NCBI GenBank assembly: GCA_022729705.1
Contig: DZAX01000002.1
Location: 1-53,276, forward strand
Source of the DNA: Helicobacter cetorum
GTDB taxonomy: Bacteria > Campylobacterota > Campylobacteria > Campylobacterales > UBA6016
Direction of reading: 5' to 3'
DNA: 53,276 nucleotides
Shown: piece after piece, positions 1-53,276 of the stretch
How positions within the stretch are numbered: the stretch's first letter is position 1
Layout of the letters: each line of letters opens with the position of its first letter
Made by a program: the position numbers and the translations under genes
Notes under the pieces: generated by a model
What the model saw: the letters and a program-made list of their open reading frames with translations, nothing else
Told to the model about the DNA's origin: nothing
Databases searched by the model: none

Positions 1-156
1 GACTTTTGTATAATTTCTCTTACATGCTGGTTTGTACTGGCATTAGAGTGATAGATTTGACACATCTTTTAAATCCTTTTTTGGTTTAAAGATTTTACTT
101 GATTGTTGTTTGTCTATTGCTTGTATTTATGAAACTAGGCAACTATAACGTGGTGA

Positions 157-462
157 AACTGGACATCTACCTATTTTAAGTATTCATCTCCAATTAGAAG
201 AATCATCTATACGACAAATACGATAGAGGGGTTCAATAGGCAGATACGGAAATTTACCAAAACAAAGGGATCCTTTCCAGATGATACAGCTATTACAAAA
301 TCTGTTTATCTAGCTTATAGGAATATTGTGAAGAAGTGGGATAAATGCATCAATAATTGGGGAGAGATAATCTCTCAATTTTCTATCTATTTTAGTGAAA
401 GAATTAAGCTTGAAATTAAGGAGAATAAGGAGAATAAGGAGATAATGTCTACAAAGAATTAA
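157..462 (+). pseudogene. IS256-family (mutator) transposase, C-terminal remnant
   Basis: The reading frame to the stop at 460-462 reads as the C-terminal end of an IS256-family transposase: a RRIIYTTN-IEGFNRQIRK block followed by TKTKGSFPDD, YLAYRNIVKKWD, NNWG and QFSIYFSERI, all in family order. A stop codon lies at 154-156 and nothing upstream continues the DDE domain, so only about the last 100 of roughly 400 residues remain. It cannot transpose. The family is recognised from several motifs in order, so the call is firm although the gene is dead. Confidence 0.85.
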
Positions 463-476
463 TAGGTGTTAAGAGA

Positions 477-503
477 ATTTACACAAAATTTTGGACGGTC
501 TCC
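477..503 (+). repeat. Right terminal inverted repeat of the IS256-type element
   Basis: The stretch TTTACACAAAATTTTGGACG followed by GTCTCC sits 14 bases after the transposase stop and has the composition of IS256-family right ends (ACACAAAA then TTGGAC). The left end is not in the window. The OmpA-like fragment starts directly after it, so this is probably the insertion boundary. Confidence 0.6.
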
Positions 504-509
504 TTAACG

Positions 510-812
510 ATGAAGAGATTATTGAGATTTATAAACGAAGGTGGGACAAAAGAGCAAGGGTATACTGACAGCTTGCCGGTAAATCAACCGGTTACAGATT
601 TTAAAAAATTTTGTGCTGTATATGATGATAACTATACTCTCTCAGCGGCTAGAGCAAGAGAAGCACGAAAATTATTAATTGGACAGTTGTCGGAACTGAG
701 CTCTAAGCGTGTGATCGTAGCTGGATATGGCGATTCGCATCCGTTAGCAAATATTTCTGAGTCCGATGGAAGAAACAGAAGGGTTGAAATCGTTTTTTTA
801 TTGCAAGATTGA
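510..812 (+). pseudogene. OmpA/MotB-type C-terminal domain fragment
   Basis: The 100 codons read as the second half of an OmpA-like peptidoglycan-binding domain: GYTDSLPVN, then LSAARAREARKLL, then VAGYGDSHPLA and GRNRRVEIVFL, the usual end of MotB/OmpA family members. A complete protein would have a membrane or barrel segment before this domain. None is present; the IS256 terminal repeat lies directly upstream, so the most likely reading is a gene cut by the IS insertion. The ATG at 510 is only the first in-frame start after the junction. Expression is doubtful. Confidence 0.7.
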
Positions 813-843
813 TTGCAATTTGAGCACCTGGTATCTTTTTTGT

Positions 844-1248
844 TTACTTTACAAAAACACCCAAAACCCAACAAACCTCATCGAAAACATCATTTGCAAA
901 CTTATAAAACTCTTTTGCGTCGTCTGCGGTGGGGGTGCCGTATGGGAGTAGTCCTATATCTCCAGGGTATCTTGACTCTACATATAGGCTGTCTAGTAGG
1001 TTTACCATGTCTGGTTTGTTGTTTTGGATTTGCTCTTTGCAGATTTCAAATAGTCTGTTGAGCGAGTGTATTTTTGGGATGCCAATATCTTTTGATGCGA
1101 TGAGAGCTTTTAATGTTTTTTCGATTGCCTGTTGCGAATGAAAAGCGCAGATTGGCGTCAAATGTTCTACCTCTATGATATAGCTTATGTTTTCAATGTC
1201 TAGCTTGGCGGCTTTCAGCCACTCTACAGCTATGGCGTTTTGGCTCAT
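844..1248 (-). CDS. HEPN-domain protein (toxin of a HEPN/MNT module)
   Basis: The 134-residue, helix-rich protein has the HEPN (PF05168-type) signature: WLKAAKLDIEN near the N-terminus, HSQQAIEKTLKALI around residue 40 and HSLNRLF around residue 63, with RYPGD later. HEPN proteins paired with a minimal nucleotidyltransferase are usually RNA-targeting toxins whose activity is blocked by AMP addition. The start ATG at 1248 overlaps the stop of the upstream nucleotidyltransferase (ATGA), so the two are translationally coupled. A clear RX4-6H nuclease motif is not obvious, so catalytic competence is uncertain. It faces the truncated OmpA-like gene. Confidence 0.8.
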   Translation of the reverse strand: MSQNAIAVEWLKAAKLDIENISYIIEVEHLTPICAFHSQQAIEKTLKALIASKDIGIPKIHSLNRLFEICKEQIQNNKPDMVNLLDSLYVESRYPGDIGLLPYGTPTADDAKEFYKFANDVFDEVCWVLGVFVK

Positions 1249-1583
1249 ATTATCGCAACGCCTTTGCCCATTATCTCTTTTGCAAACGCCGTGTTTAGCT
1301 CGACAAACTTGTCATGCATCGGTTTTGTGTGGGTTATTAGGTCTGTCGGATATAGCCTGAGGAGGTCTTGCAGGGCTTTTGCTATTTTGAGATGGACTTC
1401 GCTCTTTTCTTTCCAGTTTTTCGGTATGAAATCATCTTTTGTGACCACATACAAGTCTATATCGCTGTGTTCGCTAGGCGTTCCGTATGCGTAGGAGCCA
1501 AACAGTATTACCCTTTGTGGTTCAAGCGGCTTTAGTCTCGCCGCAATCTCCATTTTTAAAGCTTCTATATCCATCTTTGTCAT
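1245..1583 (-). CDS. Minimal nucleotidyltransferase (MNT), antitoxin partner of HEPN protein
   Basis: The protein carries the MNT fingerprint GSYAYGTPSEHSDIDLYVV (GSX10DXD), the metal and NTP-binding core of polymerase-beta-fold nucleotidyltransferases. In HEPN/MNT pairs the MNT partner adenylylates the HEPN toxin. I place the start at the ATG at 1583 (MTKMDIEALKM); a TTG at 1601 would add six residues but has no better ribosome site. It is first in the two-gene operon and overlaps the HEPN gene by four bases. Intact length, about 112 residues, suits the family. Confidence 0.8.
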   Translation of the reverse strand: MTKMDIEALKMEIAARLKPLEPQRVILFGSYAYGTPSEHSDIDLYVVTKDDFIPKNWKEKSEVHLKIAKALQDLLRLYPTDLITHTKPMHDKFVELNTAFAKEIMGKGVAII

Positions 1584-1787
1584 GGGGCTAGAATATACCA
1601 AAACAGCTTAAGAAGCATAAAATTTTCGTAACCACTCACCTACCTCTTAATTTTTAATTATTTTGCTTAGTTTTTGCCAAATTTGACTTCAAAATGAGTG
1701 CTTTTTGACGCTTATCTAGGTCAAAATCAACTTTTTTGGCATGAGAAATGGGTGTCAGGCACTCTTTTATAATTGAATCCTCTGATT

Positions 1788-1883
1788 AATTCTCATATTT
1801 TGAGTAAAGCCCAAAATGAGGTCTTCGGCAGACAGCTCTTGCGACTAGTCGCTCTTGAAAATTCATTTTAATCAGGGGGTTTA
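1788..1883 (+). repeat. Solitary copy of the 96-bp repeat
   Basis: This stretch matches, with scattered substitutions, the unit of the tandem array at 32751-33197: it has the AAAGCCCAAAATGAGGTCTT block, the palindrome GCGACTAGTCGC, and ends in AATCAGGGGGTTTAATT. In this copy the frame that is open in the array is broken by a stop, so the repeat is not coding. No gene ends immediately upstream on this strand. Confidence 0.8.
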
Positions 1884-1920
1884 ATTACAAAATATACCAA
1901 AAAAGCAAAAAGATCTAGCA

Positions 1921-2007
1921 ATGACGGGTATGCTTAATCTAAAAATAAAACGACATAAGCACAAAGGCGAGGCATATTTTGTCGCTACAGGCTTGGTACA
2001 ACGCTGA
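1921..2007 (+). pseudogene. Possible HicB-type antitoxin N-terminal remnant
   Basis: A 28-codon reading frame (MTGMLNLKIKRHKHKGEAYF then VATGL) resembles the start of HicB-family antitoxins, in which a basic strand is followed by an aromatic strand. It stops before the GxT-EA region. Its value lies mainly in standing directly before a HicA-like tail in the same frame. The HicB assignment alone is weak. Confidence 0.3.
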
Positions 2008-2115
2008 AAAAAATCTTTTTACAACTTTCCGCACCACAAAGAAATCAAAGAGGGTACATTAACGTCAATTTTAAAACAGTGCAAGATAAGTGTTAAAGAT
2101 TTTTTAGAGGCGTAG
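2008..2115 (+). pseudogene. HicA-type toxin, C-terminal remnant
   Basis: The frame ending at 2113-2115 reads FPHHKEIKEGTLTSILKQ then CKISVKDFLEA, matching the end of HicA mRNA-interferase toxins (PxHxxKEIKxGTLxSILKQ). The N-terminal strand and the catalytic glycine-serine-His region are gone, so it cannot be active. It follows a possible HicB start, which suggests an internal deletion in a former hicBA pair. Confidence 0.6.
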
Positions 2116-2189
2116 TCTATATACAGCTCGTTGTTATTTTTTGTATCTCTTAAGGTTAACAGGATACATAGAAGAGGGTTCTTTGTTTT

Positions 2190-2228
2190 TACCCCTTTTT
2201 TTATATAATCCATCATAAAAAAAGGGGC
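2190..2228 (+). promoter_or_regulatory. Inverted repeat covering the ribosome-binding region of the ankyrin gene
   Basis: CCCCTTTTTTT pairs perfectly with AAAAAAAGGGG about 15 bases later, just upstream of the ATG at 2237. The right arm provides the only purine-rich G run that could serve as Shine-Dalgarno. In RNA the hairpin would hide it, so translation could depend on opening of the stem. A chance AT-rich palindrome is the alternative. Confidence 0.4.
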
Positions 2229-2236
2229 TTCTTCGT

Positions 2237-2881
2237 ATGCGGAAAACTGTAATCGCCGCTCTGTTTTGCGCTTCGCTACTCCACTCAAACGAGCTTGTAG
2301 ATGCGCTTAAGGGCAAAAAAAGCTCTCCGCCAACCGCCGCCGTGCCTTTGCAAACGCAAATAGTGCCAATATCGGCGCAAACGCCGCAACCGTCAAGGCA
2401 GCTATGCGACCCCGCCCTAATAGCGGCTATTGAAAAAAACGATGTAGGCTTTTTTGAAAACCTAAAAGGAAGACTCAAAGAGTCAAATGAGTGCGCCGAC
2501 GCCGATGACCTAAACCCTCTAATGATGGCATCGTACACGGATAGAACAAAAATAGTAAAACTATACATAAAAGAGGGTGTGGACGTAAACAAAAAAAATA
2601 GAAACGACTACACCGCTTTGCATTTTGCCTCTTTTTACGGCAATTATGAGATAGTCTCAATGCTTTTAGACTCCGGCGCAAACGTAAATGTCTTAACAAA
2701 CGCCGGACAAACGCCGTTGATGATAGCCTCGTATTATGGCAACGCAAAAACCGCAAAAATCCTGCTCTCAAAAGGAGCCAACCCACATATAAAAGATTTT
2801 GCCGGACACAACGCAAAAGAGTTGGCGCAAAAAAAACAGAAAAAAGAGGTGCTTGCTGTTATGAAAGAGGGTAAACTATGA
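2237..2881 (+). CDS. Exported ankyrin-repeat protein
   Basis: A 214-residue protein with a short N-terminal export signal (MRKTVIAALFCASLLHSNE), a Pro/Gln-rich linker to about residue 60, and three ankyrin repeats at about 90-200, with the hallmark blocks YTALHFASFYGNYEIVSMLL and QTPLMIASYYGNAKTAKILL. Ankyrin repeats mediate protein binding; in the periplasm of related bacteria such small proteins are often linked to stress tolerance, but no partner gene is nearby. The ATG at 2237 follows a hairpin (2190-2228). It stands alone. Confidence 0.8.
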   Translation: MRKTVIAALFCASLLHSNELVDALKGKKSSPPTAAVPLQTQIVPISAQTPQPSRQLCDPALIAAIEKNDVGFFENLKGRLKESNECADADDLNPLMMASYTDRTKIVKLYIKEGVDVNKKNRNDYTALHFASFYGNYEIVSMLLDSGANVNVLTNAGQTPLMIASYYGNAKTAKILLSKGANPHIKDFAGHNAKELAQKKQKKEVLAVMKEGKL

Positions 2882-3061
2882 AAGTTAACTGTTTATTAGT
2901 CACTTAATTTTTAGCAAATATGCATCATAAATGGGCATATTTTGGTATTTATATAACTTACAAAAAGCTTGAATTTGTCATGTTGTGATGTTGTATGGTT
3001 ATGTTTGATATGCTAAAATCTTTCATGGGCGGATTTAAAAAAAATTAAAAACAGGAACCTA

Positions 3062-3739
3062 ATGATGGCAAGTTATAACTTTTACGAAATTGACAATTTG
3101 CCGACATTAGAAGATAAAAAATATGATAATGATTTATTTGGTTTCAATAGTATTGAGTTTAAAAAAATAAATGACGATTTTAATGGTTTTATATTCTATA
3201 CTTGTCATATAGCAAAAGACTATAGAGATACCATCTATGTTTACGATGTTGACGGATATAAAGAAAATGCAACATACAGAAGAATAGGCAAAATTGATTT
3301 ATTTATAAAAGATAAAATCATTTTTGCAAGAGGTAGTTACATTGACAGAGGAAATTTTGATAGGGCGTTAAAAAATCTAGATATTGCTAATTTCTTGTGC
3401 TCGCCTAAACATATAAGTTTAGATCTGCTTGAAGCCGTAAAATTTTATGAGAAATTTAAATCTCTTTCAATCAAAGACTTTTCTGCGACGATAAGCAAGT
3501 TAAAAACATCAGGTCAAATGAATATGTCCGATACTGATATAACTGATTTTATTAGTCGTTCTGACGATATTACGGCAACAACAATAGTCTACCCATTTAA
3601 CGATGACGAATACGATATACATATTGACAAAGAGTGCAGAATAAGGCTAAAAGATGGTGATTTTAATGACTCAATAGAAACTCAGTTGGATATGCTGAGT
3701 AGTTTTAATGCTGATTTTATTCAAAAGTATCGAGTATGA
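3062..3739 (+). CDS. Unknown protein, first gene of an AT-rich two-gene cassette
   Basis: A 225-residue soluble-looking, acidic protein with no signal peptide or membrane segment. I do not recognise the family. The middle is an IGKIDLFIKDKIIFARGSYI strand-rich stretch; the end is an FNDDEYDIHIDKECRIRLKD region. The start is one of two consecutive ATGs (3062 or 3065) after AGGAACCT. Its stop overlaps the ATG of the next gene by four bases (ATGA), so the two are one unit. Base composition is much more AT-rich than the flanking ovoA body or the ankyrin gene, suggesting recent transfer. Confidence 0.75.
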   Translation: MMASYNFYEIDNLPTLEDKKYDNDLFGFNSIEFKKINDDFNGFIFYTCHIAKDYRDTIYVYDVDGYKENATYRRIGKIDLFIKDKIIFARGSYIDRGNFDRALKNLDIANFLCSPKHISLDLLEAVKFYEKFKSLSIKDFSATISKLKTSGQMNMSDTDITDFISRSDDITATTIVYPFNDDEYDIHIDKECRIRLKDGDFNDSIETQLDMLSSFNADFIQKYRV

Positions 3740-4404
3740 TTGGTTTTGACTTAATTAAAACATTGGTAAGTATTTTTGGGTTTGCGTTGGCTGTCTTATC
3801 ATTCTATTATTGTAAGAATGAAGCTTTTTATCTTTTTGTTCAGAGGTTTTTTTTAAAATTTAAAAAAATAGATAAAGCATTTATAGATGTTAAAATATCT
3901 TTAATAGCAGATTTAGATGATGATATTTTAAAAAAATTAGAGGTTTTAAAGATTGATAATGCCAAGGTTGACATAATCAATAAAAAAATAAAGTACAATG
4001 AGGCTGGAAATTTAAGAGAGTTTGATTTGTTAATATCTGAAACAGCTTATCATCAAAAACAGATTTTAATTAGCTCAAAATACCCCATTTATAGCATAGA
4101 CTATGAAAAAGAATTTGAAAATTTTCGAGAAATCCATAATAAAATAAAAGAAAAAATTGCAATAATTTCTACTAATATTGATTTCATACTTTCTTTTGAG
4201 GGAAGAAATCCGTATGAAAGTTTTTTTATTAAGCAGATGCCAATACAGGCTATAGAAGATTTTTCTATAAAATTGAATATAAATGAAGTAAAAATAGAGG
4301 CTAAAAAAAATAAAATCATATCTAGATCTAGAGATATTGATAAGCTAATATTCAATGTTCAGAAAATTCTAACATTTAAAACCTTGATAATTACTCGTGT
4401 GTAA
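3736..4404 (+). CDS. Unknown N-terminally membrane-anchored protein, second gene of the cassette
   Basis: A 222-residue protein with one clear N-terminal hydrophobic segment (about residues 5-25, IKTLVSIFGFALAVLSFYY) and possibly a short amphipathic one, followed by a long Lys/Ile-rich, helix-prone cytosolic part. No family was recognised. Very AT-rich, like its partner, with which it shares an ATGA overlap. A soluble protein plus a membrane-anchored protein in a compact, foreign-looking pair is a layout seen in many accessory (including defence) cassettes, but nothing in the sequence proves such a role. Confidence 0.75.
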   Translation: MIGFDLIKTLVSIFGFALAVLSFYYCKNEAFYLFVQRFFLKFKKIDKAFIDVKISLIADLDDDILKKLEVLKIDNAKVDIINKKIKYNEAGNLREFDLLISETAYHQKQILISSKYPIYSIDYEKEFENFREIHNKIKEKIAIISTNIDFILSFEGRNPYESFFIKQMPIQAIEDFSIKLNINEVKIEAKKNKIISRSRDIDKLIFNVQKILTFKTLIITRV

Positions 4405-4473
4405 AGTAGGTGCTAATTGGTGTTTGTCAATATTCTTTGTTCTGAATAATAAAATTTTATGGTGTAGTAAATA

Positions 4474-6477
4474 ATGATTGAAAAATATAAAACAAATAAT
4501 GTCAAACTAACAGTTTCAAGTTTATATAAAGAAGCAAAAAGAGTGGAGGTTTTGGAGTACTTTCTCAAAACATACGAGCTTTATGAGAGGCTTTTTGAGA
4601 CGCTTGCGGATGACTCTGTGTTTTATGAGAGACCCGAGGCGCTTCGACACCCAATTATCTTTTATTTTGGGCACACCGCCGCTTTTTATATCAACAAGCT
4701 TGTTTTGGCAAAAAAAGTAGAGCGTATCAATCCATATTTGGAGTCTATCTTTGCCATTGGCGTGGATGAGATGAGCTGGGATGATCTCAATCAAGCCAGA
4801 TATGAGTGGCCAAGCGTAGAGGAGACTAGGGCGTATCGTCTGAGCGTCAAAAACGCCGTTGCGGAGTTTATCAAAAATGAGCCGCTTGGTGAGAGGATAG
4901 ATTGGGATAGCTCCTTTTGGGTGGCGCTTATGGGGTGTGAGCATGAGCGCATACATCTTGAGACAAGCTCTGTGCTTATACGCCAACTGCCTATCGACAA
5001 AGTCAGGGAGAGTTCTTTTTTTGAGATTTGCGATATGAGCGGCGAAGCGTCAAAAAACGAGCTTTTGCAAGTAAGTGGCGGCGTTGTAAAGCTTGGCAAG
5101 CAAAAAAAAGATGAGTTTTATGGTTGGGACAACGAATATGGCTCTTTTGAGACTCGCTTAGAAGAGTTCAAGGCTTCAAAATATCTAGTTTCAAATGGTG
5201 AGTTTTTGGAGTTTGTAAAGAGCGGCGGATATGACGAGCCCGGTTTTTGGAGCGAAGAGGGGAGGGCGTGGCTGGAGTACAAAAAGCCGCGACACCCTAC
5301 TTTTTGGAGCGTCCATAACGGCGGATACAGATATAGAGCTTTGACAAAAGAGATAGAGCTTCCTCTAAATTGGCCTGTGGACGTAAACTACCTTGAAGCA
5401 AAAGCATATTGTGATTGGCTAAGCAAAAAAGAGGGCAAAAGCCTGAGACTTCCAAGCGAGGCGGAGTGGTATAGGCTTGCGGATATGTGCGGCGCAAAAG
5501 AGGAGCTGGGGGAAGCGAATATAAATTTGCAATATGCGTCGTCAACGCCTGTGGATATGCACGCCCATGGCGATTTTTTTGACGTTTGGGGCAATGTATG
5601 GCAGTGGAGCGAGACGCCGATTTTTGCGTTTGAGGGATTTGAGACTCATCCGATTTATGATGATTTTACAGCCCCGACGTTTGACGGTAGGCACAATCTT
5701 ATCAAAGGCGGCTCTTTTATCTCTACAGGCAACGAAGCGCTTTTATCCGCTAGATATGCATTTAGAAGACACTTTTTTCAGCACGCTGGATTTCGGTATG
5801 TGGAGAGTCAAAATTCGCTTGAAAACCAAAACAGAGATTTTGAGAGCGATGCGACTATTGCCGAGTATCTGGAGTTTCACTATGGTGCGGAGTATCCTGG
5901 AGTCGCAAGTTTTTACGCCAAAGTCGCCGATACGATACTGCAATTTTGCGAACCATCAAAACGTAGATACGCCTTAGAGCTTGGATGCGCGGTGGGCAGA
6001 CTCTCTTTTGAGCTTGCTAAGAGCTTTGAGGAGACTACGGGAATAGATTTTTCTGCTAGATTTATCAAAAACGCTATTTTGATGAAAGAGAGCGGAGTAT
6101 TGCGCTACAAGATAAAAACGGATAGCGGCGTATATGAAAATAGAGAGGTTTGTGCAAACGAGCTTGGTATTGATGAGGACGCTCGCGCTAGGACGCAGTT
6201 TTGGCAGGGCGACGCTTGCAATCTAAAGCCGCGCTTTAGGGGGTATGACCTAATAGTAGCGTCAAATCAGCCGGAAAAACTTTATGACTCTATAAAATTT
6301 ATGCAGAGTGTGCATGATAGGTTAAACGATGAGGGCGTATTTGTATTGGCGGCTCCTTTGGTTGGCGTAAATTTACCAGACGAGACCCTATTTGCCGACT
6401 TTACGTCGATATCCGAACCGATTGATGTTGAGTTTGCCAGTATGAAATTGAGATTATCTTATTTTAGGAAAAAATAG
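4474..6477 (+). CDS. ovoA: Bifunctional 5-histidylcysteine sulfoxide synthase / mercaptohistidine methyltransferase
   Basis: This 667-residue protein has the full OvoA architecture. The DinB-like N-terminal part carries the iron-binding HERIHLE (H157, H161, E163) plus H67 in FGHTAAFY. A formylglycine-enzyme/EgtB-like domain follows at about 200-450, with RLPSEAEWYRLAD, GNVWQWSETP and FRRHFFQHAGFRYV. From about residue 495 there is a SAM methyltransferase domain (ALELGCAVGRLSFELA). OvoA joins Cys to His using O2 and later N-methylates the mercaptohistidine to give ovothiol A, a thiol antioxidant. The C-S lyase partner OvoB is not in the window. The first codons are AT-rich like the cassette upstream, and the ribosome site is weak. 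Confidence 0.93.
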   Translation: MIEKYKTNNVKLTVSSLYKEAKRVEVLEYFLKTYELYERLFETLADDSVFYERPEALRHPIIFYFGHTAAFYINKLVLAKKVERINPYLESIFAIGVDEMSWDDLNQARYEWPSVEETRAYRLSVKNAVAEFIKNEPLGERIDWDSSFWVALMGCEHERIHLETSSVLIRQLPIDKVRESSFFEICDMSGEASKNELLQVSGGVVKLGKQKKDEFYGWDNEYGSFETRLEEFKASKYLVSNGEFLEFVKSGGYDEPGFWSEEGRAWLEYKKPRHPTFWSVHNGGYRYRALTKEIELPLNWPVDVNYLEAKAYCDWLSKKEGKSLRLPSEAEWYRLADMCGAKEELGEANINLQYASSTPVDMHAHGDFFDVWGNVWQWSETPIFAFEGFETHPIYDDFTAPTFDGRHNLIKGGSFISTGNEALLSARYAFRRHFFQHAGFRYVESQNSLENQNRDFESDATIAEYLEFHYGAEYPGVASFYAKVADTILQFCEPSKRRYALELGCAVGRLSFELAKSFEETTGIDFSARFIKNAILMKESGVLRYKIKTDSGVYENREVCANELGIDEDARARTQFWQGDACNLKPRFRGYDLIVASNQPEKLYDSIKFMQSVHDRLNDEGVFVLAAPLVGVNLPDETLFADFTSISEPIDVEFASMKLRLSYFRKK

Positions 6478-6483
6478 CGATTA

Positions 6484-6515
6484 TACGACTCTCACGACCA
6501 GTCGCTCTTAAGAGG
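6484..6515 (+). repeat. Fragment of the 96-bp repeat directly after ovoA
   Basis: GACTCTCACGACCAGTCGCT followed by CTTAAGA matches the second half of the 96-bp unit (GGCTCTCGCGACTAGTCGCT then CTTAAAA). It starts about seven bases after the ovoA stop codon. One arm of the palindrome is changed, so the self-complementarity is weaker here. Confidence 0.55.
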
Positions 6516-6527
6516 CTGCTATTTGCG

Positions 6528-6541
6528 TTGACCTTAGTCAA
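6528..6541 (+). promoter_or_regulatory. FNR-type box upstream of nrdD
   Basis: TTGACCTTAGTCAA is a symmetric TTGAC-N4-GTCAA site, close to the Crp/Fnr consensus TTGAT-N4-ATCAA. Its centre is 42 bases before the nrdD ATG. If used as a class II activator site (-41.5), transcription would start at about 6576, practically on the ATG at 6577; no Shine-Dalgarno is visible there, so a leaderless transcript is possible. Confidence 0.55.
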
Positions 6542-6576
6542 AGCTAAATTTGTGTTTTTTTGGTTTACTACGCTCT

Positions 6577-8694
6577 ATGAAAAAAGAGAAACATAGACAA
6601 ATTACTATCCTAAAAAGAAATGGCGCTAGAGCCGCTTTTGAGCCTTATAAAATAGAAGACGCAATAATAAAAGCCTTTGAGAGCGAGAGGGAACCATATG
6701 ACAAATCCGTATTTGAGTATGTGCTTGCAAAAATTGGCGATAATGATAACATAGCTGTAGAGGATATTCAAGACGCTATCGAAAAAGCTCTTTTTGAGCT
6801 TGGCTACTTCTCTGTCATGCGCTCTTTTATGCTTTATCGGCACACGCATAAGATGCAAAGAGAGCATATTCTCGGACTAAACGACGATACGACATATATA
6901 GACTCGACTCAAAGCGTAGAAGAGTACATAAACGGATACGATTGGCGTATAAGCGCAAATGCAAACACAGGTTACTCAAACGCCGGACTTATAAACAATC
7001 TTGCCGGCAAAGTAATAGCGAACTATTGGCTTGATAAAGTGTATAGTAAAGAAGAGGGATATGCCCATAGAAACGGCGATTATCACATACATGACCTTGA
7101 TTGTCTTACGGGATACTGTGCTGGGTGGAGTTTGCGAGCACTTCTAAACGAGGGCTTCAATGGTGTGCGCGGTAGAGTGGACAGCAGTCCTCCTAAACAT
7201 TTTAGGGAAGCTTTGGGGCAGATGGCAAATTTTTTGGGTATTTTGCAAAGCGAATGGGCGGGGGCTCAAGCGTTTAGCTCGTTTGATACATATCTTGCCC
7301 CATATGTATTTAAAGATGCTCTTAGCTATGACGAGGTTAAAAAGGCGATTAGGAGTTTTATATACAACCTAAATGTTCCCGCTCGTTGGGGACAGTCGCC
7401 TTTTACGAATGTAACCATAGACTGGACGGTTCCGGAGGATTTGGCGCTCCAATCTCCAACAAGCGCCAATCGTCCGCTTTTTGAAGGACTCTCTCGTCTT
7501 GATGACTTAGCTGTGGAGCGAGGAGCTGCAAACGCCGCAGATCTTAGGTACGCGCATTTTTTACCGGAAATGCAAATGATAAATAGGGCGTACTATGAGA
7601 TAATGACTGAGGGCGATAAGACGGGGCAACCTTTTACCTTTCCAATTCCTACTGTAAATATTACTGAAGATTTTGATTGGTATGGCGTGAATACCGATGT
7701 ACTATTTGAGAATACGGCGAAGATAGGCTCTAGCTACTTTCAGAACTTTATCGGAAGTCAGTATATCAAAGACCCTGAGACGGGAGAAAGAAAACTCAAC
7801 GACGCCGCTTATAAACCAGGACATGTGAGAAGTATGTGTTGCAGGTTGCAACTAGATTTAAGAGAGCTTCTAAAGCGAGGGAACGGATTGTTTGGAAGCG
7901 CCGAAATGACAGGCTCTATCGGCGTTGTAACTATCAATATGGCGAGGCTTGGTTATTTACACAAAGGGGATAGAGCCGCTTTGCAGACGGAGCTTGACAG
8001 GCTTTTGCATCTTGCGTATTCGACGCTTGAGAAGAAAAGGCGATTTATTGAAAAGATGTTTGATAGAGGGCTTTATCCGTATACAAAAAGGTATCTACCG
8101 CATTTTAAAAACCACTTTTCGACTATCGGTGTCAATGGCGTGAACGAAATGATACGAAATTTTACAGACGACGAGTATGATATTTCAAACCCAAAAGGGA
8201 GTCTGTTTGCAACTTGGATACTTGAGTTTATACGAGAGAGATTAACAGTATTTCAAGAAAAAAGCGGCAATCTATACAATTTGGAGGCTACGCCTGCCGA
8301 GGGAACCACATATAGATTTGCCAAAGAGGATAAAAAGCGCTTTTTGGACATTATCCAAGCCGGAGGAGGTGAAAAGATATATTATACCAATAGCACTCAG
8401 TTGCCTGCGGGGTATACCGAAGACCCATATGAGGCCTTGAGTATGCAAGATGATCTTCAGTGCAAATATACGGGCGGAACTGTTTTGCACTTGTATATGA
8501 ACGAGAGAATAAGTTCGCCAAACGCCTGCCGTATATTTGTTAAAAAGGTAATGGAAAATTTCAAGCTACCATATATAACAGTGACGCCGCTATTTTCAGT
8601 ATGTCAAAAGCACGGCTATCTAATGGGTGAGCATGAGTATTGTCCGCATTGCGACGAAGAGATAATCCAAAACCATCAAAAGGAGACGACATGA
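6577..8694 (+). CDS. nrdD: Anaerobic (class III) ribonucleoside-triphosphate reductase, main subunit without glycyl-radical tail
   Basis: The protein (705 residues from the ATG at 6577; a TTG at 6550 is less likely) begins with an ATP-cone allosteric domain (ITILKRNGARAAFEPYKIED) and continues as NrdD: GYCAGWSLRALL near residue 178, SMCCRLQLDLRELL near 418 and GSIGVVTINMARLGYL. It ends in a Cys-rich zinc site (VCQKHGYL near 675, CPHC near 688) and then stops, without the RVxGY glycyl-radical loop that normally follows in the same chain. That loop is encoded by the next small gene, whose ATG overlaps this stop (ATGA). It reduces ribonucleotides to deoxyribonucleotides without oxygen. An FNR-like box lies just upstream. 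Confidence 0.93.
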   Translation: MKKEKHRQITILKRNGARAAFEPYKIEDAIIKAFESEREPYDKSVFEYVLAKIGDNDNIAVEDIQDAIEKALFELGYFSVMRSFMLYRHTHKMQREHILGLNDDTTYIDSTQSVEEYINGYDWRISANANTGYSNAGLINNLAGKVIANYWLDKVYSKEEGYAHRNGDYHIHDLDCLTGYCAGWSLRALLNEGFNGVRGRVDSSPPKHFREALGQMANFLGILQSEWAGAQAFSSFDTYLAPYVFKDALSYDEVKKAIRSFIYNLNVPARWGQSPFTNVTIDWTVPEDLALQSPTSANRPLFEGLSRLDDLAVERGAANAADLRYAHFLPEMQMINRAYYEIMTEGDKTGQPFTFPIPTVNITEDFDWYGVNTDVLFENTAKIGSSYFQNFIGSQYIKDPETGERKLNDAAYKPGHVRSMCCRLQLDLRELLKRGNGLFGSAEMTGSIGVVTINMARLGYLHKGDRAALQTELDRLLHLAYSTLEKKRRFIEKMFDRGLYPYTKRYLPHFKNHFSTIGVNGVNEMIRNFTDDEYDISNPKGSLFATWILEFIRERLTVFQEKSGNLYNLEATPAEGTTYRFAKEDKKRFLDIIQAGGGEKIYYTNSTQLPAGYTEDPYEALSMQDDLQCKYTGGTVLHLYMNERISSPNACRIFVKKVMENFKLPYITVTPLFSVCQKHGYLMGEHEYCPHCDEEIIQNHQKETT

Positions 8695-8855
8695 AAAGAG
8701 AAGAGATTTTAGAGCAAAACAGCGCCAAACGTACTAAATGTATCGTGTATACTCGGGTAATGGGGTATCATAGACCAGTTGAGAGCTTCAACTTAGGTAA
8801 AAAAGGCGAGCATAAAGAGCGTAGACAATTTGTAGAGAGAGGTTGTGAGCGTTAG
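8691..8855 (+). CDS. Separate glycyl-radical domain peptide of the class III ribonucleotide reductase
   Basis: This 54-residue gene encodes only the piece missing from NrdD: RTKCIVYTRVMGYHRPVESF, then NLGKKGEHKERRQFVE, matching the C-terminal glycyl-radical loop of anaerobic reductases (RVxGY-RPV-N-GK-EF-R). The radical would sit on Gly25 (codon 8763-8765). The ATG overlaps the nrdD stop and is preceded by a strong AAGGAG eight bases upstream, so it looks like a genuine gene and not a sequencing frameshift. Its 3' end overlaps the activase start by 11 bases. It must assemble with NrdD in trans, in the way the YfiD/GrcA spare part serves pyruvate formate-lyase. Confidence 0.8.
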   Translation: MKREEILEQNSAKRTKCIVYTRVMGYHRPVESFNLGKKGEHKERRQFVERGCER

Positions 8856-9525
8856 ACCAATATATGATATTACGCCGCATACATTGCTAGACTATGATGG
8901 AAAAATAGCTTCCATTCTTTGGTTCGCAGGATGTCCTATGCGGTGTATCTACTGCCACAATCCTCATATTGTCGGAGGAGAGGGTAGAATATCCGAGGAC
9001 GAAGCATTAAAATTTTTGACGGGACGAAAAGATTGGTGCGACGGCGTGGTGCTGTCTGGAGGGGAGTGTTGTTTGTATGGCAACCTTCTCTCTTTTTGTG
9101 AAAAAATAAAAAGTATGGGATTTGCTATTAAGATAGATACAAGCGGCATTCGTCCTAAAACTATCCTGGAACTCGCCTCAAAAGGTTTTGTAGATAAAAT
9201 AGCCTTGGATTTCAAAGCCCCAAAAGAAATATTTGAATCCGTCACAGGCACTGATGCGTTTCATCTTTTTGAGAAGACGCTAAAAGGGCTTATTGAGTTA
9301 GATTTTGATTTTTCAGTACGCACGACTGTATATGCGGGTTGCATGGATGAAAACACGCTCTCAATAATGGCGGATAGTCTATATAATGTCGGCTATAACG
9401 GCGTTTATACAATACAAAAGGCCCGGACGGATATTCCAACCATAGGAGCCATTCAAGAAAGCCAAAAAAAATTTATACCCCTGCTGGTAAAATCAAAGAT
9501 AAAACTACAATTTTTAGGGTTTTGA
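8845..9525 (+). CDS. nrdG: Anaerobic ribonucleotide reductase activating protein (radical SAM)
   Basis: A 226-residue radical SAM activase with the cluster motif CPMRCIYC (C30, C34, C37) after GKIASILWFAGC and the GGE-type motif LSGGECCLYGN. NrdG-type enzymes abstract a hydrogen from the glycine of their partner reductase; here the natural target is the separate glycyl peptide encoded immediately upstream. The GTG at 8845, after a GAGAGAGG run, gives the right N-terminus and overlaps the preceding gene. It completes a three-gene overlapping operon. It belongs to the broader NrdG / PflA-like group, but context decides the partner. Confidence 0.88.
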   Translation: MSVRPIYDITPHTLLDYDGKIASILWFAGCPMRCIYCHNPHIVGGEGRISEDEALKFLTGRKDWCDGVVLSGGECCLYGNLLSFCEKIKSMGFAIKIDTSGIRPKTILELASKGFVDKIALDFKAPKEIFESVTGTDAFHLFEKTLKGLIELDFDFSVRTTVYAGCMDENTLSIMADSLYNVGYNGVYTIQKARTDIPTIGAIQESQKKFIPLLVKSKIKLQFLGF

Positions 9526-9559
9526 TCTGTATCCTTATTCTAAATATTTCTTTATTTCA

Positions 9560-9601
9560 TTGATTCATATCAACAACAATAATTTGATTTTGCTCTATAA
9601 T
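9560..9601 (+). promoter_or_regulatory. FNR-dependent class II promoter: perfect box and -10
   Basis: TTGATTCATATCAA at 9560-9573 is a perfect TTGAT-N4-ATCAA FNR box. TATAAT lies at 9596-9601, 29.5 bases from the box centre, which puts the box centre at -41.5, the standard class II activator position. It points at the gene at 9643. Confidence 0.75.
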
Positions 9602-9642
9602 TATTATCGCTTTGTCTCTAATAGAACTTACGGGGTTTACTT

Positions 9643-10089
9643 ATGACTATTATTCTTTTTATTCATATTGTAGCTGCGTGCGCTTGGGTCGGTGGAAGTA
9701 TTTTGCTGTTTGGTCTAGGTGTTTTTTTGAAAGGTGAAGAGAGGCAAAAGAGTGTGTATGCGGTTATAGGTCCGTTTTATGGATATTTTGAGACTGTATG
9801 GCTTATTCTACTTTTGTTATCGGGAGGCGCTTTATTGTATGGCTATGGGTTCTCGGAACTTGTTGGACGCTTTGATACCGAACTTGCTATGGCGATTACG
9901 GTAAAACTTATCCTTGTGTCTATGCTGACCGCCGCAACAATTATACATCTAATAGTCGCCTTTAAGACGCATAACAAAACTAGAACAATAAAGCAGACGA
10001 TTATATCAAGAGCTGGATCTTTGGCGATTTTTATTCTAAATTTTGCCGTTATTTGGTACGCAATGTTGCTACGAACATATATTTATTAA
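9643..10089 (+). CDS. Four-helix CopD-like membrane protein
   Basis: A 148-residue protein with four hydrophobic segments, at about 1-25, 45-68, 82-105 and 122-145. The first contains FIHIVAACAWVGGSILLFGL, typical of the CopD / DUF2269-like superfamily, in which histidines in helices may bind haem or metal. It is the first gene of the cluster behind the FNR-type promoter, so expression without oxygen is expected. Exact function is unknown; a haem-containing electron-transfer or accessory subunit is a reasonable guess. Confidence 0.75.
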   Translation: MTIILFIHIVAACAWVGGSILLFGLGVFLKGEERQKSVYAVIGPFYGYFETVWLILLLLSGGALLYGYGFSELVGRFDTELAMAITVKLILVSMLTAATIIHLIVAFKTHNKTRTIKQTIISRAGSLAIFILNFAVIWYAMLLRTYIY

Positions 10090-10103
10090 CAGGAGATTAC
10101 AAA

Positions 10104-10451
10104 ATGATAAAGATACCAGACGATGCTAAAAAAATAGAAGTTGAGGGTTCAACCGTAGACTTTTTTGAATTCAATCTAGGAGAAGATGTATACTTTGCGT
10201 TTGATACATCCAGATGCGGACCACCGGATCCAATGGTAAACGCCATGGCAGGATTAAGACTGCTAGATGCGGCAAATAAAAAACTTTTAATGATAAACCA
10301 TAAAAGTCCGGGCGGATTGTTTAGTAAAATTGGAGACGATTTTGAATCAATCGTTACGGAGAGAGAAGATGGTCTTGTTGAGATAGTTTTCAGCTTTAAA
10401 GGCGATGTAGATTTGAATGATCCAAAATACTGCTCAAGTTGTCACGGTTAA
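10104..10451 (+). CDS. DUF2249-like small protein ending in a CXXCH motif
   Basis: From the ATG at 10104, with AGGAG eight bases before it, this is a 115-residue protein. Residues about 38-98 resemble the DUF2249 / TusA-like fold: PPDPMVNAMAGLRLLDA, then KLLMINHKSPGGL, then an acidic strand pair. It ends in YCSSCHG, so CSSCH occupies residues 110-114 at the very C-terminus. There is no export signal, so ordinary periplasmic haem c attachment is not expected; the motif may bind metal or an Fe-S cluster, or act in sulfur relay. It lies between two membrane-protein genes of the FNR-controlled cluster. Confidence 0.7.
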   Translation: MIKIPDDAKKIEVEGSTVDFFEFNLGEDVYFAFDTSRCGPPDPMVNAMAGLRLLDAANKKLLMINHKSPGGLFSKIGDDFESIVTEREDGLVEIVFSFKGDVDLNDPKYCSSCHG

Positions 10452-10457
10452 TTTTTT

Positions 10458-11687
10458 ATGAAAATAACTAGTGATTTTGCGCCGCCCCTTTCCACTATTG
10501 CGCCGTTTTTTTTAATAGGGGCGGTCTTTTATGTTTTTGCTTGCGTAGCTCTTTTTGGGATAGACATAAAAGCTTCATACGCAGATTTTGCCGTTGTCGG
10601 ATGGGTGCATCTGTTTTTAGTCGGCTTTGTGATGACTACTATATTGGGGGCGATGGGGCAGCTTATTCCGGTGGTTCTTGAGAAAGGTCACTCTTTTGTG
10701 CAATTTTTTACAATAATACCTTATTTATTGTTGCTTGGAATTTTTTTATTAATGAGTGGTTTTTGGCTAAATCCCGCTTTTTTGCCGTATGGCGGACTTA
10801 TTGTCATGATGGCTATTACGATATATTTGACGGACGCTTTTGCGACTTTGCTAAAAGCCGAGCGGTCATCTTTGTCTGTTAGGACTATGGGCGTTAGTCA
10901 TCTTTTTTTAATTGCCGCCCTTATCGTCGGATTTTTGATGACTCTCTTTTTTAGCTATGGTATTCATATAAATATCAAAGCCGCCCTTTTGACACATATA
11001 GCTTTTAGCGTCGGTGGATATGTGTTTTTGGTGATTGTGGGTGTCGCCGTTATTTTATTGCCAATGTTTGGACTAGCTCACGGCTTCGACGAAAAAGCTG
11101 CTTGGCGCTCTTTTTGGTCTTTAGCCGTCGGTATTTTGCTGATTTGTATTTTTAGTTTTTTTGATTTTTATTTTGGCGTAACTGCTGGTTTTTTACTGGT
11201 TTTGGCGTCTATGTCATTTTTTGGCTATCAGGTGGCGCTAATACATTCAAAACGGGTTCGTAAAGAAAGAGATATATGGTATCGCTCGCTTATCGTGTCG
11301 TTTAGCTCTTTAGCTTTGTCTCTTGTTTTTATGGCATTGGCCGCCGTAAGCGGAGATGAAAAACTTATAAAACTTTCAGGCTTTATTTTTGGTTTGGGTT
11401 TTCTCTCTTTTTTGATCTCGGGACACCTTTATAAGATTATTCCATTTTTGGTTTGGTTTGAAAGATTTAGTCCGCTTGTTGGTAAGCAAAAAATTCCGAT
11501 GCTTCATCAAATGGTTCCAAAAAAAGCTGCTGAATATCAGCTTTGGTTTGGCTTATTTGGGCTTATTTTATGCTCCCTTGGGCTATGGTTTGAAAATCAG
11601 ATAATATGGTTTAGCGGGGCGTCGTTTCTCTGTGTCAGCTCTCTATTTTTGCTCGGCGGCACGCTTTGGATGATAAGATTTAGATAA
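10458..11687 (+). CDS. Polytopic membrane protein, haem-copper oxidase subunit I / NnrS-like
   Basis: A 409-residue protein with about 12 hydrophobic helices. Conserved-looking histidines lie in helices or at their ends: GWVHLFLVGFVMTTILGAMG (H51), GVSHLFLIAA, LLTHIAFSVGGYVFLVIVGV and SGHLYKIIPFLVW. The HLxxxGF-ILGAMxQLIPVV pattern is seen in oxidase-like membrane proteins found in nitrate- or NO-responsive clusters. It lacks enough canonical metal ligands to call it a real terminal oxidase. It sits in the FNR-controlled cluster just before a DUF59 gene. Role inferred: haem-containing anaerobic respiration or NO handling. Confidence 0.65.
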   Translation: MKITSDFAPPLSTIAPFFLIGAVFYVFACVALFGIDIKASYADFAVVGWVHLFLVGFVMTTILGAMGQLIPVVLEKGHSFVQFFTIIPYLLLLGIFLLMSGFWLNPAFLPYGGLIVMMAITIYLTDAFATLLKAERSSLSVRTMGVSHLFLIAALIVGFLMTLFFSYGIHINIKAALLTHIAFSVGGYVFLVIVGVAVILLPMFGLAHGFDEKAAWRSFWSLAVGILLICIFSFFDFYFGVTAGFLLVLASMSFFGYQVALIHSKRVRKERDIWYRSLIVSFSSLALSLVFMALAAVSGDEKLIKLSGFIFGLGFLSFLISGHLYKIIPFLVWFERFSPLVGKQKIPMLHQMVPKKAAEYQLWFGLFGLILCSLGLWFENQIIWFSGASFLCVSSLFLLGGTLWMIRFR

Positions 11688-11697
11688 AGGAATTAAT

Positions 11698-12003
11698 ATG
11701 GAAAAAATAACCCAAGAGCTCGCATATGCGGCGATAGCGACCGTTATAGACCCCGAAGTCGGCTTTAATTTGGTTGAGCTCGGACTTATATATGATGTGG
11801 CGATAGATGATAAAAATGATGTTAAAGTGACAATGACGCTCTCAACTAGAGGATGTCCTTTGCATCAAGCGATGATGGAGTGGGTAAGAGAGGCGGTCTT
11901 AAGACTTGAGGGTGTCTCTTCGTGCGATGTGGAAGTAGTGTGGGAGCCGGCGTGGAATATATCTATGGCGGCAGATAACGTAAAGCAGGCTTTGGGCGGC
12001 TGA
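11698..12003 (+). CDS. DUF59 / MIP18-family metal-sulfur cluster assembly protein
   Basis: A 101-residue protein with the family core: TVIDPEVGFNLVELGLIYDV near residue 17, MTLSTRGCPLHQAMMEWVRE near 49 with the reactive cysteine, and a C-terminal VVWEPAWN. Such proteins (SufT, PaaD, MIP18) help load Fe-S clusters onto target proteins. It follows AAGGAATTA spacing and ends the operon begun at 9643, so its client is probably one of the redox proteins encoded beside it. Confidence 0.85.
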   Translation: MEKITQELAYAAIATVIDPEVGFNLVELGLIYDVAIDDKNDVKVTMTLSTRGCPLHQAMMEWVREAVLRLEGVSSCDVEVVWEPAWNISMAADNVKQALGG

Positions 12004-12020
12004 CCTTTTAAAAATAAGAA

Positions 12021-12061
12021 TTGATTTCGGTCAACAAAAAACTTTATAATTTTGCTATAGT
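12021..12061 (+). promoter_or_regulatory. FNR-type box and -10 upstream of the Crp/Fnr gene
   Basis: TTGATTTCGGTCAA at 12021-12034 matches TTGAT-N4-ATCAA with one mismatch in the second half. TATAGT at 12056-12061 lies 28.5 bases from its centre, close to class II spacing. A TATAAT at 12045-12050 is an alternative -10. The downstream gene encodes a Crp/Fnr regulator, so self-regulation is plausible. Confidence 0.55.
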
Positions 12062-12098
12062 ATCTTGGTGATTTTTTTCATGAAAAAGGAGTAGTGAA

Positions 12099-12749
12099 AT
12101 GCTTGCTATAGCAAAACATTTAAAAAGTGTTTTTTTGTTTTCAGGGTTAAATAAAGATGAGTTGAATAGTTTAGCATTAATTAGTTCTTTTGAAAAATAT
12201 GAAAAAGGTGGCGTATTATTTTACGAGGGCGACCCTTCGGATAAAATCCATATTCTTCTCGATGGTGTCGTAAAAGCTTATAAAACAGATATGAAGGGAA
12301 ACGAGATAGTTCTTCACTATTTTTACCCAAATTCCCTTATAGCGGAAATGGCGAATTTCCACCATATCGCATTCCCAGCGACAGCCGAGTTTGAGATTGG
12401 CGGTTCGGCTCTAAAGATAAATTATGAAGTGTTTGAGAGGGAATTTCTTAAAAACCCTACGATTTCGTTTGGGCTAATAAAAAGCTTATCTCAGAAAGTA
12501 AAATATTTAGAAAATGTAATAACTCAACAGCTAACTTTAGGGTCAACTTCTAGGGTTGCAAAATTTCTTTATGAAAACGGGGATAGTTATCAAGCGGTCA
12601 AACGATATAAAATTGCTACTTTACTAAACATCACCCCTGAGACTCTCTCTAGAATTTTTAAAAAACTAAAGCAATTAGAGCTCATAAGTGATGATGGGAA
12701 AAACTTTTGTATTGTTGACAAAGAAGGTCTAAGAGAGTTGTTCTCTTAG
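12099..12749 (+). CDS. Crp/Fnr-family transcription regulator
   Basis: A 216-residue regulator: a cyclic-nucleotide-binding-type fold at about 15-125, a dimer helix, and a winged helix with the recognition segment TPETLSRIFKKLKQ near residue 180. The E-SR pattern suits TTGAT-like half-sites, as found in this region. It lacks an N-terminal cysteine cluster, so it is not an oxygen-labile Fe-S FNR; a DNR/NssR-type haem or NO sensor, or redox input by another route, is possible. A good AAGGAG precedes the ATG. It is closely similar along its whole length to the regulator at 19291, so the two are paralogues. Confidence 0.9.
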   Translation: MLAIAKHLKSVFLFSGLNKDELNSLALISSFEKYEKGGVLFYEGDPSDKIHILLDGVVKAYKTDMKGNEIVLHYFYPNSLIAEMANFHHIAFPATAEFEIGGSALKINYEVFEREFLKNPTISFGLIKSLSQKVKYLENVITQQLTLGSTSRVAKFLYENGDSYQAVKRYKIATLLNITPETLSRIFKKLKQLELISDDGKNFCIVDKEGLRELFS

Positions 12750-12888
12750 ACTAGTCGTTTAGCTTCCCTTTGATTGGCTGAATTGAATCAACGAAGCTTA
12801 CGACATCCTCAACTATATCCTTTTAATTAGGACTTTTTTTGCCCTATTTATTTTTGGCGAAAATTAGCACCGTAAAACTTGATTCTCC

Positions 12889-12928
12889 TTGACAATAATC
12901 AATATTAAATTTTATATTTTTCGATACT
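12889..12928 (+). promoter_or_regulatory. FNR-type box upstream of the DUF438-like gene
   Basis: TTGACAATAATCAA at 12889-12902 is a TTGAC-N4-ATCAA site. GATACT at 12923-12928 could be the -10, about 28 bases from the box centre, again near class II geometry. The start codon of the next gene lies 30 bases further on. Confidence 0.5.
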
Positions 12929-12957
12929 GTTCACCAAAAATAAATGAAGGTATTTGA

Positions 12958-13251
12958 GTGAGTGAATTTTTTACAGACAAGCATGCGGAAGAATTTGAAG
13001 AGAATGCTCTAAGCCGTTATCCAGACGGGCATCCGGTAAAAGTATATTTGAAGGAGAATTTTTTTACAAGACGACTTATTAAACAAATAAATAAGCTTGA
13101 TTTGGAAAATGAATTAGATAAATTTGAGGAACTTTTTTTAAAACTTGCAAAAGTTGAAAAAAGATACGCAAGAAAAGAGAATCAACTTTTTCCATATCTT
13201 GAAAAGTATGGCTGGACTATAATACCCCAAATTATCAAGACAACATTCTAA
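12958..13251 (+). CDS. Short DUF438/hemerythrin-like protein
   Basis: The 97-residue protein matches the helical domain of DUF438-type proteins: a GHPVKVYLKEN block near residue 24, then KRYARKENQLFPYLEKYGW near residue 75 (family pattern HY-RKENLLFPYLE). The usual histidine before the RKEN block is replaced by arginine here, and longer family members add a PAS domain, so this is either a stand-alone form or truncated. The start is a GTG at 12958 with GAAGG seven bases upstream. An FNR-type box precedes it. Possible role in iron/NO handling, inferred from neighbours. Confidence 0.65.
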   Translation: MSEFFTDKHAEEFEENALSRYPDGHPVKVYLKENFFTRRLIKQINKLDLENELDKFEELFLKLAKVEKRYARKENQLFPYLEKYGWTIIPQIIKTTF

Positions 13252-13281
13252 AAAATCTTATTCCCTTTAACATATGTTACT

Positions 13282-13437
13282 TTACGCTATATTTTCAATT
13301 TGTTTATTGAAATTTTCATCATTTATTTTTAAACTATCATAATAAACATTCATAGGTTTTTTGTAATCTAAAGTTTCATGAAATCTTTTGTTGTTATAAA
13401 ATTCAATATACTCTTTTACATCATCTTTTAAACTCAT
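13282..13437 (-). pseudogene. IS3-family transposase OrfB, C-terminal remnant
   Basis: The minus strand encodes about 51 residues with DVKEYIEFYNNKRFHETLDY followed by KKPMNVYYDSL, the end of the integrase core of IS3-family OrfB proteins (YIxFYNxxRxHxxLxYxxP). The frame is closed just upstream and no OrfA or catalytic DDE residues remain nearby. Dead fragment between the DUF438-like gene and recR. Confidence 0.75.
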
Positions 13438-13530
13438 TCAAATAAATCTTTTCAACCTTTGCTCAATAAATCTCAAATAGTCTCTACAAAATGATATGAA
13501 GCATCGTCATCTTCAAGCATAAACGCACCT

Positions 13531-14100
13531 TTATGCTTTTACCCTTGATTCAAGTGCCCTCGCAAGAGATATAGTGTCTATATTCTCAAACGAAACCCCA
13601 GTCGGCACCCCGTGAGCTATTTTCGTAAAGACAATATTGTAGGAGGCTAGCTTGTCTTCTAGGTATATGATAAGCCCGTCGCTCTCCACGGACGGAGTAA
13701 ATGCAAATATCACCTCTTCTACGCCGTCTTTTACTCTCTCATTCAGCGTCTCCACAGTGGAGGCTTTCATTTCGTCAAATACAAAGTATCTACCGTCAAA
13801 ACCGCCGCTAAGCTCTATGGCAAAAATATCTTTTGCGCTAGCTACCACACACAGCCTTTTTGCGTCGCGCACGTCGTCGGCGCAGATGTGACATATTTCA
13901 TCTTCTGTGATGTTGCCGCATACGACGCACTTTTGTACTTCAGACAACGCCTCTTCTATGAGGTGCGCTAGTTTTATCGCACAAAAGCCGTCTTCAAAAA
14001 GCAGGTGATACGCTATCTTAAAAGCGCTCTTTTTGCCTATTGTCGGCAAGGAAGAGAGCATATCTATAAGCTCTACAAATTTTGCACTAGATTTTTTCAT
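13531..14100 (-). CDS. recR: Recombination protein RecR
   Basis: A 189-residue RecR: N-terminal helix-hairpin-helix (LPTIGKKSAFKIAYHLL), a four-cysteine zinc site CVVCGNITEDEICHIC near residue 58, then a Toprim domain starting at LCVVASAKDIFAIELSGGF. RecR acts with RecO (and RecF) to load RecA on gapped DNA. The usual Walker B glutamates of the Toprim domain are partly replaced (VIFAFTPSVESDG). An IS remnant lies directly upstream of its ATG, so its original promoter region has been disturbed. Confidence 0.92.
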   Translation of the reverse strand: MKKSSAKFVELIDMLSSLPTIGKKSAFKIAYHLLFEDGFCAIKLAHLIEEALSEVQKCVVCGNITEDEICHICADDVRDAKRLCVVASAKDIFAIELSGGFDGRYFVFDEMKASTVETLNERVKDGVEEVIFAFTPSVESDGLIIYLEDKLASYNIVFTKIAHGVPTGVSFENIDTISLARALESRVKA

Positions 14101-14119
14101 CGCCCAGTATCTCCCCTGG

Positions 14120-14231
14120 ATCTCCCCATCAAATCATCCAAAAAACAGCTTAGGCTTCCAAGCTTGAGTTGACGATTGCATTTTAGGTGTCTTGTCTTGA
14201 TTATTCTAGCCAACAATGCTCTAAAAACCTA
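14120..14231 (-). mobile_element. IS 3' end remnant, near-identical to 40751-40862
   Basis: About 112 bases match the segment at 40751-40862 with only a few differences. On the minus strand it contains the last codons of a DDE transposase (FLEHCWLE then stop) and the outer end ATCTCCCC-TCAAATCATCC. The rest of the element is missing; similarity stops at the AAAACCT at 14231. It lies 20 bases upstream of recR. Confidence 0.75.
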
Positions 14232-14454
14232 CTTTTTCCCATTTTTTGAGCATGAGAGATGGTTTGTTATCAAGCCTAAATCTACGGCTTCTCTTTTGAA
14301 CTCTTTTGAGTATTGCGGTTTATTGTTTATTGGGCTCATAATGGAAACTCCCGTATATTTCTTGGATTATATAGTATCTGTGTTTTTGGATAGGATGTAA
14401 TCCGTTTATTAAGGGGGTGTGGTAGCCGTTTCAAAACTTTTATGCACCACTTTT

Positions 14455-15900
14455 TCAAATATACCCCGGCGCATCGTTTGCAAAGTAAACTATCGAATCC
14501 GGCTCTGTTTTCTCTTTTAGCAAAGCTTCAAGCTCGTTTTTATCGGTCAAAAACAGTTTTTCGCATTTTTGTAGATTTGCGCCAAATAGCTCTTTGTTTA
14601 GCTCTCCCGTGATGATGGCGACGTCAAATACATCGTCGATGAGTTTTGCTAGCTCTATATTTAGCTCTTCTCTGCTCTCTACGAGTCCGCAAGTGACGAT
14701 GACTTTTTGGCGCAGGTGGGTGCGGCATAGCTCTATCCCCTCTTTGATTCCCTCAAAATTGCCGTTGAAGCTGTCGTCAAGAATGATTTTTTGTCCGGCG
14801 ACTATCTTTTGTAGGCGGTGCGGCACGCTTGGGATTGTGCTAACAGCTCTTTGGACACTTGGCGCGTCCATGCCAAGCTCTAGCGCCAAAAGTACGGCGG
14901 CGGCGATGTTTGCGGCGTTGAAAGAGCCTAATAAATTTGGCGCCTCAAAACTGAGAGTTTCGCCGTTTATCTCAAGCTCAAAACTCAAACCATCAAGTGA
15001 TGAAACAACGTTTTTTATCAAAACCCCATCGGTAAAGCCAAAAACGGTGATGTTGTCACCCTGCTGTCCGCTATTTTCGTATACAAACGCTTTTTTGAGT
15101 TTTGATGATTTGAGTATCTCCGCTTTTGTCGCTCTGATGTTGTCTAGTGTCTTGAAATACTCTATATGTGCCTCGCCTATCTTGCCTATTACGGCGTACT
15201 CGGGGCTTACAAGCTCCGCTATTTCGGCTATATCGCCTTTTGCTCTAGCTCCCGCCTCTACGATATAAATCTGTGTTTGCTTTGGCAAATGGTCGTTTAT
15301 ATCTTTTATGACGCCGATTTTTGTATTTACGCTTGCGGGTGTGGCGTAGACGCTAAAATTTTTTGAGAGTATATGCGCCGCAAAGTTTTTGATGCTAGTC
15401 TTTCCAAAGCTCGCCGTGATTCCTATGACGATTGGGTTTACATGGGCGAGCTTCTCTTTTGCTTTTTTCTCAAACCCTTTTGCGATTATCTCTCTCTCCA
15501 AAATCGCAGATATGTAGTGAGCCCCAAATATCGCAAAAAACGCCGACAATATCTGAAAATCGCCATGAAAAATATATATAGAAGAGCTCAAAATAACCGC
15601 AAAAATAGCCCACAATCTCTTGACCCTAGCGGTAAAAACAAGCTTTTTATCAAGCCCCATGTGCCATTTCAGTAGCGCTGGCGCAAAAACCGCCAAAAAC
15701 AGCCCCGCCCATATATAAGCCCCCATCATACCGCTCACGCCTATAACGCCAAGCGGCGCCAAAAAATACCAAACATGCCAAAGCGGCTTTGAAAAGTGAA
15801 ACATCACTCTTTTGAGCTTGTATGAGTACCACTGTAAGGCTGAGCTAAAGTAGTAAAAGATTAGAGTTGTAATGGCAAAATAGATTAGTTTTTCTAGCAT
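14455..15900 (-). CDS. murF: UDP-N-acetylmuramoyl-tripeptide-D-alanyl-D-alanine ligase with N-terminal membrane segments
   Basis: A Mur ligase with an unusual but Campylobacterota-typical front: about 120 residues with four or five hydrophobic helices (for example KLIYFAITTLIFYYFSSALQ). The ligase part has the P-loop GITASFGKTSIKN near residue 160, IVEAGARAKGDI, and IILDDSFNGNFEGIKEGIEL near 390. MurF adds D-Ala-D-Ala to the peptidoglycan precursor; the membrane part probably holds it near the lipid-linked steps. I start at the ATG at 15900, which has GGAG nine bases upstream; an ATG at 15936 would add twelve residues without a ribosome site. Confidence 0.88.
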   Translation of the reverse strand: MLEKLIYFAITTLIFYYFSSALQWYSYKLKRVMFHFSKPLWHVWYFLAPLGVIGVSGMMGAYIWAGLFLAVFAPALLKWHMGLDKKLVFTARVKRLWAIFAVILSSSIYIFHGDFQILSAFFAIFGAHYISAILEREIIAKGFEKKAKEKLAHVNPIVIGITASFGKTSIKNFAAHILSKNFSVYATPASVNTKIGVIKDINDHLPKQTQIYIVEAGARAKGDIAEIAELVSPEYAVIGKIGEAHIEYFKTLDNIRATKAEILKSSKLKKAFVYENSGQQGDNITVFGFTDGVLIKNVVSSLDGLSFELEINGETLSFEAPNLLGSFNAANIAAAVLLALELGMDAPSVQRAVSTIPSVPHRLQKIVAGQKIILDDSFNGNFEGIKEGIELCRTHLRQKVIVTCGLVESREELNIELAKLIDDVFDVAIITGELNKELFGANLQKCEKLFLTDKNELEALLKEKTEPDSIVYFANDAPGYI

Positions 15901-16049
15901 TGAACTTTTCTCCGTTGTGTTTGTGTATTTTAGCATACCTATCAGATTTTCAATTCTTACCGCAACGCTTTGGCGATTAATTTTGTGTGCCGGAAGCTAC
16001 TCGTAGTTTTTTGGCTAAAATCACGCAATAAAACAGTGAGGTTCAATAT

Positions 16050-16799
16050 ATGCTTCAACAGATAATAACAAAACTTCAAAGCGTCAAACAAGAGTACGGC
16101 GTAAAAATCCTCTATGCGTGCGAAAGCGGGAGCAGGGCGTGGGGATTTGAGGGGGTGGATAGCGATTATGACGTTCGGTTTGTCTATGTCAGAACAAGCG
16201 AGGAATATCTATCGCTTGAAGAGCAAAAGCCGGAGATAAACCTTGGCGTGGCGGACGAGCTGGATATTGTGGGGTGGGATTTAAGAAAGACGCTTCTGCT
16301 TTTGCAAAAATCAAATACAACCGTATGTGAATGGGCGGCTTCGCCTATCGTCTACATGGATGATGGCTTTAGGCGCAAGCTATCTTTGCTGGTAAATGAG
16401 TGTTTTTTGCCCAAAGTAGCGATACACCACTATTTGGGAAGCGTCAAGGGGTATGAGGTGGAGCTAGAGGGCGATGAGATAGAGCTAAAAAAGCTTTTTT
16501 ATATGCTCAGAGCCGTCTATACGGCGCATTTTATAGCAGAGTTTGACGTCGCCCCGCCCATAAACCTGGGAGAGCTTAGAAGCGCAATACGCCTTGATGG
16601 TATAGACGGCGAGATAGACGCTCTTTTGCAAATCAAAAGAAGCGTAGTAGAAAAAGCGACGCACAAAATATCAAAAGAGCTAAAAGAGTTTATAAAGAGT
16701 AGTTGCGCAAATCTCAAAGCATATGCTGATGGCTTACCTCGCAAAGAAAAAGCGGATATAAAATTGCTTGATAAGCTATTTTTTGAGTGCGCACGATGA
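16050..16799 (+). CDS. Predicted nucleotidyltransferase (COG3541-like), first of a coupled pair
   Basis: A 249-residue protein with the polymerase-beta-type motif SGSRAWGFEGVDSDYDVRFV near residue 25 (GS then DxD), followed by a helical C-terminal half (CEWAASPIVYMDDGFRRKL and later). It belongs to the large YcgL/COG3541-like group of nucleotidyltransferases whose substrates are mostly unknown. It overlaps the next gene, which encodes a second member of the fold, by four bases (ATGA). No effector or HEPN partner is visible, so an RNA- or protein-modifying role is only a guess. Confidence 0.8.
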   Translation: MLQQIITKLQSVKQEYGVKILYACESGSRAWGFEGVDSDYDVRFVYVRTSEEYLSLEEQKPEINLGVADELDIVGWDLRKTLLLLQKSNTTVCEWAASPIVYMDDGFRRKLSLLVNECFLPKVAIHHYLGSVKGYEVELEGDEIELKKLFYMLRAVYTAHFIAEFDVAPPINLGELRSAIRLDGIDGEIDALLQIKRSVVEKATHKISKELKEFIKSSCANLKAYADGLPRKEKADIKLLDKLFFECAR

Positions 16800-17839
16800 C
16801 GCTGTATGAACTCAAAAACTCTCAAAATATACTTTTTGAAGCGCTTAGCGGGAGTTACGCATATGGGCTCAATCTGCCAAGCTCCGATAAAGACATAAGG
16901 GGCGTGTTTTACTCTCCAAAAGAGGAGTTTTTCGGGTTTACGAGGGCTGAACAAATTAGCGATGAGAAAAGCGATATAGTCTATTTTGAGCTAGAGCGGT
17001 TTGTGTCGCTTCTGCTCAAAAACAACCCGACGGCTCTGGAGCTGCTAGCCACGCCAAAGGATTGCGTCATCTACAAAAGCCCGCTGATGGAAAAGCTCAA
17101 AATAGAGAATTTTCTCTCAAAACTATGCAAAAACAGCTTCGCTGGATATGCGACCGCTCAAATCAGAAAAGCAAAAGGGCTAAACAAAAAAATCAATAAG
17201 CCGCAACCGGAAATCAGAAAAAGCTTTTTTGATTTTTGCTACTGCGTGGATGAGGGCAAATCCATACTTCTTTCAGAGTGGCTGGATAGATACGGCGTAA
17301 ACCAAGAACAATGCGGACTAAGCGCGCTAAATCACTTTCAATACTGCTACGCGCTCTATGTGGGCGATGGATACAAAGGCGTCTGCAAAAAAGAGTCCGC
17401 CAACGAGCCGCTTTTGTCCTCTATCCCAAAAGGCAAAACACCCCAAACAATCATGACCTTCAACCAAGACGCATACACGCTCCACTGCAAAGAGCACAAA
17501 GAGTATTGGGAGTGGGTAAAAAACAGAAACGACGAGAGGTATAAGACAAATATAGAGGTCGGCAAAGAGTACGACACCAAAAACATGATGCACACGATAA
17601 GACTCCTCAAAATAGCAAAAGAGATAGCAGAGTATGGCGAACTTAGAGTAAGGCGCGAGGATAGGGATTTTTTGCTTAGTATTAGGGCCGGCAAATATAG
17701 CTACGAGGAGCTTTTGAATATGGCGGAAGAGCTTGTAGCCCAGGCCGAGGAGGCGTTTGATAAAAGCTCTTTGCCGGACGCACCGGATTATGAGGCGGCG
17801 GAAATGATTATTGTTGAGATAAGAAGCGGTTTGTACTAG
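16796..17839 (+). CDS. Predicted nucleotidyltransferase (COG3541-like), second of a coupled pair
   Basis: A 347-residue protein from the ATG at 16796, which overlaps the previous stop. It has LSGSYAYGLNLPSSDKDIRG near residue 17, again GS then DxD, followed by an ELERFVSLLLKNNPTALELL helix typical of the group, and a long extra C-terminal region. It shares the fold but not the length of its upstream partner. The two may form a heteromeric enzyme or act successively on one RNA substrate. A fragment of the 3' hairpin repeat begins at its stop codon. Confidence 0.8.
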   Translation: MTLYELKNSQNILFEALSGSYAYGLNLPSSDKDIRGVFYSPKEEFFGFTRAEQISDEKSDIVYFELERFVSLLLKNNPTALELLATPKDCVIYKSPLMEKLKIENFLSKLCKNSFAGYATAQIRKAKGLNKKINKPQPEIRKSFFDFCYCVDEGKSILLSEWLDRYGVNQEQCGLSALNHFQYCYALYVGDGYKGVCKKESANEPLLSSIPKGKTPQTIMTFNQDAYTLHCKEHKEYWEWVKNRNDERYKTNIEVGKEYDTKNMMHTIRLLKIAKEIAEYGELRVRREDRDFLLSIRAGKYSYEELLNMAEELVAQAEEAFDKSSLPDAPDYEAAEMIIVEIRSGLY

Positions 17840-17870
17840 CTGATGTTGCGCACAAGTGCTAGCAAGGCGA
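17839..17870 (+). repeat. Partial copy of the two-hairpin 3' repeat
   Basis: Immediately after the stop codon, CTGATGTTGCGCACAAG matches the 5' end of the repeat at 48708 (CTGATGTTACGCACCAA). The remainder is degraded, with no clean hairpin left. Confidence 0.45.
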
Positions 17871-17964
17871 GTATAATAAAAAAACGGCGGTCTCCCGTTA
17901 TGAAAAAAATACTGTCAAGTTTCACTACGTTACACCATCCCATTTAAAAGAGTAGCATAATAGG

Positions 17965-17998
17965 TTGACACACAAAGACTAAACTTTTTTGATATAAT
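17965..17998 (+). promoter_or_regulatory. Promoter of the cbpA-hspR-crp operon
   Basis: TATAAT at 17993-17998 is a perfect -10, 31 bases before the GTG start codon. TTGACA at 17965-17970 has a long 22-base spacer, tolerable in Campylobacterota, where the -35 is weakly used. No obvious HspR (HAIR-type) inverted repeat was seen by eye. Confidence 0.5.
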
Positions 17999-18028
17999 TA
18001 CGCTAAAAATTATATAAGGAATTTTGAA

Positions 18029-18892
18029 GTGGCAAAAAAAAGTTTATACGAAACACTTGAGGTTACTCAAAACGTCTCTGCGGACGAAATCAAAAAAGCG
18101 TATAGAAAACTGGCTCGCAAATACCATCCGGATGTCAACAAATCACCGGAAGCCGAAGAGAAATTTAAAGAGATAAACGGCGCATACGAAATACTCTCAG
18201 ACGAAGAGAAACGAAAAAAATACGATATGTATGGTGACGATATGTTTGGCGGGCAGAGCTTTCATGATTTTAGAAGCTCTCAGGGGCAAAATGTCGATTT
18301 TGAAGATATACTCAGGAATATTTTTGGCGGCGGCGGAGGTTTTGGCGCTAGAGGCACAGGCGGCTTTGGCGGAGGTTTTGGGGGTTTTGGCGGCGTGGAA
18401 TTGGATGTCAACGCAACCGTTACTATACCGTTTGAAATAGCCGTACAAGGCGGGAGCCAACACATTACGCTAGGTTCAGAGACTTTTGATATTAAGGTGC
18501 CAGCCGGAATTCATGAGGGCGAAACACTAAGGATAAAAGGCAAAGGCAAATCCTCAGGCGGACAAAGAGGCGATTTGCTTCTTAAAGTTGGTATAGCAAA
18601 AAGCCATGAATACGAAAGACATCACGACGACCTCACAAAGGTGTTTGACATAACTCTTAAGACGGCGATTTTTGGCGGAAAAGTAGCCGTACAGACATTT
18701 GATGGAGATATAAATCTCAAAGTTCCGGCGGGTACAAAATGCGGTCAAAAGTTTCGCGTAAAGGAAAAAGGCGTCACAAATAGAAAAACAAAGGTAAAAG
18801 GCGATTTATACCTCAAAGCCAACGTGCTAATACCCTCAGGCGACACATTGGATGCGGAGCTTGCCAAAGTAATGGAAGAAAAACTACCATAA
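18029..18892 (+). CDS. cbpA: DnaJ-family co-chaperone, CbpA type
   Basis: A 287-residue J-protein: J domain at 1-70 with the HPD motif (KYHPDVNK), a Gly/Phe-rich stretch at about 90-130, and two beta-sandwich substrate-binding domains. It lacks the four CxxCxGxG zinc repeats of DnaJ, so it is the CbpA type. It stimulates DnaK ATPase and delivers unfolded clients. The start is a GTG with AAGGA eight bases upstream. It is followed by hspR 13 bases later, the arrangement that places it under HspR control in related bacteria. Confidence 0.92.
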
Positions 18893-18904
18893 GGAAATAG
18901 CAAA

Positions 18905-19294
18905 ATGCACAGTTTTGAAGATCCGGTATACCAGATAAGCATAGTAGCCGAGCTTCTCGGTATACACCCGCAGACGCTAAGACACTATGAGAGGGAGGGG
19001 TTAGTCGTTCCCTCTCGTACCAACGGCAAAATACGGGTTTATTCCCAAAAAGATATTGACGATTTGAAGCTAATTTTGAGACTTACAAGAGAGCTTGGCG
19101 TAAACCTAGCGGGAGTAGATGTGGTGTTGCAACTAAAAAATCAGGTGCGAGAGTTGCAAAAAGAGATAGATCTTTTAAGACGAGACAAAAATGCGCTAGA
19201 GACCGAAAGTATTGTGCCAAAAAATAGACAAGTGATTATTAAGAAAAGTAGCTATAAAGTCATACTGTTTGAGACAAATAAAGGCTTAATATGA
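18905..19294 (+). CDS. hspR: MerR-family heat-shock repressor HspR
   Basis: A 129-residue MerR-type protein: winged helix in the first 70 residues (IHPQTLRHYEREGLVVPSRT), then a coiled-coil (QLKNQVRELQKEIDLLRRD). Its location directly behind cbpA is the classic hspR position. HspR represses chaperone operons, with DnaK as likely co-repressor. AAGGAAATAG precedes the ATG. Its stop overlaps the start of a Crp/Fnr regulator by four bases, which is an unusual addition to a heat-shock operon. Confidence 0.92.
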   Translation: MHSFEDPVYQISIVAELLGIHPQTLRHYEREGLVVPSRTNGKIRVYSQKDIDDLKLILRLTRELGVNLAGVDVVLQLKNQVRELQKEIDLLRRDKNALETESIVPKNRQVIIKKSSYKVILFETNKGLI

Positions 19295-19944
19295 GCGAGC
19301 TAACAAAGCATCTAAAAAACGTTTTTCTCTTTTCGCAGCTAAATGAGAAAGAACTAAACAAGCTAGAGGCTATTAGTCGTTTTGAAAAATATGGCAAATC
19401 AAACGCACTCTTTTATGAGGGTGACCCGTCTGATAAAATGCACATTTTAATAGACGGAATTGTAAAAACATATAAAACCGATATGAAAGACAACGAAATA
19501 GTTCTGCACTACTTTCAACCAATTTCGCTAATAGCAGAGATGGCAAATTTCCATCATATTCCATTCCCCGCCACTTCAGAGTTTGAGACGGATGGAGCCG
19601 TAATAAAAATAGACTATCCTGTTTTTGAAAAAGAGTTTCTCAAAAATCCCGCAGTCTCTTTTGAGATTATAAAAAGTCTTTCGTATAAACTAAAAAATCT
19701 AGAAAATATCATTACTTCACAGTTGACGTTAGATTCGACGTCGCGCGTCGCAAAATTTATTTACGAAAATGGAGAAGAGTATCAAAATGTCAAACGTTAC
19801 AAAATTGCCTCCCTGCTAAATGTCACACCCGAAACATTGTCAAGAGTTTTTAAGAAGCTAAAACAGACGGGGTTTATAAAAGACGACGGTAAAAATTTTT
19901 ATATTATTGATAAAATAGGTCTAGAAAAACTATTTACTGCTTGA
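19291..19944 (+). CDS. Crp/Fnr-family regulator, paralogue of the 12099 gene
   Basis: A 217-residue regulator, nearly colinear with the one at 12099: KYGKSNALFYEGDPSDKMHI in the sensor domain and TPETLSRVFKKLKQ as recognition helix. It too has no N-terminal cysteine cluster. Overlapping hspR by ATGA, it should be made along with the heat-shock repressor, so its level may follow HspR-controlled transcription. The recognition helix is almost identical to that of the paralogue, so both could bind the same FNR-type boxes. Confidence 0.88.
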   Translation: MSELTKHLKNVFLFSQLNEKELNKLEAISRFEKYGKSNALFYEGDPSDKMHILIDGIVKTYKTDMKDNEIVLHYFQPISLIAEMANFHHIPFPATSEFETDGAVIKIDYPVFEKEFLKNPAVSFEIIKSLSYKLKNLENIITSQLTLDSTSRVAKFIYENGEEYQNVKRYKIASLLNVTPETLSRVFKKLKQTGFIKDDGKNFYIIDKIGLEKLFTA

Positions 19945-20083
19945 TATAATACCCCAAGATTGGGGACTAAACAACGGTAAGAGTGCAAGGGCTTAGGGTG
20001 TTGATACTAAAAGATGATATTGTAAAATTAAAGAAGATTTGCTTGGAAAATGGGTTTTTTGTTGAGTTTTAAAAGGTTAAAAA

Positions 20084-22942
20084 ATGAGAAAAAGCGTTCT
20101 TGGTTTTATTTTTTATTTCATATATTTGGCGCAAGTTTGGGGCGGCGCTCCTATTGCCGAGTACCGTTTTGACGAATGCTCTTGGGGCGGTGCTAGAGTG
20201 GTCAAGGATAGTGCTGGGGCAAAAAACGGCGTAGCGGGCGGCACGGCGAATACGACGGACGGAGGCAATGTTTGTCGCGCCGGATATTTTAATGGAAGCG
20301 GCTATGTTACTGTATCCGATGACGATATTTTTAGCCCGCATGTAGGGGCTAACGGTGAGATGAGTATATCTGCTTGGATAAAAATAGCGTCGTATCCGTC
20401 CATAGACAAACAAGGGAGAACTCCGATAGTCGCCAAAGGCTCGGGGTTTGGCAGCTATGAATATGCGCTTTATCTTTATAGTGATGGAAGCGTAGACTTT
20501 ACGGCTTGGCAACTGGACGGCAATAGCTATGTTGGACCAAGAGGCGGGTTTATCGATACAAATGTTTGGCATAATGTGGTAGGAACGCTAAAAAAAGGCG
20601 AATATGCCCGTGTGTACATAGACGGAGTTTTGACGGCTGAAACTTCTCTGGTAGGAGCCGCAGACACTACCGCAAACGGTTCCTCGCCTCTTTATATAGC
20701 AAGAAGAGGAAATACCGGAAACTACTACTTTAAAGGCTTTATCGACGAGGTAAGGATATATGATAAAGCCTTGAGCGTTGCGGATATTCAGGCAATACAC
20801 TCTGAGGCGGGCGCAAAGAAAAATTACGACGGAAGCGATAGAGTATGCGGCGCACTGATAAGTTCTAGCAATATATCAATTGCGGAGGGTAACTCCGGCG
20901 TTACAAACGCTATATTTACGGTGGCGTTGGACTCCGCTATTACCTCAAACGTAAGCGTTGATTTTATGACGGCTGATATAACCGCTACGGCGGGAACGGA
21001 TTATACGCCGGTTAGCGGAACTCTTACGTTTACGCCCTCAAATCAAACTCCAAAGCAGATTATTGTGCCGATAATGGGCGATACTATAAAAGAAAATGAC
21101 GAAACATTTAAGCTTGTTTTGTCAAATCCTGTATGCGGCGTGCTTGCCGGCAACGAATTTACGGCGACAATTATTGATGACGATATAAGCGCTCTTAGCA
21201 CATTTAACTGTGAAGAGAGTGCGGTTGTCGGGCTTTTGTATACAAAAATATCCGGCATTCCTTTTGGTTTTGACGTAGTCGCTTTAAAAGCGGACGGTTC
21301 TGTGGATAGTTCATACGCGGGTTTTGCAACCGTCGATATAGTGGAAGACACTGGCGGCGCTTGCGGCGGAGCGGTTATAGCCTCTCAAGCCCTCTCTTTT
21401 GGCGCCTCTGATGGCGGCAAAAAAGCTATCGCAAATACAGTTATCAACTCGGCGCACAAAAAATTAAGATGTAGAGTGACAGACCTGACTAATCCCGCTA
21501 GTCCGGTGGTTGGTTGCTCAAGCGATACATTTGCCGTTCGTCCCGCTATGTTTAGCGGAACTGTAAACGGCTTTTTGGCGGGCGAGCAGAAAAGTGCGAC
21601 TCCATCAAATACTATCTTTGCAAAATCAAGCGATAATACTACAAACGTCTCAGGCTATAACGCTGTTTTGGACAAAAGCTCTATTTTGGGCACGACATTT
21701 TATCCGGAGGGATTGGTATGTGAATCCGATACGGTGGAGAAATTAATAGACAATATCGCCGTCTCTTTTGCGGATGGCGTAAGCTCTTCTATCGACGCAA
21801 AGTTTAAAGATATTGGCGTATTTGATTTAAATCTGACAGACTCGACATGGACGCTTGGCGACGAGTGCATAGCGGGCAACTCTTCAAATATACAAGTTGG
21901 CGGCAAATACGGATGTGATATAGAGGGAAACGTCAAAGCGTCTGTGGGGGTGTATCAAATGAGCGTTGAACCAATCGGTAGCATCCAAGAGTGGAGATAT
22001 AAAACCTCATATTTGGATGAGCAAAACGCTAGTTATGCCGGAGTTGTAAAAGCAGAGGCTAAAGGCGGCTCCGTTTTAAAAAACTTCTCAAAAAGCTGTT
22101 TTGGAGAGAATACGAATATGGCGTTTAGCTACTCCACAAACGGCTCCGCAGATATTTTTCATAAAGCGTACGCAGCGGGAGCGCTAATCGATGATAAAAA
22201 TAGCTCTTCCTCCCCCGTGAGCTTTGTAATACCAAAAAGCGGGTTTGAGGCGGGAAGTGCTAGCTTTAATATAGATTTTGGGGCGCATAGAGATTTTAGC
22301 GTTATTTCAAATCCAACAAAGCTTACAGCGCTTGATTTTAACACGACAAATTCGGCGCCGACACAACTGGGATATAAGTTTGACTCCAACGCCTCAACCC
22401 ATTTTTTGTACGGTAAAATATATATGCCCGATTATATTATCGACTACAACGGCGCAACGCAAATTGTGAGAGCTTTTGCGCAATTTTACGACGATAGCTC
22501 CATCGGCTTTGCAAATGAGAAGAATATGAGCAAGGCTCTTGGAAGTGATAAGTGGTGGATAAATAGACTGCATAGCAACGAGGGTAATATCTCAAATATT
22601 CTTGTAAAAACAGGCGATAAGCTTGATGGTATGACAAATTCCGCTAACTTTTCGATTAGTCCAACGCCGCCGTATACGCTTGTCAGCGGAATAGCTCCTG
22701 TTGGCATAGATATGTCCGCCGCCCAAAATATAGATCAAAAAATCAAGCTACACTTAGAAGTTCCCAAATATTTGTGGCATGGTTCAAAAGTGCACTCATT
22801 TGCAAGTGGCTCCGACTACTCCGAACACCCGTCCGCATCTATAGATATATTTGGTTCAAATGAAAATGCATGGATTGGAAATAGCGACAAAACAATCAAA
22901 AGCACGCCTAAGGGCAAGCGGAATATGAAAATAAATTGGTAG
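20084..22942 (+). CDS. MshQ-like secreted adhesin (LamG + Calx-beta + DUF6701-like)
   Basis: A 952-residue exported protein. After a signal peptide (cleavage near residue 20) comes a LamG/concanavalin-type domain at about 22-245 (YRFDECSW at its start, FIDEVRIYDKALSVADIQAI at its end). A Calx-beta domain follows at about 260-370 (SIAEGNSGVTNAIFTVALDS; FTATIIDDD). The rest resembles the DUF6701 region of MSHA biogenesis protein MshQ (TFAVRPAMF and cysteine-rich stretches). Such proteins are thought to sit at the tip of type IV-like pseudopili and bind glycans. Three pseudopilin-type genes follow at once, supporting this. Confidence 0.8.
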   Translation: MRKSVLGFIFYFIYLAQVWGGAPIAEYRFDECSWGGARVVKDSAGAKNGVAGGTANTTDGGNVCRAGYFNGSGYVTVSDDDIFSPHVGANGEMSISAWIKIASYPSIDKQGRTPIVAKGSGFGSYEYALYLYSDGSVDFTAWQLDGNSYVGPRGGFIDTNVWHNVVGTLKKGEYARVYIDGVLTAETSLVGAADTTANGSSPLYIARRGNTGNYYFKGFIDEVRIYDKALSVADIQAIHSEAGAKKNYDGSDRVCGALISSSNISIAEGNSGVTNAIFTVALDSAITSNVSVDFMTADITATAGTDYTPVSGTLTFTPSNQTPKQIIVPIMGDTIKENDETFKLVLSNPVCGVLAGNEFTATIIDDDISALSTFNCEESAVVGLLYTKISGIPFGFDVVALKADGSVDSSYAGFATVDIVEDTGGACGGAVIASQALSFGASDGGKKAIANTVINSAHKKLRCRVTDLTNPASPVVGCSSDTFAVRPAMFSGTVNGFLAGEQKSATPSNTIFAKSSDNTTNVSGYNAVLDKSSILGTTFYPEGLVCESDTVEKLIDNIAVSFADGVSSSIDAKFKDIGVFDLNLTDSTWTLGDECIAGNSSNIQVGGKYGCDIEGNVKASVGVYQMSVEPIGSIQEWRYKTSYLDEQNASYAGVVKAEAKGGSVLKNFSKSCFGENTNMAFSYSTNGSADIFHKAYAAGALIDDKNSSSSPVSFVIPKSGFEAGSASFNIDFGAHRDFSVISNPTKLTALDFNTTNSAPTQLGYKFDSNASTHFLYGKIYMPDYIIDYNGATQIVRAFAQFYDDSSIGFANEKNMSKALGSDKWWINRLHSNEGNISNILVKTGDKLDGMTNSANFSISPTPPYTLVSGIAPVGIDMSAAQNIDQKIKLHLEVPKYLWHGSKVHSFASGSDYSEHPSASIDIFGSNENAWIGNSDKTIKSTPKGKRNMKINW

Positions 22943-23650
22943 ATGGATAAAAATATGAAAAAAGCGTTTACGATGGTTGAGCTTATCGTCTCTATCATTG
23001 TCATAGCAATAGCCTCCGCAACTCTGCCCCTTATGCTCTCCACAGCCAATAAGCTAGAGGAGGGCTATATCAATCAGGATATTTTTTTTAAGTCAGCGAC
23101 CATCATGGCGGATATATTTTCAAAAGCGTGGGATAACGACAGCGACGCCAATGAGAAGGAGAAAAACAGAAATCTTATATGGGTGACAAAGAACGCAAAC
23201 CCCGCCATTAGAAGCGTCGAGCTTAATAATACAGGTACAAGATACAGAGTCGGCTCGCTAAGAGAAAACAATTATAGATATTTTTATACAATCAAAGAGG
23301 TAAATGCAACCGCAATTCCAAGCGCCTCCGATTCGCTAACAAACGGCTCATATAAAAACTATATAAACGAGTACAACAACAACCATATCTCAGAATCCGC
23401 CGCAAACGCAAATATAAATAGCGATATAAGTGTGGCGTATGTAACCGATAAGGTGGACAACAATAATAGCAAAACGCAAAACGCGACGTGGAGCTTGAAC
23501 GGCGGAACCACATACACAGCCGCCGCCGACTCTACAAATCTAAAGCGCATAAGCGTCAAAACCTCAAGAAATATAGGAAGCGAGGTTATGAGCATTGAAT
23601 TTGTATACTTTAGCTCCAATATAGGCTCGCAAGGATTAAAGACAAAGTAA
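22943..23650 (+). CDS. Type IV prepilin-like protein (minor pseudopilin)
   Basis: A 235-residue protein that begins MDKN and then has the prepilin motif KKAFTMVELIVSIIVIAIAS. Alanine replaces the usual glycine before the cleaved bond, as is common in Campylobacterota, and the +5 glutamate is present. The globular part is Asn/Ser-rich. The ATG at 22943 directly follows the adhesin stop; an internal ATG at 22955 is equally good. It is probably processed by PilD and forms part of a pilus tip carrying the adhesin. Confidence 0.82.
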   Translation: MDKNMKKAFTMVELIVSIIVIAIASATLPLMLSTANKLEEGYINQDIFFKSATIMADIFSKAWDNDSDANEKEKNRNLIWVTKNANPAIRSVELNNTGTRYRVGSLRENNYRYFYTIKEVNATAIPSASDSLTNGSYKNYINEYNNNHISESAANANINSDISVAYVTDKVDNNNSKTQNATWSLNGGTTYTAAADSTNLKRISVKTSRNIGSEVMSIEFVYFSSNIGSQGLKTK

Positions 23651-24555
23651 TGAAAAAATCGGCTTTTACATTATTTGAATTTATTTTTGTTATTTTGATA
23701 CTGGCTATTGTGGCGGGCGGTAGTTTTTTGCAGGTTTCGACTGTTTATGAAAATATGATGCAAAAACAAGTTAGCGGAGAGCTGGAGACAAAGACGAACG
23801 CAGTGGCACAGCAGATAACTGCGAGAATCTCAAGCGCCATTAAAGAGTCGCTAGTTGCGATGAGCGATACAAGCGGCGCCGGATGTAAACCTTTGCACGG
23901 CGCAACGCTAGACGCCCAGACAAACTACATTTTGGCTTGGGTCGGCGTAAGCGATGAATCAAACCTTGGAATTTGGGACAACGCTATCGGTGATTATAGA
24001 GGCTGGAACGGCTTTGTGGACTTCGATATCTCTGATAAGGCAAAGATATACACAAAAGGCTCTAGGCTAGACAACGTCGAAATGGTTATAGATGGGCTAA
24101 CCGGAGCTACAAACTCTCTCTCGCAAGCGACAAACTCAAAAGTAGCGATTTATTTTAAAGAGGATACATTGTCTTTGCAGAATGATAAAGGGTGCAATGC
24201 TTTTGGACTAGACGGCGCCGCTTCGCCAAAAAAGCTTTTTAGAGTAAATAGAAGCGGGGTAGATATACTAAACTTAGAGTCAAGCTCCTCCAAAATATCG
24301 GAACAATACGCACTTAGTCACTCAGCGTACGCCATAGAGAGAAACGCTACAGACAACACGCTTTGGCTCCGCTCGTTTCGCCCATGGAACGCAGAACATC
24401 CAAGCAGCGACACAACTCCCGCTTTGCTAGGCGAAGACATAACAGGTTTTGGCTTCAAATATGACAGAGGACTATTTCGTATCAATGTATGCGCCTCAAA
24501 AAGACTCTCCAACGACTACAATATCACCGTTTGCAAAGAAAAGGCGATATTTTGA
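23650..24555 (+). CDS. Type IV prepilin-like protein
   Basis: A 301-residue protein with the N-terminal prepilin helix KKSAFTLFEFIFVILILAIV and a +5 glutamate. The long globular part has several tryptophans and two or more cysteine positions suited to a disulfide. Its start overlaps the preceding stop at base 23650, so the operon is tightly coupled. It has no recognisable subtype beyond PilW/GspJ-like size. A minor pilin for the same tip complex is the likely role. Confidence 0.8.
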   Translation: MKKSAFTLFEFIFVILILAIVAGGSFLQVSTVYENMMQKQVSGELETKTNAVAQQITARISSAIKESLVAMSDTSGAGCKPLHGATLDAQTNYILAWVGVSDESNLGIWDNAIGDYRGWNGFVDFDISDKAKIYTKGSRLDNVEMVIDGLTGATNSLSQATNSKVAIYFKEDTLSLQNDKGCNAFGLDGAASPKKLFRVNRSGVDILNLESSSSKISEQYALSHSAYAIERNATDNTLWLRSFRPWNAEHPSSDTTPALLGEDITGFGFKYDRGLFRINVCASKRLSNDYNITVCKEKAIF

Positions 24556-24995
24556 AACGCAAAGGTCTCGCTCTTATTACTGCGATAATGCTCATGGTTA
24601 TTATTGCCACCGTTGGCGTTATGATACTCTCCATCGCATCTACAAGCTCCAAAAAAGCGACGGATGATTATTTGTATATTCAAGCCGAGGCGCTTAGTCG
24701 TAGCGCTACGGAGTTTGCGGTGATGAGGGTGCAGGGGTTTGATAGGAGCGCCGGAGATTGCCTAGAAAACTTAAATATTGACGCCTCGCCGTTTGATATA
24801 AGCGTAACGATAAACTATCTATTTAAAAACAAGCCGTCCAATTGCAACTTTGTTTATGCAGATAACGTATCTGACGACGATTTGGACGGTATGCTTGTCC
24901 TAGATGTGACGGTAACCGAACGGATGCCATTAGACCAAACTTTATGGAACAAAGAGCCGATACGCGTCCACAAGCGTACTATTCAAAAACCTTAA
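24552..24995 (+). CDS. PilX-like minor pilin / pilus assembly protein
   Basis: From a TTG at 24552, overlapping the preceding stop, the 147-residue product begins MKRKGLALITAIMLMVIIAT, a hydrophobic N-terminal helix preceded by Lys-Gly as in PilX-type proteins, and lacks the strict F-T-E pilin motif. The rest (ALSRSATEFAVMRVQGFDRS) is like helical PilX proteins. An upstream in-frame GTG/ATG at about 24489 would put extra basic residues in front, which is less likely. Last gene of the pseudopilin operon, convergent with bpt. Confidence 0.72.
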   Translation: MKRKGLALITAIMLMVIIATVGVMILSIASTSSKKATDDYLYIQAEALSRSATEFAVMRVQGFDRSAGDCLENLNIDASPFDISVTINYLFKNKPSNCNFVYADNVSDDDLDGMLVLDVTVTERMPLDQTLWNKEPIRVHKRTIQKP

Positions 24996-25717
24996 CCCCA
25001 AATTGCATCCTCTTCGTTGTTTGGTCTGCCGTTTAAGATTTCGTGAGGCTTATATTTTAGTTTATATTGCAAGCTTTGGTTTTCTCTTACGATATAGCCC
25101 AAATAAATGTATTTTAGCTTTAGCTGTTTTGCTATTTTGATTTGTGCCAGTAGCGAGAATGTGCCAAGCGAAAGACGCGCGTAGTCTGGATCCGAAAAGA
25201 AGTAGATAGAGGATATGCCGTCGTACAGTACGTCTATGTAGTCGATGGCGACTAGTTTTGAGTCTGAAAAATATTGTATCTCGTAGCCAAAATCTCCGGC
25301 TCCCTCAACAAACATTTTGTTGTATTTTTCCTCGTCCATTTCATTTAGTTTCCACCCTCTTTTCTCGATTCTCTCAGAATGATATTTTTTGTGTATCACC
25401 AGTTTTTCATCGGAATATGAAGGGCGATGCAGAGAATAGAGCGTCTCTTTGTTGCGGTTTTGGATATTGCGAAAAGTTTTTGAAAGTTTAAACTCGTCTG
25501 CGTCTATCCTGATACTCTCACACTTGTCGCAATCCGGACACATTGGACGAAAATACCCATTGCCAAAGCGTCTCCAGCCTCTTGTTATTAGCATATCCGC
25601 AAAAAAAGCAGGGCACCCTTCGATAAAAACATTATTTGTGCTAATCGCACTTTTGCCCTCAAAATAGCCGCAATCGTGTTCGCTCATAAATTCATAATAT
25701 CTCAAAATCGCACACAT
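24992..25717 (-). CDS. bpt: Leucyl/aspartyl-glutamyl tRNA-protein transferase (Bpt/ATE1 family)
   Basis: A 241-residue member of the arginyl/leucyl-transferase family: the N-terminal cysteine-containing region CGYFEGKSAI, the block RRFGNGYFRPMCPDCDKCES with its conserved cysteines, and the GNAT-like C-terminal half ending IYLGYIVRENQSLQYKLKYK. It adds an amino acid from aminoacyl-tRNA to N-terminal acidic residues of proteins, marking them for ClpAP(S) degradation. The ATG at 25717 lies inside the preceding gene's last codons, so the two are co-transcribed. Confidence 0.9.
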   Translation of the reverse strand: MCAILRYYEFMSEHDCGYFEGKSAISTNNVFIEGCPAFFADMLITRGWRRFGNGYFRPMCPDCDKCESIRIDADEFKLSKTFRNIQNRNKETLYSLHRPSYSDEKLVIHKKYHSERIEKRGWKLNEMDEEKYNKMFVEGAGDFGYEIQYFSDSKLVAIDYIDVLYDGISSIYFFSDPDYARLSLGTFSLLAQIKIAKQLKLKYIYLGYIVRENQSLQYKLKYKPHEILNGRPNNEEDAIWG

Positions 25718-26136
25718 CGCACATAAAAAGATTGTGTTGGCGAGTGAAAATTGGTGTTTGCTTCTTTGAAATTCAAAAGATAATACTCCGTATCGCTTTT
25801 TTTGGTGGAGCTCCAGTACCAGCCGTCTTTGCCGACATTGTCAGCCAAAGCCTCCAAAATAAAAAACCCGCCGACCGCCGCCTCTTTGACGCTCTCATAC
25901 CAAGAACGCCAAGCTTTATAATCGCCATTGTATTGATATGGCGTTATGTTGCAAAGAGTTGACAATTCATCTAAGGAAGGTAGTCGCCAATCGTCAAAGC
26001 CGCCGTATTTTGCGGCGTTTAGCTCGTCCGCATACTCCAGTGCTTCGGCAAAATCATACTCCATACGTCTAGCGCCAAAACTTTTTAACTCCCAGTGAAG
26101 CCCTGTTTTTTCATCTTTAAAATATTTTTCAGCCAT
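25702..26136 (-). CDS. DUF1566 (Lcl C-terminal) domain protein
   Basis: A 144-residue protein consisting of one DUF1566 domain: an N-terminal LHWELK region, the signature GGFDDWRLPSLDELSTL near residue 45, WYWSSTKK near 105 and a C-terminal FYVRCVRF. No signal peptide is visible, so it would be cytosolic. DUF1566 is related to the FGE/C-type lectin fold and probably binds ligand or proteins. It starts the small operon with bpt, whose ATG is within its last codons. Function unknown. Confidence 0.82.
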   Translation of the reverse strand: MAEKYFKDEKTGLHWELKSFGARRMEYDFAEALEYADELNAAKYGGFDDWRLPSLDELSTLCNITPYQYNGDYKAWRSWYESVKEAAVGGFFILEALADNVGKDGWYWSSTKKSDTEYYLLNFKEANTNFHSPTQSFYVRCVRF

Positions 26137-26370
26137 CTTTAATCTCTTTTTTGCGAATTATCAAGCGCTAAGGCTTAAAGCGTATTTAGATGAGTTTTGG
26201 CGAGAGGAAAAGATAAATGTTAATTTTTCGTTAAGAATTTTTCATAAATTGCAGTAAAAAAGGTGCATTTTTAGTAAATTTAAGTCTCATTTAATTTTTA
26301 GTTGACTAAAATTTAAGCTGTAGAGTACAAAAGCGTGTACCTCAATCACCAAAACAAACAAGGAGTGTTT

Positions 26371-27708
26371 ATGAAGTTTACGAAATTATCTCTTGCGGCC
26401 CTTATTGCTATGGGTATCGCCTCAAATGCATCAGCATTGGAAAATGTAAAAGTTGACGGTCAGGTTAAACTTTGGTATCAAACTACTGATATGACATCTT
26501 TGAGTACTGAAGCCGCTTCCGCTACTTCGAAAAATGACGGTATATTTAAACAAGTAGGCGCCATCGGTGATTTAGTTGCAAAACTAAGAGCTACCGGTGA
26601 CCTTACTAAAAAAGCCGGATTCGGTACCACTATATATACTGCAACTACTCTTGGGCTTGAAAATAACCTGGTAAGTAGCGAAGCTATTACTGTTGGTGCT
26701 ACAAACGAAACTAACGGAATCACAAACGGTGATTCAAATCTTCCAATGTGGCTTGGTGAAGCTTATATGACTTACAAAGCTGGTAAAACAATAGTAAAAA
26801 TCGGTAGACAAGAGCTTGATACGCCTCTAGCGTTTACAGAGACATGGAATGCGGCTCCAAATACTTTCGAAGCTGCTGTAGTTGTAAACCAAGATCTTCC
26901 AAGCACTACTCTTGTTGGTGCATATGTATCAAGAGGCAATGGCGCACAAAATACTACAGTGGCAAAAAGCTTTTCAGCTTACGGCAATGTTGGTGGTGCT
27001 TACACACCTGGTGAAACGGGAGCTGGCGCATACGCTGCGGGTGTTGTAACTACTTTAATTCCTATGACGACTGCACAAGCTTGGTATTATGATGTAATAG
27101 ATGTAGCTAACGCATTTTGGTTACAAGCTGATGTAAAACTACCATACGGTCTTGGTCTTGGTCTTCAATATGCCGGCGCGAATGCTACTGGAGATGTTCA
27201 AAATATTACACTTGCCGGAGTAAAAGATAAAGATACAGATGCGTTTGCAGTAAAACTATCAGGTTCTGTTGTTGGCGTTAATCTTGCCGCTTCTTATTCA
27301 ACAGTTTCATCAGGCGTTATTCCTGTTGGAAATACAGCTACTGGCTTTACAAAAACACAACTTTACACCGCAACAATACTATCTGATGGTAGAATAGCTG
27401 CACAGCCGGATGTTGATTCTTGGAAAATTGAAGCTTCAACAAAACTTGCAGGTTTTGATCTGGGAGCAAGCTACGGAAGCTATGATGTAAAAGAGAACAA
27501 AGACGGTCTTAGGGCGTTTGATGTTTATGGTCTAAATAAGAGTAAAAATCCATCAGAGATAGATCTTTCAATCGGTACAAAAGTTGATGATATCAATCTA
27601 ACAGCATACTATATTATGCAAAATGACTATGCAGCTAAAACAGTAGGCACTACTGTAGAGTCTAGAGACAGACAAGCTTTCAGGGTTATAGCTAGCATTA
27701 ACTTCTAA
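26371..27708 (+). CDS. Outer-membrane porin, Campylobacterota major porin-like
   Basis: A 445-residue barrel protein from the ATG at 26371 (AAGGAG seven bases upstream). The signal peptide is cleaved after NASA (KLSLAALIAMGIASNASA). The mature part is rich in alternating strands, with VKIGRQELDTPLAFTETW (a typical porin segment) and ends in ...VIASINF, whose final phenylalanine is the BAM recognition signal. It is preceded by a long AT-rich leader (26140-26370) and followed by a strong terminator, as expected for an abundant single-gene transcript. Confidence 0.85.
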   Translation: MKFTKLSLAALIAMGIASNASALENVKVDGQVKLWYQTTDMTSLSTEAASATSKNDGIFKQVGAIGDLVAKLRATGDLTKKAGFGTTIYTATTLGLENNLVSSEAITVGATNETNGITNGDSNLPMWLGEAYMTYKAGKTIVKIGRQELDTPLAFTETWNAAPNTFEAAVVVNQDLPSTTLVGAYVSRGNGAQNTTVAKSFSAYGNVGGAYTPGETGAGAYAAGVVTTLIPMTTAQAWYYDVIDVANAFWLQADVKLPYGLGLGLQYAGANATGDVQNITLAGVKDKDTDAFAVKLSGSVVGVNLAASYSTVSSGVIPVGNTATGFTKTQLYTATILSDGRIAAQPDVDSWKIEASTKLAGFDLGASYGSYDVKENKDGLRAFDVYGLNKSKNPSEIDLSIGTKVDDINLTAYYIMQNDYAAKTVGTTVESRDRQAFRVIASINF

Positions 27709-27738
27709 TTTTAGCTTTTTAACACGTTTTTTGTGAAG

Positions 27739-27768
27739 CCGAGCGGGATTTCCCTCTCGGCTTTTTTT
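27739..27768 (+). terminator. Rho-independent terminator of the porin gene
   Basis: AAGCCGAG pairs with CTCGGCTT around a GCGGGATTTCCCT-type inner region, and the stem is followed by a run of seven T. It begins about 30 bases after the porin stop. Confidence 0.9.
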
Positions 27769-27825
27769 ATGTCTTTTTTGAAAAACTAGCAAATTTGTGT
27801 TAATATTCAAAAAAGGAACGCTATT

Positions 27826-28254
27826 ATGAAAAAAGTTATTTTTATAGTTTTTTTATTATTGACGACAACGGTTTTCGGAGCCTCTGAGCCTGCGACAAAA
27901 GACGATATTAAAATGCTTGTCGAGCTTATTAAGGCAAATCAGGAGTCTACGGATAAACGTTTTGACGATTCAAACAAGCGTTTTGATGATGTCAATTCTA
28001 GATTTGAAGAGGCGCACAATCTCTCTATGGCGATAATAGCGGGTATATTTGGATTGATTGGTTTTTCATTATGGGATAGGCGCACAATGATAAGCAGAAC
28101 GAAAGAAGAGACTATTATAATAATAGAAAAAGAGCTAAGTCAAAAAGCAGACAGAAGTACGCTAGAAAAAGTAGTTTCTATCATAGAGGATATGGCAAAA
28201 AAAGATGAAAGTGTAAGAGAGATACTAGCGCGTCATCACCTTAAAATGGTATAA
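27826..28254 (+). CDS. Small coiled-coil membrane protein, hypothetical
   Basis: A 142-residue protein with a signal-like N-terminus (KKVIFIVFLLLTTTVFGA), a heptad-repeat stretch at about 40-65 (RFDDSNKRFDDVNSRFEE), a transmembrane helix at about 69-86 (AIIAGIFGLIGFSLW), and a charged, helical C-terminal tail. Similar small proteins occur widely in sulfur-oxidising Campylobacterota, but I know of no assigned function. AAAAGGAACG gives a fair ribosome site. It stands alone between the porin and the convergent fabI. Confidence 0.7.
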   Translation: MKKVIFIVFLLLTTTVFGASEPATKDDIKMLVELIKANQESTDKRFDDSNKRFDDVNSRFEEAHNLSMAIIAGIFGLIGFSLWDRRTMISRTKEETIIIIEKELSQKADRSTLEKVVSIIEDMAKKDESVREILARHHLKMV

Positions 28255-28274
28255 ATATATTCGAGTAGCTTTAT

Positions 28275-28340
28275 AAGAGGAGTCGGAACATTTTATATCT
28301 TTGCCACCAATACGGGCTTTGCTCGTATTGGTGGCAAACA
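28275..28340 (-). repeat. Copy of the two-hairpin 3' repeat, behind fabI
   Basis: Read on the minus strand it starts at the fabI stop codon. TTTGCCACCAATACG pairs perfectly with CGTATTGGTGGCAAA (15-bp stem, loop GGCTTTGCT on the plus strand). A weaker second stem (GATATAAAATGTTCC region) follows. The loop sequence is the same as in the copy at 38030, while the stem differs by a compensated base pair. It may act as terminator or RNA end for fabI. Confidence 0.75.
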
Positions 28341-28341
28341 A

Positions 28342-29881
<1,540 letters not shown>

Positions 29882-29885
<4 letters not shown>

Positions 29886-31081
29886 CTTTTAGCCTCTACC
29901 GATTTTACGCCCGGAAGCTCTTTGCCCTCCAAAAGCTCAAGACTCGCACCGCCGCCTGTGGAGATAAAGGTCATGCCCTCGGTGTCACCCGCTCTTTGCA
30001 CCAAGTCTGCTGTGTCGCCGCCGCCTATGATGGTTGTGGCGCTTCCTTGTGCTAGAAAGTGTGATAGTTTGAAGCTACCTTTTGAGAATTTATCCATCTC
30101 ATATACGCCCATTGGACCATTCCAAAGCACGGTTCTAGCATCCTTAAGAGCTAATTTAAATAGACCGATAGATGAGTCGCCAATATCAAGCCCCATCCAG
30201 CCATCAGGTATCTCTTGCGCTGTGCACTGGTCTACTTTTGCGTCGTCGGCGAATTTGTCCGCTATTGTTATATCTATTGGTAGGTAGATTTTGACGCCCA
30301 AATCGTGAGCTTTTTGCATGATTTTTTTTGCTTCGTCTATAAGCTCTGTTTCAACTAGCGATTTTCCAACGCCGTACCCTTTTGCTTTCAAAAATGTAAA
30401 CGCCATACCGCCACCGATTATAAGTTTGTCGACTTTTGTGACAAGGCTTGTAAGGGCTTCTAGTTTGCCGGAAACTTTGCTCCCGCCTACTACGGCGACA
30501 AAAGGACGAGACGGAGCCGCCAAAGCGTCTCTTAGGTATGCAACTTCTTTTAAAAGCAAAAAGCCCGCACTTTTTTTGTCTTCGTCAAACAGTGAGGGCA
30601 ATGCGTCGACTGAGGCGTGCGCTCTGTGGCTTGCACCAAAAGCGTCGTTGATGTATATATCAGCATACGCCGCAAGTTTTTTTGCAAATTCTACGTCGTT
30701 TTTTGTCTCTCCATCTTCAAACCTTAAGTTTTCAAGCAACACTATGTCGCCAGCTTTCATATTTGAGATTTTCTCAGTCGCGTCGGCGCCGCATACGTCG
30801 TGCGCTAGTGTTATCTCTCGTCTTAGAAGAGTATGAAGTCTTTTTGCAACCGGTTTTAGAGAGTTTTTTTCATCAAACACGCCGGCTTTTGGTCGTCCAA
30901 AGTGGCTTGCTAATATTACTTTGCAGTCATGGTCTACGCAATAGCTGATTGTAGGCAACGTAGAGTAAATTCTTCTATCGTCGGCTATATTTCCATATTC
31001 GTCCGCAGGGACGTTAAAATCGCACCTAATAAAAACTACTTTGCCTGTAATGTCCAACTCTTTTATAGATTTCAGTTTCAC
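29882..31081 (-). CDS. pgk: Phosphoglycerate kinase
   Basis: A full-length 399-residue enzyme with [12 protein letters not shown] near residue 17, ASHFGRPK near 60, the hinge region [17 protein letters not shown], and the nucleotide-site [20 protein letters not shown] near the C-terminus. It converts 1,3-bisphosphoglycerate and ADP to 3-phosphoglycerate and ATP. The start is a GTG at 31081 with AAAGGAG eight bases upstream. Usually gapA precedes it in relatives; here the upstream neighbour is a divergent trmA. Confidence 0.96.
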
Positions 31082-31174
31082 GCATACTCCTTTTGAGCTT
31101 TAAAATTTGACTTCATAAACATCCTACCGTTATTATGTCATAATTCTCAAAAAAGTTTTTTAAAGCGGAGTTTG

Positions 31175-32308
31175 ATGGCTGATTTTTATTGCGTCCATTT
31201 TGGCGTTTGTAACGCTTGCGTAAATTTTGAGGGTGGTTATGAGGCGCAGTTAGCGCGAAAACTTTTGACGTTAAAAGAGGATTTTGCGAGATTTTGGGAT
31301 AAAGAGGTAGAGGTTTTTAGAAGTCCTGAGGCAAATTTTCGAGATAGGGCGGAGTTTCGGGTCTACAAAGAGGGGGCTGATGGGCTTTTTTTTGCGCTCA
31401 CAAATCGCGAAAAAAAGTTTTTTGAGGTAAAAGAGTGCGAGATACTCTCCTCTCCGCTAAATACTCTAGTGCGGATATTGCCGAAGGCTATAAATAGTGA
31501 TAAGATTTTGCGAAACGGGCTTTTTTCGGCGGAACTTCTCGGAAACGGCTCTGATGAGAGCGTCTTAAATCTAATCTACCATAGACGGCTAGATGAAGTA
31601 TGGGCAAAAAGCGCAGAGGCTTTGGCGGCAAAGTATGGCGTATCTATCACGGGTCGTTCAAAAGGCGCGATACACCTCGTAGGAGACGATTTTGTCACAA
31701 GAGTTTTTGAAGTTGCGGGCGAGAAACTGACACATATCATCAAACAAAACTGTTTTAGCCAACCAAACGGAGCGGTAAATGAGCAGATGCTCAACTGGGC
31801 GGTTAAAAACGCAAGCGGTGAGGGCGATTTGATTGAGCTTTATTGCGGAAGCGGCAACTTTACCATAGCGTTTGCCAAAAAATATAGGCGTGTGTTTGCC
31901 ACAGAAGTCGTCAAAGAGGCGATAGATGCGGCGAAAAAAAATAGAGAACTAAACAATCTTTCAAATCTCTACTTTGGTCGTATATCGGCCGAAGAAGCGT
32001 CAGAGGCGTTAGGCGGCGTTAGGGAGTTTACTAGGCTCTCTGGAATTGATTTAAAAGAGTTTGATTTTCATACGATATTTGTGGACCCGCCGCGAGCCGG
32101 ACTTGGTGTAAAAGGAGCGGAGTTTGCCGTCGCATATGATGAGATTATCTACATATCGTGCAGTCCCGAGACGCTAAAAATAGATTTGGAGTATCTCACA
32201 AAAACACATGATATTAAAGCGTTTGCGGCTTTTGACCAGTTTGCTTATACAAACCACTTGGAGTGCGGGGTAAGATTAACGTGTAAAGGAGAAAAAAATG
32301 GAGTGTAA
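31175..32308 (+). CDS. trmA: tRNA (uracil-5-)-methyltransferase
   Basis: A 377-residue protein matching TrmA: GYEAQLARKL near the N-terminus, FSQPNGAVNEQMLNWAV, the SAM site ELYCGSGNFTIAFAKKY, the VDPPRAGLG motif, and IYISCSPETLKIDLEYL with the catalytic cysteine. An N-terminal CVHFGVCNAC cluster resembles the Fe-S-type cysteines of RlmD relatives. It makes m5U54 in tRNA. I use the ATG at 31175 after GGAGTTTG; a TTG three bases earlier is unlikely. It overlaps the next gene. Confidence 0.9.
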   Translation: MADFYCVHFGVCNACVNFEGGYEAQLARKLLTLKEDFARFWDKEVEVFRSPEANFRDRAEFRVYKEGADGLFFALTNREKKFFEVKECEILSSPLNTLVRILPKAINSDKILRNGLFSAELLGNGSDESVLNLIYHRRLDEVWAKSAEALAAKYGVSITGRSKGAIHLVGDDFVTRVFEVAGEKLTHIIKQNCFSQPNGAVNEQMLNWAVKNASGEGDLIELYCGSGNFTIAFAKKYRRVFATEVVKEAIDAAKKNRELNNLSNLYFGRISAEEASEALGGVREFTRLSGIDLKEFDFHTIFVDPPRAGLGVKGAEFAVAYDEIIYISCSPETLKIDLEYLTKTHDIKAFAAFDQFAYTNHLECGVRLTCKGEKNGV

Positions 32309-32735
32309 AATGCCGGTTATGATGAGCGAGAGCGAAGAGGCAAAAATCAAAGAGATATTGGCGAAGGCTAAAAGTATAGCGATTATCGGTCTATCGCCGG
32401 ATGAGACAAAAGACAGCAATAGGGTAGCAAAATACTTGATAGCCGCCGGATACGAGGTGATTCCAGTGTATCCAAAAGAAGAGACGATACTTGGGCAAAA
32501 AGTGTATAGAAGCGCTGGCGAAATAGACAAACCTATCGACATAATCAATGTTTTTAGAAAAGGCGAATTTCTAGCTAGCGTAGTGGATGAGGCGAAAAAA
32601 ATATCACCAAAGCTAATATGGGGTCAGATAGGATGCTACGACGATGCGGCAGAGCAAGCCGCAAAAGATATGGGGCTAAATATCGTGACGCATAGATGTA
32701 TAATGATAGAGCATAGAAAATTTTTTGGAAAATAG
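32298..32735 (+). CDS. CoA-binding domain protein (YccU family)
   Basis: A 145-residue Rossmann-type CoA-binding protein: AIIGLSPDETKDSNRVAKYL near residue 30, VIPVYPKEETILGQKVYRS, IDIINVFRKGE and LIWGQIGCYDDAAEQAAKD, ending with IMIEHRKF. It resembles succinyl-CoA synthetase alpha-chain CoA domains, as in the YccU family, whose role is unclear. The ATG at 32298 follows AAAGGAG and lies within the last codons of trmA. The 96-bp tandem array starts 16 bases after its stop. Confidence 0.88.
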   Translation: MECKMPVMMSESEEAKIKEILAKAKSIAIIGLSPDETKDSNRVAKYLIAAGYEVIPVYPKEETILGQKVYRSAGEIDKPIDIINVFRKGEFLASVVDEAKKISPKLIWGQIGCYDDAAEQAAKDMGLNIVTHRCIMIEHRKFFGK

Positions 32736-32750
32736 ATGAACCATCTAATT

Positions 32751-33197
32751 GATTCTCACATTTTGAGCAAAGCCCAAAATGAGGTCTTCAGCAGACGGCT
32801 CTCGCGACTAGTCGCTCTTAAAAATTCATGTTTAATCAGGGGATTTGATTCTCACATTTTGAGCAAAGCCCAAAATGAGGTCTTCAGCAGACGGCTCTCG
32901 CGACTAGTCGCTCTTAAAAATTCATGTTTAATCAGGGGATTTGATTCTCACATTTTGAGCAAAGCCCAAAATGAGGTCTTCAGCAGACGGCTCTCGCGAC
33001 TAGTCGCTCTTAAAAATTCATGTTTAATCAGGGGATTTAATTCTCACATTTTGAGCAAAGCCCAAAATGAGGTCTTCAGCAGACGGCTCTCGCGACTAGT
33101 CGCTCTTAAAAATTCATGTTTAATCAGGGGATTTAATTCTCACATTTTGGGCAAAGCCCAAAATTAGCTCTTCGTGCGGTGAGGGCTCTTGCGACTA
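32751..33197. repeat. Tandem array of a 96-bp repeat: four full units and a degenerate fifth
   Basis: Units start at 32751, 32847, 32943, 33039 and 33135, an exact 96-base period; the first four are almost identical. Each has a hairpin (CATTTTGAGC, AAA, GCCCAAAATG with one mismatch), then GGTCTTCAGCAGACG, then the 12-base palindrome GCGACTAGTCGC, then TTCATGTTTAATCAGGGG. In the fifth unit the first stem is a perfect GGGC/GCCC pair. 96 is divisible by three, so a 32-residue repeating frame stays open, but the solitary copy at 1788 is not open, so it is not a gene. It lies between two convergent genes and ends on the kinase stop codon. Confidence 0.95.
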
Positions 33198-34631
33198 GTT
33201 GGCTTCTCGCCGCAACTCTATGACAAACCTAGCACCGTCGTCTATATTTTCTACACTTATTCTGCCTTCCATGTTGTTTTCTATGATGGTTTTCGCCATA
33301 TACAGATCTATTCCCGTTCCTTTGCCGGGTTCTTTGGTGGTGAAACTGGACAGTTGATAATATTTAAAAACACTTGCAAAAGCTCGTTTTCATAGCCGTA
33401 TACCGACACTTTATCGTCTATCTCTACGCAAAGCTCCGTGTTGTGCGCCTTTAGCACCGCCAATACAAGCTCGCAAACTCTGGATACTGCGTTTTTTAGA
33501 TTAAACACACTTTTTTTTGTGTCAGGCTTAAAAAACTTCCTAAAATCGTCTATCGTGTGGCTCATATAGTTGATTTGCTTCATGGACGCAAAGACCATAT
33601 TGTCTATATACTCTTTGTTTACCTCTCCATAATTCCACGCCATTTTTACGTCTTGCACGGCTATGGCGAGCATATTCAAGGGTTGTCTCCACTGATGCGC
33701 TATGTTTGCTATCATCTCGCCCATGGCGGCTTGTCTTGATTGCTTGATTAGAATAGCCTCTTTTTCTCTATTTTTTTGCGTCTCTTTTTTGACCAACCCC
33801 GTTAGGTTTTTATTTATATATCTCCCCGTGCCACTCTCCGGCAAGCACAAGAGTGTTCCACATAGCGATATAGAAATCTTTGTTGTGCATTCCGGATGAG
33901 AAAATATTTGGCTTTTTACACAAAACATCTTTTTCGCTATACCCAAAGACACGCTCTCCGGCTTTGTTTATCATAATGATTTTGTTGTCAAGGTCGGTCA
34001 TAAAGACGGCTTCGGTTGTGCTTTTGATGGCGGCGTAGGCTAGTTCTAGGCTTGCTTGTTTTTCTTTGATTAGTCTATCTTGTTCGTCGTGCTTTAGGAT
34101 TACGCCGACAAGAGAAGCACCTGTTTTCAAAAGAAGCTTATGAAAAGAGGAGGGTGGCATATGCACAAACGACGATAAAGCAAAAGAGCCGCAAGCCGCA
34201 CCGCCCTCGTTTTTAATAGGCATAGACCAACAAGCGCAAAGGTTAAAATCATACGCTAAAGTTCTAAGGTCACACCATCTATCGTCTGTGAAAGTATCCT
34301 TGACGTATATCGGCTCATTTCTAAATACGGCGTTTGCGCAAGAGCCGCCGCCGGGACCGGGCTTTAGGTTTTGCAAAGCGTCTATGCCCTCTTGCGGTAC
34401 GCTGGGGGCTGAGACGACGCTCATGAACCCTGCCTTATCGTCTTTTAGCATGACGGACGCTACTGAGTTTGGAAGAGCCGCCTCGGTCATTATGCATAGT
34501 TTGTCTAGCGCCTCTTGTTTGCAAAAACTAATCGCCGCCACCAGCTCCAAAATGGCTTGTTGCATACCAAGAAGCTCTTCAAACTGATGCGGTGATATTG
34601 GCGTCTCATCTTTATGCCGATTATCCGTCAT
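33195..34631 (-). pseudogene. Sensor histidine kinase (GAF-PAS-HisKA-HATPase), frameshifted and internally deleted
   Basis: The first part (34631 to about 33820) has a GAF domain (about residues 20-165) and a PAS domain (VFMTDLDNKIIMINKAGERV) and runs out at 33810. The next frame carries the coiled-coil and H-box AAMGEMIANIAHQWRQPLN and the N-box FLNIIN; the shift lies in the A/T-rich run near 33815. At about 33350 the frame changes again: the middle of the ATPase domain is missing and the end resumes as TTKEPGKGTGIDLYMAK and FVIELRREAN. About 50 residues including the DxGxG loop are lost, so it cannot phosphorylate. No response regulator is adjacent. Confidence 0.8.
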
Positions 34632-34640
34632 GATAAAAAA

Positions 34641-36749
34641 CTACTCCTCTTTTAGACTAAGCGCCACTTTGCCTTTTTGTGCGTCTACTTCTATTACTCT
34701 TAAGTTTAGCAGTTGTTGGTTTACGCTTACTACTTCCAGCGGATGCGCTATCCGCTTGTCGCTCATCTGAGAGATATGGATAAGAGCGTCGTTTTTAAGC
34801 CCAATATCAACAAACGCCCCAAAATCTACGATATTTCTTACGACTCCCGATATGATTGAACCCTCTTTGAGCGTCTTAATATCCGTAACGTCGGAGCGAA
34901 AGACTATGGGAGCCAAGGCTTCGCGTGGGTCAAACCCTGGTTTTTTTAGCTCGTCCGCCACGTCGGCTAAGGTGGCGTAGCCGATTTGAAGCTCCGCCGC
35001 AAGAGCCGCAATCTGCTCTTTGTCAAGCGTGTACACGTCGTAGCACCTTGTAAGCTCTTTTGCCGCCTCGTAGCTCTCTGGATGTATGCCCGTATTGTCA
35101 AATACGCTTTTACCCTCTCTAATACGAAAAAACCCAGCACACTGCTGATACGCCTTAGCTCCAAGCCCTTTGACTTTTAGCAAATCGCTTTTTGCCGTAT
35201 ACGCTCCGTTTGTCTCTCTGTGTTCCACGATTGTTTTAGCAAGTTTTGCTCCTACTCCCGCCACGTAAGAGAGAAGCGACGCCGAGGCGCTGTTTGGGTC
35301 TACTCCTATGCGGTTTACTAGCTCTTCCGTTACTTCGTGAAGCTTTTTTTCTAGTAGTTTTTGGTCTACATCGTGCTGATATTGACCTATACCAAGCGAT
35401 TTTGGGTCTATCTTGACAAGAGCCGCCATCGGGTCTCTGAGTCTTTGGGCTATCGAAATCGCACCCCTGATGGTCACGTCTAGCTGTGGATACTCCTGAG
35501 CCGCTACTTTGGAAGCCGAATACACAGAGGCTCCTGCTTCTGAAACCACCGTGTATTCAAGCTCCAACCCCTCGCGGTTTAGCCTCGCAAAAAACTCTTG
35601 CGTCTCTCTTGAACCCGTGCCGTTGCCTATCGCCGCCGCTTTGATACCGTGATGCGCCGCAAGCTCTTTTACTTTTTTTGCCGAACTCTCAAAGTCGCTT
35701 TGCGGCGGGGTAGGGTAGATGACGGCGCTCTCTTTGTAGGTTCCGTGCTCGTCCACAACCGCCAGCTTGCACCCCGTACGATAAGCCGGGTCTACGCCCA
35801 AAATAGCGCGCTTAGTCACGGGCGGCACCCCTAGCAGTTGCGAGAGGTTTTTGCCAAAGGTCGCTATCGCCTGCGCATCGCAACGCTCCTTGACGCTTGC
35901 GTGAATCTCTCTTTCAAGGGAGGGCAAAAGCAGCCTCTTAAAGCCGTCGATATACGCCTCCATAAGCGTCTCTTTTGAACTTTTGGCGTTTTTTGGGATT
36001 AGTCGCTCCCTTAGTCCTCGTTCCACCCGTTCTATATCGCAAGCTATTTTGATATTTAGCTCTTTTTCCTCTACGCCGCGCATTACCGCCAAATATCTAT
36101 GCGACGGAATCGTAGATATTCGCTCACCTTTATCCGCAAGCTTTGCGTATAGACCATCGGCGTTTAACCCCTTTGCCGCTTTGATTTCAAAGGAGCCTCT
36201 CAAAAGCTCTCTTCTTTGGTATTCGCGCTCTTTTGGGTCGTCGCTGTATCTCTCCGCCACTATATCTTTGGCTCCATTTATCGCCTCCTGTACGGTTTTG
36301 ATAGTTTCGCTTAGATATTTTGTCGCTTCTTTCTCCAGTTCGCTTCTCGCCAGTCTCGCGCTCAAAAGTATATCCGCCAGCGGCTCCAACCCCGTCGCTA
36401 TCGCCAAAGCGGCGCGACTATTTTTTTTCTCTTTAAACGGTCTGTATATATCCTCTAGTTCATTAAGCGTCGTAGCAGCACTTATCAACGCCCTAAGCGA
36501 GTCATCAAGCCGCCCCTTCTCGTCAATAAGCCGCTCCACCTCGCCTTTACGCATCAAAAGCTTTTTGCCATAAATATAAGCCTCTTCAAGGCTTCTTAGC
36601 TGCTCGTCCGTCGCCCCGCCCGTCATCTCCTTGCGATAACGAGCGATAAACGGAATAGTCGAACCCTCGTCGATAAGGGCTAGAATATTGGCTACATACT
36701 TTTCAGATATACCGCATTTTTGGCTGATAAGTTTTATTATTGGGGTCAC
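34641..36749 (-). CDS. tex: Tex-family RNA-binding transcription accessory protein
   Basis: A 702-residue Tex from the GTG at 36749, which begins VTPIIKLISQKCGISEKYVA, the normal family start; the frame extends upstream to 36989 without good similarity. Domains in order: N-terminal helical region with FIARYRKEMTGGATDEQLRSLE, a YqgF-like nuclease-fold domain (ILGVDPAYRTGCKLAVVDEH), helix-hairpin-helix regions (NSASASLLSYVAGVG), and a C-terminal S1 domain (GVVRNIVDFGAFVDIGLKND). Tex binds nucleic acid and affects transcription of various genes. Confidence 0.92.
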   Translation of the reverse strand: MTPIIKLISQKCGISEKYVANILALIDEGSTIPFIARYRKEMTGGATDEQLRSLEEAYIYGKKLLMRKGEVERLIDEKGRLDDSLRALISAATTLNELEDIYRPFKEKKNSRAALAIATGLEPLADILLSARLARSELEKEATKYLSETIKTVQEAINGAKDIVAERYSDDPKEREYQRRELLRGSFEIKAAKGLNADGLYAKLADKGERISTIPSHRYLAVMRGVEEKELNIKIACDIERVERGLRERLIPKNAKSSKETLMEAYIDGFKRLLLPSLEREIHASVKERCDAQAIATFGKNLSQLLGVPPVTKRAILGVDPAYRTGCKLAVVDEHGTYKESAVIYPTPPQSDFESSAKKVKELAAHHGIKAAAIGNGTGSRETQEFFARLNREGLELEYTVVSEAGASVYSASKVAAQEYPQLDVTIRGAISIAQRLRDPMAALVKIDPKSLGIGQYQHDVDQKLLEKKLHEVTEELVNRIGVDPNSASASLLSYVAGVGAKLAKTIVEHRETNGAYTAKSDLLKVKGLGAKAYQQCAGFFRIREGKSVFDNTGIHPESYEAAKELTRCYDVYTLDKEQIAALAAELQIGYATLADVADELKKPGFDPREALAPIVFRSDVTDIKTLKEGSIISGVVRNIVDFGAFVDIGLKNDALIHISQMSDKRIAHPLEVVSVNQQLLNLRVIEVDAQKGKVALSLKEE

Positions 36750-36901
36750 GTTTTGATTGCCTTTTGTTATTGGTTTTTGCGGTATTTTATGGGGTTTGGG
36801 CTTAATGGGGGCGGGGTGAAGTTTATTTTTTGATTTTATAGCTCTTTCTTTTGGGCTTTGATATAATAAATTATCGTATATCAAAAACCAAAGGCAAAGA
36901 T

Positions 36902-37132
36902 ATGAAACAAGCGGTAAATATACGCCTAGATAAAGAGATGTTAGAGTCTCTTGACGAGTATGCGGCAGAGCTTGACAAGAGTCGTACAAGCCTTATCGAA
37001 AAGGCGATAGAGCTATACTTTGACACGCTAGACGAGATGGTGTCCGACAAGCGAATAGACAATCTAAAAAGCAAAAAGACGCAAGCCGTAAGCCTAGAAG
37101 AGGTATTCAAAAAAGCCGGAATCAGTGTATAA
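36902..37132 (+). CDS. Ribbon-helix-helix antitoxin of a RelE/ParE module
   Basis: A 76-residue protein whose N-terminus is a ribbon-helix-helix fold: VNIRLDKEMLESLDEYAAEL then SRTSLIEKAIELYFD. Such antitoxins bind the promoter and neutralise the partner toxin with their C-terminal tail (LEEVFKKAGISV). TATAAT in GATATAATAAATT lies about 40 bases upstream, and AAAGGCAAAG precedes the ATG. The toxin start lies within its last codons. Confidence 0.85.
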   Translation: MKQAVNIRLDKEMLESLDEYAAELDKSRTSLIEKAIELYFDTLDEMVSDKRIDNLKSKKTQAVSLEEVFKKAGISV

Positions 37133-37346
37133 AGTCGCATTTGACAAAGACGCCGAAAAAGAGTTTTTGCGGCTTGAAAAATCTGCGCAAGAGTTAATCT
37201 CTAAAAAACTATTAGACCTTAGGGGCGGCAAACACAAAGGCAAATACCGCAAACGAGTGGGCGATTATCGCATTATATATTTGCGCGAAAATGAGCTTGT
37301 GCTTATCACGATAATCCGTGTGGCGCATAGGAGGGAGGCGTATTGA
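37125..37346 (+). CDS. RelE/ParE-family toxin
   Basis: A 73-residue basic protein of the RelE/ParE fold: VAFDKDAEKEFLRLEKSAQE, then YRKRVGDYRIIYLRENELVL and the C-terminal RVAHRREAY. Conserved Arg in VGDYRIIY and the final His-Arg-x-x-x-Tyr fit RelE mRNA interferases. The GTG at 37125 overlaps the antitoxin stop by eight bases. Intact. Confidence 0.88.
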   Translation: MYKVAFDKDAEKEFLRLEKSAQELISKKLLDLRGGKHKGKYRKRVGDYRIIYLRENELVLITIIRVAHRREAY

Positions 37347-37392
37347 TGTTTTCCTCTCTTTTGGGGTATTATACTTACCATAAATCAGACCC

Positions 37393-38001
37393 TCAAAACG
37401 CCTCGCCAAACTCCACAGCATTTCTCAGCACATCCCCACTCCATAGCGCACTAATGACGGAGATCATATCGGCGCCCCATTCTATCAGCTCTTTTGCGTT
37501 TGAGGCGTCTATGCCGCCTATCGCACATACGGGAACGCCTAGTTTTTTTGCTTCTCTTAGTACGCTTTTATCTACTACTTTGGCGTGTGGTTTTGTTTTT
37601 GAAATAAAAAAAGAGCCAAACGCTACATAGTCGGCGCCGCCCAAAACTGCCTCTTTTGCCCTTGCGAGGTCGCCGTAGCACGATACGCCGATGATTTTTT
37701 TGCGTCCGAGTATCTCTCTTGCAAGAGCTAAGGGCGTATCGTCTCCGCCGATATGCGCCCCGTCCGCGCCTACCGCTTTTGCGAGTGTGACCCTATCGTC
37801 TATCAAAAACAGCGCGCCGTTTTGTTTGCACACTTTTTTTATTTTTTGCGCCACAGGATATAGCTCTTCATCGCTTAGACGCTTATCTCGCAGCTGCACT
37901 ATCCTCGCTCCGCCAAGAATCGCTTTGGCGACGTATCTATCGACATACTCATAAGGGGTTAACGTATCGTCTGTGATGGCGTAAAGACCTTTTAATTTCA
38001 C
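37393..38001 (-). CDS. thiE: Thiamine-phosphate synthase
   Basis: A 202-residue TIM-barrel protein with LKGLYAITDD at the N-terminus, GGARIVQLRDKRLSDEEL, FLIDDRVTLAKAVGADGAHI and VCAIGGIDASNAKELIEWGA. It joins the thiazole and pyrimidine halves into thiamine phosphate. The start is a GTG at 38001 with GAGGAG about eight bases upstream. Convergent with the RelE toxin. No other thi genes are in the window. Confidence 0.92.
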   Translation of the reverse strand: MKLKGLYAITDDTLTPYEYVDRYVAKAILGGARIVQLRDKRLSDEELYPVAQKIKKVCKQNGALFLIDDRVTLAKAVGADGAHIGGDDTPLALAREILGRKKIIGVSCYGDLARAKEAVLGGADYVAFGSFFISKTKPHAKVVDKSVLREAKKLGVPVCAIGGIDASNAKELIEWGADMISVISALWSGDVLRNAVEFGEAF

Positions 38002-38029
38002 TATACCAGCTCCTCTCTCCCGCGAATGT

Positions 38030-38106
38030 GGGTAGCTTTAGGGGGTCGCAAGGGACATTCATGTCCTTTGCCGCCAAAACGGGCTTTGCTCGTATTGGTG
38101 CGTAAC
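38030..38106 (-). repeat. Copy of the two-hairpin 3' repeat, behind uppP
   Basis: Read on the minus strand it begins at the uppP stop: CTGATGTTACGCACCAATAC, then a loop GAGCAAAGC and the arm CCGTTTTGGCGG, then the second stem AAGGACATGAATGTCCCTT and ACCCCCT. It aligns over its whole length with the copy at 48708. No T-run follows, so it is not a classical terminator. Confidence 0.8.
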
Positions 38107-38107
38107 A

Positions 38108-38872
38108 TCAGTGTAGGATATACAAAAATGCGGCGCCCAAAACGATTCTGTATACGCCAAACGACACAAAGCTAAACTTTGCGACAAACTTCAAAAACCA
38201 CTTGATGGCTAGCATCGCCACAAAAAAGGCGGTGATAAATCCGGCGGCTAAATTTGAGAGGTCTCCGCCTCCAAAATCTGAAAAGTTTTTTAATGTGTCG
38301 TATCCTGTGGCAATCACCATCGTAGGAATCGCAAGCAAAAACGAGAACTCTACCGCTGTTTGTCTATTGAGTCCTGTGAGCAAACCGCCTATTATCGTGG
38401 CGCCAGAGCGGCTTGTCCCCGGAACCATCGATATGGATTGGGCAAGACCTATCAAAAACGCCTGTTTGTAGCTAATCTCTTCTATATGCCGAATATGATG
38501 CTCTTTTTCTCTATAGAAGTACTCCAACGCAATAAACACGATTCCACCCGCAATCAGCATAAAGGCGACAGTCTCGGGCGCAAAAAGAGCCTTTATATGT
38601 TTGTAAAACAAAAAGCCAAGAACTCCGGTAGGTAAAAAAGCGACAAATAGCTTTTTGGTAAGCGAAAAGTCGGAAAAAAGTTTTTTGAAATACAAAAAGA
38701 TAACGGCGCATATAGAGCCTAGCTGTATGGAGACCTCAAAACTTTTGTGTACGGCGGTCTGTTCTATGCCCATCAAATGCGAAGCCAAAATAAGATGCCC
38801 CGTCGAGGATATAGGCAAAAACTCTGTGAGTCCCTCCAAAATTCCAAGTATGATAGCGTCAAAAATCCCCAT
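38108..38872 (-). CDS. uppP: Undecaprenyl-diphosphatase
   Basis: A 254-residue membrane protein from the ATG at 38872 beginning MGIFDAIILGILEGLTEFLP with ISSTGHLILASHLMG, the E-xxx-E / STGH motif of UppP (BacA). The second motif SISMVPGTSRSGATIIGGLL lies near residue 160. It removes a phosphate from undecaprenyl diphosphate and so recycles the lipid carrier for wall synthesis; it also gives bacitracin resistance. A longer start at 38938 would add an unrelated hydrophobic stretch. It follows the decayed AEC gene directly. Confidence 0.92.
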   Translation of the reverse strand: MGIFDAIILGILEGLTEFLPISSTGHLILASHLMGIEQTAVHKSFEVSIQLGSICAVIFLYFKKLFSDFSLTKKLFVAFLPTGVLGFLFYKHIKALFAPETVAFMLIAGGIVFIALEYFYREKEHHIRHIEEISYKQAFLIGLAQSISMVPGTSRSGATIIGGLLTGLNRQTAVEFSFLLAIPTMVIATGYDTLKNFSDFGGGDLSNLAAGFITAFFVAMLAIKWFLKFVAKFSFVSFGVYRIVLGAAFLYILH

Positions 38873-38874
38873 GT

Positions 38875-39536
38875 CTACCCCAAATAATAAAATAACGGAA
38901 CAACCGCAAACGAAGCAAAGATTCCAAGCGCCACGCAAGAAACCGCCAGTTTTTCATCCAACTTATACCGTGCGGCAAATACCGCTACCATTACCATCGG
39001 CGGCATAGCGGCTTCTATGAGAGCCACTTTTGAGGCAAGTCCAAAAAGCGGCAAGATAGCCAAAACGGCTAGCGGTACAATGCCTATTTTGACGACTAAT
39101 ACGGCGGTTGTCGCGGTGATATTCTCTTTTATATGCTTTAGCCCTATCCTTCATCCTAACCGCTATACTCACAAGCGGCAACAGCGTAGCTGAGAGCTTG
39201 CCAGCGCCGACCATCGCAAACTCGGGAATCTCAAACGGCTTGAGAGCCAAAGAGAGCAAAATAGCGATAAACGGCGGATGAGGCTCTTTGTAGCTTGAGT
39301 GCGCGGGAAAGCAAAAAACCGACAAAAAATCCAAGAATTATCGAAAATATAGCGATAGGCACAATAGACAAATCTGAAATATTTATTTTTAAAGGGTGTA
39401 ATTTTTCTAAGATAAGAGCCGGAAAAGCTACAAAAATACAAAAGTGTATAAGAGCGTCCGAATAGTCTTTATGGGCTATTTTGATAGAGTAACCGATGAT
39501 TAAAAAGTAAAAAATTAAAAAAACACCTTCAAACAT
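38875..39536 (-). pseudogene. AEC-family permease, internally deleted and frameshifted
   Basis: Three frames carry successive parts of an auxin-efflux-carrier-type transporter: N-terminal helices to about 39297 (FEGVFLIFYFLIIGYSIKIA ... LLSRALKLQ), a middle part at about 39300-39146 (PPFIAILLSLALKPFEIPEF ... LSATLLPLVSIAVRMK), and a last part to 38875 (ITATTAVLVVKIGIVPLAVL ... AAMPPMVMVAVFAARY). The total is about 220 residues against roughly 310 in the family, so about 90 residues are lost at the first junction and a base shift occurs at the second. Non-functional. Confidence 0.8.
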
Positions 39537-39586
39537 TCATAAATTATAATATACTTAAACAAAATCGTAAACAAGTAAGGCGGCAA

Positions 39587-39949
39587 ATGGCAAGAAAAAA
39601 GTACAATCTCATCAAAAACACAAGCCACGGAATAGACGGTTTTTTTGAAGTTCTTAAAAACGAAACACCGCTTCAGATAGAGCTTGCCTTGTTTGTCGGG
39701 GCGACTGTATTTATTGCGCTTTTGGAGATCTCCTCTATTTCAAAGGCGATACTCTTTTTTTCTCTATTTCCGATGATTATCGCCGAACTTGCCAATAGCG
39801 CAATAGAGCGCACGGTAGACCTTGTGACGCTAGAGTACAACGAAATGGCAAAAAAAGCAAAAGACGCGGGAGCCGCCATCGTGCTTGTAAGTGTGGTGTT
39901 TACGTTTCTTATCTGGACGGCGGTTTTGATGGCTGAGTTTGTGTTGTAG
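39587..39949 (+). CDS. dgkA: Diacylglycerol kinase
   Basis: A 120-residue, three-helix membrane kinase: an N-terminal amphipathic start NLIKNTSHGIDGFFEVLKNE, and the active-site stretch ELANSAIERTVDLVTLEYNE followed by AKDAGAAIVLVS. It phosphorylates diacylglycerol (or undecaprenol in some bacteria), recycling lipid head-group by-products. TAAGGCGGCAA precedes the ATG. Promoter-like TATAAT occurs near 39546. Nothing distinctive is seen in the 177 bases that follow (39950-40126). Confidence 0.92.
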   Translation: MARKKYNLIKNTSHGIDGFFEVLKNETPLQIELALFVGATVFIALLEISSISKAILFFSLFPMIIAELANSAIERTVDLVTLEYNEMAKKAKDAGAAIVLVSVVFTFLIWTAVLMAEFVL

Positions 39950-40126
39950 GCAAATCCTTGCATAATCATACACATCATCAATTGACAAGCTAACCGCAAA
40001 CACAAATTAAGTCTTTGGGCTGTTATCGCAAATTTAGTTCAGATTTTAAATGGCATTTACATATTTTTGCCTAAGGTAGGCACCATTCGAAACTGTCTCC
40101 TTGTTTTTGTGGGGCGTTATATATTT

Positions 40127-40615
40127 TCACAGCTCCTCCAAAAACGCCTTTTTTACCTTTTGATACATAGCTTCAAAATCAATAGAATAAACCCTAGCAT
40201 CGCCGATAGTCGTTATAAAATTTGAGTCTTTTTGCCATCTAGGCACAAGATGCAGGTGTATATGCTCCGCAATACCCGCTCCAGCGGCGTGTCCTAAGTT
40301 CATCCCTATGTTTACGCCGCCCACCCCAAACTCTTTTTTCAAAGCCGCAACCCCTTTTTGGGCAAGCAACGAAATATGAGCCCACTCATTCGTCGGAAGT
40401 TCTTCTAGCGCATCGGTATGCAGATGGGGTATTATCATAAAATGTCCCGGCGTATAGGGATATTTATTCATCACCGCAAAACATATCTCGTCTCTATACA
40501 AAACCGTATTTTCTTCGTCTTGATCGCTATTTACTGATATACTACAAAACACGCAACCATTTTTTTGCAAGTCTGCTGTGTACTCATTTCTCCAAGGAGC
40601 GTATAGATATTCCAT
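40127..40615 (-). CDS. HIT-family nucleotide hydrolase (Ap4A phosphorylase-like)
   Basis: A 162-residue HIT protein: N-terminal YLYAPWRNEYTADLQKNGCV, CVFC-type cysteines, HFMIIPHLHT and the histidine triad AEHIHLHLVPRW. Its size and the APWR start fit the Ap4A-hydrolase/phosphorylase branch (AMP-releasing). The ATG at 40615 has GGAG six bases before it; a TTG at 40627 is not needed. It differs from the shorter HinT-like HIT protein at 48348. Confidence 0.88.
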   Translation of the reverse strand: MEYLYAPWRNEYTADLQKNGCVFCSISVNSDQDEENTVLYRDEICFAVMNKYPYTPGHFMIIPHLHTDALEELPTNEWAHISLLAQKGVAALKKEFGVGGVNIGMNLGHAAGAGIAEHIHLHLVPRWQKDSNFITTIGDARVYSIDFEAMYQKVKKAFLEEL

Positions 40616-40750
40616 TTTATTCTCCAAACTAATAAAGATTACATCGCTAAGCGCCTTAAAAATCTGGTAACCATAGTTTTGATTTTTTAGAGGGGTGGTG
40701 AATGGTTACAAAATCTGTGTCTTGCTTTTATATTCAAGAGTCCCTTGCAA

Positions 40751-41042
40751 ATCTCCCCCTCAAATCATCCAAAAAATCAGCTTAGACTTCCAGGCTTGAG
40801 TTGACGATTGCATTTTAGGCGTCTTGTTTTGATTATTCTAACCAACAATGCTCTAAAAACCTAGCTAAAACACCAAATGATAAATGACTAGCAACCTTGG
40901 CGGCACCTTTGACATAGATGTGTCTGCATCCAAATGAGTCCTTGAGATAGGAGTTAACCCGTTCAACAAAACTTCGGTGATTGTAGTGATTGCTCATAGG
41001 GGGTAATAAAGCCCATCTTTTCAAGTATTCTTTATCCCTCAA
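40751..41042 (-). pseudogene. IS4/IS5-superfamily DDE transposase, C-terminal remnant with element end
   Basis: The minus strand encodes the last about 50 codons of a DDE transposase (FVERVNSYLKDSFGCRHIYV, then GAAKVASHLSFGVLARFLEH), ending with HCWLE; another frame just upstream holds PRNCEETKIAIEG, also typical of these transposases, so a frameshift has occurred. The outer end (40751 onward) is shared with the remnant at 14120-14231. The rest is gone. Confidence 0.75.
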
Positions 41043-41078
41043 TCGCTATTTTTGTCTCTTCACAGTTTCTTGGTAATA

Positions 41079-42665
41079 TTAAATTTTAAACCCTCTCATT
41101 TGTTCGTCAAGCGCCTCGGAAGCACTTGCAAGCTCGTTGGCGATATGTATCAACTCATCTGAAATAATTTCATTTTGAAGCGTTACTTTCATCGTATCAT
41201 TCATTTTTTTAATAAGAGCTTTTGTTATATAGCTTATCTCTACAGTAGTCAAAGAGGATCTTTTGCTGGTTTCTATAGTTATTGCAGTTTTTTGTTGCGT
41301 TTCGTCGGCAATATTTTTCACCTCTATTGCATTATTGGAAATTTGTTTAATATTTTCGGCATTTTTGGTCATACTCTCGCTTACATCACCTACGCTTTGC
41401 ACAACAACGCCAATAGTAGCGTCTATCTCCGTTAAGCTTCTTTGTGTTCTTTCCGCTAGTTTTCGAACTTCGTCCGCCACTACAGCGAACCCTCTGCCAT
41501 GCTCCCCCGCTCTAGCCGCCTCTATCGCCGCATTAAGAGCTAGAAGGTTAGTTTGCTCCGCAATATCTTTTATCATTTGAAGTACGTCTTTTATTTTTAG
41601 CGTCTCATGTGCTAGGGAGTTAATTCGTCCGCTCATCTCTATCTCTTCTTCTCTGGCTGTATAGATGGCATCCACAACCTTATTTAAAGAACGACTCATT
41701 TGAGTAAGCACGTCAAGATTTACTCTTGTATCTTCGGTAGTTTGGATTGCCAACTGTTCCGAAACATCTATCTCTTGCTCTACCTGAGTGACAAGATCCT
41801 TTGATTCTTGCACCATTTTGGTTTGTAAATGCGCTATTTTTGTTATTTCAGTAGAACTTGACAGTATTTTTTGACTTGTCGTTTTTGTTTTACCCGCCGC
41901 TTGCCCGACTTCCGCTACAGTATTATGAATTTTTTCTATAAATTTATTGATATAGACCGTAACCTTGCCAATTTCATCATTATTTTTGGTTTTTAATCTT
42001 TTCGTCAAATCGCCTTCGCCGTCTGCTAAGTCTTTTGTCGTATCGGCAAGCGAATGAAGCGGAATAAATAGAGTTCCTTTGAAAAATAGCATAACTCCGA
42101 TAAGCGCAAAAATAGAAGCCGCAACCATAGACCATACAATAACATGTTGAGCCGCCAAAATATCATTATCAGCCTCTTCCATCGACAAAATCAAGTCCAT
42201 TACCCCCAAAGCAGCACCCTCTTGCGCATTGATATGGCAGGTCAAGCACTCTTTATCTGCAAGCAACGGTTTAATAAGCCTAACTGTTCGTCTGTTTTCT
42301 GCGCTCTCTATTATCTGTGTCTCTTTTGTCTCAAAAGATTTCAATATTGCGGGGTCTTTAGTTATTTCAGATTTTAGACCAAAAGCGTCTATAACCTGCT
42401 TTGATTTCGATACGCCAAGGCTTTCTATTCCTTGAATCTTTTTGGCTCTTATTAGTGTCTCTTCCACTATTTTAGGGTCGCCCAAGCTCATACTTATTCT
42501 CAGCGTTTGAAAGATAGATTCGCTAAGCATCTGAAGCGATTTTTGAGAGGTTTTATTTGCAAGATCCCTAGAGGTTGCAGTCATAAAAAATACGATAACC
42601 ATGCCGCCGACTATTAGTCCTGCGATCATTGCGCCTATTATTTTTGCGTAAATTGTCTTGAACAT
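41079..42665 (-). CDS. Methyl-accepting chemotaxis protein with periplasmic CXXCH motif
   Basis: A 528-residue chemoreceptor: TM1 at about 8-30, a periplasmic domain to about 172, TM2 at about 173-195, HAMP at about 196-250, and a signalling domain with the hairpin tip [20 protein letters not shown]. The periplasmic domain includes [20 protein letters not shown] with CLTCH at 140-144, a haem c attachment motif, in the setting of the DUF3365/Tll0287-like haem-binding sensor domains. It would be a redox or gas receptor. No conserved C-terminal CheR-binding pentapeptide is seen. Confidence 0.88.
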
Positions 42666-42809
42666 TCTGAGCCTTTATTAAACACTATATTAACACAACA
42701 AAACCTTACAAACAAAGTCGCAGATATAATATTTGTGAATTTTGAAAATCATATCAAATACGTTTTAAAAAGTATATTAAAATAATCAAATTTTTTACCG
42801 CCTAAATAT

Positions 42810-43640
42810 TTATATCCTATCTACTCTCTCTATTGCTTCCGATATTACCCAATCTGGCGTAGAAGCTCCTGCGCTAATTCCGCAAAAATTTTTGTTTTCA
42901 AACCATGCATCTTCTATATCGCTTGCTGATTCCACCAAAAAACTACTTTCACAATTTCTTTTACAGATTTCAAAAAGCTGCTTTGTATTTGAAGAGTTTT
43001 TACCGCCTACCACAAGCATTATATCCACCTCTTTTGAGAGTCTATCCGCCGCTTCTTGGTTTTCGCCCGTTGCGTTGCATATCGTATTGAATACGCGCAC
43101 CTCTTTCGAGGTTGATATTAGCGTCTGGACAACATCCATAAATTCAGCGAATTTTCTAGTTGTTTGCGATACTACAGCGATTTTATCTTTTAGCCTTAAT
43201 CCATGCAACTCTTCTTTGCATATCACAACAAAAACCTTGCTAGCGTCATCCCCATAGCTCATAACGCCCTTGACCTCGGGGTGATCTTTGTCGCCAAAAA
43301 TAACTATGTCATACCCCTCAAGACTCATTTTTTGGCATATCTCTTGCGGCTTTGTGACATACGGGCAGGTTGCGTCCACCACTGAAAAGCCATTTTTATT
43401 TAGCTTATCCAGTTCGTTTTTTTGAATGCCGTGTGTTCTAATTACGACCGTATTATCAAGACCAAGCTCTTCAAAATTTTCTGTGACGCCGACGCTAAAG
43501 TTTGTTTTTAGCCTGTCAATCTCCATTTTATTGTGAATTAACGGACCGTATGTGACGCTGTGCGGCGTATTTTCAGCTATCTTTATCGCTCTTTTTACGC
43601 CAAAACAAAAACCGTAACTAGATGCTAGCTTATATCTCAT
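42810..43640 (-). CDS. ispH: 4-hydroxy-3-methylbut-2-enyl diphosphate reductase
   Basis: A 276-residue IspH from the ATG at 43640, inside the last codons of aroA. The three cluster cysteines are visible: [11 protein letters not shown] (C12), [11 protein letters not shown] (C92) and [13 protein letters not shown] (about 190). IspH makes isopentenyl and dimethylallyl diphosphate at the end of the MEP pathway. In Campylobacterota it lies behind aroA and is usually followed by rpsA; here a chemoreceptor gene follows. Confidence 0.95.
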
Positions 43641-44931
43641 ACGTCTCAACGGAGCTAATTTTTGATAAAAGCTCTACAAAGTTTGGAAAAGATGTTGATA
43701 CAGCCTCAAAACCGTCTATTTTGCCGCCACATTTTAGAGCGGCTATCGCAAAGCTCATAGCTATTCTATGGTCGCCAAAACTGCTTACATGAGCCTCTTT
43801 TAACTCTCCGCCAACAATTTCATACCCGTCTTCAAACTCTTCGCACTCTACGCCAAACGCTTTTAGGTTTGTCATTACGGTTGTGATTCTATCAGACTCC
43901 TTGACCCTTAGCTCCCTTGCGCCTCTTACGACGCTTTTACCCTCCGCCACAGCCATAGCGATTGAGAGAGCGGGCAACTCATCTATTAGCCACGAGATAT
44001 TTTCGCTTACTTCAACGGCTTTTAGTTTTGCGCCCTCTATCGATATATCACCGATTGGCTCGTAAACATTCTCTTTTTCTACAAACTCTACTTTAGCGCC
44101 CATTTTTTGCAAAATCACAAACGCCTCTATTCTTGTAGGGTTTAGCGTTAGATTTTTAAGCGTTATTTTGGCGCCTTCCGTAATTGCGGCGGCTACGGCG
44201 AAGAAAAATGCGCTTGACGGGTCTGATGGAACGCTCATAATAAGCGGTTTTAGAGGAGCGCTCATCGGGGAGAGATAGATTTTGTCCTCCACTCTTATAT
44301 CAGCGCCCATTCCGGCTAGCATTCTCTCTGTGTGGTCGCGACTAAGTAGCGGTTCGCTTATTACGGACGGAGCTTTAGCGTTTAGAGCCGCTAACAAAAG
44401 AGCGCTTTTGACTTGCGCCGAGGAGATTTTGCTCTCAAAGTTTATACCATCAAGCTTAGAGCCTCTGATTGCCAAAGGGGCTAGATTTCCGCCATCTCTA
44501 CCGTCTATAAGAGCGCCGACGCTTCTTAACGGGTCAGCCACTCTTTTCATCGGTCTTCGTCTAAGATATTTATCGCCGCTAAGCACAAAAAAACCATCGG
44601 TTGACGACAAAAAACCAGACATCAGACGAATAGTCGTGCCGGAGTTGCCGCAATCTAGCACATCGTCCGGCTCGCAAAGTCTTGCGGGCGGCGTAATAGT
44701 AAGTGTGTCGCCCTCAAACTCCGCTTTTGCGCCAAGCGCGCAAGCTATTCCTAGAGAGTTTAGCGTATCCTCGGCTCTTAGGAAGTTTTTTATAATTGAT
44801 GGCTCATTTGATAGAAGTGAAAAAATAGCGCATCTGTGCGAAATAGATTTGTCTGTAGCAATTGAGTCTATAGTAAGCTCAAATTTTGCGCTTGCCGATA
44901 CTTTTAGCCCTTTTGTAAATTCGCCGCTCAC
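43630..44931 (-). CDS. aroA: 3-phosphoshikimate 1-carboxyvinyltransferase (EPSP synthase)
   Basis: A 433-residue EPSP synthase with [19 protein letters not shown] (phosphate/S3P site), [55 protein letters not shown] and the end [20 protein letters not shown]. It performs the penultimate chorismate-pathway step. Its ATG overlaps the pheT stop by four bases, and its end overlaps ispH. Confidence 0.95.
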
Positions 44932-47264
44932 TGTTTTAGTCCTATTTGAAGTTCGTTTTGCAATGCCTCCAGCGCCTCGCTTGTAACGGCGCTAATATCT
45001 TTTTCCTCAAGCGTTCTGTCGTTTGCCTGAAGCTCTAGCCTTATTGTGATTGAGCTTTCGTTGTCGTTTGGCTTGTATATGTCTATCGGGTAAAAGTTTT
45101 TTAAGAGCGGATTTTTGACGCTATCAAGGCATTTTCTTATTGACGCATATTGGATGTCGGCAGATACCGCAATACTCAAATCTCTAACGCTTTTTTGAAA
45201 CTTTGAAAACTCAGCCGCTTTTTTTGGCTCTTGCGAGAGCTTTGAGAACTCTATCTCGCATACAAAACAGTTTTTTAGTCCAAAAAACTCTTCGGTGTTT
45301 TTGTGTAGTTTTGCCGCAAAACCAATATTTACGCCGCTTTTTATAACGTCAGCGCTCTGGTATGGATGCAAAAATTCGCCGTCCGCCTCGCGCGCCACAA
45401 GCTCAAAGCCGCCAAATATATCAGCCAACTTGGATATAAACGTCTGAAAATCAATAGCCTTTGGCTTTCCAGCGTTGATAACTGAGTCTTTATATGCGTC
45501 GTTTGCCCACACAAAAGAGATAAGCGTTTTTTCGCCTCTATCTGCGTCAAAAACAACGCCTGACTCAAAAAGAGCTATTCTATTTTGAGAGTTGTTGGCA
45601 TTTTTTGAGGCTGAATTTAGAAGATTCAACAAAAGCGTACTTCTAAGCGTATTTAGTTCAGAAGTGATAGGATTTAGCAAATCCTCCCCCTCTTTTAGGC
45701 TTTCAAATCCAAATTTTTCTTGAATAGCTCTATCCGCAAATATAAAATGAACAGCCTCAAAAAACCCTTTAGCCGCCGCATTTTGTCTAATATTCTTCAA
45801 AAATCTATAGTTTTTTAAAGAGTCGTTAAGTCTAGGAGCCTCTTGCATCATAAGTGGGGCTGAGGCTATAGAGTCAATGCCTTTTATGCGCACTATCTCT
45901 TCAGCCAAATCATACACATTCGCAATATCATGCCTAAAGCTAGGTGCGCCCACGACGCAACTATCAAATCCGATATTGACGTTAACGCTAAAATATAGTT
46001 TTCTCAAAAGACCGACAATATGATTTTTGTCTAGCTCTGCGCCTATTATTTTATTTATTTTGCTTATATCTACTTTGATAAGTTCTCTATCTACCGGCTT
46101 AAAATCATCTTCGTATCCAACATAAAACAAAAATCCATAAAAAGCGGACATAACGTTGGAGGCATAGCTAAGCCCCAGCATCAAATCCGGCTCGCTACCT
46201 CTTGAGCTACGATGAAATATAGTATCGTCTATATCCTCTAGCTTGTGTTTGAGCTCCAATACGACTGATGGAGCTATATATGAAGCTGCAAGTATGATAT
46301 TTTTATCATCAATAGTCGGCTCTGACTCTTTACACTGTTTTAGCCCGATATAAAGTGCGTTTTTTTTGCCGTGTATAACCTCTGCGCCGCCGTCCAATAC
46401 ATCTAAATGCAAATCTATTTTTTCATCAGACTTATTAAAGGCGTTTTCACCGAAAAAGGACAGATTAACGCCTACGCCATGAGAGATGTACGCCGTAAGG
46501 TTTTTTAGTTTATCCGTATTGTTTTTTTCTCCTATGAGTGCGAGCCTATAGTTCAAAAGAAAACTTTGCTCTTCAAAATCAGTATGCTCAAACACCATAA
46601 AAGCGGCGTTTGCCGTTGTTTTTAGATGAGCGTGCAGAGATAGGATTCTACCTATTCCCTTTTCGCTTTGATTTGTTTTTTTTGTGTCAAACTCTCGCAA
46701 TTCAAGCCCATAGTATGCGGCTATCTCTCTTGCAATACCGCGAACGCTTAGGCAGTCGCCGCGATTTGGGGTAATCTCCACTTCAAATACCGAATCGGCT
46801 ATTTGCGCATAATTTGACAACTCTTCGCCGATTTTTAGATTTTTGACGCTATTGTCCAAAATCATAATGCCGTCATTTGTTTTTGGCGCCCCAATCTCTA
46901 CGCTAGAGCACAGCATACCAAAGCTCGGCACGCCTCTCAGTTCCGCTTCTTTTATCTCCACGCCGTTTGGAAGCTTTGCACCTATTGTCGCCAAAGCTAC
47001 ATATGCACCTTTTTTGACGTTTTTGGCGCCGCAAACTATTGTTAGCTCGCCATTTCCACTATCCACTTTGCAAACGGATAGTTTATCGGCGTCGGGGTGT
47101 TTTTCAAAATCTATTATTTTGCCTACAACTACGCCTTTTGGAATCTCCATTTTGGTAAAAGCGGCTACTTCGATGCCTGTTTTATTTAGTGTGTCGATAA
47201 TCTCTTTGTCGGTTATATGTGAAATGTTTATAAATTCGCCAAGCCAGCTTCTAGTAAAAATCAT
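44928..47264 (-). CDS. pheT: Phenylalanyl-tRNA synthetase beta subunit
   Basis: A full-length 778-residue beta chain: N-terminal tRNA-binding OB domain ([53 protein letters not shown]), the B3/B4 region, B5 domain ([20 protein letters not shown]), a catalytic-like core ([20 protein letters not shown]), and the C-terminal FDX-ACB domain ([20 protein letters not shown]). Partner of PheS. Both of its ends overlap neighbouring genes by ATGA. Confidence 0.96.
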
Positions 47265-48274
47265 ACAAATTGCTCCATCAGTCTAAGATCGCCCTCAAAT
47301 AACGACCTCATATCAGAGGTGTTATTAATTAACATAGAAAATCTCTCTACGCCAAGTCCAAAAGCGTATCCGCTCACATCTTTGTATCCAACCGCCTCAA
47401 ATACGTTTGGATCTACTATCCCGCACCCCAATACTTCCAGCCAACCAGTATGTTTGCACACCCTGCAACCGTCTCCGCCGCAAAAGACGCACGATATATC
47501 AACCTCGGCTGAGGGCTCCGTAAACGGAAAGAAGCTTGGGCGAAATCGCACTTTTACGTCGCCAAACATATACTTCAAAAAATCCTCAAGAAGCGATTTT
47601 AGGTTTGCAAAAGAGACTTTATCGCCCTCTTCCACCACAAGCCCCTCTATTTGGTGAAACATCGGCACATGCGTAAGGTCATAATCTCTTCTACATACGG
47701 CTCCCGGAGCTATCATGCGAATCGGCGGCTTTGAGCCGAGCATCGTCCTTATCTGCACGCTTGACGTGTGCGTGCGAAGAAGCATCGAGTCTTGCATATA
47801 AAAAGTGTCTTGCATATCTCTTGCGGGGTGGTGTTTTGGTAGATTGAGAGCCTCAAAGTTGTTAAAGTCGTTTTCGACGATAGGTCCCGTCTCAATAGAA
47901 AAATTCATCGACACAAAATACTCTATCATCTTATCCATCGTGGCGAGCACGGGGTGAAGAGCTCCAGCGGACGACCTAGCGTCAAGGAGCGTCACGTCTA
48001 TCTTCTCTTTTTCAAGTTGTTTTACCAAAGCCTCTGCGGTTAGCGCCTCTTTTTTTGCCTCCAAGGCGGTGCCAATAGACTCTTTGGTATCATTTAGCTC
48101 TTTTGCAAGCGCTTTTTTCTCATCGCCGTCAAGGCTTTTCATTCTCGCAAACTCAGCCGCCAAAAAACCTTTTTTGCCAAAAATCTCTATTCTTATCTCT
48201 TCTAACTCTTCTAGGCTTTTGGCGTCTTCAACTTTTTTAAGCATTTTTTGCAACTTTGTGTACCTCGTTATCAT
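47261..48274 (-). CDS. pheS: Phenylalanyl-tRNA synthetase alpha subunit
   Basis: A 337-residue catalytic subunit: N-terminal coiled-coil, [83 protein letters not shown] (motif 2/3 region), and [13 protein letters not shown]. It charges tRNA-Phe along with PheT. It leads the pheS-pheT-aroA-ispH operon and is divergent from hinT. Confidence 0.96.
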
Positions 48275-48347
48275 TTCTCTTCATTTAGCTTATTTTACAA
48301 CACTCTTTATTATAATAGTAGTAATATTCTTTTAAGGAGCTTCGACA

Positions 48348-48707
48348 ATGACGGTATTTCATAAAATTCTAAGAGGCGATATACCTTGCTCAAAAGTGTA
48401 CGAAGACGAGTATACTTTGGCTTTTCACGATATAAATCCAAAAGCTCCGATTCACATACTTGTAATTCCAAAAGTTTTTTCAAAAGATTTTGGGGACGTG
48501 GATAATGAGAGTTTGACGCACATGGCAAAAGCGGTCAGAGAGGTCGCAAAAATAACGGGGCTGAATGAAAGCGGCTATAGGCTAATAAGCAACATAGGAA
48601 GCGACGGCGGTCAAGAGGTGCCTTATATACACTTTCATATTTTGGGCGGCAAAAAGCTCAAATGGACTCATCTAGTAGATGAGATGGAGAGCCATAAGGC
48701 TATGTAA
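48348..48707 (+). CDS. hinT: HinT-type histidine triad protein
   Basis: A 119-residue HIT protein of the PKCI/HinT branch: TVFHKILRGDIPCSKVYEDE at the start, AFHDINPKAPIHILVIPK, and VPYIHFHILGGKKL with the triad. HinT hydrolyses purine nucleoside phosphoramidates. AAGGAGCTTCGACA precedes the ATG. Divergent to pheS in the arrangement known in the phylum. A hairpin repeat starts right at its stop codon. Confidence 0.92.
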   Translation: MTVFHKILRGDIPCSKVYEDEYTLAFHDINPKAPIHILVIPKVFSKDFGDVDNESLTHMAKAVREVAKITGLNESGYRLISNIGSDGGQEVPYIHFHILGGKKLKWTHLVDEMESHKAM

Positions 48708-48783
48708 CTGATGTTACGCACCAAAACGAACTTGTCCGTTTTGGTGGCAGGGACATAAATGTCCCTGCACCCCCTGAAGTTAC
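48708..48783 (+). repeat. Copy of the two-hairpin 3' repeat, behind hinT
   Basis: It starts right after the hinT stop: CTGATGTTACG, then the first stem CACCAAAACG / CGTTTTGGTG (10 bp, loop AACTTGTC), the second stem CAGGGACA / TGTCCCTG (8 bp, loop TAAA), then CACCCCCTGAAGTTACG. This is the best-preserved copy. No T-run follows. Confidence 0.85.
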
Positions 48784-48847
48784 GAAAACTTTTGTTTTCG
48801 AGAATTATATGGTTTTTTTGCTCTTTTTTTTATAAAAGTACGTATTG

Positions 48848-49312
48848 CTACCCATTACAACAACCGCCTACATCTTCAGTCAAATACTCGCTTCCCACTT
48901 TTGCTATTTCGACCTTGTCCGCTATAATCTTGCCGTTTAGAAGTATGGAGTAGCTCATATCTATACAGTTTCTTACGCTATTCATCGTAGAACAATAGGT
49001 CTCCACGCTCGCCATCACCCATCTTTTTACTATAGTCTCATCTGCTTCGCAAGCTACATCGTATACAAAATGCGCGGAGTTAAATTTTTTTGGAAAATCC
49101 TCGTTTCTGCAATACTCAGCGTCCATCGAAAAACTCTTTAGCGCCACGCCGTTTTTGTCCGCCATACTCACTATGTCTACACCCGAACACGATATAAGCC
49201 CAAGCGCAAAATACTCCAAAGGCGTAATCTCTTTTGGGTTGATAACAAAAGAGCTGTTTGCCGCCTCGATCATAAACTGCATGCCCTCTGTGTGTAAAAT
49301 TTTGACTTTCAT
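48848..49312 (-). CDS. OsmC-family peroxiredoxin-like protein
   Basis: A 154-residue OsmC/Ohr-type protein: the helix PLEYFALGLISCSGVDIVSM with the first reactive cysteine near residue 42, and the second region VETYCSTMNSVRNCIDMSYS. The end is cysteine-rich (VGGCCNG). The family reduces organic hydroperoxides. The ATG at 49312 has GAGGAG upstream. Convergent with hinT across the hairpin repeat. Confidence 0.85.
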   Translation of the reverse strand: MKVKILHTEGMQFMIEAANSSFVINPKEITPLEYFALGLISCSGVDIVSMADKNGVALKSFSMDAEYCRNEDFPKKFNSAHFVYDVACEADETIVKRWVMASVETYCSTMNSVRNCIDMSYSILLNGKIIADKVEIAKVGSEYLTEDVGGCCNG

Positions 49313-49351
49313 ATAAATCTCCTCAAGGTTTATAGCGCTAAAATTAGCGTT

Positions 49352-49768
49352 ATGATATATAGAAATTTTATTATTATTTTGCTGACTACGCTATTTTACT
49401 GTTCAAACGCACAAGCGGCACCGGAGCCAAAAAACTTTGACGACAAAAACGAGTTGCTCTCTATAGTAGCCAGAGCCGCAATAGACATCTACCTGCAAGA
49501 AAAAGGGTACGGAGAGCTAAAAGAGTTTTCCATCAACAACAAAACAAAAAAGTTTTTTTTTAAGACAAAGCTAAAAGGCGAAGAGAAGTTTTTGTCCGTC
49601 ATAGTAAACAAATACGAAATAGCCAAAGAGGACGGAAAATACTTTTTTGTAACAAGGGGCATAGTGACGGATAGAGAGTGGCTAAATATAGCGGCAAAAA
49701 ACTTTTTGGAAGAGAAAAAGATAGAGATACCCTCTAAGTATTCGCTTTTGATATTGACTGTTTTGTAG
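49352..49768 (+). CDS. Exported hypothetical protein
   Basis: A 138-residue protein with a clean signal peptide (IILLTTLFYCSNAQA, cleavage likely after AQA) and a small mature domain of mixed strands with much Lys and Phe (KKFFFKTKLKGEEKFLSVIV). No family was recognised; it is probably periplasmic. The ATG lies at the end of a short palindromic run (CGCTAAAATTAGCG) shared with the divergent OsmC gene, and no Shine-Dalgarno is visible. Confidence 0.7.
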   Translation: MIYRNFIIILLTTLFYCSNAQAAPEPKNFDDKNELLSIVARAAIDIYLQEKGYGELKEFSINNKTKKFFFKTKLKGEEKFLSVIVNKYEIAKEDGKYFFVTRGIVTDREWLNIAAKNFLEEKKIEIPSKYSLLILTVL

Positions 49769-49780
49769 ATAAAAGGGCGC

Positions 49781-49899
49781 TTAGAAAAAACATATAGCGC
49801 AGATTTTAAAACAAAAGCAGTATTAGAGTTGCTACCTAGCGCCTCAAAGCCTCTTAACATGGAAGAAGCGGTTTTTAGAGAACGCCTAAAAAGTCTTTG
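49781..49899 (+). pseudogene. Possible IS3-type OrfA N-terminal remnant
   Basis: In one frame the bases read EKTYSADFKTKAVLELL, close to the start of IS3-family OrfA proteins (KxYSxDFKxKVxLExL), after which similarity is lost (PSASKPLNMEEAV) and a stop follows at 49897-49899. Only about 20 residues support the call. From here to 50336 no gene is seen; the remaining stretch holds the MITE-like element. Confidence 0.4.
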
Positions 49900-50002
49900 A
49901 TAGACTCCCAAGCTCAAGATTTATCACTATCAAAGTAATGCAAACTCTTAAAAGTTAGCCGCTCGTCGCTATACTACAAACCAAAGCCAATAAGCGAGAT
50001 AA

Positions 50003-50261
50003 CTCAACTTTCGCACATAACCCCAGCTCCCAAATTCATTCAAACAATCTAATTAAAAAATCTACGAAAGCCCTATAAATAAGCACTTTAAGGTATAATT
50101 ACTTCATCACAAACAGTTATACAAGGAGCTACTTTTTTATGGGTCTTGACAATTTGGGGTATTATAGTTGTCAAGGAGAATAAAGATTTGTTGAAGATCA
50201 TAGCACTCTTAAGGGCTTATACGCAAAAAAAGAGTTGGGGGGGGTGTGTGCGAAAGTTGAG
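50003..50261. mobile_element. MITE-like element with about 22-bp terminal inverted repeats
   Basis: CTCAACTTTCGCACATAACC at 50003 is repeated in inverted form at the right end (50240-50261, ...TGTGTGCGAAAGTTGAG); the outer 15 bases are identical. The 259-base interior has no transposase. It contains a promoter-like TATAAT near 50094, AAGGAG and an ATG that opens a 14-codon frame, and an inner perfect inverted repeat CTTGACAA / TTGTCAAG around TTTGGGGTATTATAG. A run of eight G lies at 50237-50244. No clear target duplication was seen. Confidence 0.6.
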
Positions 50262-50336
50262 ATATTGACTCTTCCAAAAGAAAGCTTTGTGTAAAATTTT
50301 GAAAAAAGCTTTGAAATAGGCGTAAAAGGAAAAGAG

Positions 50337-50801
50337 ATGTTAATAGAGGGAAAGCTATCGCTTACGGGGGGCGAGAAAATAGCGATTATATCGGCTAGAT
50401 TTAATCACATTATTACCGACAGACTTATAGAGGGGGCAAAAGATAGTTTTTTAAGGCACGGCGGTTCTGAAGAAAACTTAGACCTTGTATTGGCTCCAGG
50501 GGCTTTTGAGATACCTAGCGTGCTTCAAAGACTGCTTTTGACGCAAAAGTATGACGGTATTTGTTGTGTTGGGGCTGTTATTCGGGGTTCTACGCCGCAT
50601 TTTGATTATGTGTCGGCGGAGGTTACTAAGGGGATTGCGTCGATGAGCCTCAAATACAATGTTCCAGTGACGTTTGGCGTGCTTACGACCGACAATATAG
50701 AACAAGCGATAGAAAGAGCCGGAAGCAAAGCGGGAAACAAAGGGTTTGAGTCTATGACGGGGCTTATTGAGATGATTTCGCTTTTTGGGAATATAGCTTA
50801 A
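50337..50801 (+). CDS. ribH: 6,7-dimethyl-8-ribityllumazine synthase
   Basis: A 154-residue lumazine synthase: [20 protein letters not shown] near the start, [37 protein letters not shown] with the catalytic His, and [20 protein letters not shown]. It makes the last precursor of riboflavin. AAAAGGAAAAGAG gives the ribosome site. First gene of ribH-nusB-pyrF; its stop overlaps the nusB start. Confidence 0.96.
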
Positions 50802-51202
50802 TGGCGACTCGCAGACAAGTTAGGGAGACTGTAGTGTCACTGTTATACTCTGTGGATCTTGGCAATGAAAATGCGGCAAAACACGCTGACGCAGTGTTTG
50901 AAGAGAGAAAAATAAGAAACAAACAGCTTGAGTTTGGCAAACATCTTTTTAGCTCCATCGTGGCGAATCTGCCGATGATAGACGAGAGACTTCAATCTGT
51001 GATGACAGAGTGGGGGCTAGATAGGGTTGGGAGTATCGAAAAAGCGGCTTTAAGGCTTGGCGCATATGAGATACTGTTTGAAGAGCTTGACAAAGCGGTC
51101 GTCATCAATGAAGCGGTGGAGCTTGGCAAGCTATTTGGTGCGGAAAACAGCGCAAAGTTTATCAACGGCGTACTTGACGCTGTGGCAAAGACAAAATCGT
51201 GA
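50801..51202 (+). CDS. nusB: Transcription antitermination factor NusB
   Basis: A 133-residue all-helical protein: ATRRQVRETVVSLLYSVDLG, WGLDRVGSIEKAALRLGAYE, and VINEAVELGKLFGAENSAKF followed by INGVLDAV, the canonical NusB blocks. NusB with NusE binds boxA RNA in rRNA operons. Overlaps both neighbours by single or four bases. Confidence 0.95.
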   Translation: MATRRQVRETVVSLLYSVDLGNENAAKHADAVFEERKIRNKQLEFGKHLFSSIVANLPMIDERLQSVMTEWGLDRVGSIEKAALRLGAYEILFEELDKAVVINEAVELGKLFGAENSAKFINGVLDAVAKTKS

Positions 51203-51882
51203 AAATATGCGTAGCTCTTGATCTGCCTAGTCGCAACGAAAATCTAGCTCTTCTCTCTGAGATAAAAGAGTTTGACGTATGGATAAAAGTAGGGTTTCGC
51301 TCATATATCAGGGGTGGCAAAGAGTTTTTAGAAGATATAAAATCTATCAATCCAAATTTCAAAATCTTTCTTGACCTTAAGCTGTACGATATTCCAAACA
51401 CAATGGCGGACGCAGCGGAGGAGATAGCCTCTCTTGGCGTAGATATGTTCAACGTCCACGCCTCTGCGGGCGCCAAGGCGATGAGGGAGGTGATGGATAG
51501 ATTATCCTCTTTGCCCTCACGCCCTCTTGTGTTTGCGGTTACGGCTCTTACGAGTTTTGACGAAGAGGGATTTGCGGCTGTGTATGGCTCTTCTATCGAG
51601 ACAAAAGCGGCAGAGTTTGCAAAAGAGGCGCATTTGGCGGGGCTTGACGGCGTTGTTTGCTCGGCGCATGAGAGTTTGATGATAAAAGAGCTATGCGGCG
51701 ATAGTTTTGCGACGCTTTGCCCCGGAATCAGGGATGCGGCGGACTCAACCGGCGATCAACAGCGGGTTGTGGATGTGGTGGGTGCACTGGAGAGAAAAGT
51801 AGATTTTGCGGTTATCGGTCGCCCAATCTATAAATCACAAAATCCAAAAGAGACATTAAAAAATCTATTAAAGCGAATTTAA
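51199..51882 (+). CDS. pyrF: Orotidine 5'-phosphate decarboxylase
   Basis: A 227-residue TIM barrel: KICVALDLPSRNENLALLSE, the catalytic DLKLYDIPNTMADAAE (Lys and Asp), and the phosphate-binding CPGIRDAADSTGDQQRVVDV. It makes UMP from OMP. The start is a GTG overlapping the nusB stop (GTGA). Last gene of the operon before tRNA-Ser. Confidence 0.95.
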   Translation: MKICVALDLPSRNENLALLSEIKEFDVWIKVGFRSYIRGGKEFLEDIKSINPNFKIFLDLKLYDIPNTMADAAEEIASLGVDMFNVHASAGAKAMREVMDRLSSLPSRPLVFAVTALTSFDEEGFAAVYGSSIETKAAEFAKEAHLAGLDGVVCSAHESLMIKELCGDSFATLCPGIRDAADSTGDQQRVVDVVGALERKVDFAVIGRPIYKSQNPKETLKNLLKRI

Positions 51883-51915
51883 AGTTTACTCTGCTACAAT
51901 TTCGCCTCTTAACCC

Positions 51916-52006
51916 GGACAGGTGGGTGAGTGGCTGAAACTACACCCCTGCTAAGGGTGCGTACCCTATCCGGGTACCGAGGGTTCGAATCCCTCCCTGT
52001 CCGCCA
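51916..52006 (+). tRNA. tRNA-Ser (GCU)
   Basis: The acceptor arms GGACAGG and CCTGTCC pair fully, followed by discriminator G and an encoded CCA. The anticodon stem CACCC / GGGTG holds the loop CTGCTAA, with anticodon GCT at 51950-51952. A long variable arm (GTACCC / GGGTAC) shows a class II tRNA, as expected for serine, and the T loop is GGTTCGAATCC. It reads AGC/AGU codons. Confidence 0.96.
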
Positions 52007-52096
52007 CTACTCAATAAATATTAATATCTTTCACGGCTATTAGTCCCTAAAACGTCAGTATAATTCAAGCGCATTAATAAAAATACGGAGCAAAAA

Positions 52097-52531
52097 ATGG
52101 AGTACTATCTTTGGCTAAAAGCTTTTCATATAATGTCTGTATTGTCTTGGATGGCAATGCTTTTTTATCTACCGCGTCTTTTTGTCTATCATGCCGAGCA
52201 TAAAGATAATATTGGTTTTGTAAAAGTTGTGAAAATACAGGAGCATAAGCTTTTTTACTATATCGGGCATCCGGCTATGGTGGCTTCGGCTCTATCTGGA
52301 CTTTTGATGATGTATCTAAATCCATCCTTGTTTCACAGCGGCGGTTGGTTTCATGCGAAGCTTACGTTGGCGATTTTAATGATAGCTTATCACTACGACT
52401 GTAGAAGACACTTAAAGCTTCTTGCAGAGGACAAATCCACAAAAAGCGGTAAGTTTTTTAGGTATTACAATGAAGTTCCAACGCTACTTATGATAGGTAT
52501 CGTGATTTTTGTAATCGTAAAGCCTTTTTAA
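52097..52531 (+). CDS. hemJ: Protoporphyrinogen IX oxidase, HemJ type
   Basis: A 144-residue protein with four membrane helices: YYLWLKAFHIMSVLSWMAML followed by FYLPRLFVYH, then HKLFYYIGHPAMVASALSGL, and ending YNEVPTLLMIGIVIFVIVKP. The conserved His in helix 1 and the HPAM-type block fit HemJ (UPF0093), which oxidises protoporphyrinogen IX in haem synthesis. CGGAGCAAAAA precedes the ATG. Confidence 0.92.
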   Translation: MEYYLWLKAFHIMSVLSWMAMLFYLPRLFVYHAEHKDNIGFVKVVKIQEHKLFYYIGHPAMVASALSGLLMMYLNPSLFHSGGWFHAKLTLAILMIAYHYDCRRHLKLLAEDKSTKSGKFFRYYNEVPTLLMIGIVIFVIVKPF

Positions 52532-52542
52532 TCGCGGCGATA

Positions 52543-52568
52543 GGCAAGGAGGGTTTTCCTACCTTGCC
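52543..52568. terminator. Bidirectional hairpin between hemJ and the convergent gene
   Basis: GGCAAGGAGG pairs with CCTACCTTGCC (one bulged base) around a GTTTT loop. It lies between two convergent genes and overlaps the end of the minus-strand gene. No long T-run is present on either side. Confidence 0.55.
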
Positions 52569-52960
52569 ACTATGTTTAATCCATTTTTCAGGTCGCTATC
52601 GTCGATATATCCTATGGCTCCCGGCGTTGCTTGCACATATCGTATCACTTCTTCAGAAGAGGAGAGCTCTTTTGGCGGAACGCCCTTGCCTATGTATTTT
52701 CTTACAGTCCAATAGGCTATATACTTCTCTTCATCCAGTCCTACAAAATTTTGCAAAAACTTATTTTTTACATTTTGGTTTTTTTGGTTTACGGCGCTTA
52801 TTGCGGCTCCGCTTACTGTTATTATTTTACCGGTAAACACTTTTCCGACTGTTTTTATGTCCATCTTTGGCACGCTTTGGTGAGCTATTACTACCACGTC
52901 GGCAAGCAAATACGGCGCAAGAGAGGCGCTAATCAAGAAGATAAGTAGTGACTTTTTCAT
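52559..52960 (-). CDS. Small periplasmic PstS-like substrate-binding protein
   Basis: A 133-residue exported protein (signal KKSLLIFLISASLAPYLLAD) with the shortened phosphate-binding-protein-like pattern: VVVIAHQSVPKMDIKTVGKV, then FTGKI, and near the end TPGAIGYIDDSDLK. Such one-lobe PstS-like proteins are common in Campylobacterota, often beside outer-membrane proteins; their ligand is not established. It starts 12 bases after the upstream outer-membrane gene and is therefore in an operon with it. Confidence 0.8.
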   Translation of the reverse strand: MKKSLLIFLISASLAPYLLADVVVIAHQSVPKMDIKTVGKVFTGKIITVSGAAISAVNQKNQNVKNKFLQNFVGLDEEKYIAYWTVRKYIGKGVPPKELSSSEEVIRYVQATPGAIGYIDDSDLKNGLNIVAR

Positions 52961-52972
52961 AATCCGCCTCCT

Positions 52973-53276
52973 TTAAAACGATATGCTGTAGGAGATAGTA
53001 TAAACATTAAAACGTTCATTGCTTACTCTGGCACTTGTTTGATTGTCGATAAAGCTAGACATAGAGCCAATAGCGGTATGCGCCAACTCCGCTTTTATTT
53101 TTTGGGTCGGTGTTACGCTGTACGATGCGCCCAGCATATAAGTTTTTTGGTCAAATGTTTGCATGGTATCGACGATTTGACGATGTATTGGAGCCGTAAC
53201 CGGGTTGCTCTGCGCTGAATCAATGGCTAAATATAGCTCTCTGCCGTTTTGTTTCGACAAAATTGCAGAGACCCCA
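52973..53276 (-). CDS. Outer-membrane beta-barrel protein, C-terminal part (cut by window edge)
   Basis: The frame is open to the right edge. The visible about 100 residues are alternating barrel strands (KTYMLGASYSVTPTQKIKAE, RFNVYTISYSISF) and end in phenylalanine, the BAM signal. The pairing with a PstS-like protein just downstream recalls small porin-plus-binding-protein units. The N-terminus and any export signal lie beyond 53276. Confidence 0.75.
   Translation of the reverse strand, partial: GVSAILSKQNGRELYLAIDSAQSNPVTAPIHRQIVDTMQTFDQKTYMLGASYSVTPTQKIKAELAHTAIGSMSSFIDNQTSARVSNERFNVYTISYSISF

Follow-up and report, generated by a model that had tools for sequence, protein, structure and literature searches.

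A conserved three-gene cassette with a predicted heme-copper-oxidase-fold membrane protein is associated with nitrogen-oxide respiration genes in Campylobacterota

The window analysed here, the 53,276 nucleotides of Helicobacter cetorum contig DZAX01000002.1 (assembly GCA_022729705.1), contains a run of six adjacent ORFs, which raises the question of how many of them form a conserved unit and what such a unit might do. A preliminary description had treated all six as one string under FNR-type sites, perhaps a self-contained haem- or NO-handling system. All six ORFs were recovered, all on the + strand (Table 1). The first four are separated by only 14, 6 and 10 bases and therefore form one likely operon.

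Table 1. Genes and regulatory sites of the cassette and its surroundings
Feature	Position	Strand	Remarks
Fourth TTGAYN4RTCAA-type site	6528..6541	+	5' of nrdD; regulon neighbour, outside cassette
FNR/DNR-type site, perfect palindrome TTGATTCATATCAA	9560..9573	+	5' of operon
Four-helix membrane protein gene, optional member	9643..10089	+	Conserved H8, H102, H110
DUF2249-like (TusA-like superfamily), core gene 1	10104..10451	+	CGPPDPM motif, invariant C-terminal Cys113
12-TM protein, predicted heme-copper-oxidase fold, unnamed family, core gene 2	10458..11687	+	Invariant H51 (TM2), H180 (TM6)
DUF59 metal-sulfur cluster assembly factor, core gene 3	11698..12003	+	
Site TTGATTTCGGTCAA	12021..12034	+	5' of Crp/Fnr gene
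Crp/Fnr-family regulator, optional triad neighbour	12099..12749	+	No Fe-S cysteine set; 'ETLSR' recognition helix
Site TTGACAATAATCAA	12889..12902	+	5' of truncated hemerythrin-like ORF
Hemerythrin-PAS (DUF438-type) 5' fragment, 97 aa, pseudogene	12958..13251	+	
IS3-type transposase 3' remnant (rve_2)	13282..13437	-	Directly 3' of hemerythrin-like fragment

Although the six genes are real, the conserved unit comprises three of them, core genes 1 to 3. Neighbour counts made with tblastn over 80 named campylobacterotal loci revealed the DUF2249-like, 12-helix and DUF59 genes to be adjacent in 72, with the DUF2249-like gene upstream of the 12-helix gene in 77 of 78 testable loci and the DUF59 gene downstream of it in 75 of 79. 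The four-helix gene (five of the 80 loci) and a Crp gene (near 24, most triads having none nearby) are optional neighbours, and the hemerythrin-like fragment was found at none of the 80. Co-occurrence, the check that had been proposed for the string, was thus borne out by the triad but failed for the hemerythrin-like gene. The triad was absent from the two same-genus genomes compared, one of which is incomplete while the other has a distant paralogue only. In Sulfurovum-type genomes it has haem d1 genes on one side and napAGHB on the other, and in about twenty loci it stands immediately 5' of napA. DrpB-like genes (DUF1858+DUF2249) flank the triad in some Campylobacterota, hemerythrin together with DUF2249 was found in paralogous cassettes, and Campylobacter-type copies adjoin housekeeping genes. 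Related cassettes were located within nar, nor/nirK and nos regions of Thermus, Sinorhizobium/Shinella and Cupriavidus.

The smaller proteins differed in how far their earlier assignments held. The four helices of the protein called CopD-like were confirmed but the CopD identity was not, as there was no match to Pfam CopD and a fold search returned generic four-helix bundles only. The DUF2249-like protein did not reach the PF10006 gathering score in a single-sequence Pfam search (one relative, E 0.16), although profile-profile comparison with true DUF2249 proteins upheld the likeness (E 2.6e-6 over 64 columns); sub-threshold TusA matches occurred among its relatives, and the N-terminal Cys of the family, unlike the C-terminal one, is incompletely conserved. 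The tail of this protein reads CSSCHG, a CxxCH sequence; a c-type haem was rejected because the motif is not conserved in relatives and the N-terminus, judged by eye, has no signal peptide. The DUF59 assignment was clear (PF01883, FeS_assembly_P, 61.3 bits against a cut-off of 23.5, E 1e-16). The last ORF is of hemerythrin-PAS origin, as its 'DUF438/hemerythrin-like' label implied, but is a truncated fragment beside an IS3 remnant, intact relatives being 333-394 aa long. The hemerythrin motif 'EKHFARKENQLFP' of these relatives is 'EKRYARKENQLFP' in the fragment, with Arg where the relatives have His, and a full HHE domain with its complete set of metal ligands was not found in the ORF (sub-threshold, E 0.025).

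The 12-helix protein had been described as oxidase-like. Its AlphaFold model (pLDDT 92) has the complete predicted 12-TM fold of heme-copper oxidase (HCO) subunit I, with three pseudo-symmetric units, and compared with cbb3 CcoN and NorB at Z 33-35 (cbb3, Z 34.8, rmsd 3.0 over 383 residues; cNOR, Z 33.1). Relationship at the sequence level was far fainter: no Pfam or NCBIfam model matched the protein, PF00115 at its curated cut-off included, although three of 20 family members matched PF00115 below threshold (best E 1.7e-4). Searches among the sequences of proteins of known structure, using either the protein alone or a 60-sequence profile, found nothing relevant, and the full-length profile was not significant against CcoN or NorB. 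The comparison became informative only when the three repeats were taken separately; these resemble each other (EU1-EU2, E 1.8e-6; EU1-EU3, E 1.4e-6) and best match TM9-12 of ccoN (E 8e-5 to 4e-4). H51 aligned with the second (low-spin-haem) His of ccoN TM10 and H180 with the first (high-spin-haem) His. These two alone are invariant across Campylobacterota, Thermus, rhizobia and Cupriavidus, and the family has no invariant His in TM7 or TM10. Of the six ligands of catalytic HCO and NOR enzymes (TM2 His, TM6 His, TM7 His-His and the TM10 pair), the family thus lacks the TM10 pair and the CuB/FeB ligands. The resemblance to oxidases therefore extends to the modelled fold but not to the catalytic site, and the earlier statement that no catalytic subunit of a respiratory enzyme is present was right in effect, although the 12-helix protein itself appears to be an HCO-fold protein.

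Proteins of this general kind have reportedly been described by Pei et al. in 2014 as three-EU HCOH proteins, with 12 TM helices and some two conserved His that could ligate a single haem, and are said to be genomically linked to DUF2249 and denitrification. By this definition, the 12-helix protein would qualify on its sequence, sharing the 12 TM helices, the three four-helix units, the two conserved His and the DUF2249/denitrification link, whereas the triad with DUF59, the palindrome conserved before it and the mapping of the His come from the present analysis. A link between DUF2249 and HCO proteins has been stated in a paper that cites Pei et al. (PMC11218638). NnrS (PF05940) is likewise a 12-TM haem-type membrane protein of NO regulons found in the same denitrification clusters. 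Identity with NnrS was nevertheless rejected, since the 12-helix protein does not match PF05940, its invariant His lie at other positions, the profile similarity is marginal (E 2e-4) and the source genome encodes NnrS separately in two copies. A matching neighbourhood is that of the Thermus nar cluster, in which DrpA and DrpB (DUF2249) are followed by a homologue of the 12-helix protein and DUF59; the Thermus run also includes a DrpB and a protoglobin, whereas the present cassette has a single, divergent DUF2249-like protein. Literature searches with the S. meliloti locus tags and for NnrS together with DUF2249 found nothing.

The distribution of the triad was compared with that of denitrification genes in 249 campylobacterotal genomes. 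As these genomes are non-independent samples and the p values ignore kinship, the following associations should be read with that in mind: triad versus nosZ 67/76 (p 1.7e-28), triad versus NOR 59/70, the close clade of the triad versus cytochrome cd1 32/36 (p 1e-30), triad with nosZ among NOR-negative genomes p 2e-6, and triad with NOR among nosZ-negative genomes, weakly, p 0.05. The best single correlate was nosZ. The triad is not strictly tied to denitrification, since 27 genomes have it without nosZ and 22 without nosZ, NOR and cd1.

The FNR-type sites proved to be real. Four perfect TTGAYN4RTCAA palindromes occur in the window against 0.30 expected, all of them (6528, 9560, 12021 and 12889) in the cluster or at nrdD, and the one before the operon lies at about -41 relative to a TATAAT at 9596-9601. 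A perfect palindrome was present within 350 bp upstream of the triad in 63 of 73 testable loci (control, 0). In the source genome, 28 sites were counted against five in the control, among them sites that precede napA, nosZ, the nor/nir cluster, ccoN and nrdD. The Crp/Fnr-type protein has one Cys, so that the [4Fe-4S] ligand set of the FNR class is absent, as had been noted; the E-xx-SR recognition helix and the TTGAT-N4-ATCAA-type sites at N-oxide genes suggest a DNR/NnrR-type regulator instead. Together with the nap and haem d1 neighbours, the tracking of nosZ, nor and cd1 and the Thermus and rhizobial clusters, the palindromes strongly support the proposed link to nitrogen oxides and anaerobic regulation. 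The system is, however, not self-contained: its core has only three genes, and the remaining denitrification machinery lies elsewhere in the genome behind the same type of site.

We tentatively favour the possibility that the triad is an NO-protective accessory module of nitrogen-oxide respiration in which the 12-helix protein is a catalytically reduced HCO-fold protein. Made of three four-helix repeats, this protein would most likely hold a single haem b through H51 and H180; lacking both CuB and FeB, it would be expected to bind NO or to relay electrons or a signal, and not to reduce O2 or NO. The DUF2249 (TusA-like) partner and the DUF59 factor would work alongside it at the cytoplasmic face of the membrane. 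Such a module could limit NO damage by sensing or buffering NO at the membrane and by helping to restore Fe-S or related cofactors that NO has damaged, at times when Nap, Nir, Nor and Nos are active. A Crp/Fnr-type activator without Fe-S Cys, acting on TTGAYN4RTCAA, would switch on the triad together with these enzymes. An extended version, which we consider decidedly unlikely, places the single haem, held by H51 and H180, in the third pore, which separates repeats 1 and 2 and is unoccupied in the oxidases and NO reductases known so far, the TusA-like protein and DUF59 coupling NO sensing to cofactor repair in an arrangement conserved from Thermus to Campylobacterota.

The Thermus cluster also bears on two other explanations. 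Deletion of drpAB made nar expression nitrate-independent (PMC6282519), which, with the shared nar neighbourhood, the DrpB-like genes beside some triads and the Crp gene found close to 24 of the 80 triads, would fit a sensor of the kind proposed for Thermus DrpA/DrpB, in which the DUF2249-like and 12-helix proteins detect nitrate or another nitrogen oxide and control the Crp/Fnr regulator. We regard this as rather unlikely: the deletions concerned drpAB and not the homologue of the 12-helix protein, a Crp gene is missing from the surroundings of most triads, and the mutants had near-normal nitrate reductase protein with little activity (PMC6282519), which points to maturation. Membrane-bound delivery of sulfur or Fe-S to Nap, d1/NOR or other metalloenzymes would accord with that loss of activity, with the position directly before napA, with a suggestion that COG4309 matters for NO reductase function (PMC1274295), and with the classic sulfur and Fe-S trafficking character of the TusA-like and DUF59 partners. 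It is unlikely too, since no part in such delivery is known for any haem protein of the HCO fold, and many species with nap probably lack the triad.

A narrower role, supply of the sulfide that nitrous oxide reductase needs for its CuZ [4Cu:2S] centre, would explain why nosZ is the best correlate and why its association persists among NOR-negative genomes, and to our knowledge the source of the CuZ sulfur is not settled. The 27 triad genomes without nosZ make a NosZ-specific accessory very improbable, as do the retrieved rhizobial and Thermus clusters, in which the cassette accompanies nor/nirK or nar and not nos. Anaerobic co-regulation and the full predicted oxidase/NorB fold might even suggest a new terminal reductase with a haem-only site, which we hardly credit given only two invariant His, none of them in TM7 or TM10, the lack of a cytochrome c subunit in the cassette, and a genome already equipped with NorBC, a second NOR-like enzyme, NirS, NosZ and cbb3.

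A 2019 review gave no FNR-type orthologue for Campylobacterota and described respiration in Sulfurimonas denitrificans as mostly constitutive (PMC6682613); in contrast, the present results indicate a Crp/Fnr-type regulon in this phylum. DUF2249 proteins and oxidase-like 'hypothetical proteins' recur in denitrification clusters with no function assigned. A minimal unit (DUF2249-like, 12-TM and DUF59), the predicted fold of its membrane protein, two invariant His and a conserved promoter site are now defined for them, making the triad directly testable.

The 12-TM protein encoded by gene 10458 was present in 106 of 249 campylobacterotal genomes, of which 12 carried only a distant paralogue, leaving 94. 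In the loci of the closest relatives, a DUF2249-like gene lay directly upstream of the 12-TM gene in 29/29 cases and DUF59 was detected directly downstream in 28/29. Among 80 named loci (Hydrogenimonas, Sulfurovum, Sulfurimonas, Nitratiruptor, Nitratifractor, Arcobacter and others), the DUF2249-like gene adjoined the 12-TM gene in 77 of 78 testable loci, DUF59 in 75 of 79 and both in 72 of the 80. The four-helix gene accompanied this triad in only five of the 80 and a Crp gene was nearby in 24, whilst the hemerythrin-like ORF was found at none of them. The conserved unit is therefore the triad; the six-gene unit of the preliminary description did not hold, whereas its operon genes, palindromes and DUF2249-like/oxidase-fold/DUF59 set did.

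Features of the window and of two further loci
Feature	Location	Strand	Remark
OvoA, ovothiol synthase	4474-6477		5-histidylcysteine sulfoxide synthase and methyltransferase NCBIfam domains, both above cut-off
nrdD	6550-8694		split anaerobic ribonucleotide reductase
Glycyl-radical tail (TRVMGYHRPVESFN...)	8692-8855		encoded by its own 54-aa ORF, which overlaps the nrdD stop
Four-helix gene	9643-10089	+
DUF2249-like gene	10104-10451	+	triad
12-TM protein gene	10458-11687	+	triad
DUF59 gene	11698-12003	+	triad
Crp/Fnr-type gene	12099-12749
Hemerythrin-like ORF	12958-13251
IS3-type transposase remnant	13282-13437
Second Crp/Fnr-type regulator	19291-19944		follows DnaJ-like and MerR-like genes
TTGAYN4RTCAA sites	6528, 9560, 12021, 12889
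NorBC operon and second NOR-type operon with extra membrane subunits	L162 (same genome):3709-8401		adjacent, divergent; single palindrome at 5960 between, and common to, both
4-TM protein between DrpB and protoglobin	L243 (Thermus):10521-10955		COX1 match E 3.5e-5, TM10-11 part only

The common strand of genes 9643-12003 and their intergenic gaps of 14, 6 and 10 bases make transcription as a single operon likely; the Crp gene and the hemerythrin-like ORF each have a separate palindrome. This ORF is a decayed gene fragment, and the IS3-type remnant appears to have truncated a hemerythrin-PAS gene, leaving its promoter site intact. Many triad-bearing species carry a parallel cassette in which hemerythrin and a 12-TM paralogue are often joined by DUF2249. 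Elsewhere in the window, the glycyl-radical tail has counterparts in five loci (L031, L034, L042, L071 and L075), each lying about as far beyond the C-terminal piece of NrdD.

The 12-TM family has no Pfam or NCBIfam model. AlphaFold2 was run on 60 sequences from the window and related loci, and the 12-TM model (pLDDT 92.1, pTM 0.91) was matched by Foldseek and VIA-align to cbb3 CcoN (Z 34.8, rmsd 3.0, 383 residues) and to cNOR (Z 33.1), with which it shares the subunit I fold but not the TM7 His pair. Cutting the profile into thirds revealed internal repeats (E 1.8e-6 and 1.4e-6), closest in CcoN to TM9-12. In the repeat-CcoN alignments, H51 coincided with the low-spin-haem ligand of cbb3, the second TM10 His, and H180 with the high-spin-haem ligand, the first TM10 His. 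Only H51 and H180 were invariant across phyla, H323 being fixed in campylobacterotal orthologues and Met or Gln elsewhere. With these two invariant residues and no TM7 His pair, the protein is likely to hold one haem and not likely to form a catalytic binuclear site; the pseudo-symmetry of the fold would place the haem between repeats 1 and 2.

Profile comparison (E 2.6e-6) identifies the 10104 protein as a divergent DUF2249 member. It has an invariant C-terminal Cys and a CGPPDPM motif near the position of TusA CPEP. COG4309 was taken to be the same family as DUF2249. Links to denitrification have been described for the Thermus DUF2249 proteins DrpA/DrpB (PMC6282519) and for haloarchaeal members (PMC11218638), and COG4309 has been linked with nor genes (PMC1274295).

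Homologues of the 12-TM protein, annotated as 'hypothetical protein' in the Thermus, rhizobial and Cupriavidus clusters, were found by tblastn on plasmids of Thermus, Sinorhizobium, Shinella, Mesorhizobium, Rhizobium and Cupriavidus. The gene order in Thermus was nar operon, DrpA, DrpB, 4-TM COX1-like protein, protoglobin, 12-TM protein and DUF59; the 4-TM protein is a single-unit oxidase-like protein. Sinorhizobium and Shinella shared the order norCBQD, hemN, DUF2249, 12-TM protein, tandem DUF2249, DUF59 (annotated in Shinella), nnrS, nirK and regulator, and Cupriavidus had nar, nnrS, hemerythrin, 12-TM protein and Crp, with nosZ further on.

The window holds four copies of the palindrome TTGAYN4RTCAA where 0.30 were expected, all of them upstream of nrdD or of a gene of the 9643-13251 cluster. 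When read by eye, the three cluster sites have their centres close to -41 with respect to a -10-like hexamer. Of 73 named loci, 63 had a site no more than 350 bp upstream of the DUF2249-like gene, compared with about 3.5 expected from the site density of those loci and none for a control pattern. The campylobacterotal genome to which the window belongs (75 contigs, 2.19 Mb) contained 28 sites against five for the reversed pattern, with napA, nosZ, ccoN and the nor/nir cluster among the genes that they precede; many of the remainder were intragenic and may be chance occurrences. With nrdD, these genes would make up a Crp/Fnr-type regulon. The 12099 protein contains a single Cys, and its recognition helix reads 'ETLSR', the type expected for TTGAT half-sites in the Crp/Fnr family; it is the putative activator. 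The second, very similar regulator may be a paralogue that prefers the same sites. A 2019 review reported no FNR-type regulator for Campylobacterota (PMC6682613).

In about twenty loci napA directly followed DUF59, and a Crp gene and haem-d1-type genes, named by sequence motifs (NirJ-like radical SAM, CobA-like, siroheme-decarboxylase-like and precorrin-2-dehydrogenase-like), preceded the triad. The triad tracked cytochrome cd1 (close clade 32/36, p 1e-30), nosZ (67/76, p 1.7e-28) and NOR (59/70, p 1.8e-21), by a statistic that ignores phylogeny. All three were absent from 22 triad genomes, so a general role in nitrate/nitrite respiration or NO is a better fit than one confined to a single enzyme. 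In the window's own genome, contig C22 carries NorBC and NirS, a further NOR-like enzyme and haem d1 genes, while NosZ is on C2, NapA on C16 and cbb3 on C49. The proposed NO- or haem-handling role is partly supported, but a self-contained system is not. The triad belongs to the oxidase-fold 'HCOH' (heme-copper oxidase homology) kind, as a denitrification-associated variant with DUF2249 and DUF59 partners; the leading candidate for its function, still unproven, is protection against NO at the membrane.

Follow-up and report, generated by a model that had tools for sequence, protein, structure and literature searches.

The window analysed here, a stretch of 53,276 nucleotides from Helicobacter cetorum, carries a hairpin-forming repeat that lies against the stop codons of several genes. 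Does this repeat serve the 3' ends of mRNAs, or is it mobile DNA, and why does it lie where genes stop? The original prediction described two hairpins in the sense orientation of the preceding gene and argued for selection on an RNA structure, with a mobile REP-like unit among the options. In all probability the repeat is a MITE, which would be moved in trans by a DDE-type transposase and would persist where it is least harmful.

All four places named in that prediction hold copies of the repeat that lie far above chance, and the copies abut the stop codons of hinT, uppP, fabI and a nucleotidyltransferase gene (Table 1).

Table 1. Copies of the repeat in the window, with their parts and neighbouring genes
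Feature	Position	Strand	Remarks
MITE copy 1, subfamily A, after hinT	48708..48850	+	copy as first noted at 48708-48783
Left terminal inverted repeat of copy 1	48708-48720	+	
H1 of copy 1	48719-48746	+	
H2 of copy 1	48747-48768	+	
Linker of copy 1	48769-48782	+	ACCCCCTGAAGTTA
H3 of copy 1	48783-48800	+	
H4/right end of copy 1	to ~48850	+	decayed
7-mer TATGTAA	48701..48707	+	candidate left target copy; TAA is the hinT stop codon
MITE copy 2, subfamily B, after uppP	38015..38111	-	left end, H1, H2, linker, H3; match first delimited at 38032-38111, longer extent with H3
MITE copy 3, subfamily B, after fabI	28265..28344	-	decayed; H1 intact, H2 broken
Left-end fragment	17840..17871	+	CTGATGTTGCGCAC..., directly after TAG stop codon; without remaining structure
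hinT-like gene	48348..48707	+	HIT domain (Pfam)
uppP gene	38108..38938	-	BacA (Pfam)
fabI gene	28342..29163	-	enoyl-ACP reductase (Pfam)
RlaP-type nucleotidyltransferase gene	16787..17839	+	Pfam

The right end of copy 1 was placed by comparison with two further copies (C40:66452 and L152), and its right target copy is not recognisable. The genes end on the repeat in different ways. In hinT the native TAA is retained directly before the CTGATG of the element, and this TAA is kept in relatives without the element. The stop codon TGA of uppP is supplied by the element's CTGA, and the same codon is a TAG or TGA stop in two relatives. In fabI the end of the element brings the stop forward by two codons compared with relatives. 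Stem 1 reads CCAAAACG/CGTTTTGG at 48708 and CCAATACG/CGTATTGG at 28275. This compensatory change is real, as claimed, but it is not a simple one-step pair, since the two copies come from separate subfamilies whose loops differ. The 38032 copy is indeed an intermediate, with one side changed to leave a T.T mismatch. Structure was preserved only in part: the 28265 copy retains only hairpin 1, and no significant fold was found in the fragment at 17840-17871 (z 0.04). At the Rfam gathering score only a tRNA matched in the window, and the repeat had no match. Other repeats were also seen in the window. A tandem array with a 96-nt repeat (AGAGCGACTAGTCGCGAGAGCCGT..) at 32653-33228 belongs to a second palindromic family that has many copies in the genome and often adjoins the MITE. 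The two copies of a 92-nt repeat (14140-14231 and 40772-41036) are probably insertion sequence remnants, since the second continues into a weak match to DDE_Tnp_1.

The unit is larger than the two hairpins described before. It continues into a third hairpin and, in full copies of 110-151 nt, into a fourth and a right terminal repeat. H1, H2, H3 and often H4 lie between terminal inverted repeats CTGAYNTTACGCA...TGCGTAANRTCAG of 13-15 bp, the two ends being inverted repeats of each other. On the plus strand, from the left end to the right, YTGATGTTAYRC is followed by H1, H2, a linker, H3 and GGAGAR. H1 has 12-13 pairs and the loop GAGCAAAGC or GAACTYGTC; H2 is GCARGGACATAAATGTCCCTGC, with variants that include GGGGCTAATCGCCCC; the single-stranded linker between H2 and H3 is CCCCCTRAAGCTAC; and H3 takes the form CCCGC..GCGGG, CCGGC..GCCGG or CGAAAAC..GTTTTCG. 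In full copies H4 follows GGAGAR, and the right end is GCGTAAGGTCAG or GCGTAACRTCAG. The unpaired linker CCCCCTAAAGCTAC is kept across genera. The TGATG motif is equally conserved with a sense or an antisense left neighbour, and thus belongs to the element. Of 146 own-genome copies, only 9 have a strict right end, so that most copies here are recognised by the core and the left end; the majority in this genome are old, and their right ends have decayed. In some copies an additional hairpin module (CCCATCGCC..GGCGATGGG) is inserted between H2 and H3 (L014:1561-1600 and L147). A 49-nt solo palindrome (L272, C16:55823-55871) consists of H1 with a terminal repeat on each side and is a minimal form of the unit. 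The MITE core also occurs in tandem arrays (L012 and L165, at C16:15.9-16.1 kb and C41:7.0-7.3 kb), the C16 array having a period of about 87-89 nt.

As the original prediction had proposed, the genome and its relatives were scanned with a covariance model, built from 26 own-genome copies. The scan found at least 150 copies in the 2.19 Mb of the window's genome, nearly all at E<1e-8. The family makes up about 1% of this genome, and 144 of the 146 mapped copies are intergenic. Using the same model, we found 20 and 14 copies in two sister species. In a sample of 298 genomes of the phylum Campylobacterota, 54 had matches, and these belong to 18 of 59 genera. Four other genomes contain the terminal repeat 57, 101, 57 and 61 times, and the backwards control 0 times. 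Plasmids gave one copy, in Sulfuricurvum kujiense; phages gave no match, and viral contigs none for the 17-base linker.

The ends, the target duplication and its consensus, the copy number, the empty sites and the spread across genera are all direct observations. The 7 bases left of CTGA were compared with the 7 bases right of TCAG in 17 full units that have the core. They match at 0.731, and shuffled pairings of these units match at 0.471 (sd 0.039, maximum 0.605). Among lengths 2-12 only 7 stands out. For 42 exact-end inverted pairs of all MITE types from several genera, the 7-bp match was 0.816, compared to 0.515 (sd 0.021) after shuffling (z about 14), and lengths 2-6 and 8-12 were null. 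The direct repeat has the consensus TTANTAA and is perfect in 18 of the 42 pairs; one perfect duplication, TTATACA, lies in the window's own genome (L212, C6:43918). Insert types from 76 to 435 bp have the same ends, which is expected if one transposase moves them in trans. We also found sites that are empty in the sister species G002. At C15:15938 the 144-nt insert is missing there and the gene ends at the same codon, and the C40:112420 site is empty as well. Similarly, the unit is missing behind hinT in two relatives. There are also shared sites (C74:56119 with L147, C42:93007 with L150), which indicates that part of the family predates the species split. Two copies at orthologous places in G002 have changed stems that are still paired.

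Related inserts were seen in other genomes. In G076/G147, a 269-bp MITE has the same ends and perfect 7-bp duplications (L385, L388, L393, L399), and its nearly identical copies indicate recent activity. A 165-bp type is also present there, and its 435-bp copy (L387) holds a further insert. In G197 an RNase HII gene lies between two MITE copies (L407:449-1234), which is possibly a composite unit.

According to the mechanism that we propose, a DDE-type transposase acting in trans would recognise the ends CTGAYNTTACGCA and insert the unit at an AT-rich TTANTAA, duplicating 7 bp of the target. Copies would persist where they are least harmful, directly behind stop codons or just upstream of ribosome binding sites, and the stop codon would be supplied by the target (TAA) or by the element's own TGA. 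The transposase type, its action in trans and selection as the cause of placement are what we infer. Judged by ends and target duplication, the transposase would be most like the ISPepr1 subgroup of the IS4 family, which has ends YT-AA-YTT---A, a 7-8 bp duplication and an AT-rich target (PMC2266710). The MITE agrees with it at 6 of 8 specified end positions, in ends that begin with YT, in the 7 bp and in the AT-rich target; two end positions disagree, and no such transposase was found beside MITE ends. An autonomous copy or a transposase with these ends was not found in the genomes searched, and this counts against the MITE reading. So do the strict right ends, few in the window's genome, and the paired, changed stems at the orthologous G002 sites, which decaying junk would not need. 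DDE_Tnp_1 is absent or fragmentary in most carriers; the partner transposase may be extinct or may reside on unsampled mobile DNA. Several candidates were rejected. Terminal-repeat pairs 0.8-7 kb apart (G000, G147, G197, G076) enclose ordinary genes, the DDE_Tnp_1 genes of carriers do not have these ends beside them, and the IS605 copy at C48 has different ends.

Known bacterial MITEs include Correia elements, ERIC, RUP and BOX (reviewed in PMC10969869). Like these, the repeat is short, non-coding and intergenic, has terminal inverted repeats, a target duplication and about 100 or more copies, and would form hairpins as RNA. Unlike them, it has a 7-bp TTANTAA duplication, CTGAYNTTACGCA ends and a hairpin core that is common to several genera and has covarying stems.

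How are the stems maintained in a mobile element? Most pairs of H1 and H3 are found in three or four Watson-Crick types (135 and 130 copies), and H2 is less variable. Among 26 copies, 6 pairs have changes on both sides, and the covariation score was reached by no shuffle. Stem changes could be made without selection by replication template switching between the hairpin arms (quasipalindrome correction), a described mechanism that creates and maintains perfect stems in one event (PMC8794818). This would add to the MITE reading, and we give it somewhat less than an even chance. It agrees with stems that differ among copies yet remain 89-95% Watson-Crick, and with untranscribed (divergent) copies that are equally well paired. 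However, template switching alone explains neither the conservation of the linker across genera nor the asymmetry of the strands. Outside two consensus sites, plus-strand A.C mismatches (minus-strand G.U) outnumber G.T by 109 to 41, and A.C prevails at 17 of 21 informative sites (p 0.007, with sites not independent of shared ancestry). This indicates that the minus strand, and not the mRNA of hinT, uppP or fabI, folds better. The lean holds in five other genomes. It is the same in all contexts (sense 23:12, antisense 38:13, convergent 24:8, divergent 15:3), so the better folding of the minus strand is independent of host transcription. In the uppP copy, the sense strand folds with z -1.5 and the antisense strand with z -3.6. 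The alternative to template switching for stem upkeep is selection at the level of the element. The hairpin core might itself have a function, as a structured RNA or as single-stranded DNA from the minus strand, and be selected across genera on interchangeable MITE ends; for example, it could be needed for transposition or be a transposon-borne small RNA. We regard such a working core as rather unlikely.

Using a simple codon-usage caller, not a standard annotator, we called genes on both sides of 131 own-genome copies. Of the 70 copies whose left neighbour is a sense gene, 53 begin at -39 to +10 of its stop codon. Among these, 22 begin at -4, in which case T-TGA or T-TAA from the element itself forms the stop codon, and 5 begin at -3. 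Where the left neighbour is an antisense gene, 35 of 61 copies begin no more than 30 nt from its start codon (mostly 14-30 nt), just upstream of the ribosome binding site. The link to stop codons is real, but its cause appears to be mechanical: TAA in the target, the TGA that one frame of the terminal repeat encodes and the small distances between genes bring the element into contact with stop codons without an mRNA signal. The claim of a sense orientation failed the test set for it in advance. Between co-directional genes, 33 copies are sense and 48 antisense (p 0.12, in the wrong direction), and in five other genomes (65 copies) the numbers are 23 and 22. The common sense orientation of the window copies is a small-sample effect. 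Convergent intergenic regions are occupied more often than divergent ones (37 vs 13, p 0.0009), which is what an avoidance of promoters would produce.

These data also bear on a functional RNA structure at mRNA 3' ends, whether a stabiliser, a protein site or a terminator. Such a role would account for the strong covariation in H1 and H3 (partial in H2), the compensatory changes in orthologous copies, the contact with stop codons and the preference for convergent over divergent regions. We nevertheless consider it very unlikely. It is opposed by the missing orientation bias, by the A.C excess with the same lean in all four contexts and by the weaker fold of the uppP sense strand. Nor was an intrinsic terminator (G+C-rich hairpin with T-run) found at 48600-48950. 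Strong as the covariation is, the better pairing belongs to the strand complementary to the three mRNAs, in transcribed and untranscribed contexts alike, and selection on host mRNA 3' ends is thus not supported.

Less credible still is a repeat of the REP/BIME type that a RAYT (Y1/HUH) transposase would move as single-stranded DNA, although the mobile REP-like unit of the original prediction came close: the repeat is mobile, but as a MITE. GTAG/CGTC REPs with RAYTs were reported in epsilonproteobacteria (Sulfurovum), and their termini often give neighbour genes stop codons (PMC3733652). The repeat shares this with them, being palindromic, of high copy number and intergenic at gene ends; one of its strands pairs better, and the minus strand has GTAG next to H3. 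REPs, however, are single hairpins of 20-40 bp, whereas the MITE is longer, with three to four hairpins, true terminal inverted repeats and 7-bp duplications. Among strong carriers, 14 of 25 have Y1_Tnp genes, a higher share than in the whole genome sample (70 of 298), but the other 11 have none at E<=1e-8, and one of these, G289, holds at least 16 copies of the repeat. This genome's one intact RAYT (C17) has a different repeat, GGGTGTCAGGCACTC, in its flanks, and the MITE was not found in the flanks of the RAYT-like genes on C17 and C72. Y1 transposition leaves no target duplication. Thus, the 7-bp duplications refute RAYT as the main mode. The GGGTGTCAGGCACTCTTTTAT repeat at 1750-1776 of the window also stands in the flanks of the C17 RAYT gene; probably it is the REP of that RAYT. 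An attC-like site was rejected, because the end motifs do not follow the R''/R' arrangement.

A description of the family was not found in the literature searched or in Rfam. Apparently, this is a mobile element of an ordinary kind, with an unusually well kept hairpin core, that was not described before. Strong stem covariation is usually taken as proof of a selected RNA, and here it occurs in a mobile DNA repeat. The family is therefore a clean case for testing template switching against selection, and it gives a mechanical reason for the position of such repeats on stop codons.
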